A stretch of DNA of 46,831 nt from Alphaproteobacteria bacterium. Its GTDB lineage: Bacteria; Pseudomonadota; Alphaproteobacteria; UBA6615. Position numbers and translations under genes: made by a program. The notes under the pieces are model-generated. The model saw only the letters and a program-made list of their open reading frames with translations, was not told where the DNA came from and did not search any database. Positions within the stretch are counted from its first letter, which is position 1, and each line of letters begins with the position of its first letter. Positions 1 through 46,831 of the stretch are shown here, piece by piece. The DNA lies in NCBI GenBank assembly GCA_028822385.1, contig JAPKDV010000006.1, positions 1 to 46,831 of the forward strand, given 5' to 3'.

Positions 1-2
1 AA

Positions 3-80
3 CGCATGGCGGAAGAGATGAAGGAACTGACCGGTGGGCTGAACCTGCCGCCGGGAATGAACCTGCCGTTCGGCGGCTAA
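3..80 (+). CDS. C-terminal end of YbaB/EbfC family nucleoid-associated protein (truncated by window edge)
   Basis: Translation ...[24 protein letters not shown] is typical of the YbaB C-terminus; located directly upstream of recR, as is usual. Confidence 0.85.
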
Positions 81-97
81 CGCGGCTTTCCCGAATT

Positions 98-691
98 ATG
101 TCTACTCCTGAAATCGAACGTCTGGTCGACTTGCTGGCGAAGCTCCCGGGATTGGGGCCGCGCTCGGCGCGGCGCGCCACCTTACATCTGATCAAGCGAC
201 CAGGCCAGTTTATGCAGCCGCTTGCCGAAGCCATTGCCAACGTCGCCACCGCGATCCGAACCTGCATGAGTTGTGGCAATGTGGACACGGTCGACCCGTG
301 TCGTATCTGCGCTGACTACGAACGTGACCGCAGCATGATCTGCGTGATTGAGGATGTTGCCGACCTCTGGGCGCTGGAGCGCACCGCTTCCTTCGGCGGA
401 ATCTATCAGGTGCTGGGCGGCACGCTGTCCGCATTGGATGGTGTTGGCCCGGAAGATTTGCACATCGGCCGTGTGGTGGAGCGCGCAAAATCACCTGAAG
501 TGAAAGAGGTGATCCTCGCCACCAATGCGACCGTCGCCGGACAAACCACTGCCCACTACATCACCGAACGCCTGGCGGATGCTGGGGTGTTGATTTCTCG
601 CCTTGCGCATGGAGTACCGGTCGGCGGTGAGCTCGATTATCTTGACGACGGGACGCTCACGGCTGCAATCAAAAGCCGGCGAAAGGTCTGA
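98..691 (+). CDS. recR: Recombination protein RecR
   Basis: [20 protein letters not shown], zinc-finger C-x2-C-x11-C-x2-C region, Toprim segment; follows ybaB. Confidence 0.97.
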
Positions 692-701
692 GGTGTATTC
701 G

Positions 702-1841
702 CTATTCCACGCCGCGTAGCAGCGGTGGTTCGCCAAGCGTGTCCTCGACCGCGGATGCCTCCGTGCCGTCATCCAACTGAATATTGTGGATCTTGTCGCC
801 GCGCCGTTTGACCCTATTGGCTGAGGTTCGGATGTCCTTGATGTCTTTCTCCGCCAGCTGGAAGTGTTTTTCCAGATGGCCGACACGCTTGTCGAGGCGA
901 TCGACATCTTCGAGCATGGTCAGCACTTCGGTCTGAATGATGCTGGCGGCTTCTTTCATCCGCACGTCTTTCATTACGGCACGCATGGTATTGAGCAGTG
1001 CCCACAATGTGGTGGGAGATACGATGAAGACCTTGGCGCGATGGGCGGCGTCGACACTGTCGCCAAAATTGGCGTGCAGCTCTGCATACACAGCTTCGGA
1101 GGGCAGGAACATCAGCGCGGCGTCGGCGGTCTCGCCGGGTACAATGTATTTTTCCGAAATAGCCTTCACATGCACTGCGATATCGCGCCGGAACGCGCGT
1201 TCGGCTTGTTTCTTTTGGGTCTCTGATTTGGCGCCCTGCAAAGCACGCCAAGCTTCCAGCGGGAACTTCGCATCGACCACCATGGGGCCGGGGGGGTTGG
1301 GCAGATCGAGCAGGCAATCGGCACGCTTACCGTCGCCAATGGTTGCCTGAAAGGTATAGGTGTCCGGCGGCATTGCAGATTCGACAAGGTCCTGGAGCTG
1401 GACCTCCCCAAATGCACCCCGCGCCTGCTTATTGGACAGGATATCCTGTAGCCCGACCACTTGTGACGAAAGATCGGCCAGACTTTTCTGGGCTGTGTCG
1501 ATGCGAACTAGACGTTCTTTCAATTCGTCGAGGCTGGTTTTCTGGGTTTTGGTGGATTTTTCCAGGGTTGCGTCGATCTTGCCGGTGAGCAATTGCAGGC
1601 GATCATCCACGGCTTTGGCCAGCGCGCGTTCCTGAGCTTGCAGGGTTTGTGCGAGTTGTGCCTGCTGGGCTGCCTGGGCTTCGGTCATCTGGGACAAGCG
1701 AATAGCCATCTCACTAGCTTTTAAGGCCCCAGTGGCCTCGGTGTTGCCTGTATTTCGGTGGGTGGTCAGATACAGAGCTGCCAGAAGCACAGCGACACCT
1801 AGGACGCCGATAAGGACCGCGATAAGAAGGATTGTATTCAT
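702..1841 (-). CDS. rmuC: DNA recombination protein RmuC homolog
   Basis: N-terminal TM, coiled coil, then RmuC domain (GAFGEVQLQDLVESAMPPDTYTFQATIGDGKRADCLLDLPNP...VVDAKFPLEAW). Confidence 0.9.
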   Translation of the reverse strand: MNTILLIAVLIGVLGVAVLLAALYLTTHRNTGNTEATGALKASEMAIRLSQMTEAQAAQQAQLAQTLQAQERALAKAVDDRLQLLTGKIDATLEKSTKTQKTSLDELKERLVRIDTAQKSLADLSSQVVGLQDILSNKQARGAFGEVQLQDLVESAMPPDTYTFQATIGDGKRADCLLDLPNPPGPMVVDAKFPLEAWRALQGAKSETQKKQAERAFRRDIAVHVKAISEKYIVPGETADAALMFLPSEAVYAELHANFGDSVDAAHRAKVFIVSPTTLWALLNTMRAVMKDVRMKEAASIIQTEVLTMLEDVDRLDKRVGHLEKHFQLAEKDIKDIRTSANRVKRRGDKIHNIQLDDGTEASAVEDTLGEPPLLRGVE

Positions 1842-1966
1842 GCACCCAGTCTAGCAGGACGACTGGATTCGCTGGCGTCTTGACGAAGCCCGCTCAAAAC
1901 CATACCTATCGGCGCGGAACACCCTGATTTCCGGCTGATTTTTAACGGTTTAGAGGTTTATGCGAT

Positions 1967-2479
1967 ATGGCAAAGCGCCCGATCGTTCTTGCACCAGATC
2001 CGGTGCTGAAACAGACATGCCAGCCGGTCGAGACGATCGGTGACGATGTGCGCACGTGTCTCGAGGATATGCTTGAGACTATGTACGCTGCGCCGGGTAT
2101 CGGGCTGTCCGCCCCACAGATCGCCGATGGCCGTCGCCTGATCGTTTGCGATGTGGCACGCGAAGGTGAGCCGCCCCAGCCCTATCAGATGATCAATCCT
2201 GAGATTGTCTGGCGCTCGGATGAAAAGATTCAGGCCGAAGAAGGCTGTCTGAGCATTCCCGATCACTATGGTGAAGTGTCTCGTTTTCGCGAGATTCGGG
2301 TCGAATATCTCGATCAGGATGGAGCCAAGCAGGGGGTTGCGGCGGATGGGTTGCTCTCGGCCTGTATCCAGCACGAGATCGACCACCTCGATGGGGTTTT
2401 GTTTGTCGACTACCTGACAGCGCTCAAGCGGAACATAATCCTGCGTAAGATGAAGAAGCTAAAGCGGCAACAGACGTAA
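1967..2479 (+). CDS. def: Peptide deformylase
   Basis: [16 protein letters not shown] and QHEIDHLDG motifs. Confidence 0.97.
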
Positions 2480-2537
2480 CCAACCCCCTTTTCCACGGGA
2501 AGGGCGGCCAATGATCTCAACGGACTGCGTGAAGGCC

Positions 2538-3452
2538 ATGCGAATTGCGTTTATGGGAACACCGGATTTTTCGGTTCCGGCTTTAGATGCCCTTCGCGCG
2601 GCCGGGCATGAGATCGCGTGCGTCTATACACAGCCACCGCGCCCTGCCGGCCGTGGTCAGAAAGAACGCAAATCAGAGGTCCAGCTGCGCGCTGAAGAAT
2701 GCAGAATCGAAGTGCGGTGCCCGGTCTCACTGAAAGATAACGAGGCGCAAGCCGCGTTTGCGGCGCTCGATCTGGATGCCGCTGTGGTTGTGGCCTACGG
2801 GCTGATCCTTCCGGCGGCGATACTCGAAGCCCCCATGCGGGGCTGCATCAATATCCATGCCTCTCTGTTGCCGCGCTGGCGGGGCGCGGCGCCGATCCAG
2901 CGCGCGCTTTTGGCAGGTGATGTTGAGACCGGCGTAACGATCATGCAGATGGATGAGGGGCTTGATACGGGACCTGAGCTGGTGCGCGGAGCCATTGCGA
3001 TCGGCCCCGACATGAATGCCGGAGAGCTGCATGATGTGCTGTCAGATCTTGGTGGCCGCCTGATTGTAGGTGCGCTGGCAGGACTGGAAGCCGGTTCTCT
3101 TTCTGCTATCCCCCAGATCGAAGACGGCATGACTTATGCAGCCAAACTGGAACGCGGGGAAGAACGGATCGACTGGACGCGCAGCGCAGAGGAACTCGTA
3201 CGCCATGTGCGCGGGTTTGCACCTTGGCCGGGCGCTTGGTTCGAACAGGATGGTGACCGGATCAAGGTTCTCGTGGCGGAAGTCGCATCGGGTGATGGCG
3301 CGCCCGGCGAGGTGCGCGACGATGCGCTGCTGGTGGCATGTGGTGGTGGCGCGTTGCGTCTGTTGCGCGTGCAGCGCGCCGGTCGAGGTGCGATGGAGGC
3401 GGGTGAGTATCTACGTGGGCGACCGGTTGCTCAGGGCACGCGTCTCACATGA
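2538..3452 (+). CDS. fmt: Methionyl-tRNA formyltransferase (ORF opens at 2511; internal ATG at 2538 preferred)
   Basis: [43 protein letters not shown]; def-fmt-truA order. Confidence 0.95.
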
Positions 3453-4186
3453 CTCGTTTCAAACTCACGTTGGAATATGACGGTGGCCCCTATGTGGGCT
3501 GGCAGCGACAGAAGAACGGGCCCTCGGTGCAGGCGGCTCTGGAAGCCGCGGCGCGTGGTTTCTGTGGTGAGGATATTACGGTTCACGGGGCAGGGCGTAC
3601 GGATGCCGGGGTGCATGCACTCGGGCAGGTTGCGCATATAGATATTCCGCAGGACAGGGACGCGGCGACGGTTCTCGATGCGCTCAATCATTTTCTGATC
3701 GACGAACCGGTCGTTGTGCTGTCTGCAGCAGTGGTGGGTGAAAGCTTTCACGCACGATTTTCAGCGACCGGGCGACTTTATCGCTACCGCATTCTGAACC
3801 GCCGTCCGCGCCCGGGTACGACCCGGGGGCATGTCTGGTGGGTACCAGTGCCGCTCGATGTGAAGGCGATGAATGATGCTGCGCAAGAGTTGATAGGTGA
3901 GCATGATTTTACCTCCTTCCGTGCCACGCTCTGTCAGGCGAAATCACCGGTGAAGACGATCGACCGACTGACCGTGCGACAGGATGGGGAAGAGGTCGTG
4001 ATCGAGGTTTCGGCGCGCTCCTTCCTGCATCATCAGGTTCGCAATATCGCCGGCACGCTGGCACTGGTCGGGAAGCGGAAGTGGTCCCGACAAGATGTGG
4101 CCGACGCGCTGGCAGCGCGCAGTCGCGCCTCGGGTGGACCGACGGCCCCCGCTGATGGTCTCTATCTCGTTTGCGTGGATTACTGA
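3449..4186 (+). CDS. truA: tRNA pseudouridine(38-40) synthase TruA
   Basis: [29 protein letters not shown] motifs; overlaps the fmt stop by 4 nt. Confidence 0.96.
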
Positions 4187-4187
4187 G

Positions 4188-5408
4188 ATGGCGACCACGC
4201 GCATCGATGTGAAATCGCCGCGCCTGATTCTTTTGATTATGATAGCGGCCAGTGGTGCCTCGATTCTATCGACCGATCTCTATGCCCCGACATTACCGCA
4301 TCTTCCGGCCTACTTCGGCACCGATTCGACGACAGTGCAGCTCACTATGGCGCTGAATATGGCAGCCTATGCGTTCTCGCAATTGCTCTGGGGACCGCTG
4401 AGTGACTGGTACGGGCGCCGTGCGATCTTTGTTTACGGAATGGCGGCGTTTGCGCTGACGGTGATCGCGGCGGCGGTATCACAGACCATTGGTCAGCTTA
4501 TCGTGGCGCGAATCCTGATGGGGACGGCGGCCAGCGTGGAGGCGGTGATCGTCCTAGCGGTGATTGGCGATCTCTATGGAGGAAAAGAATCCGCAAAGGT
4601 GTTTGCACTTTACGGGATGGTCGTCTCGCTGGTGCCGGCTGCAGGACCAATCCTGGGCGGGTTTATCTTCGAATGGTTTGGCTGGCGGGCGAATTTCGTC
4701 GTTCTTGCAGGTGTCGTGGCTGCGGTGTTCGCTGTGGGACTGTTGCGACTTCCCGAAACCCTGCCGGCAGCGGAACGAACGGCTCTGAAACTTGGTGCCA
4801 TCGTCTCGGGATATGCACAGTTGTTGATGCGTGGTGGTTTTGTGACGGTTGCTATGACGCTCGGCCTCGCGCTTGGAGCGATCTTTGCCTATATCACCGA
4901 AGCTCCGTTCATTCTGATCGACAAGCATGGGATCGCGACCCGCTATTTTGGTCTCTATCAGGCCTTCATTGTGCTTGCCTTTTTCATTGGCAGTTTTATT
5001 TCCGGCCAGATCGTGGACCGTATCGGGGTGCGACGCCTGTTTGCCATCGGGGTGTGGAGTGGGTCGCTCTCGGGCTTGCTGGTGATTGTCGCTGTGAGTT
5101 TTGGCGAAACTCCGGTGACATTGACGGCCACGATGAGTGTGTTCGGCTTTGCACTGGGACCACTCTTTGCCTCCGCGCCGGTGTTGGCGTTTGAGCGAGT
5201 TACCGACCACGGCCGTGGCATGAGCGCGGCCATGCTCTCAACATTTGAGATGGGTGGGGGTGCGTTGGGTGCGTTGTTTGTTAGTTTGACGCCAGACGGA
5301 ACGGCCTGGCCGTTGGCGATCTGCGTGTCAGGCGCTGCTGCGTTGCTTCTGGTGGTCGGGCTATTGGCACTGCGCCTCAAATGGGCTGCCCCATCGACCA
5401 ATGCCTAG
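4188..5408 (+). CDS. MFS transporter, Bcr/CflA drug-resistance subfamily
   Basis: 12-TM hydrophobic profile; STDLYAPTLPHL and GPLSDWYGRR motifs; start chosen at ATG 4188 just after truA (ORF opens at 4095). Confidence 0.88.
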   Translation: MATTRIDVKSPRLILLIMIAASGASILSTDLYAPTLPHLPAYFGTDSTTVQLTMALNMAAYAFSQLLWGPLSDWYGRRAIFVYGMAAFALTVIAAAVSQTIGQLIVARILMGTAASVEAVIVLAVIGDLYGGKESAKVFALYGMVVSLVPAAGPILGGFIFEWFGWRANFVVLAGVVAAVFAVGLLRLPETLPAAERTALKLGAIVSGYAQLLMRGGFVTVAMTLGLALGAIFAYITEAPFILIDKHGIATRYFGLYQAFIVLAFFIGSFISGQIVDRIGVRRLFAIGVWSGSLSGLLVIVAVSFGETPVTLTATMSVFGFALGPLFASAPVLAFERVTDHGRGMSAAMLSTFEMGGGALGALFVSLTPDGTAWPLAICVSGAAALLLVVGLLALRLKWAAPSTNA

Positions 5409-5986
5409 CCGATCAGCGCGCGGGCTGTCATCCAGAGCACAATTGCAAGAAATATTTGGATTAAAACAACTACCACGGCGGCGACCGGCGGTGCGTCGAG
5501 CGCGGCGCGTGCGACAAACCATGAATAAACCAGTGTCACACCCGTCGCGACCATATATATGGCTGTACCCCAACCTGCCGCATCCTCGCCTTGCTTAGCG
5601 AAAATAGCGACAGCGGGCAGGATGATTGCCGCACTCATAATATTCGACCAATTCGAAGCGACGACGAACAGAACAAACCGTTCACTGCGCAAGATAGATT
5701 CCGCGAAGGTGGCGATGACCAATGGAAAAAGTAGCCACTGGATTGCGTATATCTCCAGATAAATCAGGCTTGCATGCGCGGCGTTCAATATCGTGACAGA
5801 CGTCCCGGCCTCTTCGGTGGTGAGAAGCAATGTGGCGATGGTATCAGCAGGCAGGACGACCGCTGCGGCCCAGAAGGAATTCCAGAACGCTTTTGTGGTG
5901 ATTTTAAAATACAGCAGACCAGTGCGGTCGAAATGCAGCAACCGCCATGCGCCAACTAATCCCTGGGTAGCCTCGAGAAAGGTCAT
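5405..5986 (-). CDS. Hypothetical integral membrane protein
   Basis: Long ORF with several hydrophobic segments, convergent with the MFS gene; family not recognised. Confidence 0.65.
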   Translation of the reverse strand: MTFLEATQGLVGAWRLLHFDRTGLLYFKITTKAFWNSFWAAAVVLPADTIATLLLTTEEAGTSVTILNAAHASLIYLEIYAIQWLLFPLVIATFAESILRSERFVLFVVASNWSNIMSAAIILPAVAIFAKQGEDAAGWGTAIYMVATGVTLVYSWFVARAALDAPPVAAVVVVLIQIFLAIVLWMTARALIG

Positions 5987-6004
5987 GCGGCGCTCCCGCG
6001 CTGA

Positions 6005-7189
6005 TTACCGGTTCAGATCAAAGTATGTCTCAAGAACCTTCAGGTAAATTTTTGTCAGCATTACAATGTCGTCGGTGGCCACGTGTTCATCGACCTTGTG
6101 CATTGTCTGTCCGACCAGCCCGAATTCTACGACAGGACAAAAATCCTTGATAAATCGGGCGTCAGAGGTACCACCGGTTGTGCTCAGTTCGGGTATCCTG
6201 CCCGTCGTTTCTTGTATGGCGGCCGAAATTGCGTCGCTCAACGGTCCGGGCGGGGATAGGAAGGATTCGCCAGTGACGCGGAAACTCAACGCATAACTGA
6301 CGTCACCATTGCCGATGGCAGCATCAAAGGTCTGGCGCACCCATGCATCCAAACTGCCGGATGTGTGGTGGTCGTTGAAGCGGATATTGAACGTCGCGCT
6401 GGCTTTACCGGGAATGACATTGTTGGCCGGGTTGCCAACATCAATAGTCGTGAGCTGCAGTGTCGTGGCTTGGAAATGCTCGCTTCCCTGGTCGAGAGGT
6501 TTGGCAGTCAGGGTGTTGAGCATCCGTACGAGATGATGGGTTGGGTTGTTAGCCAAATGGGGATAGGCTGTATGCCCCTGAATACCGCGCACGGTTACAT
6601 CACCAGTGGTACTGCCGCGCCGGCCAATCTTGATCATATCGCCAAGAGCTTCCGGGTTAGTCGGTTCACCAACGAGACAGGCGTCGAGTTGCTCCCCACG
6701 TTCGGATAGCCATTCGAGCACCTTGCGGGTACCATTGATGGCAGGGCCTTCCTCGTCTCCCGTGATCAGGAAGCTGATCGAACCTGGTGTGGACCATGTT
6801 TGCGGGGCACCGTGGCGGGCTACCAGTTGAGCGGTCGCCGCCGCGAACGCCGCAACGGCGCTCTTCATGTCAGCTGCACCTCGCCCGTGTAGCGCGCCGT
6901 CGATCACATCGCCAGAGAATGGATCACGTGACCAGTCTGTACTATCGCCTGTTGGCACCACATCGGTGTGTCCGGCAAAGCAGAAATTGCGACCATCCGT
7001 GCCGAGGCGTGCGTAGAGGTTTTCGACATCCGGCGTGTCCGCATCGGCAAAACGAAGCCGGTGGCATTCGAATCCGATTCGTTTCAACGCGCCACCAAGG
7101 ACACCAAGCGCACCCGCGTCGTCCGGTGTCACGCTGGGACAGCGGATTAATGACTGGGCAAGCGCGATCGGGTCGTCAGTGTCGGTCAT
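6005..7189 (-). CDS. dapE: Succinyl-diaminopimelate desuccinylase
   Basis: [34 protein letters not shown] motifs; start MTDTDDP preferred over ORF start 7255; adjacent to dapD. Confidence 0.95.
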
Positions 7190-7199
7190 CGCCTTTGAG

Positions 7200-8045
7200 T
7201 CAGTCCCGAAGCAGTTCGTTGATGGAGGTCTTTGCGCGGGTCTGCTCATCGACACGCTTGACGATCACGGCGCAATATAAGCTCGGACCGGGGGTACCAT
7301 CGGGAAGGTCCTTGCCAGGCAGGGAGCCAGGAACGACGACCGAATAGGCGGGAACGCGTCCCACGAAGACCTCTCCTGTGGCCCGATCGACGATCTTCGT
7401 TGAGGCACCGAGATAGACACCCATGGAAAGAACCGCGCCTTCTTCAACAATGACGCCCTCGGCCACCTCCGATCGCGCGCCGATGAAGCAATTGTCTTCA
7501 ATGATGACGGGATTGGCCTGCAGAGGCTCAAGCACGCCGCCAATGCCGGCGCCACCGGACAGGTGAACGTTTTTACCGATCTGGGCGCAGCTTCCCACTG
7601 TTGCCCAGGTATCGACCATGGTGCCGGTGTCTACATAAGCGCCCAGATTAACGAAGCTCGGCATCAGCACTACGCCCGGTGCGATGTGGGCTGAATGGCG
7701 CACAATGGCATTTGGAACAGCACGAAATCCAGCGCTTTCGAATTCGCTGGCGCCCCAGCCGTTGAACTTTGAAGGCACCTTGTCCCACCATGCGGTGTTG
7801 TCGCCCGGGCCACCGGCAATCATCGTCATGTCGTTAAGCCGGAAGGACAGCAGAACCGCCTTCTTGAGCCATTCATTGACAACCCAGTCGCCATCGCGCT
7901 TTTCGGCCACACGGCGTGCGCCATTATCGAGTTCGTTAAGCGCCGTTTCGACGGCATCACGATCTGCGCCCGTGGTTGTGGGTGTCAAGCATTCCCGGTT
8001 GTCCCAAGCGGTTTCAATGGCCGATTGTAGGTTGGTGGTGCTCAT
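7200..8045 (-). CDS. dapD: 2,3,4,5-tetrahydropyridine-2,6-dicarboxylate N-succinyltransferase
   Basis: Left-handed beta-helix hexapeptide repeats, [46 protein letters not shown]. Confidence 0.97.
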
Positions 8046-8131
8046 AGTGTTATCCTGTGCAGTACTTTGTTAGCAGCGTGCGAAGATGGCCGCGCACAGT
8101 CCCCCATGTCAACGTTGCAGCCTAGCTTTCC

Positions 8132-8818
8132 TCAGCCCGCCGCAAGTACGGTTTCAAGCCAGTCCGCCAAGTCTTCGGTTTCGTGGTGGATGTAGTCGGT
8201 ATTGCCATCGGGAATAGCCCAATAGGGGTCCGCCATAATGTCATACCGTACCCAGACCGTGCTCATGCCCATTTGGGCTGCAGGCTCCAGATTAGGGCCA
8301 ATATCTTCAAGCATTACCGCGTGCGCTGGGTCGATGTCGTAGAGCTTGGCAATCGCCTCATAGGGCTGGGGATTAGGTTTGGGGATGTAGTCCGCAGCCG
8401 CGACGTCGAAAATTCCTTCGAACATGTCCGCAATGCCAAGCCTATGAAGCACGGCTTCTGCGTGGGCCGTGGAGGCATTCGTGAAGATGACCTTGCGGCC
8501 GGGAAGTGCGCGCAACGCGTTGTTCAGTTTGGGCAGGGGGGCGACAAGGGAATAGTCAACATCGTGCACGAAGTTCATGAAATGGGTCGGGTCAACATCA
8601 TGATCGTTCATCAGGCCGCGCAAGGTGGTTCCGTATTCACGGAACATGCGCTTTTGCTCAATTAGTGCCCGGTCATGGTCAAGGCCCAGGCATTCGGCGA
8701 CGAACTTCGTCATGCGCGTCGAGACGTCGGCCATCAGGCCACAAGAGGCTGGATAAAGCGTGTTATCGAGATCGAAGACCCAGGTTTCAGTTTCACGTAA
8801 TTGTTCAAGAGGTTTCAT
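8132..8818 (-). CDS. Pyrimidine 5'-nucleotidase, HAD superfamily
   Basis: VFDLDNTLYP, IFTNA, LEDIGPNLEPA HAD motifs. Confidence 0.88.
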   Translation of the reverse strand: MKPLEQLRETETWVFDLDNTLYPASCGLMADVSTRMTKFVAECLGLDHDRALIEQKRMFREYGTTLRGLMNDHDVDPTHFMNFVHDVDYSLVAPLPKLNNALRALPGRKVIFTNASTAHAEAVLHRLGIADMFEGIFDVAAADYIPKPNPQPYEAIAKLYDIDPAHAVMLEDIGPNLEPAAQMGMSTVWVRYDIMADPYWAIPDGNTDYIHHETEDLADWLETVLAAG

Positions 8819-8902
8819 GGAAAATCCGGAGAAATGAGGCCATTGGTGGTATTAGGCGCAGGCCCAGTGGGGCTCATTTGCACCAGGCAAGCTGACGTGA
8901 AG

Positions 8903-9814
8903 CTAGTCAGCCCAGATGGCGGTGCCAAGACCGTGCTCGGTGAAGACTTCGATCAGCAACGAATGGGCAGCTCGACCATCCATGATTACCGCGGCATCCA
9001 CATTATTCTCGACGGCATCAATGCAGGTTTCAATTTTTGGTATCATCCCGCCTGTGATGGTACCGTCCTCGATGAGCCGACGTGCCTGATCCACGCCGAT
9101 ATTAGTGATCAGGTCGCCTTCTTTGTCCAGAACACCTGTCACATCGGTCAGCATCAACAGGCGCGCCGCTTCGACCGCCGATGCGATGGCGCCCGCCGCT
9201 GTATCGGCGTTTACATTATAAGTGGCGCCATCCTCTCCGATCCCGATGGGAGCAATGACCGGGATGATGTCAGCCTGGGTGAGGCTATCGAGAAGTTCCG
9301 GGTTCACCTGCGACGGGTCACCGACAAACCCAAGGTCGAGAATTTTTTCGATGTTTGAATCAGTCTCGCGATGGGTCCGGCGCAGTTTGCGGACGGACAT
9401 TAAATTCCCGTCTTTCCCCGATAGGCCGACGGCCCGCCCGCCCGCGGCATTGATGGCAGAAACGATTTTTTTGTTGATGGAGCCCGAAAGAACCATCTCG
9501 ACGATTTCAACCGTTTCCGCATCTGTAACACGCAAACCGTCGACAAACTCGCTCTTGATCTTTAGGCGTTCCAGCATCGCCCCTATCTGCGGGCCTCCGC
9601 CATGCACAATGATGGGTTCAATTCCGACTTGCTTCAACAGCACGATGTCACGGGCGAAGGCGCTCGCGAGGACCTTGTCTCCCATGGCGTGGCCACCATA
9701 TTTGATGACGAAACGCTGCCCATTGAACTGACGCATGTAAGGAAGTGCTTCGGCAAGGACCCCAGCCTTGGCGAGCAGTTCTTCGGGTGCTGGCACGCTG
9801 TCTGGACCCATCAT
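8903..9814 (-). CDS. argB: Acetylglutamate kinase
   Basis: [35 protein letters not shown] motifs. Confidence 0.97.
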
Positions 9815-9865
9815 CTTATCCGTTCTTTTGATGCGGCTTGAGTGCTGACCCTCAACTTAACGCAC

Positions 9866-10516
9866 TCATTGCGGGTTCGCCAGAGTGGCGAGGTCGGTCT
9901 GCAGTTCCGAAATTCCAAGGCCTTTTCGTGAACTGGTGGTGATCAGTTCCGGCAGAGCTGCTGGGTGAGTCTTGAGAACCGCTGCGACCCTTGCTGAGGT
10001 GGTTTCAAGCTCTGCAGCTGACAATTTGTCTACCTTGGTAAGCACCACGCGATAGACCACAGCAGACGCATCGAGCATCTTCATCATCTCTTCGTCGCCC
10101 GCCTTGAGCCCGTGTCGAGCATCAATTAGCAGGCAGAGGCGTTGCAGGTTGGGGCGTCCGCGCAAATAGTCACGCAGGGTCTTGTTCCAGCGGGAAATCT
10201 CTGTCTTTGATGCCCGGGCATATCCATAGCCGGGCAGGTCGACGAGCATCAAGCGCCCGGCAAGATCAAAGAAATTGAGCTCGCGTGTGCGCCCGGGCGT
10301 ATTGCTTGTGCGTGCCAAGGTTTTGCGCCCAGTCAGCCCATTCAGTAGGCTAGATTTTCCGACATTCGAACGTCCGGCGAAGGCTATCTCTGGCAGGCTT
10401 GGTTCGGGCAGGTCGGGCAGGGTCGCCACCCCGCGCACAAATGTACATTCTTGAGCAAACAGATGTCGCCCAATTTTAGATGAGGCCTGTGATGTATCTC
10501 CCTCAAGAACAGCCAT
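9866..10516 (-). CDS. engB: Ribosome biogenesis GTP-binding protein EngB/YsxC/YihA
   Basis: AFAGRSNVGKSSLLN (G1), DLPGYGYA (G3), LTKVDK (G4). Confidence 0.96.
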   Translation of the reverse strand: MAVLEGDTSQASSKIGRHLFAQECTFVRGVATLPDLPEPSLPEIAFAGRSNVGKSSLLNGLTGRKTLARTSNTPGRTRELNFFDLAGRLMLVDLPGYGYARASKTEISRWNKTLRDYLRGRPNLQRLCLLIDARHGLKAGDEEMMKMLDASAVVYRVVLTKVDKLSAAELETTSARVAAVLKTHPAALPELITTSSRKGLGISELQTDLATLANPQ

Positions 10517-10520
10517 TATG

Positions 10521-12281
10521 TTAGCTATCGTTTGTCTTGCCGCCGCCTACAGCCACACCCATGCGGCGCATGATGACGTATTGCTGGGTAATCGACAGAA
10601 GGTTGTTCCAGGTCCAGTATATCACCAGTCCGACCGGGAAATTTGCTAGGAAGAAGGTGAAAATCAGCGGCATGAACATAAAGATGCGGGCCTGAACCGG
10701 ATCCGCAGGTGCGGGGTTAAGTTTTTGCTGTGCGAACATTGTCAGCCCCATCAGGATTGGCCAGACGCCGAGAGCCAGACCAAAGGGTGGGCTCCATGCG
10801 ACCGCACCGAACAGGGTGAACAGGTTTAGAGGATCTGCAGCCGATAGATCCCGTACCCAGCCGAAGAACGGCGCATGGCGCATCTCGATTGAGACGAACA
10901 GAACCTTATAGAGCGCAAAGAACACGGGAATCTGCAGCGCGATTGGAAGGCAACCCGAAACCGGATTGACCTTCTCGCGCCGATACATGCCCATTAGCTC
11001 TTTCTGCATCTGCTGCTTGTCATCGGCGTATTTCTCCCGCAACTCGGTCATCTTAGGCTGCAGCGCCTTCATCCCACTCATCGCGCGATAGGACTTGTTG
11101 GCCAGCGGGAAGAAGATCAGCTTGATGATCACTGTCACCGCTAGGATTGCGAGACCAAAATTTCCTAGCAGGTTGGCAGCAAAAATAATCACGTTGAGCA
11201 GCGGTTTGGTTAGGAAGAAAAACCAACCGAAATCGATTGAAAGCTCAAATCGGTCGATTTCCTTACCCGGTGCGTCCCGGTATGCCTTCAGCGTCTTGAA
11301 GACCTTGGCCCCGGCAAACAGCCGGTTTGTTTTTTCTAGACTCTCACCTGGGGCCAGTGAAACGGCCGTGCCGCGATAATCGGTTTGGTACAGTTTTGAA
11401 CCGTTTGGAGTAGTGTCGAACAGAAAACGCGCATCGAGTTCTTCGTTCATGTCCGGCACAAGCGCGGTGAGCCAATAAATATCTGTGAAGCCGAGCCAGC
11501 CGCCGGTGGATTTGAAGTTTTGCGGGGCCTCGGGTTCATCCTCGAGATCGTCATAGTCGATCTCGTGCAACTGTTCATCGAGCACACCGACCGGACCTTC
11601 ATGCAGAATGAAGAATCCGCGTGTATCTGGAGTGTTAACCCTAGTGACGCGACCAAACGGACTAACATTGACGGCGGATGTGCCTGCGTTCTTTACCTGA
11701 TCGATGATCGTGAACATATAGTCCTTGTCCACGGCGATGGTTCGCGTGAGCAGCAGCCCGTCATCGGTGCGCGCGGCCAATACGACCGGTGTATTAGATG
11801 TGAGCTTGCGCTGCGCAGATGTCCATTTCGTCTGGCCCCCACCTGTCACGGCGCCATTTCCGGTCAACCAGCCGAATTCTGCGAAGTAGGGGTTCGCCGT
11901 ACCTCGGGGTGAAAGCAGGGTGATGTCTGGGCTGTTCGCTTCGATCGTCTGACGATATCTGTTCAGGGTGAGGTCATCGAAACGACCGCCCGTCAGGTTG
12001 ATTGAGCCACGATAGGACGGCGTTTCAACTAGGATGCGGTCACCTTCGGCAATAATCTCGGCGCGATCCCGCGGCGCGGCTGCCACTAGTTCCTCTACGG
12101 TCTGGCCCGGCGCGGGTAGGGATGGAACACCAATTGTGTTCGGGTCACGGCCGGCCGCTTCGGCCTGACGCTGTGCTTCGGCGACGGCCTGTTCCTGCTT
12201 TGGTTTTTCCACTAGCGTTTGCCAGCCGAGGAGAATGGCAAGCGACGCAACGATCGCGAGGATAAGGTTCTTCTGGTCCAT
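10521..12281 (-). CDS. yidC: Membrane protein insertase YidC
   Basis: N-terminal MDQKNLILAIVASLAILLGWQ, periplasmic domain, C-terminal Oxa1-like core (PVSGCLPIALQIPVFFALYKVLFVSIEMRHAPFFGW). Confidence 0.97.
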   Translation of the reverse strand: MDQKNLILAIVASLAILLGWQTLVEKPKQEQAVAEAQRQAEAAGRDPNTIGVPSLPAPGQTVEELVAAAPRDRAEIIAEGDRILVETPSYRGSINLTGGRFDDLTLNRYRQTIEANSPDITLLSPRGTANPYFAEFGWLTGNGAVTGGGQTKWTSAQRKLTSNTPVVLAARTDDGLLLTRTIAVDKDYMFTIIDQVKNAGTSAVNVSPFGRVTRVNTPDTRGFFILHEGPVGVLDEQLHEIDYDDLEDEPEAPQNFKSTGGWLGFTDIYWLTALVPDMNEELDARFLFDTTPNGSKLYQTDYRGTAVSLAPGESLEKTNRLFAGAKVFKTLKAYRDAPGKEIDRFELSIDFGWFFFLTKPLLNVIIFAANLLGNFGLAILAVTVIIKLIFFPLANKSYRAMSGMKALQPKMTELREKYADDKQQMQKELMGMYRREKVNPVSGCLPIALQIPVFFALYKVLFVSIEMRHAPFFGWVRDLSAADPLNLFTLFGAVAWSPPFGLALGVWPILMGLTMFAQQKLNPAPADPVQARIFMFMPLIFTFFLANFPVGLVIYWTWNNLLSITQQYVIMRRMGVAVGGGKTNDS

Positions 12282-12287
12282 CGCGCG

Positions 12288-12590
12288 TCAGGCCTCTAGA
12301 TGTGACACGGATACACCGTGTTCTGGTTCGAGATGTTGTTTTGCTGCGTTTCCGCAGGCATCGGGTACAGGATCGAAACCCGAGCCACCCCATGGATGAC
12401 AGGAAAGGATTCGGCCAAGGACGAGCCAGCCGCCCTTGGCCGGCCCATGTTTGTTCAGAGCTTGGCAGGCATAGCGTGAGCAGGTTGGCGCGTATCGGCA
12501 ATTGGCCCCCAAGACGGGTGAAATGCACCACTGCCAGATCCAGATCGGAAATTTGAGGATCAAGACGATCATATAGGACACTAATTTCAT
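12288..12590 (-). CDS. yidD: Membrane protein insertion efficiency factor YidD
   Basis: [29 protein letters not shown]...[23 protein letters not shown]. Confidence 0.96.
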
Positions 12591-13015
12591 TCAACGCTGC
12601 CTTTGTGGCCCGGTAAGAACGCGTCGCATTTTTTCAGTGCAACCTCAAGGTCGGAAACCAGTTTATCGAATGCCCGCTGTGCTGTCGCAGCTCGGACTAT
12701 CACAACGTAGTCGCAATCAGCTCGGGCGAAACGGGTGATAACGCGATCAACGGCCGCACGCAAACGTCGTCGTGAGCGATTTCGGATGACCGCGTTGCCG
12801 ACTTTCCGAGTTGCGGTGAAACCGACCCGAATATTGCCATCCACCAAATTGACGTCATTGGGACGTGGTGCCACCTGAAGAACGAGCCCCGGCGCTGCCC
12901 AACGACGTTTTTGAGCCGCAATCCGAAGAAAATCAGATCGTTTAGGAAGGCGCGCTATTGACAAGACATCGCGATACCCGGATTTCGGCGTCGTTTCCAG
13001 CGCCGTGGTGTTCAT
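12587..13015 (-). CDS. rnpA: Ribonuclease P protein component
   Basis: [36 protein letters not shown] motif; between rpmH and yidD. Confidence 0.95.
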
Positions 13016-13070
13016 AGATTTTTAATCCCGGTGATTGCGCCTACACGGTTAAACACCGTGCAGGTGCCGC

Positions 13071-13205
13071 TCAGGCGCTTAGTTTCGTGCGCCCGCGAGC
13101 GCGCCGACGTGCCAGCACTCTACGTCCACCCACAGTCTTCATACGGGATCGGAAACCATGGCGGCGCTTGCGCACCAGATTGCTCGGTTGAAATGTCCGC
13201 TTCAC
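13071..13205 (-). CDS. rpmH: 50S ribosomal protein L34 (44 aa, GTG start; absent from the supplied ORF track)
   Basis: Reverse-strand translation [44 protein letters not shown]; canonical rpmH-rnpA-yidD-yidC order. Confidence 0.98.
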
Positions 13206-13384
13206 GCGAATTCTCCATTGCCTTCAAGGGCTTTGCAATTTGGCCAGCTGTATACGAATACGGTGGGTGGAAGTCAACTCGTGTCAGCGGCGTTTGGTCA
13301 GCAAATATTGCTCACGCCCAAGTGAATGTTTCCGTATCGCTCACTACACAAGTAGGTTCACAACAACAAGGGTATGTAAACACG

Positions 13385-14134
13385 ATGGCAAATTCCGAAT
13401 TCCCAGCATCTCCTCCAACACGTTCAGTCTCTGTCCTGCTCAAGCGCGTTGTGCCACTGACCATTTTTTTAGCTGGTCTGGTGTTTTTTTTCGTTTTTGA
13501 CGTTGGTAGCTTCGCATCCCTCGAAACGCTACGCGAGCATCGTGAAACCTTGCAGTTATTTGTGGCAGAGAACGCTGTGCTCACGGCCTTTGCTGTTGTT
13601 ATACTCTATGCCGTGGTGGTGGCCTTTTCCTTGCCGGTCGGTATCTTCATGACCCTGACGGCAGGATTTCTGTTCGGGACCGTTGGCGGCGGCTTGATTG
13701 CTGTGGTGGGTGCAACGATCGGGGCGACGGCGCTGTTCCTGATTGCGCGCTTTGCATTTGGTGATCTGTTGCAGGCAAAGGCGGCGCCGTTTTTGCCTAA
13801 GATGCAAGAGGGTTTTAGTGCGAACGCATTGAGCTATCTTCTGGTGCTGCGGCTTCTTCCCCTGTTTCCGTTCTGGCTGGTCAATCTGGTTCCGGCATTT
13901 CTCGGAGTTTCCACAGCAACTTATGTGATAGGCACTTTCATTGGAATCATTCCAGGAACTTTCGTCTTTGCTTCGGTCGGGAATGGTATGGGTTCCTTGC
14001 TTGATGTGGGCGAGGGCCCAAGCCTTGGGATTATCTTTAAGCCCGAAGTGCTGGGTCCACTTATCGGACTCGCACTGCTGTCATTGTTGCCCGTGCTGTA
14101 CAAACGGCATCAGGCAAAGAAAAAACAGTCTTAA
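13385..14134 (+). CDS. TVP38/TMEM64-family (VTT domain) membrane protein
   Basis: FSLPVGIFMTLTAGFLFGTVGGGLIAVVGATIGATALFLIARFAFGD typical of VTT domain; start at ATG 13385 because the ORF-track N-terminus (from 13031) lies antisense to rpmH. Confidence 0.85.
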   Translation: MANSEFPASPPTRSVSVLLKRVVPLTIFLAGLVFFFVFDVGSFASLETLREHRETLQLFVAENAVLTAFAVVILYAVVVAFSLPVGIFMTLTAGFLFGTVGGGLIAVVGATIGATALFLIARFAFGDLLQAKAAPFLPKMQEGFSANALSYLLVLRLLPLFPFWLVNLVPAFLGVSTATYVIGTFIGIIPGTFVFASVGNGMGSLLDVGEGPSLGIIFKPEVLGPLIGLALLSLLPVLYKRHQAKKKQS

Positions 14135-14371
14135 GCATCCTAAAATTCACCACTCTTTTCTGAGAGATTTAGTATCCCTGTGATGAGTATAATTTGTAAC
14201 TTCGATATACATCTGGTCGGTGCCGGTTCCGGCGTGCTCTCGGAGGCGGCAGAGGGAAGTACTAAAACACAGGAAATGTCTGAATATGAATAAGCTTCTA
14301 CTCGGCGACAGCCTGTCAGATATTCTTGAACTGCGCCCGCGCATTGAACGAGTTGACTAAGGGATTTGACC

Positions 14372-14842
14372 TTAGTTGTTAGCGGCAATGGGCTTTACGA
14401 ATTGCAGTTCCAGATCCCAGGGGAAATGAATCCACGTATCCTGACTGACTTCGGTCACAAAGGTGTCGACTAGAGGCCGCCCCGCAGGCTTGGCGTAGAC
14501 CGTTGCCAGATGTGCGTTGGGTAGCATTTCCCTAACAACCTTAGCGGTTTTCCCTGTGTCGACCAGATCGTCGACAATTAGTGTGCCAGTGCCATCGCCT
14601 TCGATGGTTTTGAGTATAGTCAGTTCACCCTGAGCCTGATGCTCATAGGATGATACGCAGACCGTATCGACTAGACGCACTTCGAGTTCGCGCGAGACAA
14701 TGGCGGCGGGCACTAGGCCGCCTCGTGTGATCGCGACGATTCGCTGCCATTGTTCTATCTCCGCGAGCCGCCAGGCTAGTGCCTTGGCGTCGCGATGAAG
14801 TTGTTCCCATGAAACGGGGTAGTCGTGTTGTGAGAGAGCCAT
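14372..14842 (-). CDS. gpt: Xanthine(-guanine) phosphoribosyltransferase
   Basis: [26 protein letters not shown]...[22 protein letters not shown] PRTase motif. Confidence 0.92.
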
Positions 14843-15058
14843 GGGAAGGTGTCCTGAGAAGATGGGGAAGAGGACGCATTAAAGCCCCGGGGGCGTGGGT
14901 ATGCAATTATGGATTGTGATGATTAAATTCTCCACTCACCTGCGGGGTACAGGATGATGCCATCGATGCGCCAGATTCGGTTCCGCTGTCCGAAAGGTTT
15001 TCTGGCTAAGGGGGCTTGCGAAGACAAATTCCGTCACGCCGTTATCTCGAGACAAGGT

Positions 15059-15187
15059 CTAGATCTGACCTTCAATCACGTCCCGGAATGCATTACGGGA
15101 CGTGTCGTCGGACGTGCAAGCCAGGGTCTTAGTGGCGCCGTAAATTGTGATCAGAACACCGAACAGAATATCTAGGAATAGGGTCAT
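15059..15187 (-). CDS. Possible 42-aa small membrane protein
   Basis: MTLFLDILFGVLITIYGATKTLACTSDDTSRNAFRDVIEGQI*; N-terminal hydrophobic segment. Also the tail of the longer track ORF 15059..15391. No homolog known to me. Confidence 0.3.
   Translation of the reverse strand: MTLFLDILFGVLITIYGATKTLACTSDDTSRNAFRDVIEGQI
15077..15104. promoter_or_regulatory. 28-bp near-perfect palindrome, candidate operator upstream of the Lon-like gene
   Basis: CACGTCCCGGAATGCATTACGGGACGTG: 13 of 14 dyad pairs match. Confidence 0.35.
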
Positions 15188-15276
15188 ATGATGACTACAT
15201 GAGGAATTTCCTCCGATACTATCGCGACGCTTTTGGGATGAGTGTTTATAGTTTCGGGGCTTTTGAGGAGGTTTGT

Positions 15277-17655
15277 ATGGCGATCCGTAAAATTGAAGCC
15301 GCTGATGCCGGGCTTCCGGTGTTTGATTTGTCAGGAATTGACGGCCACACGGGCGGTCATGTGTTTGATCTGTCGAGCCATGCGCGGGCACGCGAAGCTT
15401 TGGGCTTTGGACTGAAAGTCCGTGACCCCGGTTTTAATATCTTTGTCGTGGGTGAGGACCGCAGTGGTCGGATGACGGCAACCCTGTCTTATCTCGAAGA
15501 AGCATTGGCTGGTGGCAAGCGTCCCGATGACTGGATCTATCTGAACAATTTCAAGAGGACCAACGAACCGCTGGCTGTGCGCCTTCCTGCAGGAGAAGGC
15601 CGTAAGTTCCGCGACGCCATGACGACGCTGGTGCCCCAGCTGCGCGAGGCTCTCCACCAGGCTTTTAGTCGTGGTGAGTATCAGCAGAGCACGAACGAGT
15701 TTGAGATGGCTATGCGGGCGGAAGTCAGTAAGGGAATCGAAACCGCGCGTGTAGTGGCAGAATCTGCCGGGCTGTCGCTGGTCCAGTCGCCCCAGGGTCT
15801 GATGGTTGTCTCCCTTGGAGAGGACGACAAACCACGTGATACTTCCGAACTTCCCGAAGCGGAGTGCAAGGCGATGGAGGAAGCCGGTCAGGAGGTCAGC
15901 GGAATACTGGCCGATGTGAACCGGGAGGCGGTGCGGCATCAGGCAAAGTTTTCCGAGCAGGTGAATGACCTGAACAACAGTGTCGCCGAGACCGCCGTTA
16001 GCGGTCTGATGGACGAACTGGGAAATAGCTTTCAGGAGCACCAGGGTCTCAATCGCTGGCTGATCGCATTCCGGGTCGATGTGATTGAGAATATCGAACT
16101 GTTCCGCGAGGCCGGTGAAGCTGCGGAAGTGCCTCCAGCTGCGCCCAAGCCATCACAGCCGACCCCCGAAGAACGCTATGCGGTCAATCTGCTAGTCGAC
16201 AATTCGGATATGTCGGGCCCGCCGATCGTGCTCGAAGGTAATCCGACATATGAAAATCTTTTCGGGCGCATCGAATATCGCCAGGTGGGCGGGGTTCTGC
16301 AGACAGACTTCTCACTAATCCAGCCCGGTGCCCTGCATCGGGCCAATGGCGGCATTCTGGTTCTGCGCGCAGAATCGATTGCAGCAGACGGCGGCAGCTG
16401 GACCCAGCTCAAGAGCGCTTTGCGTGACGGCGTGGTCCGGATGGAAGAACAATACAGGTCTGGCGGTATCCCAGTGGCTGGTGCGCCAAAACCCGCACCT
16501 GTGCCGCTCGACGTCAAGGTTGTTATCGTTGGCGGACCGCGCTGGTACTACACGTTCTTCTCCGTCGATCCGGAGTATCAGGCCTATTTCAAGGTGAAAG
16601 CAGAAATCGACGGGGATATGGACACGACCCCCGAGAACCTCGCCTGTTATGCGGGGCTGGTGCAGGGCTTTGCCACCAAACACGGTGCGACCACCTGCAC
16701 TCCGGATGCGATCGAATACTTGCTGGGCTATGCCTCGCGACTGGCCTTTGATCGCGAGAAGCTCTCGGCTCGGTTTGAGCTGGTCGAGGATATCGTCAAT
16801 GAGGCGATCTATGCCGCGCGGGCGGATGGCGACAAGCAGGTGGTTCGTGCGGCCGTTCAGGCTGCTCGCGCCAGTCGACGAAGCCGGAACTCACGCGTGG
16901 AAGATCGTACCCATGAGGGCATCCAGCGCGGCAGCGTTTTGATCTCCACAACCGGTGAAGCGGTCGGGCAGGTTAACGGGCTGACGGTTCGCGATATGGG
17001 CGACCATGCTTTCGGGGCGCCATCACGGGTTACGGCGCGGACCTCGGTCGGTCGGCGCGGGGTTACCAATATCGAACGCGAGACGATGCTCGGCGGGCCG
17101 ATCCAGCAGAAAGGGGCGATGGTTATTCAGGGATTTCTTTCCGGTCTGTTCGCGCGCAGCATGCCGCTGTCGTTCAACGCATCGATCACCTTCGAGCAAA
17201 GCTATGGCGGTGTCGAAGGCGACAGTGCTTCCATCGCCGAAGTTCTCTCGATCCTCTCTGACCTCTCCGGCGCGCCGTTGCGTCAGGACCTCGCCGTGAC
17301 GGGTTCGATGAACCAGCATGGGGACGTGCAGGCCATTGGGGGGCTCACCAACAAGGCCGAAGGCTTCCATCGAGTCTGCGTTGAAGCTGGTCCGCTTACG
17401 GGCACTCAGGGCGTGGTCTTCCCGCGCTCAAATGAGCCAAGCCTCGTGCTCGATGACCATATTGTCAAGGATATGGCGGCAGGGCGTTTCCATGCCTACT
17501 CGGCGGCCCATGTGGATGAGGCCATTGAATTGTTCACCGGAATTCCCGTGGGAATTCCGGATGAGAATGGCCAATATTCGGCCGACACGGTCTACGGTCG
17601 GGTGGCTGCACAACTAATAGAGTTCGATCGCGCGCTCGACGAGCGCGACGCCTGA
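15277..17655 (+). CDS. Lon-like protease family protein (AAA_32 / S16 C-terminal proteolytic domain)
   Basis: C-terminal S16 domain (YGGVEGDSASIAEVLSILSDLSGAPLRQDLAVTGSMNQHGDVQAIGGLTNKAEGF); start at ATG 15277 with GAGGAGG ribosome-binding site (ORF opens at 15199). Confidence 0.88.
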   Translation: MAIRKIEAADAGLPVFDLSGIDGHTGGHVFDLSSHARAREALGFGLKVRDPGFNIFVVGEDRSGRMTATLSYLEEALAGGKRPDDWIYLNNFKRTNEPLAVRLPAGEGRKFRDAMTTLVPQLREALHQAFSRGEYQQSTNEFEMAMRAEVSKGIETARVVAESAGLSLVQSPQGLMVVSLGEDDKPRDTSELPEAECKAMEEAGQEVSGILADVNREAVRHQAKFSEQVNDLNNSVAETAVSGLMDELGNSFQEHQGLNRWLIAFRVDVIENIELFREAGEAAEVPPAAPKPSQPTPEERYAVNLLVDNSDMSGPPIVLEGNPTYENLFGRIEYRQVGGVLQTDFSLIQPGALHRANGGILVLRAESIAADGGSWTQLKSALRDGVVRMEEQYRSGGIPVAGAPKPAPVPLDVKVVIVGGPRWYYTFFSVDPEYQAYFKVKAEIDGDMDTTPENLACYAGLVQGFATKHGATTCTPDAIEYLLGYASRLAFDREKLSARFELVEDIVNEAIYAARADGDKQVVRAAVQAARASRRSRNSRVEDRTHEGIQRGSVLISTTGEAVGQVNGLTVRDMGDHAFGAPSRVTARTSVGRRGVTNIERETMLGGPIQQKGAMVIQGFLSGLFARSMPLSFNASITFEQSYGGVEGDSASIAEVLSILSDLSGAPLRQDLAVTGSMNQHGDVQAIGGLTNKAEGFHRVCVEAGPLTGTQGVVFPRSNEPSLVLDDHIVKDMAAGRFHAYSAAHVDEAIELFTGIPVGIPDENGQYSADTVYGRVAAQLIEFDRALDERDA

Positions 17656-17676
17656 GGAACGCCTTATCTAGGTCCG

Positions 17677-18804
17677 TTATCGGACGTAGACGCGGACCTC
17701 ATTGTTGGCGACTTCGCCGCTCGAGGTAGAGTTCAGCGAAAGACGATCGCTCGGCAGTCCCATTTGTGAGAGGTTTTGCAACACTTGTTCGGCATTGCGC
17801 CTGGCCTGGTTGGCGTTCAGGGCGACCTGAGCTGGCGTGCCACGCTGGGATACGATTGAGACAACATCGAACACGGAGCCTGGACGACGGTTAAGCGCTT
17901 CGCTGACGGCCGTAAATAATGGTTCTTGATAGGGAACGTTCGGACGGTCAAAACGGATCACGACAAGCGCACGTAGGTTGGCCAGGTTACCGACCGTGCT
18001 GGCGCCACCGCGCGGCGCCGCTGCAGTACCGAAGGCGCGATTGGTCAGGCTGGTTCCTAGGAGTTCGCCATTCTTGACGGCGACGGATAGAACTGTGAGG
18101 TCGCTGCGCTCGCGGCTGACATAGTTAGTCTGGCGGGCGATGTCTTCATTGAGTTCGTTCAATAGGCGGTCAATCAGGACAACGGTCCGGTTGACCTCGT
18201 CCTCGAGTATGGCGAGCTGACTGTGGTCTTCGTCGACGGCACCGGTGAGACCATAAGTGGCGCGCACCGATTCTAGAATGAATGCAGAAAGTGCGCTGTT
18301 ATTAGCAACGTTGCTGGACAGAGCGGCCATTTCACCGATGCTATCGGAGATGCGATCAAGCGTAATTTGTGCTTCGGCCCAGCCAGCGACGAGGTTCGGA
18401 TTACCCGGTGTCGTGCCGACCTGCAGGGGGGCGCGAATACTAGCCGTCAGTTCCTGATAGCCACGGGCGTCCGAGATGGTCTGCGTGCGCAGGGCTTGGA
18501 GTTTTGAATTGTCATTACCGACGCCTAGTTGCATCCGCCCAAGATCGTCACGCAGGCGGTCGACCCTACGACCGACTTCTGTGCCTGTGGCCTGTCCGGC
18601 GGTCACACCTGACGGCCGGAAGTTGCTGGCCCCGAGCGCGGGAAGCGGGCTCGTTTCTACAGGGCTGGGGGCAACAATGATGCGATCACCACCCGATGGG
18701 CTTTGGCCTGTCAGCGATGGAATGAGTGCGTCATCGACAAATCCGCAGCCGGCTAACAGCAGTGCTGCGCCAGCAAATGCTGGCCAGGTTCGATTCGTTT
18801 TCAT
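17677..18804 (-). CDS. Hypothetical lipoprotein with OmpA-like features in the C-terminal region
   Basis: Signal peptide with lipobox ALLLAGC; C-terminal ...NQARRNAEQVLQNLSQMGLPSDRLSLNSTSSGEVANNEVRVYVR resembles an OmpA C-terminal segment. Confidence 0.65.
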   Translation of the reverse strand: MKTNRTWPAFAGAALLLAGCGFVDDALIPSLTGQSPSGGDRIIVAPSPVETSPLPALGASNFRPSGVTAGQATGTEVGRRVDRLRDDLGRMQLGVGNDNSKLQALRTQTISDARGYQELTASIRAPLQVGTTPGNPNLVAGWAEAQITLDRISDSIGEMAALSSNVANNSALSAFILESVRATYGLTGAVDEDHSQLAILEDEVNRTVVLIDRLLNELNEDIARQTNYVSRERSDLTVLSVAVKNGELLGTSLTNRAFGTAAAPRGGASTVGNLANLRALVVIRFDRPNVPYQEPLFTAVSEALNRRPGSVFDVVSIVSQRGTPAQVALNANQARRNAEQVLQNLSQMGLPSDRLSLNSTSSGEVANNEVRVYVR

Positions 18805-19039
18805 CCGATCCCTTATCCTTTGGTGCCCCCTGCGCTTGCCCTAGATGGGCTGGCCCGCGCGGCGGTATCGCAAAAACTGCTTATTAGCCAATCGGTTGGG
18901 CAGGATGGTACCGATTGGGTGTGCATGCGGCAAGCTGCTTTTAGTCCGGATACACAAGTAAAATATTAACCATCACAGTGCCGTCTGGAGGTATTGCAAT
19001 CGTGAAGGTGATTGATTAGCTTCCGCGCGCCTTTGGTAA

Positions 19040-19116
19040 GCGCCCGTAGCTCAACTGGATAGAGCGTCTGACTACGGATCAGGAGGTTGGGAGTTCGAAT
19101 CTTCCCGGGCGCGCCA
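19040..19116 (+). tRNA. tRNA-Arg (anticodon ACG)
   Basis: Acceptor GCGCCCG/CGGGCGC, D-arm GCTCAACTGGATAGAGC, anticodon loop CTACGGA, T-arm GGGAGTTCGAATCTTCC, encoded CCA; 77 nt. Confidence 0.97.
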
Positions 19117-19319
19117 AGGTCCGTATTTTAGATCAAGGGATTATGGGAATTTTCAGAAATCTACTGAATCTATATATCAGTTTGGCTTACATTCGTCTTG
19201 CACTTAGAAGTATGGTTCTCGCTCGATTTGATGTCGCGAGCACTTGCGGATTGAGCTCGTCCCGAGCAGCATTGAGACGAATCCGTTCGACCGCTCCCTT
19301 TCCTGTCTATGCGTTGGAT

Positions 19320-19682
19320 ATGAAAAAGCTCTCCACCATTATTATCGCCATCGGATCCTTTTTTATGGTTACGGTCGCCAACGCCGGTCCCGACGACCTG
19401 CTAGATGGGATCGTCGCACTTGAGGCCTGTGACGAGGCTAAGGAAACCAGCGACAGAGCCATGTGTGACACCTTTTTAGTGGGCGTCACAGCCACGTTTA
19501 ACTGGCAGGAAATTTATCAGGGCAAGAAGCCACCGTTCTGTATACCGGTGTCCGAAACTCTCTCGCTGAATGACTACAGGAAGGTATACGTAGATTGGAT
19601 GAACCAACATCCGCCGCAACTGCACGGTAATTCTGTTGGGTTATTCGCTATGGCGATGAATGAGACGTTTCCCTGCGGGTGA
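19320..19682 (+). CDS. Secreted Rap1a/Tai-family (T6SS amidase immunity-like) protein
   Basis: Signal peptide MKKLSTIIIAIGSFFMVTVANA; C...C...FCIP...YVDWMNQHPPQLHGNSVGLFAMAMNETFPC pattern of Rap1a-like proteins. Start at 19320, not the track start 19143. Confidence 0.65.
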   Translation: MKKLSTIIIAIGSFFMVTVANAGPDDLLDGIVALEACDEAKETSDRAMCDTFLVGVTATFNWQEIYQGKKPPFCIPVSETLSLNDYRKVYVDWMNQHPPQLHGNSVGLFAMAMNETFPCG

Positions 19683-19824
19683 AGGCTTACGGAAAACCCA
19701 GTCATCTGCAGCAAATCAGTGTGGGGCCACGCAGTGATCTCATTTGAGCCATGCAACTAGCGCGCATCCAGAGTTCCTTAAGCTTCGTAAAGGTAATTAA
19801 GTGAAACTTGATGGAGTTTATGAA

Positions 19825-19905
19825 ATGTTCAACTACCTCTGCTGCCTTGCCTACAAAATCTACGAAGGCCGCTCGGCCCAATACTGGGTTGATAGCAGCT
19901 GCTAA
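19825..19905 (+). CDS. Candidate 26-aa Cys/Tyr-containing microprotein
   Basis: ATG with GGAG 9 nt upstream; MFNYLCCLAYKIYEGRSAQYWVDSSC*; followed by a strong hairpin 21 nt downstream. Confidence 0.4.
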   Translation: MFNYLCCLAYKIYEGRSAQYWVDSSC

Positions 19906-19926
19906 CCGATCAATGTTGTTTTTGGA

Positions 19927-19955
19927 GAAACGCCCGGTGTCTCGCCGGGCGTTTC
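19927..19955 (+). terminator. Hairpin terminator
   Basis: Perfect 11-bp stem GAAACGCCCGG/CCGGGCGTTTC with 7-nt loop TGTCTCG. Confidence 0.75.
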
Positions 19956-20078
19956 TGTGTATTCAGTACACGACACCTCGATCCACTCATAGAATTGATA
20001 GTCGCCTATCTAAGGCTTGGGATTACGGCAAAAAATCACGCGGCAAGGCCACAGGGGTAATAGCTGACGATGCCAACG

Positions 20079-20210
20079 ATGCGCCGAAAATCTGACCTAC
20101 CTATTAAAATATGCGCCGTGTGTGGCCGCGCATTCGCATGGCGTAAGAAGTGGGAAAAGGTTTGGGATCAGGTTCGCTTTTGTTCGAAGCGTTGCAGCAG
20201 CAAAAGATAG
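20079..20210 (+). CDS. DUF2256 domain protein (43 aa; absent from ORF track)
   Basis: [43 protein letters not shown] carries the DUF2256 CxxCGRxFxWRKKWxxxWxxVxxCSxxC signature. Confidence 0.88.
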
Positions 20211-20784
20211 ATGGCGACAACCATCGAGGTTGGTAAGATGCCGACGCGCCTGAACGGTGTTTTGTACCAGAAATTAATGAACCACTTGGTTCGCAGTCTA
20301 AGGCGTTCTTGGCGAGGCGTATAATTGGTAAATTGGGAAGCTGCAAAGTAGATAGCACTAGATATTCTGGCTGGTGGTGCGCACGATTTGAAGTTCAAGT
20401 TGCAACGGTTTGGGTTAAGCTGCCGGGCTATTGCATGCGATGAACGCAGGGTTCAACAACTCCTGCGGTTTTATGCGACGTATTCACGGGCAAGTTTATG
20501 TTCTTTATTTTAAGTTGTGCTGGATGCATCGCCAGTGGTTGACGACGGGAATCGGTTTTGGGTCGCCGTTTTCGATGCTTTCGAGCGACGCGTAGATCTG
20601 ATGTTTTCTGCTCTGAGACAAAGTCGCCACTGTTTTTTGTTCTGGTTTGTACCGACGCAGTCCCACGTATGAATTGATTGCGCGAACGATCGGCTGGCTC
20701 CGACGGATTTTTTAGTAACTTGAAACTACTTCAAATACCTTTAGCGTTGTCCCCGAATTAATTCTGAATGAAGGGAAACCAATC

Positions 20785-21339
20785 ATGTCCGAGTTTGCGA
20801 CACCAAACGATCTTCAGAGCGTCACCTACTACAAAGCGCCTAGCAACGACCGCGTAGTCGCCATCCATATTAGGGCCGATTTCGATGAGTTCGAAAAATT
20901 CCCGCCGTTCATGGATACCGAAGAGGAAAAGGAACATATCCGGAAGTCCTATAATGTCGATCCGGATTCAGAGCGACGCAACAAAGCCCACATCACACGA
21001 GATGACTGGCCGCTGCAGGTCATCATGCTGAACCGCGATCCGGGTGGTACCACAGCGGCGCATTACCACACGCCCGACGTGCCATTGCCCGATCATCCGA
21101 CGCGCCATCAGATTTTACTGTGTCAGCGGGGCAGCGCGCGTATTGGTGTTGTCACGACGGAAGGCGATGCATTGGGTGATGTCATCCTCAAGCCCAACGA
21201 TCTGATCCTGATGCTTGAAGGACACGAAGTTGAGTTTTTGGAAAAGGGCACACGCCTAATTGAAATCAAACAAGGGCCGTTCCCGGTTACTGACGAAGCC
21301 GACAAGGTCGACCTAGTGGTCAAGGGCGTAGCGGAATGA
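20785..21339 (+). CDS. Cupin-domain protein
   Basis: HYHTPD...RHQILLCQRGSARIGVVTTEGDALGDVILKPNDLILMLEGHEVEFLEKGTRLIEIKQGPF cupin-like beta pattern; overlaps the next ORF by 4 nt. Confidence 0.65.
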   Translation: MSEFATPNDLQSVTYYKAPSNDRVVAIHIRADFDEFEKFPPFMDTEEEKEHIRKSYNVDPDSERRNKAHITRDDWPLQVIMLNRDPGGTTAAHYHTPDVPLPDHPTRHQILLCQRGSARIGVVTTEGDALGDVILKPNDLILMLEGHEVEFLEKGTRLIEIKQGPFPVTDEADKVDLVVKGVAE

Positions 21340-22391
21340 AGCTCGCGACATTCAGGGTTGAAACACCGGTCGGGCCGTTCGACCGATTTGGTATTGTTCT
21401 GTTGGATGGAGGCCCTGGAGACACAATTGAGAACGCGCGCCGCGGCGCTGGTCGTATAATTGACGTCAACTTTGTGTATGCGGCGATGGCGGGAGATCGT
21501 GGTTTGGCCAACGCTGGTGCGCGTGCCGATGCATTTTGTCCGCCCGATCTACAGCGGTTCGCCCGGCTTCACGGGACCGAGCAGGACATGCTGGCCGAGA
21601 TAACTGCGTGGGGCGAGGCGCATCCCGACGCAAAAGGCGTGCGCGGTGAAACCCTCATATGGTCGCTCGAGGATATTGCCTTGCGTCCGCCGATCGCACA
21701 GGTACCGGTGCTACGCGATTTTGCAGCCTTCGAGGACCACCTCGAGAACACGTTTGGTAAGATGGGCCTCTCGATTCCTCCGGCCTGGTACGACCAGCCA
21801 ACGGCGTTTAAAGGTAACTCGACCACTATGTTTGGCCACGACTCAACCGTTCCATGGCCGCGCTATACCAAGAAGCTTGATTACGAACTGGAACTGGCTG
21901 CAGTCATCGGTAAGCCGGCCCTGGATGTAAATATCGACGAGGCGGCTGATTACATCCTTGGTTACACATTGCTGAACGACTTTTCCGCCCGCGACACCCA
22001 ACGTGGTGAAATGCAGGTCAGCACTGGCCCATATAAAGGTAAGGATTTTGCTTGGGGTCTGGGGCCGTGGATTGTCACACCCGACGAAATGGGTGATCCG
22101 GCAGACCTACAAATGGCGGTCCGCATTGATGGAGAAGTCTGGGCAAAATCGACGCCTGGTCCGATGCAATGGAGTTTTCCCGAAGCAGTTTCTTATACCT
22201 CCCAGGACGAAATGCTCAATGTAGGTGAAGTGCTCGGCTCAGGTACCGTGAACAATGGCTGCGGGTTCGAAATTGATCGCTGGATCGCACCGGGCGCAGT
22301 GGTTGAATTGGAAGCGGACCGTATCGGTGTGCTGCGCCATCACGTTGCCGAGCCGAACGGAGAACCGATCCGCTGGCAGCGGGAAAAGTAG
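21336..22391 (+). CDS. Fumarylacetoacetate hydrolase (FAH) family protein
   Basis: DYELELAAVIGKPALDVNIDEAADYILGYTLLNDFSARDTQ...GCGFEIDRWIAPGAVVELEADRIGVL. Confidence 0.9.
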   Translation: MKLATFRVETPVGPFDRFGIVLLDGGPGDTIENARRGAGRIIDVNFVYAAMAGDRGLANAGARADAFCPPDLQRFARLHGTEQDMLAEITAWGEAHPDAKGVRGETLIWSLEDIALRPPIAQVPVLRDFAAFEDHLENTFGKMGLSIPPAWYDQPTAFKGNSTTMFGHDSTVPWPRYTKKLDYELELAAVIGKPALDVNIDEAADYILGYTLLNDFSARDTQRGEMQVSTGPYKGKDFAWGLGPWIVTPDEMGDPADLQMAVRIDGEVWAKSTPGPMQWSFPEAVSYTSQDEMLNVGEVLGSGTVNNGCGFEIDRWIAPGAVVELEADRIGVLRHHVAEPNGEPIRWQREK

Positions 22392-22490
22392 AAATCACGC
22401 ACTTTCATGGGGAATCAAACCACATCACAAATGGAATTCTGGCGATAAAAATTTCTCCGCCATATCAGCCGTGGTGTTTCGAAAGTCGGG

Positions 22491-23351
22491 TTAGTCTTCG
22501 TCCCAGACGGGTCGCCGCACTTCGGGGTTTATAATGCGCAGGTTGTTTTCCTGTAGGCCGACGATGCTGACCATTTCAGCATCACTAAGCGCGAAATCGA
22601 AGATGCCTATATTTTCCTCGATCTCCGAAAACTCGAGCGCGCGCGGCACGATAACAACATCAGGCTGCTGGACGAGCCAACGCAGTGCAACCTGTGCCGG
22701 TGTCTTGTCATGGGTGGCGGCGATTTTCACGATCACCGGGTCATTGAGCATGGCGCCGCGCGCGAGGGGGGCATGACAGGTGACCAGCAGATCATATTTA
22801 CGACATGCCGCGATAAGCCGATCCTGGCGGATATAGGCGTGGTACTCGATCTGGTTGGTGATCAGCGGTTCAGAGCATTTGGCCATGGCTTCGTCGAGTA
22901 ACGAGATGGTGAAATTTGAGACGCCAATATGTCGTGCCAATCCGTCACGCTTGGCCTTGGCAAGCGCGCCAAGAGTTTGCTCGAGTGGCACGTTCGGCTG
23001 CGGCCAATGGATCAACAGCAGGTCGACATGGTCTAGGCCGAGAGTTTCCAGACTGGTGTCGACCGACCGTGCGAAATCATCAGCCTTTGCGTTTTCTTCG
23101 GTGACTTTAGTGGTGACCCAGACATCTTGGCGCGGTAGCCCTGACGCATGGATGGCTTCGCCGACCCATCGCTCGGAGCCGTATTTTCGTGCCGTGTCGA
23201 TGTGGCGATAGCCCGATTTGAGTGCGTGTAGGATAAGCTCAACGGCGCGCTCGGGTTCGGGAAACAGCATGGTGCCGTAGCCCAGTGCCGGGATTTCGGC
23301 GCCGTGAGCCGAAAGTTTTGGTGCGATGGATCCTGATATGACGTTTCTCAT
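22491..23351 (-). CDS. Aldo/keto reductase
   Basis: GYRHIDTARKYGSERWVGEAI, LLIHWP, HIGVSNF, LVTCHAPLARG motifs. Confidence 0.93.
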   Translation of the reverse strand: MRNVISGSIAPKLSAHGAEIPALGYGTMLFPEPERAVELILHALKSGYRHIDTARKYGSERWVGEAIHASGLPRQDVWVTTKVTEENAKADDFARSVDTSLETLGLDHVDLLLIHWPQPNVPLEQTLGALAKAKRDGLARHIGVSNFTISLLDEAMAKCSEPLITNQIEYHAYIRQDRLIAACRKYDLLVTCHAPLARGAMLNDPVIVKIAATHDKTPAQVALRWLVQQPDVVIVPRALEFSEIEENIGIFDFALSDAEMVSIVGLQENNLRIINPEVRRPVWDED

Positions 23352-23712
23352 ATGTGGGGCAGTCTGATTCCCAAGCTTCGGCTTGAGATAGAATGGTAAG
23401 GGCCTCGCAGGAGCCCCTCAAGGGCTAAACCCGGAATGACTGGTCAACCGCTGCACGTTCACGCATTCTTAGTGTTCTGTTGTGTTCGTGCTGGAGACTG
23501 GGTTCGTGACTAAAGCATGTGACACAGGCCAATAAAAGGCTACGACTTCGATTATCTCCAGGTTGGGCGCTTATTGAGGAGCCGGAGATCTTCTAGGTAC
23601 TCACTTACAGGCAGGCATTGTGGAATTGCATTGACCGCGGCGGCCCATCGCTTGCAGAACTAGCCCGTCATAATGTGAAGGCGCATCAAGAGCTTCGGCT
23701 GGGGGACGACAA

Positions 23713-24870
23713 ATGGCTTTTACGCCAATCCATTTTACCGAGGACGACCGAATTTTTCGGGATCAGATCCGGCGTTTTGCCGAGCGTGAAGTTGCGCCGA
23801 TTGCCAACGAAATTGATCATGAAGATCGTTTCCCGGAAGAGGTAATTCCCAAGTTTGGCGATATGGGGTTGCTGCAATGGAGCGTGCCTGAGGAATATGG
23901 CGGCCCGGAAGGTTCGCTGACAAAACTCTGCATCGCACGAGAGGAATTGGCGCGTTACTCCCTGTCGCTTTCCGTGATGGTAGGAGAAAACGGCAACGGC
24001 ATGGCACTCCCACTCTTATTCGGGGGAACCGAAGCGCAGAAGCAGAAGTATTTCCCGATGCTTGCCGAAGGCCGGACAATTGTCGCCTTTGCCCTGTCCG
24101 AACCGGAAGCCGGATCGGACGCTGCTGCGCTTCGTACCCGTGCGGTGCGGGACGGGGATGACTGGCTGATCACCGGCAACAAAATTTTTGTGACCTGCGG
24201 TCCGGTTGCTGAATATGTGCTGGTCTTCGCGCGCAGCAATGACGCGCCACGCGCCAAGGGTGTGTCTGCGTTCATCGTGGACACGTCTCTGCTGGGAGTA
24301 ACCCGCGGGGCAAAGAACAAAAAGATGGGCTACAACGGCGCGACCCCGAACTGTGATTTCTTCTTTGAAGGTGTGCGCGTGCCCGCTGACGCCATGGTCG
24401 GCGGAGACGGTGAAGGGTTCAAGATCGCCATGAAGTGTATGGAGTTCAACCGGCCTGCCATGTCGGCTTCAGCTGTGGGCATCGCGCAAGGTGCACTGGA
24501 ACAAGCCGTCAATTTTGCCAAGGAACGCGAACAGTTCGGCAAGCCGATTGCCGAGTTCCAGGGGCTCCAGTTCATGATGGCGGATATGGCGATGCAGATC
24601 GAAGCGGCACGTTCGCTGCTCTACGAGGTAGCCGCTCGCTACGACGCTGGGGAGATGGACGGCTATGGCGGTCTGTCGGCAATGGTGAAGACCCTTGCCA
24701 GCGATACGGCGATGAAGGTTACCACTGATGCTGTTCAAATTTTGGGTGGCTATGGATATATGAAGGAATTCCCGGTGGAGCGGATGATGCGGGACGCGAA
24801 GGTCACGCAGATATTTGAAGGCACCAACCAGATTCAACGCATGCTGATTGCACGTGATCTTCTGAAGTAG
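23713..24870 (+). CDS. Acyl-CoA dehydrogenase
   Basis: FALSEPEAGSDAAALRTRAVRDGDDWLITGNKIFVT, QILGGYGYMKEFPVERMMRDAKVTQIFEGTNQIQRMLIARDLL. Confidence 0.95.
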   Translation: MAFTPIHFTEDDRIFRDQIRRFAEREVAPIANEIDHEDRFPEEVIPKFGDMGLLQWSVPEEYGGPEGSLTKLCIAREELARYSLSLSVMVGENGNGMALPLLFGGTEAQKQKYFPMLAEGRTIVAFALSEPEAGSDAAALRTRAVRDGDDWLITGNKIFVTCGPVAEYVLVFARSNDAPRAKGVSAFIVDTSLLGVTRGAKNKKMGYNGATPNCDFFFEGVRVPADAMVGGDGEGFKIAMKCMEFNRPAMSASAVGIAQGALEQAVNFAKEREQFGKPIAEFQGLQFMMADMAMQIEAARSLLYEVAARYDAGEMDGYGGLSAMVKTLASDTAMKVTTDAVQILGGYGYMKEFPVERMMRDAKVTQIFEGTNQIQRMLIARDLLK

Positions 24871-24899
24871 AACGACAACGCGAATACGGAGAAACCGGC

Positions 24900-26084
24900 G
24901 TGACAACAACGGGACTGCTTGACGGCATTCGGGTGCTTGATTTTACGACGATGATGGCGGGGCCGTATTGTACCCGCCAACTCGCCGATATGGGCGCGGA
25001 GGTTATCAAGATCGAATCTCCCGGCGGCGAGCAGAATCGTCACGCCATTCCGATCCGCGATGGGGAGAGTGCCGTCTATGGCCATCTCAATTGCGGCAAG
25101 CACAGTCTGGCGCTTGATCTGAAATCACCTGAAGGCTGTGCACTGGCGCTCGACCTAGCACGACATTGTGATGTTGTGGTGGAGAATTCCCGCCCTGGCG
25201 TGATGACGCGTCTGGGGCTCGATCACGCCGCCATTCGTGCGGTGCGTCCGGACGTGATCTATTGCTCTATCTCTGGTTTTGGTCAGACCGGACCGGCGTC
25301 CCAGAACCCAGCCTATGCGCCGGTGGTACAGGCCGCTTCGGGCTATGAGATGGCCTATATGCAGCAGCAGCCCGAAATGACGCGCCCGGGCTCGATCGGC
25401 ATTTTCCTTGCCGATGTGATGGCTGCCGTGCAGGCTTTCGGTGCGATCAACGCATCGCTGTTTGCGCGCGAACGCACGGGCGTTGGTCGGTTCATTGACG
25501 TCTCGTTGCTCCAAAGCGTGATCTGGTTGCTCGTTTATGAAATGCAGACAGTGCAAGTGGGTGCGGAACATTTGCGCGGTTACTATCAGCCGGTGCGTGC
25601 CCGTGATGGCTTTGTCATGGTGGCCCCTGGTGGACAGCTTACATTCGAGAATATGGCAAAGGCCATGGAGCATCCCGAATGGATTGAGGATCCGCGTTTC
25701 CTGACCCATCCCGATCGCAACCGGAATTACACGGACCTAATGGCGTTGGCCGAAGCCTGGACATCCGAGCGCGACGCTGACGAATGTGAACGTGTGTTGA
25801 TGGCTGGTAAAGTGCCCTGCGCGCGCTACCGTGAACTGTACGAACTGTTTGATGACCCGCAGCTGATCCATCGTGAGGCCTTTGCTACGGTCGTGGATGG
25901 CGCCGGCAGTTTCCAAGTTCCCAACCCGCCTTTTGTATTCAATGATGCGCCTTCGAATGCGCGGGACTGGGTGGCGCCGTTCGGAAGTTCCGCTCCAAAA
26001 GTGCTCGGTGACTTGCTAGGGATGTCTCATGAAACGGTGGACGATCTCTATGACCGGAAAGTTCTGTTCGGGCAGAGCGGCTGA
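24900..26084 (+). CDS. CaiB/BaiF (family III) CoA-transferase
   Basis: GIRVLDFTTMMAGPYCTRQLADMGAEVIKIESPGG...DVVVENSRPGVMTRLGLD; GTG start. Confidence 0.95.
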   Translation: MTTTGLLDGIRVLDFTTMMAGPYCTRQLADMGAEVIKIESPGGEQNRHAIPIRDGESAVYGHLNCGKHSLALDLKSPEGCALALDLARHCDVVVENSRPGVMTRLGLDHAAIRAVRPDVIYCSISGFGQTGPASQNPAYAPVVQAASGYEMAYMQQQPEMTRPGSIGIFLADVMAAVQAFGAINASLFARERTGVGRFIDVSLLQSVIWLLVYEMQTVQVGAEHLRGYYQPVRARDGFVMVAPGGQLTFENMAKAMEHPEWIEDPRFLTHPDRNRNYTDLMALAEAWTSERDADECERVLMAGKVPCARYRELYELFDDPQLIHREAFATVVDGAGSFQVPNPPFVFNDAPSNARDWVAPFGSSAPKVLGDLLGMSHETVDDLYDRKVLFGQSG

Positions 26085-27679
26085 TGAGCGATGCCGTCGC
26101 GAACCTCAGAACCGATATTCTCATCGTTGGCGCCGGGCCGACCGGCCTCACCCTTGCGAACTTGCTCGGAAAAAGTGGAACTCGAACCATCATCGTCGAA
26201 CGCAATCCGGGCACAGTGGGCGAGCCGCGCGCAGTCTCCATTGATGATGAATCCATGCGTAGCATGCAAGCTGCCGGGCTCGACGCGGCGGTCGAGGCCA
26301 TTGTTGCGCGCGGATACGGCTCACGCTATCTAGGGCCAAAGGGTGATTGCTTTGCTCTTGTGGATTCTGTTTCGAAGCCCTTTGGTTTCGACAAGCGGAA
26401 CGCGTTTCAACAGCCGGAGCTTGAAAAGGTTCTGCTGGATGGGTTGGCACGGTTCGACATTGTGTCGTGTCTTCTCAAGCATGAGCTTGTCGAGTTTTCC
26501 CAGAACGGGCAAAGTATTCGTGCCGAAATGCGGCGCGACGACGGCTCGATGGTGCAGGTTTCGGCCAGCTATATGGTGGCTTGTGATGGTGGGCGCTCGG
26601 ATATCCGAAAGACATTGGATATCGACCTGGTTGGTTCGACTTTTGCCGAGCGTTGGCTGATTGTGGATTTGTTTCAGACTGCCAACCGGTTCCGACACAC
26701 CGAAGTATCGTGCAATCCACGTCGACCGAATATCTCCCTGCCTGGACCCGCAGGAATACGCCGCTACGAATTTCTGTTGCGTGCTGAAGAAGACGAGGAT
26801 CTCGCCACTAGTGAGGAGTTTGTGCGCGGCCTGCTGCGTGATGCGGGGCCGGACGGGGACGCGCCCATTCGACGAAAGCGAGTCTATTCCTTCCACGCAC
26901 GTGTTGCGGCACGTTGGCGCGAGGGCCGGGTCTTTCTGGCCGGCGATGCCGCCCATCTCTCACCGCCTTTTGCAGGACAGGGCATGAATAGCGGTTTGCG
27001 GGATGCCCACAATCTTTCTTGGAAATTATCAGCAGCAGTACGTGGTGAAGTCTCGGAAGATTTCCTCGATAGCTATGAGGTCGAACGCAAGCCACACGCA
27101 TTGGCGATGATCCAGCTGGCCCTAACTATGGGGCGGATCATGATGCCGACATCCGTGTTGCAGGGCTTGCTGGTGCGTGGCGCCTTCTGGTTGGTGGGGT
27201 TCCTTCCATGGATGCGGGACTACTTTTCGCAGATGCGTTTCAAGCCGCCGCCGCGTTTTGAGACGGGGCTGATCTGGCCCGAAGAGGGAGATGGCAAGGA
27301 CACGATGGTCGGGCGGCTTTTGCCGCAGCCGGTCGTCGAGATGACCGATCGTACGCAGAAATTGCTCGATGCGGTTTTGCCTGACGGTCTTGTCGTATTG
27401 CTGTTTTCAGAATACCCGGATCGTCAGATGGACAAGCTACTGGCTGACAAGTTCGCCGCGGCGGGTGCTTCGGTTGTTGGTATCACACCCGAGTGGATGA
27501 ACCCTGTCTCGGCCGGGTTCCCTGTTGTTCGGGATGTTTCCCGTTACTTCAGTGAACCGCCTTTGGCTGGATATCTCGATAAAGTAATCCTGCTGCGCCC
27601 GGATCGATATGTGGCCGCGATACGTCCTGCTGCGCGCGCCGAAGACTTAATGGAGTATATGGCGAAGATGGCGCCGTAG
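26084..27679 (+). CDS. FAD-dependent monooxygenase of the PheA/TfdB/MhpA type
   Basis: DILIVGAGPTGLTLANLLGKSGTRTIIVERNP, GRVFLAGDAAHLSPPFAGQGMNSGLRDAHNLSWKL; overlaps the upstream stop (TGATGAG). Confidence 0.9.
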   Translation: MSDAVANLRTDILIVGAGPTGLTLANLLGKSGTRTIIVERNPGTVGEPRAVSIDDESMRSMQAAGLDAAVEAIVARGYGSRYLGPKGDCFALVDSVSKPFGFDKRNAFQQPELEKVLLDGLARFDIVSCLLKHELVEFSQNGQSIRAEMRRDDGSMVQVSASYMVACDGGRSDIRKTLDIDLVGSTFAERWLIVDLFQTANRFRHTEVSCNPRRPNISLPGPAGIRRYEFLLRAEEDEDLATSEEFVRGLLRDAGPDGDAPIRRKRVYSFHARVAARWREGRVFLAGDAAHLSPPFAGQGMNSGLRDAHNLSWKLSAAVRGEVSEDFLDSYEVERKPHALAMIQLALTMGRIMMPTSVLQGLLVRGAFWLVGFLPWMRDYFSQMRFKPPPRFETGLIWPEEGDGKDTMVGRLLPQPVVEMTDRTQKLLDAVLPDGLVVLLFSEYPDRQMDKLLADKFAAAGASVVGITPEWMNPVSAGFPVVRDVSRYFSEPPLAGYLDKVILLRPDRYVAAIRPAARAEDLMEYMAKMAP

Positions 27680-27932
27680 TCTTGAATTTTGCTGTTTTTT
27701 GACCCTAACCTCGGTTTTTTTCGTTTCCAAGGGAATGTTCCGGAGCGAAATGGTGTTTGTATCTCTGAGGCGCCCGGGGAGTGATCCGGTTCAACCCTTC
27801 GCGGGGATTTAAATACGCCCCTTCCGGGTAAGCCCACTCGGTGCTAGAACCCGCCCCATCGACGCGGCGCGCTGCGGGAAATTAAAGAGCGCAGCGTTAT
27901 CCTTGGCAGGCTGGGTAGCCGGAACGAGATAC

Positions 27933-30140
27933 ATGATAGATTTTAATGGGGTGGTCCCCACACTTGGCGCTGCGCTGAGCGCACGTGGCTATGACACGCT
28001 TACGCCTGTTCAGGAGGCCGTGCTTGCGCCCGAGCTTGTCGACAGGGATTTGCTGGTATCGGCCCAAACCGGATCAGGTAAAACGGTCGCGTTCGGAATC
28101 GCGCTTGGTCCCACATTGTTGGGTGATGCCGAGCGGTTTTCCTATGCCGCCACGCCGTTGGCGCTGGTTATAGCGCCGACACGCGAACTAGCATTGCAGG
28201 TGAAGCGGGAGCTCGAATGGCTCTATGCGGGTGCAGGCGCGTCTGTTGCGTCCTGTGTAGGTGGTATGGATATGCGTGCCGAACGACGCGCGCTCGAACG
28301 TGGAGCACATATCGTCGTGGGTACACCGGGACGGCTGCGCGATCATGTTACGCGTAATTCATTGAATATGAGCGACCTCAGGGCCGCTGTGCTCGACGAA
28401 GCGGATGAGATGCTCGATATGGGCTTTCGTGATGATCTGGAATTTATTCTTAGTGCGGCGCCAGAAACACGTCGCACCCTGATGTTCTCAGCTACCGTGC
28501 CGCATTCCATTGCATCCCTGGCTAAGCGCTATCAGCGCGATGCGGCGCGGGTGACGACCAAAGGGGAACGCGAACAGCATGTGGATATTGAATACCGCGC
28601 GATGGACGTGGCCCCGAGTGATCGAGAAAATGCGATCATCAACGTATTACGCTACTTTAACCCGACGAATGCCCTAGTGTTTTGTGCAACGCGCGCAGCT
28701 GTCAATCGCATGATGAGCCGGTTCACCAATCGTGGTTTTGCAGTCGTCGCCCTTTCAGGTGAGCTCAGCCAGAATGAACGCACCCACGCCTTGCAGGCGC
28801 TGCGCGACGGGCGTGCGCAGGTTTGTATTGCTACGGATGTTGCCGCACGCGGGCTCGACCTGCCAAATTTGGAGCTGGTGATCCACGCCGATATTCCGAA
28901 GAATCCCGAAAGTCTGCTGCATCGTAGTGGCCGGACCGGGCGTGCGGGCCGCAAAGGTGTCTGTGCCTTGATTGTACCGCACAGTGAACGTCGACGCACG
29001 GAGCGTCTGCTTGGACGTGCCAACATCACAGCGGAATGGGGGCGTCCGCCATCGGTTGAGGAAATTCAGCAGCGTGATCGCTTGCGTTTGCTAGAGAACC
29101 CGCAGCTTCTTGAGCCGGTCACAGAAAACGAGATGGCATTTGTTGCCGAAATCCTCGAGCGCCATAATCCCGAGCAAATTGCTGCAGCGTTCCTGCGGTC
29201 CCACGCAGCTGGGCAGTCCGCACCTGAAGAGCTAATTGATCCGAACGTTCGTGAGACGAAGAAGAAACGGCGGGAAGATTTCACCGATGGGATCTGGTTT
29301 TCGATCTCGGTCGGTCGCAATGACAATGCCGAGCCGCGTTGGTTGTTGCCGATGCTTTGTCGGGTTGGACAGATCAGCGGTCAGGATATTGGGTCGATCA
29401 AGATTCAGTCCGACGAAACCAGTTTCGAGATTGCTTCAAGTGTCGTTGATAAATTTCTTGAGGGGGTTGGTCCCGAGATGATGCTCGAGAAAAATGTATC
29501 TCTGACACGCCTCGACGGCCCACCCGCTGCCGCGCAACGTGGAGATTTTAAGGGTGGGTCGGATAATAGAGGCCCTACAAAGTCGTATGAAAAGAAACCT
29601 TATGAAAAAAAGGCATATGCCAAGAAGCCTTATGAGAAGAAACCCGCTGAGAAGAAGCCTTACGAGAAGAAGACCTACGAACAGAAACCAGAGGTTGCCG
29701 CTAAGCTGGACACCGTAAAGCGAAATGAGGCTCCCGCACCACAAATGGCGCGACCGGAACGCCCTCAGGAGTCAAAGCCGTCTAAGCCTTATGTAAAAAG
29801 GGAACGCCCGGCTGAGCATAAAGAACTCCCGGCGCAGACGACGCAGTCAGAATTCGGTTTTGTATCTCCTGGCAAAAGCGGGGAACGACCCCGCAAGCCG
29901 AAGCGGAAGGTCGACAAGTCCACTGTCACTTCGGCACCAGGCCGTGGTGCTGAGAAACGCAAAAAGTATAAAGGCAAGACTGGTCCCGCAAAGAAACTGG
30001 AACTTGCCGACAAGCCCGGTAAAAAGCCGGCTTATCAATACGACCAGCAAACGACGACCGGCCGCCGCAAGGATGGCAAAACAGAAGAGGGCGGCTTCGC
30101 AGTTCTCAAGCGAAAAAAGCCGCGTGCCAAAAAGCGCTAG
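27933..30140 (+). CDS. DEAD-box RNA helicase with DbpA/CsdA-like RNA-binding region and Lys-rich tail
   Basis: AQTGSGKT, PTRELA, DEADEMLDMGF, SAT, HRSGRTGRAGR motifs; long basic C-terminus. ORF opens at TTG 27903; ATG 27933 preferred. Confidence 0.93.
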   Translation: MIDFNGVVPTLGAALSARGYDTLTPVQEAVLAPELVDRDLLVSAQTGSGKTVAFGIALGPTLLGDAERFSYAATPLALVIAPTRELALQVKRELEWLYAGAGASVASCVGGMDMRAERRALERGAHIVVGTPGRLRDHVTRNSLNMSDLRAAVLDEADEMLDMGFRDDLEFILSAAPETRRTLMFSATVPHSIASLAKRYQRDAARVTTKGEREQHVDIEYRAMDVAPSDRENAIINVLRYFNPTNALVFCATRAAVNRMMSRFTNRGFAVVALSGELSQNERTHALQALRDGRAQVCIATDVAARGLDLPNLELVIHADIPKNPESLLHRSGRTGRAGRKGVCALIVPHSERRRTERLLGRANITAEWGRPPSVEEIQQRDRLRLLENPQLLEPVTENEMAFVAEILERHNPEQIAAAFLRSHAAGQSAPEELIDPNVRETKKKRREDFTDGIWFSISVGRNDNAEPRWLLPMLCRVGQISGQDIGSIKIQSDETSFEIASSVVDKFLEGVGPEMMLEKNVSLTRLDGPPAAAQRGDFKGGSDNRGPTKSYEKKPYEKKAYAKKPYEKKPAEKKPYEKKTYEQKPEVAAKLDTVKRNEAPAPQMARPERPQESKPSKPYVKRERPAEHKELPAQTTQSEFGFVSPGKSGERPRKPKRKVDKSTVTSAPGRGAEKRKKYKGKTGPAKKLELADKPGKKPAYQYDQQTTTGRRKDGKTEEGGFAVLKRKKPRAKKR
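29583..29687 (+). repeat. In-frame 15-bp (5-codon) tandem repeats, about 7 copies, encoding (S/P/A/T)(Y/A)(E/A)KK-type units
   Basis: SYEKK PYEKK AYAKK PYEKK PAEKK PYEKK TYEQK. Confidence 0.85.
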
Positions 30141-30168
30141 CGCGCCTTTTGTATTCAGGTGAGAGCGA

Positions 30169-31341
30169 ATGGCAAATTATGATGTCATCGTCATCGGGGC
30201 CGGTGCTGCTGGACTGATGTGCGCGGGTGAAGCGAGCAAGCGCGGGCGGCGGGTCTTGGTGCTGGAGCGTGCGTCTCGAATTGGCGAGAAAATCAGAATT
30301 TCTGGCGGCGGACGTGCGAACTTCACGAACCTGCTTGCAGCGCCGGAGAATTATCTTTCCGCCAACCCCCGTTTCTGTGTTTCTGCATTGGCACGCTATA
30401 CACAGCTTGATTTCATCACGCTCGTTGAGAAGCACAAGATTTCTTATCACGAGCGCGACCATGGCCAGCTGTTCTGCGATGATTCTGCGCAGCAAATTAT
30501 CGAAATGCTGCGCGACGAGGCGCGGGGCGCCAAGATTCAGACCGATACCGGTATCACCGGAATTTCGTCTCTCGAATCCGGTTTCTCCGTCGAAACAGAT
30601 CGCGGCATCTATTCTGCAGATTCGCTTGTGATCGCTTCGGGCGGACCTTCTATTCCCAAGATGGGTGCCAGCGGTTTCGGCTATGATATCGCACGCCAGT
30701 TTGGTTTGGATGTAATCCCACCACGAGCGGGCTTGGTGCCGTTGACCTTCGACCCGGAAATGAAGGCCCGGATGGAAGGACTGTCAGGTGTGTCGGTAGA
30801 TGCAATGGCAATCAGCGGGAAGACACGGTTTTCAGAAGCACTTCTGTTCACCCATCGAGGGTTAAGCGGTCCGGTGATCCTGCAGATATCGTCCTACTGG
30901 AAACCCGGAGATATCATCACACTCGATCTACTGCCCGGAACCGATGCTTTTGTAGAGTTGAAGGCGTTCAGGGAGAACGAGCCGCGCAAAGAGGTGGGTA
31001 CGGTTCTGGCACAGATGCTGCCGCGTCGATTGGCGCAACGGCTGGTTGCATGGACGAATTGCGGGGGACGATTGGCGGAAACCTCCGACAAGTCCTTGCG
31101 GAACCTTTCTGACCAGATCAACCGTTGGCAGATCAAACCTACCGGATCTGAAGGTATGCGGACAGCCGAAGTGACGGTCGGGGGCGTGGACACAAAAGCA
31201 TTGTCTTCGAAGACAATGGAGGTGCGATCCGTGCCCGGTCTCTACTTTATTGGTGAAACTGTTGACGTGACGGGTCACCTCGGCGGGTTCAATTTTCAAT
31301 GGGCTTGGGCGTCGGGCTTTGCCTGCGGACAGGTTGTCTAA
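30169..31341 (+). CDS. NAD(P)/FAD-dependent oxidoreductase, HI0933/YhiN family flavoprotein
   Basis: DVIVIGAGAAGLMCAGEASKRGRRVLVLERASRIGEKIRISGGGRANFTNL; C-terminal GETVDVTGHLGGFNFQWAWASG. Confidence 0.93.
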   Translation: MANYDVIVIGAGAAGLMCAGEASKRGRRVLVLERASRIGEKIRISGGGRANFTNLLAAPENYLSANPRFCVSALARYTQLDFITLVEKHKISYHERDHGQLFCDDSAQQIIEMLRDEARGAKIQTDTGITGISSLESGFSVETDRGIYSADSLVIASGGPSIPKMGASGFGYDIARQFGLDVIPPRAGLVPLTFDPEMKARMEGLSGVSVDAMAISGKTRFSEALLFTHRGLSGPVILQISSYWKPGDIITLDLLPGTDAFVELKAFRENEPRKEVGTVLAQMLPRRLAQRLVAWTNCGGRLAETSDKSLRNLSDQINRWQIKPTGSEGMRTAEVTVGGVDTKALSSKTMEVRSVPGLYFIGETVDVTGHLGGFNFQWAWASGFACGQVV

Positions 31342-31429
31342 CGACTTCCCGGGTCGCCAATCAAGCGGCGCACGCGTATAGATGTTGGCTTCTGCGGTAC
31401 TCCCGCGATAGTCATAAGGTAGAGCTGCC

Positions 31430-31633
31430 ATGAGCAAAGCTAGAGCGCGTGAACGCGCAAAAGCCAAAGCTGGCCAAAAGTTGCAGAAGCGCAAAGTTGC
31501 GGCTGATGCGACACAACCCGAGAACAAACCTGGAAAATTTGATGCTGGTTCGAACTCGATCCGCAAATCCGGTGGCGGCGCAAATGCCGGAAACTTTGCC
31601 GAAGCCCGTCGAGGTGCTGCGCGGTCCCGCTAG
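31430..31633 (+). CDS. Small basic hypothetical protein
   Basis: 67-aa Lys/Arg/Ala-rich ORF ending ARRGAARSR, good spacing between flanking genes; family not assigned. Confidence 0.55.
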   Translation: MSKARARERAKAKAGQKLQKRKVAADATQPENKPGKFDAGSNSIRKSGGGANAGNFAEARRGAARSR

Positions 31634-31709
31634 TCCGGCGTGCGATTGACCAGTGCTACCGCGTATGCTTGGCTTTTTTCCTGACCCTAAACCAAGGGGG
31701 AGATGCGCT

Positions 31710-32240
31710 GTGAGCGTTGCCCGACACCCAAGACCGCCTGAGCTTGTGGACGCCACACTCGAAGAAATCATGGACACCTATGTGGCCCGTTATCGCGACC
31801 GCGTTCCTGATTGGGAGGCGTTCGAAGACGCCAAGATCGAGGGCTTCAAGCGCGCCCAGCACCGATTCATCGGGGCCGGTGGCTCCGGCAAGCATGGCGA
31901 CCCTAATGCAATTCCAGCCCGCGCCCACACCTTGAGCATCATGTATGTGAATCCGGGGCAGGGAAATGCATCGCACACTCACGAAGTCGAGGAGACTTTC
32001 TTTGTTCTCAAGGGATTGCTCGACGTTTTTGTTGAGGATGAGGACGGCCGCCGTCTTGAAACCCGACTGGGTCCGTGGGAGTGCATCACCTGTCCGCCCG
32101 GTGTTATTCACGGTTATGACAATGCCAGCCTGGAGCCTGTCTGGTTTCAGGTGATGCTCGGACGGGGACAGCCCGAGACCATGGGCTACGCCGATAAGGA
32201 ATTATATGAACGTCGTGGTGACCATCTGACGGGTGACTGA
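31710..32240 (+). CDS. Cupin-domain protein
   Basis: SIMYVNPGQGNASHTHEVEETFFVLKGLLDVFVEDEDGRRLETRLGPWECITCPPGVIHGYDN; GTG start with GGGGGAG upstream (ORF opens at 31653). Confidence 0.8.
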   Translation: MSVARHPRPPELVDATLEEIMDTYVARYRDRVPDWEAFEDAKIEGFKRAQHRFIGAGGSGKHGDPNAIPARAHTLSIMYVNPGQGNASHTHEVEETFFVLKGLLDVFVEDEDGRRLETRLGPWECITCPPGVIHGYDNASLEPVWFQVMLGRGQPETMGYADKELYERRGDHLTGD

Positions 32241-32362
32241 TCTTTCATGTTGGCATCCGCTTTATTTGCCATTCATCGGGGACAACAGAGCGCCAGTGGA
32301 GTTTTGCTGAATTCATAGAGAGATATGCACGACACGGTATTGGCACGCTGACTGTTTGCCGC

Positions 32363-32848
32363 TCACTCGTTGAAGACCACGGGGCTGCAAAAGCGGCTAG
32401 ACTGATTGTCGATGCCGGCTTGAAAGCTTTGGGTAACATCACGGTTAAAGATCGTCGACAGTGTGTATTGACCTGATTGCTTTACGTGATGGGCCTTATG
32501 AGTGTTTTCATCACCCAAAAGTGCAACGAAAATCTGATGCGCTACCGTTTGATCGAAGCTGAATGCGATTAACCACTCCATCGCGTCTTCTGGCGGAGAG
32601 CTCTCGAGGTTGAGCTTCTGTTCGCCGGTCCTAATTTCGGCATAGCACCGTTTCAGGACCTCGCTTTACAAGCCTTCCTTGTCACCGAAATAGTAATTGA
32701 GAAGTTGCTTATTAAAGTCGGCTTGCGTCGCGATCGTATTGACACACGCGCCGCTTTATCCCTTGTCGGAAAAATCGTCCCGTGCCGCATCGAGAAAACG
32801 GCTTTTCGTCCATTCCGAGGTATCCAGAAAACCTTTGGTGGCTGGAAT
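32363..32848 (-). pseudogene. Decayed TetR-family transcriptional regulator
   Basis: One minus-strand frame reads TKSRFLDAARDDFSDKG*SGACVNTIATQADFNKQLLNYYFGDKEGL*SEVLKRCYAEIRTGEQKLNLESSPPEDAMEWLIAFSFDQTVAHQIFVALLGDEN: TetR helix-turn-helix plus in-frame stops. Boundaries approximate. Confidence 0.8.
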
Positions 32849-32849
32849 T

Positions 32850-33678
32850 CTAACCTGCCATGACCATGTTCGACAGGGTTCCAACACCTTCCAGAGACAC
32901 TTCTGCACGGTCACCAGGTTTCATGAATACCTGAGGTTTGCGCCCGGCACCTACCCCGGCCGGGGTGCCGGTAGTGATAATATCACCGGGTTCGAAGCGA
33001 TACTATTTTGAAAAATAAGATACAATTTCGGGAATGTTGAAGATCAAATCATCGGTTAGGGTTGATTGCATAACCCTGCCGTTGGGTCGAAGCTCGAGCA
33101 GCAGATTGTGGGGGGTCTGAGATTTCGTCCTTGGTTGTGATCACTGGACCGCAGGGGGTGAAGGTTTGGAAGAGCTTACCCATGACGTTGCGTTCCCAGG
33201 ACAGGATCGCGATGGGTTTGCCGGCGCCAGTCAGGGAGACGATGGTCTTCATAAATGCGGATGGAAACGCTGGCGCGGGTGTTCCCTCCATCTCTGCCAA
33301 GTGACGAAGGTAGTTCAGGCCGACCGACAGGATCAGATTGGGGCGGGGGATTGGTGCGAGAAGATCGGCCTCACCGAGGACGACAAGAGCACTTAACTGG
33401 CGCAGGTTTTACTGTTCGTCATCGGACAATGCCTCAAGCTTGTCGAGCGCTTTGCGAACCGTGTACATGGCGTTGTCATGGCCGAGAATGTCCTTCACAG
33501 CGGATGGCGCATCGGTCGCAATTCCCGATGTGACCAGATCGAGAAGGTCATTGTTGCTGCTCAGTATGGCAGCATGGCCAAGGTCGCCGGTGTCCAGTGT
33601 CGCAAGCTTAATTAGGGTCTGCCGGTGTTGTTTTTCTGGGTCACAGTTCTGCACGCTTGTTGGCAAATATGCTAGCAT
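32850..33678 (-). pseudogene. Decayed FAH-family hydrolase
   Basis: Minus-strand fragments IPRPNLILSVGLNYLRHLAEMEG...PCGPVITTKDEI / [84 protein letters not shown]; internal TAA near 33409, a frameshift near 33110, and an internal TAG near 33005. Confidence 0.88.
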
Positions 33679-33704
33679 CAGGGCCGCTAGAGAGGATTAC
33701 CAAG

Positions 33705-35027
33705 ATGAACGATACCAGCAACAAGTCCTTTGCCGCTTCACCGGGCAGTGTGGTTGAGATCGCCGCAAATATTTGCACGGGAAACACGACGCCGAGCGAC
33801 GTGGTGCAAGGATATCTGGACCGCATCGCAGCTGTGGATTCGGTGGTGAATGCATGGGTGTCAGTGGATGATGCCGGCGCGCTTGCCGAAGCCAGCGAGA
33901 TGACTCGTGAAGCCGCGCGCGGCGAGTTCCGCGGACCGCTTCACGGAGTTCCCGTAGCGATCAAGGATATCTGCGACGTGGTGGGATGGCCGACCCGCTG
34001 CAACAGCGCGACGCGCGCCAATGCCGGGCTAGCCACGGCAGATGCGGATATCGTCGCCTCGTTGCGTAATGCAGGGGCGATTGTTCTCGGCAAAACCCAC
34101 ACCACCGAATTCGCTTATTACGACCCGTCACCGGCGCGCAATCCTCACAACACCGATCACACTCCCGGCGGGTCTAGTAGTGGCTCGGGCGCAGCTGTTG
34201 GCTCTGGCATGGTACCCGCTGCGGTGGGAACCCAGACAGTGGCCTCAGTCAATCGCCCGGCCGCCTATTGCGGGGTGTCTGCGTTCAAGCCCTCGACCCG
34301 CAGTATGAGTGCTTATGGTATCGCCCCTCTGGCGCCGATGTACGACACGCCGGGTGTCTATGGTTGGGGCGTGGCGGATGCGGTCGCGCTCTATAACGCA
34401 GTATGTCCGCCTCATGCCCATGCTGTTGATATCAGAGAGCACGAACCACGCGTGCTTGTTCTGGATGATCCGTTCTTGGGTGAGGCTCATGATGAAATCA
34501 TCGCCGCGCGTGACCGGGTGGCAGATCAGCTGCGCGATGCGGGCCATGTGGTTGAAACCATCGCTTCGCCAATTTCTATGGAAGCGCTGAACGATGTTCA
34601 GGGCCATACGACGGTCTATGAGTTGGCGCGGGTGCATGCAGCTTTGCTCGATTTTCCCGAGGACCAAGTTGGTAGCGTGCTGCGCCAAGCCGTGATCGAT
34701 GGTGCCGAGATTACGGATGAGATTTATCGAAAGGACCGCCACGAAATAAACGCCATGTGCGCTAAGTTCTATGACGTCGTGCGTCCGACCGATATAGTAC
34801 TCTGGCCGTCAGCACCAGCAACGGCACCGGCAGGTCTCGAATGGACAGGTGACCGACGCTATATCGCCCCCTGGACCGCGCTGGGTGGACCAGTCGTCTC
34901 TATGCCGTCTGGGTTCGGGGCCGGCGAAATGCCGATTGGCATGCTGCTCGCCGGTGCGCCGGGTTATGACCGGTTGATGGCAGAGATCGCGCCGATTCTG
35001 GCCGAGGCTGTTCCGCAATCCGAATAA
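33705..35027 (+). CDS. Amidase (amidase signature family)
   Basis: GPLHGVPVAIKDICDV, DHTPGGSSSGSGAAVGSGMVPAAVGTQTVASVNRPAAYCGVSAFKPS amidase signature; start ATG 33705 preferred over 33657. Confidence 0.92.
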   Translation: MNDTSNKSFAASPGSVVEIAANICTGNTTPSDVVQGYLDRIAAVDSVVNAWVSVDDAGALAEASEMTREAARGEFRGPLHGVPVAIKDICDVVGWPTRCNSATRANAGLATADADIVASLRNAGAIVLGKTHTTEFAYYDPSPARNPHNTDHTPGGSSSGSGAAVGSGMVPAAVGTQTVASVNRPAAYCGVSAFKPSTRSMSAYGIAPLAPMYDTPGVYGWGVADAVALYNAVCPPHAHAVDIREHEPRVLVLDDPFLGEAHDEIIAARDRVADQLRDAGHVVETIASPISMEALNDVQGHTTVYELARVHAALLDFPEDQVGSVLRQAVIDGAEITDEIYRKDRHEINAMCAKFYDVVRPTDIVLWPSAPATAPAGLEWTGDRRYIAPWTALGGPVVSMPSGFGAGEMPIGMLLAGAPGYDRLMAEIAPILAEAVPQSE

Positions 35028-35040
35028 ATTCCGGTCCCCG

Positions 35041-35068
35041 GAGCGTTATCATGGGAGCGTTATCATGG
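35041..35068 (+). repeat. Two tandem copies of GAGCGTTATCATGG (14 bp) across the start of the next gene
   Basis: Direct reading: GAGCGTTATCATGG|GAGCGTTATCATGG|AATGGG. Confidence 0.95.
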
Positions 35069-35649
35069 AATGGGTGATCAAATGTGTGTCGAAGCCTGAT
35101 ATGGTGGAGCGGCGGGCAGCGGCGCTCAAAGCGCATATAGCGCATCTCGACATGTTCAAGGTCGAGACCTGGTATTCTGGTCCCATGATGGTCGGGGACG
35201 GTTCAAACGCCAATGGCAGCTTTCGGGTGATCGACTTCCCGACCCGCGAAAAGACTACGACCTATATTGAGACCGATCCCTATACTCTGGCCGCGATTTT
35301 CAAATCGATCGATATCAAAAGAGTGTTTCCCTACACCGACCTTCGCCAGCGCAACCACTCACAAACCGAATGTAATGCCCAATTCGTGATCGTGTCGTAT
35401 ACTGATCCGATTTCAGTTGCCGAAGTGCCTGATGCGCAAATGGCTGAATTCCTCGCGAAGCACGTAGACAAGCTGATTTTTGCAGGCATGCTCGCTGAAG
35501 ATGACGGTAAAACGGGAACCGGTGTGCTCTATGTCATCGATGTGGTCAACCGCGATGCGGCGGATGCATTTGTCGCTGGAGAACCCTTGTCGCGCGGCCC
35601 GGATGGCCGCAGTCTTACCATCGAACGCTGGCGGTTCGGCCACGTCTAG
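35065..35649 (+). CDS. Protein with two YCII-like (dimeric alpha/beta barrel) halves
   Basis: N-half ...AHIAHLDMFKVETWYSGPMMVGDGSNANGSFRVIDFPTREKTTTYIETDPY; C-half ...AEFLAKHVDKLIFAGMLAEDDGKTGTGVLYVIDVVNRDAADAFVAGEPL. Confidence 0.65.
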   Translation: MEWVIKCVSKPDMVERRAAALKAHIAHLDMFKVETWYSGPMMVGDGSNANGSFRVIDFPTREKTTTYIETDPYTLAAIFKSIDIKRVFPYTDLRQRNHSQTECNAQFVIVSYTDPISVAEVPDAQMAEFLAKHVDKLIFAGMLAEDDGKTGTGVLYVIDVVNRDAADAFVAGEPLSRGPDGRSLTIERWRFGHV

Positions 35650-35673
35650 GCCGAGCTTTGAAGGATACTTTAC

Positions 35674-36855
35674 TTGAGCAATGCAGTCATCATATCCACC
35701 GCCCGAACCCCCATCGGGAAGGCTTACCGCGGTGCCTACAACAACACGACCCCGGCGAAACTCGGTGGTATCGCAATTCAGAACGCTGTTGCGCGCGCCG
35801 GTGTTGCGGTAGATGAGGTCGAAGATCTGATCATGGGTTGCGCGATGCCAGAGGGCGCGACGGGTCAGAATTTTGCCCGCCACGCGGCGCTATGGGCCGG
35901 GCTGCCCGTAACCACGGGTGCGGCAACCATTAACCGGTTCTGCTCCTCGGGTTTGCAGTCGATTGCCATGGCTGCCAATAGGGTGGTGATGGACAAGGTG
36001 CCGATCACAGTTGCGGGCGGAATTGAATCAATTAGCGCTCTGCCGCCCGAACATCAGGCCGATATGCGTGTTGAGGATGACCATGTGCGGGCGGTTAAAC
36101 CCGAGATTTATATGGTGATGCTCGACACCGCCGAGACAGTGGCCAAGCGTTATGGCGTGAGCCGCGAAGCCCAAGATGAATACGCGCTCTCCAGTCAGAT
36201 GCGCACGGCGACGGCCCAACAGGCTGGACGTTTCGATGACGAAATCATTCCCGTGGCAACCACAATGATGGTGAAGAGCCGAGAGACGGGCGAGATCAGC
36301 GAGCAGGACGTCACCCTGTTTCAGGACGAGTGCAATCGTCCGACCACCAATGCTAAAGATCTCGCCACACTAAACGTCGTACGCGAAGGTGGTTCGGTTA
36401 CGCCGGGTAATGCCAGTCAACTATCCGATGGTGCCAGCGCGTGCGTAGTGATGGATGAGAAACTCGCCGAACAGCGTGGGCTGGAACCGCTGGGACGTTT
36501 CATAGGTCTGGCTGTATCAGGCTGTGAGCCTGACGAGATGGGCATCGGTCCTGTGTTTGCCGTGCCGCGCTTGCTCGAACGCAACGGGCTGACCGTTGAT
36601 GACATTGATCTCTGGGAACTCAACGAAGCATTCGCTGTACAGGCGCTTTATTGCCGCGACACGCTAGGCATCGATCCGGAAAAGTACAATGTCGATGGTG
36701 GCTCGATCTCCATTGGCCATCCATATGGCATGAGCGGCAGCCGCATGGCTGGGCATGCCCTGATCGAAGGTCACCGCCGCGGCGCCAAGCACACCGTCGT
36801 CACGATGTGTGTCGGCGGCGGCATGGGTGTGGCGGGCCTGTTCGAGGTTTTTTAG
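35674..36855 (+). CDS. Thiolase family protein (acetyl-CoA acyltransferase), TTG start
   Basis: [54 protein letters not shown] thiolase signatures. Confidence 0.94.
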
Positions 36856-37406
36856 TCTTGGCCGCCGAAGCTCGGGCGTTCGCCGTCCGGGGGGATGATT
36901 TCGAAGGTATTCAGGGCCATCGCCACGCCGGTGTAGTGACCCATAATGCCCATGATCTCGACGATCCCGTCTTCACCCACGCGTGCCTTCATGTCGTCAT
37001 AAGCAGCCTGATCGATCCGGCTGCTGTGCAGCAGAGTACGAACAAAGCTGTAGATGGCAGCTTCCGTATCGTCGGTAAAATTCGGGGTTTCGCCGGCCTC
37101 AAGAGATGCCACGACGTCTTCAGAAACGCCTTCACGAACGGCGATTGGCGCGTGGGCGAACCATTCGAACTCGCAGCGCCAGTGACAGCCCACCACGAGA
37201 ATCGCAAGCTCACGTACATTGCCTGGTAGGATTGCAGCGAAGCGTAGATAATGTCCCATCCGTTCCACGCCTTCGCAGACGCCCGGGTGCAGCAGGAATG
37301 CGTGATAGGGGCCGCGCACCTGTCCGCGCGGGCCACCGGCAATCCTGTCATAAATAGTTTTCTGTTCCTTGTTCAGTTTGGCTGGGTCGGTCGGTGATAT
37401 ACGCAT
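36852..37406 (-). CDS. Carboxymuconolactone decarboxylase / AhpD-like family protein
   Basis: [40 protein letters not shown]. Confidence 0.85.
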
Positions 37407-37449
37407 GGTGGTTTTCCCCTGAATGAAACTTGTGTCGAATGAAGTTCGA

Positions 37450-37578
37450 TTATGGTGCCAGAAACCAGATCAGTACGACGCCGATAAGCGCGAGAAAGAA
37501 TGACACCGTCAATATGTGGCGAACGCCAGACCCGCCTGTTGATGTGGTTTTGTTGTTTCTGTTTTCGTCGTAGGGCAT
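37450..37578 (-). CDS. Possible small single-TM protein (42 aa; longer 85-aa reading to 37707)
   Basis: MPYDENRNNKTTSTGGSGVRHILTVSFFLALIGVVLIWFLAP*; hydrophobic C-terminal segment. Start uncertain. Confidence 0.45.
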   Translation of the reverse strand: MPYDENRNNKTTSTGGSGVRHILTVSFFLALIGVVLIWFLAP

Positions 37579-37733
37579 CCGGTATCTCTGATTTGTTTTG
37601 TTGTTTTTATACCCTAATTGAATTCGAGCTAAAGCCCGCAGAACGTTCGGGCTCGCTGCGTAATAGCCGATCAAAACTGTGATTGTCGTGATAAGATGTA
37701 TGATCACATTTAAACTGATGAGAATTCGAACAT

Positions 37734-38810
37734 ATGACGTCTAGCTCGGAGGAAACGCACAAGCGTTACAGGATGGCCTTCGTGCTTATCCTGACGCTCG
37801 TGGTCTGTCTGGCGTTAGCGGCGCTCATTCGAGACTTCCTATTAGCGGTGCTGATGGCCGTTGTGTTCAGTGCGTTGTTGCACCCGGTTTATAGGCGGGT
37901 GCGCGCTGTTACACGCGCGCGTCCCTCAGTCACGTCAGGGCTGGTGATGCTGATTGTTTTGGTGGCGGTTGGGATCCCTCTTCTTGTGGTCGCAGGTCTT
38001 GTAGCCGCTGAAGCACTGGGCATAAGCAAGGCTGTATCACCCTGGATACAGGGACAGTTGCGGGGGGAGAGCGCCTTGGGCTTTAAATTACCGACCTGGC
38101 TGCCATTCAACGCGGATATTGAACCTTATAAGACTCAGATTATCGCCAAATTGGGTGAGGCGGCGGCTGGGGCTGGGAAGTTTTTCTTCGAAAGTATCCG
38201 TGAGGTGACGCGGGGGACATTTGCGGTGTTGCTGAACCTTTTTGTGTTTCTCTACGCGATGTTCTTCTTCTTGATGCGTGGTCCCGAGCTATTAGATTCA
38301 GCTCTCCGCTATCTGCCGCTTAATGAACCCGACCGGGATAGGTTGATTGATCGTGGTCTGACCGTCACGAAGGCCACTCTCAAAAGCATTCTCATCATTG
38401 GCGTGTTACAGGGTTTGCTGGTTGCTCTAGCGTTCTGGGTTCTGGGGATTGAGGGCGCCGCATTCTGGGGCACCATGGTTCTGATCCTCTCTGCGATCCC
38501 GGGTCTCGGATCGGCAATCGTCTGGGTCCCGGCGGCGGTCTATCTCTTCACGGTTGATCAGTTCTGGCCCGGCATGGCGTTGAGCCTATGGGGGGTTCTT
38601 GTCGTTGGCCTAGTCGACAATATCCTGCGCCCCCGTCTTGTGGGAGAGGAAGCTAAAATTCCCGATTTGCTGATTCTATTGTCGATTCTTGGTGGTATTG
38701 CCGGGTTTGGCGTGGTTGGAATTGTGGTGGGTCCGATTCTGGCTGCTGTTTTTCTGACGGTTCTGGATATTTATCGTACCGTTTTCGCAGAGCATCTACC
38801 CGTGCTGTAA
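37734..38810 (+). CDS. AI-2E family transporter (PerM/YdiK-like)
   Basis: Multi-TM protein with LQGLLVALAFWVLGIEGAAFWGTMVLILSAIPGLGSAIVWVPAAVYLF and GLVDNILRPRLVGEEAKIPDLLILLSILGGIAGFGVVGIVVGPIL. Confidence 0.92.
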   Translation: MTSSSEETHKRYRMAFVLILTLVVCLALAALIRDFLLAVLMAVVFSALLHPVYRRVRAVTRARPSVTSGLVMLIVLVAVGIPLLVVAGLVAAEALGISKAVSPWIQGQLRGESALGFKLPTWLPFNADIEPYKTQIIAKLGEAAAGAGKFFFESIREVTRGTFAVLLNLFVFLYAMFFFLMRGPELLDSALRYLPLNEPDRDRLIDRGLTVTKATLKSILIIGVLQGLLVALAFWVLGIEGAAFWGTMVLILSAIPGLGSAIVWVPAAVYLFTVDQFWPGMALSLWGVLVVGLVDNILRPRLVGEEAKIPDLLILLSILGGIAGFGVVGIVVGPILAAVFLTVLDIYRTVFAEHLPVL

Positions 38811-39071
38811 ACTGAACGTGATCTGTTTTCCTTATGTGGTGCGATTCAGGCCTGTCGAAATGTGTGGTTCTTGCAGGGATGCAGAGCTGTACTTTTCGGG
38901 CGCGCACATCATAAAAACGCCACGTTCAATAGTGGAATAGGCTGCAGTCCAGACATGATTGTCCCGATAGGTTGGTGGACGTGCAAGTTCTTTTCACTGT
39001 GCAAAATCGTGTAGATGGAACGGGTCTTGGTGTAGATTGACATCAATAATAACCAGAGATTAGAGGCCTCC

Positions 39072-39875
39072 ATGATCCTACCTTCGCCGCTCTCAATGTT
39101 TGATGTTTCCGGAAAATCGGCTCTGGTGATTGGTGCCACGGGATCTTTCGGAAGCGCGGCCGCAAGCGCACTGGCCCAGATGGGCTGCTATCTTACTATC
39201 GCGGATATGAACTCCGAGAAGCTCGAGGCGCTCGCCGTAGAGCTGCGCGGAGGCGGCGCAAAGGTCAAAATAGTTGCGGAGATCGCAAACTCGGAAGCGG
39301 CAGCTCAGAAGATCATCGATGGCGTTGTGAGTGCCCACGGCGCGCTGGACATGATGTTCGTGGCTACCGGCCTTAATGATGTGGGCTATATCGAAGATCA
39401 GCCTTATGAAAAGTGGCGCGCGGTGATGACTGCCAATCTCGATGGCTACTGGCTGGCCTGTCAGGCCGCGGGCCGACAATTCGCAAAGCAGCCCGGCGAT
39501 CGTGGGCGTGGCAAGGTTGTAGTTGTGTCCTCCACCCGCGGGCGCCATGGCCTTCCAACCGGGTACACTGGGTACTGCGCTTCAAAAGCTGGCCTCGACG
39601 GCATGGTGCGCGCGCTGGCCTGTGAATGGGGGGGGAAGGGAATCAACATCAATGCCATCGGGCCGACGGTGTTCCGCTCCCCGCTCTCGGAATGGATGTT
39701 CTCCGAAGAGAACCCTGGCAAGGCCACCCGTGAAGCCATGCTCGAACGGGTTCCTGTTGGTCGGCTCTCTGATACAAATGATCTTATAGGTGGATTGATT
39801 TACCTGCTGTCGCCGGCCTCGGACTACGTGACTGGTCACACGCTCTACATTGATGGTGGTTACACCGCTGAATAG
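39072..39875 (+). CDS. SDR family NAD(P)-dependent oxidoreductase
   Basis: SALVIGATGSFGSAAASALAQMG, YCASKAGLDGMVRALACEWGGKGININAIGPT, VTGHTLYIDGGYTAE. Confidence 0.94.
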   Translation: MILPSPLSMFDVSGKSALVIGATGSFGSAAASALAQMGCYLTIADMNSEKLEALAVELRGGGAKVKIVAEIANSEAAAQKIIDGVVSAHGALDMMFVATGLNDVGYIEDQPYEKWRAVMTANLDGYWLACQAAGRQFAKQPGDRGRGKVVVVSSTRGRHGLPTGYTGYCASKAGLDGMVRALACEWGGKGININAIGPTVFRSPLSEWMFSEENPGKATREAMLERVPVGRLSDTNDLIGGLIYLLSPASDYVTGHTLYIDGGYTAE

Positions 39876-39911
39876 ATACTGGCGTAATATGAGCAAACAG
39901 GACAACTGAAT

Positions 39912-42900
39912 ATGTTCAAATTGATACTCTGGGCCCTTCCATGGGTTCTCCGCATTGCTCGCTGGCGTTCCCCGGAGTTTCGCGAGCGCCTGACAGAACG
40001 AAATATGGTGGTCCAAATCCGGACGGCCGATAGTAGCGCAGGGCGCTACATCGTCTTTCAGGATGGCGGTATTCGATCCGGGGCGGGTATCTACGACAAC
40101 TCGACGGTTGAGCTGATTTTCAAGACAGCGGCCATCGGCGCAAAATTGCTGATGCCACCGATTGATCAGCTTGAACAGATTGATGCGCTGAAGAATTTTC
40201 TGGTGCGCCTGGAGGGTCCGGATGATGACGGGGTCTGGTTTGCCCAGACCGTGATGGCGGGGATGTCAGCGGGATGGCGGGTTGGCCGCAAGATGCCCGA
40301 CGGCACGACGCGCCTCTGCACCATGACCAATGGCGGTCCGCTGTTCGTCTATGTCCGGGAAGGCAAGATCATCCGCACCACGCCGATTGAGTTTGATACT
40401 GATGATCCGGAATCCTGGTCGATTGAAGCCCGGGGTAAGGTCTTTACGCCCCCGCGCAGCGGTGCGCTTTCGCCACATGCGATGAACTGGAAATCCATGG
40501 TGTATGCGCCCAACCGGCTACAATACCCCATGAAACGGGTTGATTTTGACCCCAACGGTGAACGCAATGTCCAGAACCGCGGTGTTTCCGGCTATGAGCG
40601 GATCAGCTGGGATGAAGCCCTCGACATTGTCTCGTCCGAAATCCAGCGGATGAAGCGCGACTACGGCACCGGGGCCATCGCTTCGAGCAATGGATCGCAC
40701 CACAACTGGGGAAATATTGGCTATTATCTGAGCGCCAAACTGCGTTTCATGAATGCGGTTGGCACCACCGAGGTGCACCACAATCCCGACAGCTGGGAAG
40801 GCTGGTACTGGGGCGCCCTGCACCATTGGGGTGGCAGTCTGCGCGTGGGCGGCGGTGAGCTCTTCGGGACCATCGAGGATTGTCTCGAGAATGCTGAGAT
40901 GGTTGTCTTCTGGTCGAGCAATCCGGAAGCTACGGGCGGTGTCTATGGCGGTCAGGAAGGTACTGTGCGCCGCAGATGGCTGCGCGACCTAGATATCGAG
41001 CTGGTCCATATCGATCCCTATTACAACGACACGGCCCAGTTTCTGGGTGGTAAGTGGATCAGTCCACGCCCGACAACTTCGCCTGCTCTGGCACTCGCGA
41101 TCGCACATGTCTGGATCACCGAAGGTCTATACGACAAGGAATATGTGGAGGCGCGCACCAAGGGCTTCGATGCCTGGCGTGACTACATTCTGGGTGTTGA
41201 AGACGGCGTGGCGAAATCACCGGAATGGCAAGGGTCGGAAACCGGTGTCCCGGCCAAGGACGTACGTGCTCTTGCGCGCAAATGGGGTAGCAAGCGCACT
41301 TATCTAGCTGTCGGCGGCATGGGCAATACTTTTGGTGGTGCGTGCCGCAACACCAACGGCACCCAGTGGACCCGCACCATGGTCTGCCTCATGGGGATGC
41401 AGGGGCTGGGCAAGCCCGGCGTCAATGTGGGCAATCTGCAACTCGGTGTGCCGCTCGATTTTAGCTTCTATTTCCCGGGATATGCCGATGGCGGTATCTC
41501 GGGGGATCTCAACAACACGGCCCTGGCCACCGCGCTCTATCAGCGGATGCCGCAACTGCCGACCATGAACCCGTCGACCCAGCTTATTCCGCGGCTGCGT
41601 TTGCCCGAGGCCATCATTGATGGTCATGCAGAAGGCTTCTTGTGGGATGCCCGGACGATGGAAGGGCAGTTCTCCAAGATCGTCTACCCCAAGCAGGGGC
41701 ACGCCAAGGTGCACATGCTGTATCGCTACGGCACGGCGATCCTGGGAACCCTGAATGACGCCAACCGATATGTTGCGATGTATCGGTCACCGAACCTCGA
41801 ATTCGTGGTCAACCAGTCGATCTGGAACGAAGGGGATGTCGAATTTTCCGATGTGATCCTGCCGGCCTGCACCAATCTGGAGCGTGAAGATATTGGCGAA
41901 TGGGCCAATGCTGGCGGCTATGGCGCGCATTTCAATTCGCAGATCAACCACCGGATTATTGCGTATCAGGCCAAGTGTATTGAGCCTGTCGGGGAATCCC
42001 GTTCCGATTACGATATCTTCTCGGCTCTCGCGTGCCGACTGGGTCTCGGTTCCTATTATACGGAGGGCATGCGGGAACTTGATTGGGTCAAGCGGATGTT
42101 CGATGCGTCCGACCTACCGAAGCATATCTCGTGGAAGAAATTTCTCGAGCGCGGTTACTTCGTGGTGCCGTCAGAAAAACCTGAACACCGTCCGCCGACG
42201 GCTTATCGTTGGTTCGCGGAAGGTCGCAAGAAGGATTTGCCCGAGGCAATGCCGTTGCCGGGTGATTACACCGAGCAATTCCTCGAGGGGCTTCAGACCC
42301 AGTCTGGCAAGTTCGAGTTCGAAAGCTCGAGCCTCAAGCGTTACGCGCCGGATGATCCCGAACGCCCGCTGATCGTCAAATACACACCATCCTGGGAAAG
42401 TTCCAATACGCCTGGGCTTGAGGGGTATCCGCTGCAACTGATGACACCCCATTCGCGATACAGTTTTCACACACAGGGTGACGGCAAGGACAGCTTCCTC
42501 AACGACATCGCCGATCATCGCATGCTGGTCGACGACCATTACTACTGGGTTCTGCGCCTCAACCCGCAGGATGCTGCCGCACGCGGTATCAAGACCGGGG
42601 ATCTGGTTAAGGTGTTCAATGGTCGTGGCGCGGTGTTGTGCGCAGCGTTGCTGACCGAGCGCCTGCGTGCAGGTGTGGCGCAGGGCTACGAATCTTCGGC
42701 CGTCTACGAGCCGATGGGTGAGCCCGGGCGTTCGGTGGACCGCGGTGGCTGTCTGAACCTGCTGTCTCCCCGACGTTCGCAGATCAAGAACTCACACTCC
42801 ATGGCCAACGGCACCGCGATGGTGGAGGTAGTGGTCTGGGATGGGGATATCAGTTTCGAACGGACCGAGCCCCTCACTGATAGACAGGCCGTCGCTGCGG

Positions 42901-42914
42901 AGGCAGTAGAATGA
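39912..42914 (+). CDS. Molybdopterin-dependent oxidoreductase, pyrogallol/phloroglucinol transhydroxylase large-subunit-like, with N-terminal SCP2-like domain
   Basis: [29 protein letters not shown]...[13 protein letters not shown]...[13 protein letters not shown]...[11 protein letters not shown]...[14 protein letters not shown]...[27 protein letters not shown]...[16 protein letters not shown]; residues 1-125 resemble an SCP2 sterol-carrier fold. Confidence 0.88.
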
Positions 42915-43762
42915 ATAAGTGGAACCTGATTGTTGACGTTGCCGAATGCACCAACTGCAGTCTGTGTACTCTGGCGGTTCAGGATGAGCATGTCGGGAAT
43001 GAATTTCCCGGTTATGCGGCTGAAATGCCCAAGCATGGTCATCACTGGATCGAGATCGAACGCCGCGAACGCGGCCAGGGAACCATGGTCGATGTCGCCT
43101 ATGTGCCAACCATGTGTCAGCACTGTGATGACGCCCCCTGTGTTGCCGCAGCGCAGAACGGGGGCGCCTATAAGCGCCCGGATGGCATTGTGATTATTGA
43201 TCCGGAGAAGTCCAAAGGACAGAAACAGATTGCGGAGGCCTGTCCCTATAATGCGGTCTACTGGAATGAGGAGCGAGATATCCCGCAGCACTGGCTCTTT
43301 GATGCACATCTGCTCGATACCGGGTGGAAAGAGCCACGTTGTGTGAGTGTTTGTCCAACCAAGGCATTGCGCGCGATCAAAGTGGACGATGCACAGATGC
43401 AGGAGATGGTGAAAGTAGAAGAATTGGAATCGCTACGGCCCGATCTCGTGACCAAGCCGCGGGTGCATTACAAAAATCTCTGGCGCTATAATAGTAGCTT
43501 CATCGCCGGGACCGTCAGCGTAGAACGTGGTGGGATCGTGGACTGTCTGGAAGATGCACAGGTGGCTCTGAAACAAGAGAACAAGGCCATCTGCACGTTA
43601 CAGAGCGATGGGTATGGAGACTTCAAGATCGATCGTCTTGAGGTCGACAGCGGCGTCTATTTATTGGAAGTCTCGGCGCCAGGTTATGCGAGCGAGACCC
43701 GCGAGGTAACCCTGGGTGAAAGCGTTAACCTTGGTGAAATCCGGCTGACGTCACCCGGATGA
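42911..43762 (+). CDS. Iron-sulfur subunit of the transhydroxylase-like enzyme, with C-terminal beta-sandwich (Cna-B/carboxypeptidase-regulatory-like) domain
   Basis: [41 protein letters not shown] ferredoxin motifs; C-terminal [52 protein letters not shown]; overlaps the large subunit stop by 4 nt. Confidence 0.9.
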
Positions 43763-44379
43763 TTGTGGCGTCGGGTGGGTCGAGAGACTGGGCTGCGTAT
43801 TACACCAAGACCGGTGCGCGCCCGCCGCGACCAAATCTGCTGTTCGCGCTGGACCGATTTGAAGCGGAAACCAGCGACACGCCTCGGCTGGCCGTTGATT
43901 TGGGCGCTGGAGGTGGACGTGACGTCATTGAAATGCTTCGACGTGGCTGGCGAGTGATGGCGATTGATGGCGAGGCAGCAGCTGCTGAAGCGCTGCGGGC
44001 GCGTTCAGATCTTCCTGTGGGTGCAAGCTTTGAGACTAAGACGGCACGTTTCGAAGACGCTGACTGGCCGGGTTGTGACCTAGTGAATTCTAGCTTCGCT
44101 TTGCCTCTCTGCACGCCGGACCAGTTTCCGCTGGTCTGGCAAAAGATCACGTATAGCCTCAATTCGGGCGGACGATTTGCCGGGCAGTTCTATGGCGAAC
44201 GCGACAGCTGGGCCGGGCGCGAGGGGATGACTTTTCACACGCAGCACGAGGTTGAGGCTCTTTTGTTAGGCTTAGAAATTGAGTTCTTCGAAGAGGAAGA
44301 GGACGATTCTAAAACCCCGCGTGGCGAAGCCAAGCACTGGCATGTGTTTCATGTGGTCGCGCAATTGCGTCTTGGCTAG
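43759..44379 (+). CDS. Class I SAM-dependent methyltransferase
   Basis: PRLAVDLGAGGGRDVIEMLRRGWRVMAIDGEAAA motif I; ATGA overlap with the upstream FeS subunit. Confidence 0.85.
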   Translation: MIVASGGSRDWAAYYTKTGARPPRPNLLFALDRFEAETSDTPRLAVDLGAGGGRDVIEMLRRGWRVMAIDGEAAAAEALRARSDLPVGASFETKTARFEDADWPGCDLVNSSFALPLCTPDQFPLVWQKITYSLNSGGRFAGQFYGERDSWAGREGMTFHTQHEVEALLLGLEIEFFEEEEDDSKTPRGEAKHWHVFHVVAQLRLG

Positions 44380-45185
44380 TCTGCCCGTTCCCAGTCAAAC
44401 AAAGCCGGTTCCTTGGCCAGAAAGCGTTCAAGCGCGGCCTTGTGATAAGGGCTAGCATTGGCCGCAGCCTGAGCATCGGCTTCCGCGTCGAGCGCCTCTG
44501 ATCGGTTGGATTCAAACGCATTGCTCATGACGAGTTTGGCCAGATGGATAGCCTTCGGTGAGGCATTGGAGAAGCGGGCAGCGAAGGCTTGTGCGTGATC
44601 CAGCAAGACATCGTCGTCGACGATTTCGAGGACAATCCCAAGCGAATGAGCTTCTTCGGCGTCAACCATGCGTGCGGTGAGAATAATCTCTTTTGCGCGC
44701 TGTTGCCCCACGATGCGGGGCAGCAGGTACATGGCGCCCCAATCCGGGACTAGGCCAATTCGACCGAAGGACATAACAAAACGCGCGCGCCGAGCTGCAA
44801 TGACGAAGTCACTGGCGAGGGCGAGAGAAAAGCCAGCACCGGCCGCTGCGCCGTTGACCGCGGCGATGGTGGGTATGGGAAGGTCGAGCCAGCGTTCGAG
44901 AATTTCGTGAGATTCTTTCATGCGGGTGCGCATGTTATCAGGACCCTTTTGGGTCATCTCCTGCAGAACGCGTATGTCGCCCCCGGCACAGAAGGCCGAA
45001 CCCGCGCCCGTCAGAACGACAGCAAAAATAGTCTTGCCGGCCCGCTTACCAATCTCGATGACGGCATCGGAAAATTCTTCGCGCAGGGCGCCGCCTAGTG
45101 GGTTCCTTGCTTCTGGGCGGTTGAAGGTGATCGTGGCGATTCCATTTTGCACATCGAGCATAAGATCTGTGTAGGTCGTGGCCAT
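44376..45185 (-). CDS. Enoyl-CoA hydratase/isomerase family protein
   Basis: ITFNRPEARNPLGG, VVLTGAGSAFCAGGDIRVL, IPTIAAVNGAAAGAGFSLALASDFVIAARRARF; start at MATTYTD (45185). Confidence 0.94.
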   Translation of the reverse strand: MATTYTDLMLDVQNGIATITFNRPEARNPLGGALREEFSDAVIEIGKRAGKTIFAVVLTGAGSAFCAGGDIRVLQEMTQKGPDNMRTRMKESHEILERWLDLPIPTIAAVNGAAAGAGFSLALASDFVIAARRARFVMSFGRIGLVPDWGAMYLLPRIVGQQRAKEIILTARMVDAEEAHSLGIVLEIVDDDVLLDHAQAFAARFSNASPKAIHLAKLVMSNAFESNRSEALDAEADAQAAANASPYHKAALERFLAKEPALFDWERAD

Positions 45186-45286
45186 GTCATACCTGTAACT
45201 GGTGGTGTTAAAGTTTGAGGGTAATAGCATGCAAAGCGCGGCTCATGGGTGCAAGGTCCGGTTGCTGAATGATGAAGGGGAGCGTG

Positions 45287-45781
45287 ATGAGTGAATCTGA
45301 ACTTCTGGAGCCAACCACCAATCCGGATACCAAAAAACTAGTGTACCGCAATGTGGTTGGCCGAAATTCTGGCGGCAGCCGAACCAAAATTACGGTGCGA
45401 GATACCCCGGGGATGGTAACCGACGAACCCATAAGTCGTGGTGGCACAAATGAGGGTCCGACACCGGTTGAAACTGTGATGGGTGGCCTTCTGGGGTGTG
45501 ATTCCGTGATCACAGGCATGGTCGCTAAGCTACTAGATTTTGAGTATGGCGATGTTGAATATGTCTGTGATGCGGAGATCGATCCGCGCGGTGTACATGG
45601 TGTTAAGGGTTTCCGGCCCTATTTCGAAAAGGTCACGGTGCAGAAGACTATCAAGACCAACGAGCCAGTGGATCGAATCGAGAAGCTGAAGAAAAACGTT
45701 GAGCAGCGTTGTCCAGTGAGCAACTTGATCCGGGATGCAGGTGTTGATCTCCATATCGAATGGGTCGTCATACCGATGTAG
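45287..45781 (+). CDS. OsmC family protein
   Basis: ISRGGTNEGPTPVETVMGGLLGCDSVITGMVAKLLDFEYGDVEYVCDAEID...NVEQRCPVSNLIRDAG; two conserved Cys. Confidence 0.88.
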   Translation: MSESELLEPTTNPDTKKLVYRNVVGRNSGGSRTKITVRDTPGMVTDEPISRGGTNEGPTPVETVMGGLLGCDSVITGMVAKLLDFEYGDVEYVCDAEIDPRGVHGVKGFRPYFEKVTVQKTIKTNEPVDRIEKLKKNVEQRCPVSNLIRDAGVDLHIEWVVIPM

Positions 45782-45853
45782 TCGCGCGAGGCTTACGAAA
45801 CGAAAAAAGACCGGCAAAGCGCCTGCCATTTTTGTATCTGCCTGAAACGTTGG

Positions 45854-46741
45854 CTAGCGTTTTAGGCGTGCGCCTTCACTGAGGATCGCACAGACCGCCG
45901 CGGTGTCTTCATCCGCCCGCCCTTGGGCCATGCCAGCGGTGTAGATGTCCGCGCAGGTGCCGAAGAGAGGTGTCGGGCAGTCGAGGTTTTTCGCAAAGTC
46001 GCCGATGATGCCCATGTCCTTCTGCCAGGTAGAGATCTTCATCGTAGCTTTGGAATAGTCATCTGCGACCATCATAGGGCCGCGGACTTCGAACATCCGT
46101 GAGGTGCCCGCGCTGTCGGCGATGACGTCAAAGATTGTCTGGGCATCGAGGCCAGCCTTCATGCCGAGTACGAAGGCTTCAGCGGCGGCGATGTTGTGAA
46201 TCGCTACCAGATGATTGGCGACATATTTCATTTTGCTGCCGCTTCCGAAAGGACCGACATAGTAATGCGCCCGGGCAAAACCCTCGATCACCTCAGTGCA
46301 GGTCTGTGCCGCTGCTTCATCACCACTCAGATAGACCGCTAGATCCTTCTCCAGGGCCTGGGCGCCGGTGCCGGACAAAGGCGAGTCGAGCATGGTTATG
46401 CCGGCCACGGTCATGGCCTCGTGATTGCGCTGCTTGTCCTCGATAGGCAGCGTCGAGCATTCCATAATGGTAAAATCGCTCGTGCCGGCATTGGCAAAGC
46501 CGTCGGCACCGGTGCACACGGCGTCCAGGGCGGCGATGCTAGGCAGCAGCGTGAGCACGATATCACATTGAGTGGCCACCTCTGCAGGGGAGCCTAGCGC
46601 AGTGCCGCCGCTTGCTGCAAATGCGGCGACTTGTGTTTCGTTGACGTCAAATCCGGCAACCCTGTAGCCGGATTTCAGAAAATTACCCGAGATCGCTGAA
46701 CCCATAATGCCAAGGCCGACCACTCCGATACTTTTGCTCAT
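45854..46741 (-). CDS. NAD(P)-dependent oxidoreductase, 3-hydroxyisobutyrate dehydrogenase family
   Basis: IGVVGLGIMGSAISGNFLKSGYRVAGFDVNE, LDSPLSGTGAQA, GSGSKMKYVANHLVAIHNIAAAEAFVLG. Confidence 0.94.
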   Translation of the reverse strand: MSKSIGVVGLGIMGSAISGNFLKSGYRVAGFDVNETQVAAFAASGGTALGSPAEVATQCDIVLTLLPSIAALDAVCTGADGFANAGTSDFTIMECSTLPIEDKQRNHEAMTVAGITMLDSPLSGTGAQALEKDLAVYLSGDEAAAQTCTEVIEGFARAHYYVGPFGSGSKMKYVANHLVAIHNIAAAEAFVLGMKAGLDAQTIFDVIADSAGTSRMFEVRGPMMVADDYSKATMKISTWQKDMGIIGDFAKNLDCPTPLFGTCADIYTAGMAQGRADEDTAAVCAILSEGARLKR

Positions 46742-46831
46742 GTGAATGCTCCTGAAAGAAATTGGTGGGTCATGCCCCGCTGTTTGGGGCGCCTTATAGC
46801 ATATCTACCATGCGCGACCGGGCCGTAAGAA

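Follow-up and report, generated by a model that had tools for sequence, protein, structure and literature searches.

Two described molybdenum enzymes frame the locus analyzed here. The first is the pyrogallol-phloroglucinol transhydroxylase (TH) of Pelobacter acidigallici (4v4c), which has a large and a small subunit; following its published structure, we take Ser175 to be the molybdenum ligand, and we take the active-site roles of His144, Asp174 and Tyr404 from the same source. The second is the resorcinol hydroxylase of Azoarcus anaerobius, whose large subunit (RhL) is described as a close, Ser-ligated relative of TH; in anaerobic respiration it hydroxylates resorcinol, which serves as electron donor (PMC10100899). 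A separate line of work ties SCP2 proteins, UbiJ and UbiT, to the hydroxylation of a lipid phenol in ubiquinone synthesis (PMC6747719). In a 46,831-nucleotide stretch of an alphaproteobacterial contig (the window), these two themes appear to meet in one polypeptide, a TH-like molybdenum enzyme core preceded by a domain that is SCP2-like by predicted fold. The open-licence literature that we searched yielded no description of an SCP2-fused, transhydroxylase-like clade and no paper that combines an SCP2 domain with molybdopterin.

The large subunit is encoded by an open reading frame of 1000 aa on the forward strand (39912-42914), as are all window features described below. Its start at 39912 and the residues quoted for it in an earlier, sequence-only reading of this DNA were verified. 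The large subunit of the Pelobacter enzyme (4v4c_A) aligns with query residues 133-979 (E = 3e-288, 847 residues); because this alignment begins at residue 133, the window protein has ~132 extra N-terminal residues, which agrees with that reading both in placing the start of the core near residue 135 and in holding that the Pelobacter subunit has no such extension. The AthL-like molybdenum (bis-MGD) enzyme core spans residues 133-1000 (40308-42914) and matches AhtL-like domain 1 (PF21423, 90.2 bits), Molybdopterin (PF00384, 111.7 bits) and Molydop_binding (PF01568, 54.9 bits), all above cut-off. A search of the phylum sample with PF21423 returned the window's own match and no other above cut-off. 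The four TH residues named above all have equivalents in the corresponding alignment columns: His263 for His144 (40698-40700; 34/34 fused proteins), Asp293-Ser294 for Asp174 and Ser175 (40788-40793; 33/34 and 34/34, respectively), and Tyr524 for Tyr404 (41481-41483; 34/34).

Residues 1-128 are a separate domain, conserved in 77-82 relatives and under purifying selection. Against six relatives, dN/dS is 0.07-0.14 in residues 1-132 and 0.02-0.08 in the core, and from the former range it follows that residues 1-132 are translated and selected. The large subunit does not begin at its core: 132 residues precede it, as throughout the fused clade described below. All full-length relatives from the same GTDB family have the extension from residue 1-4, and so do six of the six AthL-like core proteins found when 289 genomes of the class were sampled. 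The sequence-only reading had named a start near residue 130 as an outcome that would undo its proposal, and unfused relatives and the Pelobacter enzyme do begin near there. This alternative nevertheless fails, because an RBS-like AGGA lies at 39899-39902, 9 nt 5' of the ATG, and the frame upstream of that ATG is open for just 8 codons. With the selection on residues 1-132 and the presence of the extension in every member of the fused clade also against it, we regard an annotation artefact as exceedingly improbable. Two homologues differ at their N termini. One (L060, 8347-8994) has ~216 more residues ahead of the SCP2-like domain, free of any Pfam match, which may be an over-long start call; the other, from Sinorhizobium terangae (L121, 9001-11601), aligns from residue 123 only, its N-terminal part being missing or out of frame.

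Structure prediction assigns this N-terminal domain (residues 1-128; 39912-40295) to the SCP2 fold. Its predicted elements run helix, helix, four β-strands, helix, helix, β-strand, helix, and they are the same in two AlphaFold2 models built from different alignments (16 sequences: mean pLDDT 80, pTM 0.72; 77 sequences: pLDDT 80.6, pTM 0.71). When both models were compared with the PDB by Foldseek, the top ~36-38 matches were exclusively SCP2 folds. UbiJ-SCP2 was the best match to each (E = 1.7e-5 and 3.3e-5, probability 1.00; TM up to 0.65/0.72 for the second model), followed by Archaeoglobus AF1534, the SCP2 domains of the alkylsulfatases SdsA1 and Pisa1, and animal, yeast and Thermus SCP2. 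The SCP2 affinity that the sequence-only reading had proposed for these residues is thus supported by modeling, and its remark that the first ~125 residues do not resemble a molybdopterin enzyme agrees with the finding that residues 1-144, searched alone against Pfam and NCBIfam, match no family. The sequence evidence is weaker than the fold evidence. PF02036 (SCP2) is the commonest Pfam family among 82 relatives (20/82, best E = 0.0014), but these matches are below the curated cut-off, which none of the 82 reaches, and the window protein has no match to it. Alignment of the domain by hhalign with ad hoc alphaproteobacterial SCP2/UbiT alignments was not significant, the best result being 24 columns over a UbiT-like helix 1, and phmmer and profile searches against PDB sequences gave chance matches only (e.g., FtsE and fasciclin). 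For this reason we call the domain SCP2-like by predicted fold and not a certified Pfam SCP2 member. A PF02036 search of the organism's own genome, an incomplete assembly, also found no match; the family model therefore misses the fused domain, and no separate SCP2 was seen.

The sequence-only reading had also proposed docking to the membrane through a hydrophobic N-terminal helix, and here the data do not support it. That helix is helix 1 of the SCP2-like fold, its hydropathy of 0.79 is far under the level of a membrane span, and only 1/77 relatives exceeds 1.6; we rejected membrane anchoring accordingly. Inspection of residues 1-30 found no twin-arginine (Tat) motif, as that reading had noted, and since neither a Tat motif nor a membrane-span helix is present, the enzyme is probably cytoplasmic.

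Far from being an oddity of the window protein, the extension is standard throughout a large clade. Family-specific patterns, scanned against GTDB genomes, gave at least 594 matched stretches, at least 581 of them encoding a relative. The domain occurs in nearly all of the best 80 of these at least 581 relatives, among them proteins from Moorella, Gracilibacter, Actinomycetota and Deltaproteobacteria/Myxococcota, in a list biased toward fused proteins by a query that carried the domain. Because of this bias, we searched 39 of the genomes with such matches with the core only. Complete copies at about 60% identity or more lie in open frames near 1000 aa, and those at 56% or less are 843-937 aa; in the loci fetched for the latter, the domain is absent both as a fusion and as a separate protein. 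On a core tree of 60 rows (34 fused and 26 unfused, Pelobacter TH among the unfused), all 34 fused proteins fall on one side of a single branch with SH-aLRT 100 and so form one clade, nested among the unfused proteins, which include its sister rows; the tree is a quick one with long-branched outer rows, and the fused split is not among its flagged joins. The fusion was gained once, and the clade that carries it is now found in Bacillota, Actinomycetota, Deltaproteobacteria/Myxococcota and Pseudomonadota. One uncultured actinobacterial MAG (G709, L107) has 13 AthL-like core matches, all but one apparently unfused.

Taken as a whole, the sequence-only reading is partly supported, and it overlooked both the clade-wide extent of the extension and the loss of an iron-sulfur cluster from the partner subunit. 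This small subunit (42911-43762) has a 4-nt overlap with the stop of the large-subunit frame and consists of ferredoxin domains (Fer4_11) and a C-terminal carboxypeptidase-regulatory-like domain (CarboxypepD_reg); 4v4c_B matches it over its whole length, C-terminal domain included (E = 1.5e-71). It does not have the 12-Cys, three-cluster pattern: 9/12 cluster cysteines are present, Cys23 being replaced by Val (42977-42979) and the cysteines that unfused relatives and Pelobacter have at positions 128 and 131 by Trp128 and Asp131 (43292-43303). By analogy with NarH numbering, we take C23, C128, C131 and C144 to be the ligands of a single [4Fe-4S] cluster that sits in the middle of the relay, so that three of its four ligands are gone. 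Of the 97 small subunits examined, 70 have lost C128 and C131, and the loss maps to one change on the core tree. Every scored unfused row retains the two cysteines, as do the fused rows that branch early (L095, Deltaproteobacteria/Myxococcota, Moorella, Gracilibacter and Actinomycetota); the other scored fused rows, all of them proteobacterial where an origin is named, have lost them. The order of events would be gain of the SCP2-like domain and then loss of the cluster.

This unexpected loss would break the electron relay and would favor redox-neutral hydroxyl transfer, and it bears directly on the alternative that the enzyme exports electrons as the Azoarcus hydroxylase does, taking its oxygen from water, passing electrons through the Fe-S subunit and tolerating the missing cluster. 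RhL itself is the precedent for such a reaction. A TPP-type E1 dehydrogenase, a type of component that belongs to the resorcinol pathway, is also encoded in one fused locus (L100). An electron-exporting enzyme, however, would have to work with three ligands of one cluster gone in the window's small subunit, two of them also lost in most of the 97 small subunits examined, and by NarH numbering the cluster affected is the middle one. We consider this alternative decidedly unlikely.

The gene neighborhoods address the substrate. Directly upstream of the enzyme lies a short-chain dehydrogenase (SDR; 39072-39875), an adjacency kept in L036, L038 and L039, and an ORF resembling SAM-dependent methyltransferases (43759-44379), possibly an O-methylation step or a maturation factor, overlaps the small-subunit stop and is kept in the four close relatives L036-L039. 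The window and these four relatives have in common the SDR, the methyltransferase, enoyl-CoA hydratase, OsmC, a hydroxyisobutyrate-dehydrogenase-like protein, CMD and thiolase. Other fused loci are differently furnished: Burkholderia and Paraburkholderia have an extradiol-type VOC dioxygenase, FAH, acyl-CoA synthetase (found by similarity in a gap of the gene table in Paraburkholderia) and the porin OmpW; Ensifer combines a FadL/Toluene_X porin with VOC, FAH and acyl-CoA synthetase; FadL and FAH occur in Salipiger; and still others have homogentisate dioxygenase (HgmA), fumarylacetoacetase or extradiol-type neighbors. The set of FadL, acyl-CoA synthetase and extradiol genes is absent within 9 kb of the window's own copy, and because the window's own neighborhood differs in this way, a hydrophobic phenol is suggested by the relatives. 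Their neighborhoods fit a hydrophobic aromatic substrate, in keeping with the hydrophobic substrate that the sequence-only reading had suggested. At L100, a single protein (11040-13775), ~4 kb downstream of the fused AthL-like gene, joins E1 dehydrogenase/transketolase domains to a glyoxalase-type (VOC) domain.

Standalone copies of the domain offer a second view of its likely ligands. A profile search of the class sample found two. The first (G099, E = 3e-10) belongs to an operon-like meta-cleavage array (L018, 360-8345) in which its neighbors are FAD-binding aromatic hydroxylases and in which a TetR-like regulator, FAH, acyl-CoA synthetase and an extradiol-type VOC protein are encoded close by. 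Since its VOC (40% identity) and FAH (48%) are, among the loci compared, closest to the neighbors of the Burkholderia fused enzyme, this looks like one ring-cleavage module fed in two ways: by the fused SCP2-Mo enzyme in Burkholderia, and here by flavin hydroxylases accompanied by an SCP2-like protein of their own. The second (G027, E = 7e-6; L162, 621-1178) lies 4 nt upstream of a gene of the linalool dehydratase/isomerase (Ldi) family (1183-2829, E = 1.6e-10), a pairing that suggests a terpene or other hydrophobic substrate.

These contexts also weigh on the alternative that the SCP2-like domain no longer binds lipids and has become an assembly or docking surface, for oligomerization or the recruitment of partners, on an enzyme whose substrate is small and polar, such as resorcinol or pyrogallol. 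UbiJ organizes a multiprotein complex, so SCP2 folds can act as scaffolds (PMC6747719), and HgmA, fumarylacetoacetase, extradiol-type dioxygenase and FAH neighbors fit small aromatic acids as well. Yet strand and helix positions that are hydrophobic remain so in >90% of 77 sequences, the standalone copies adjoin unrelated enzymes that act in hydrophobic or aromatic catabolism, the Ldi homologue among them, and FadL or OmpW occurs at fused loci. On balance a pure docking role seems rather unlikely to us.

The explanation that we prefer, with slightly more confidence than doubt, is a two-subunit SCP2-Mo enzyme that holds a hydrophobic phenol at its molybdenum site and hydroxylates it without O2, the likelier chemistry being transhydroxylation. 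A cytoplasmic enzyme with the predicted activity of a pyrogallol transhydroxylase or resorcinol hydroxylase would take up an alkyl-, acyl- or prenyl-phenol through its SCP2-like domain, which may hold the phenol beside the buried molybdenum site much as the SCP2 domain of UbiJ holds polyprenyl-phenols for the ubiquinone hydroxylases. The molybdenum site would then hydroxylate the ring without O2. With the Fe-S relay cut in this clade, a co-substrate phenol is a likelier source of the hydroxyl than water, a route in which electrons would leave via the small subunit; this step depends on cluster numbering taken from NarH. The computed results are the predicted fold, the conserved core and catalytic residues, the one-time gain of the fusion and the subsequent [4Fe-4S] loss. 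UbiJ also raised a role in ubiquinone biosynthesis, which we judge unlikely because the clade includes Moorella, which is not known to make ubiquinone, and because genomes have several copies with catabolic neighbors.

In many genomes, members of the fused clade go under the names pyrogallol hydroxytransferase or molybdopterin-dependent oxidoreductase; their substrate is probably not pyrogallol. The broadest reading, possible but doubtful, is a widespread molybdenum clade devoted to O2-free hydroxyl transfer onto lipid-like phenols, with a built-in SCP2 carrier and a cut Fe-S relay; if true, this would be a molybdenum counterpart of UbiJ/UbiT and their hydroxylase, catabolic and present also in groups with aerobic members. 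Should the domain deliver hydrophobic phenols, the clade would represent a breakdown route for oily phenols in sea and soil, and phenol hydroxylases of at least two unrelated chemistries would have acquired SCP2 carriers as partners. The coherent cluster loss offers a direct handle on what the clusters do in a transhydroxylase, which needs no net electron transfer.

Placed beside known systems, the window enzyme shares with Pelobacter TH the core, the Mo-Ser ligand, the His/Asp/Tyr set and the whole small subunit, whereas TH is without the SCP2-like domain, has all 12 cluster cysteines in its small subunit against nine, and has Arg153 and Trp354 in its pocket where the window protein has Tyr and Phe. 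Azoarcus RhLS, compared here by its published description, is likewise Ser-ligated, of the same subfamily and a phenol hydroxylase (PMC10100899). UbiJ-SCP2 is the nearest solved fold, and UbiJ and UbiT link SCP2 to lipid phenol hydroxylation (PMC6747719). They are, however, separate biosynthetic proteins with <20% sequence identity to the domain, and their hydroxylase partners are flavin or U32-type and not molybdenum enzymes. The alkylsulfatases SdsA1, Pisa1 and YjcS resemble the window protein in having a fused SCP2 domain, an amphiphilic substrate and a good fold match, but their SCP2 domain is C-terminal and their catalytic domain is unrelated.
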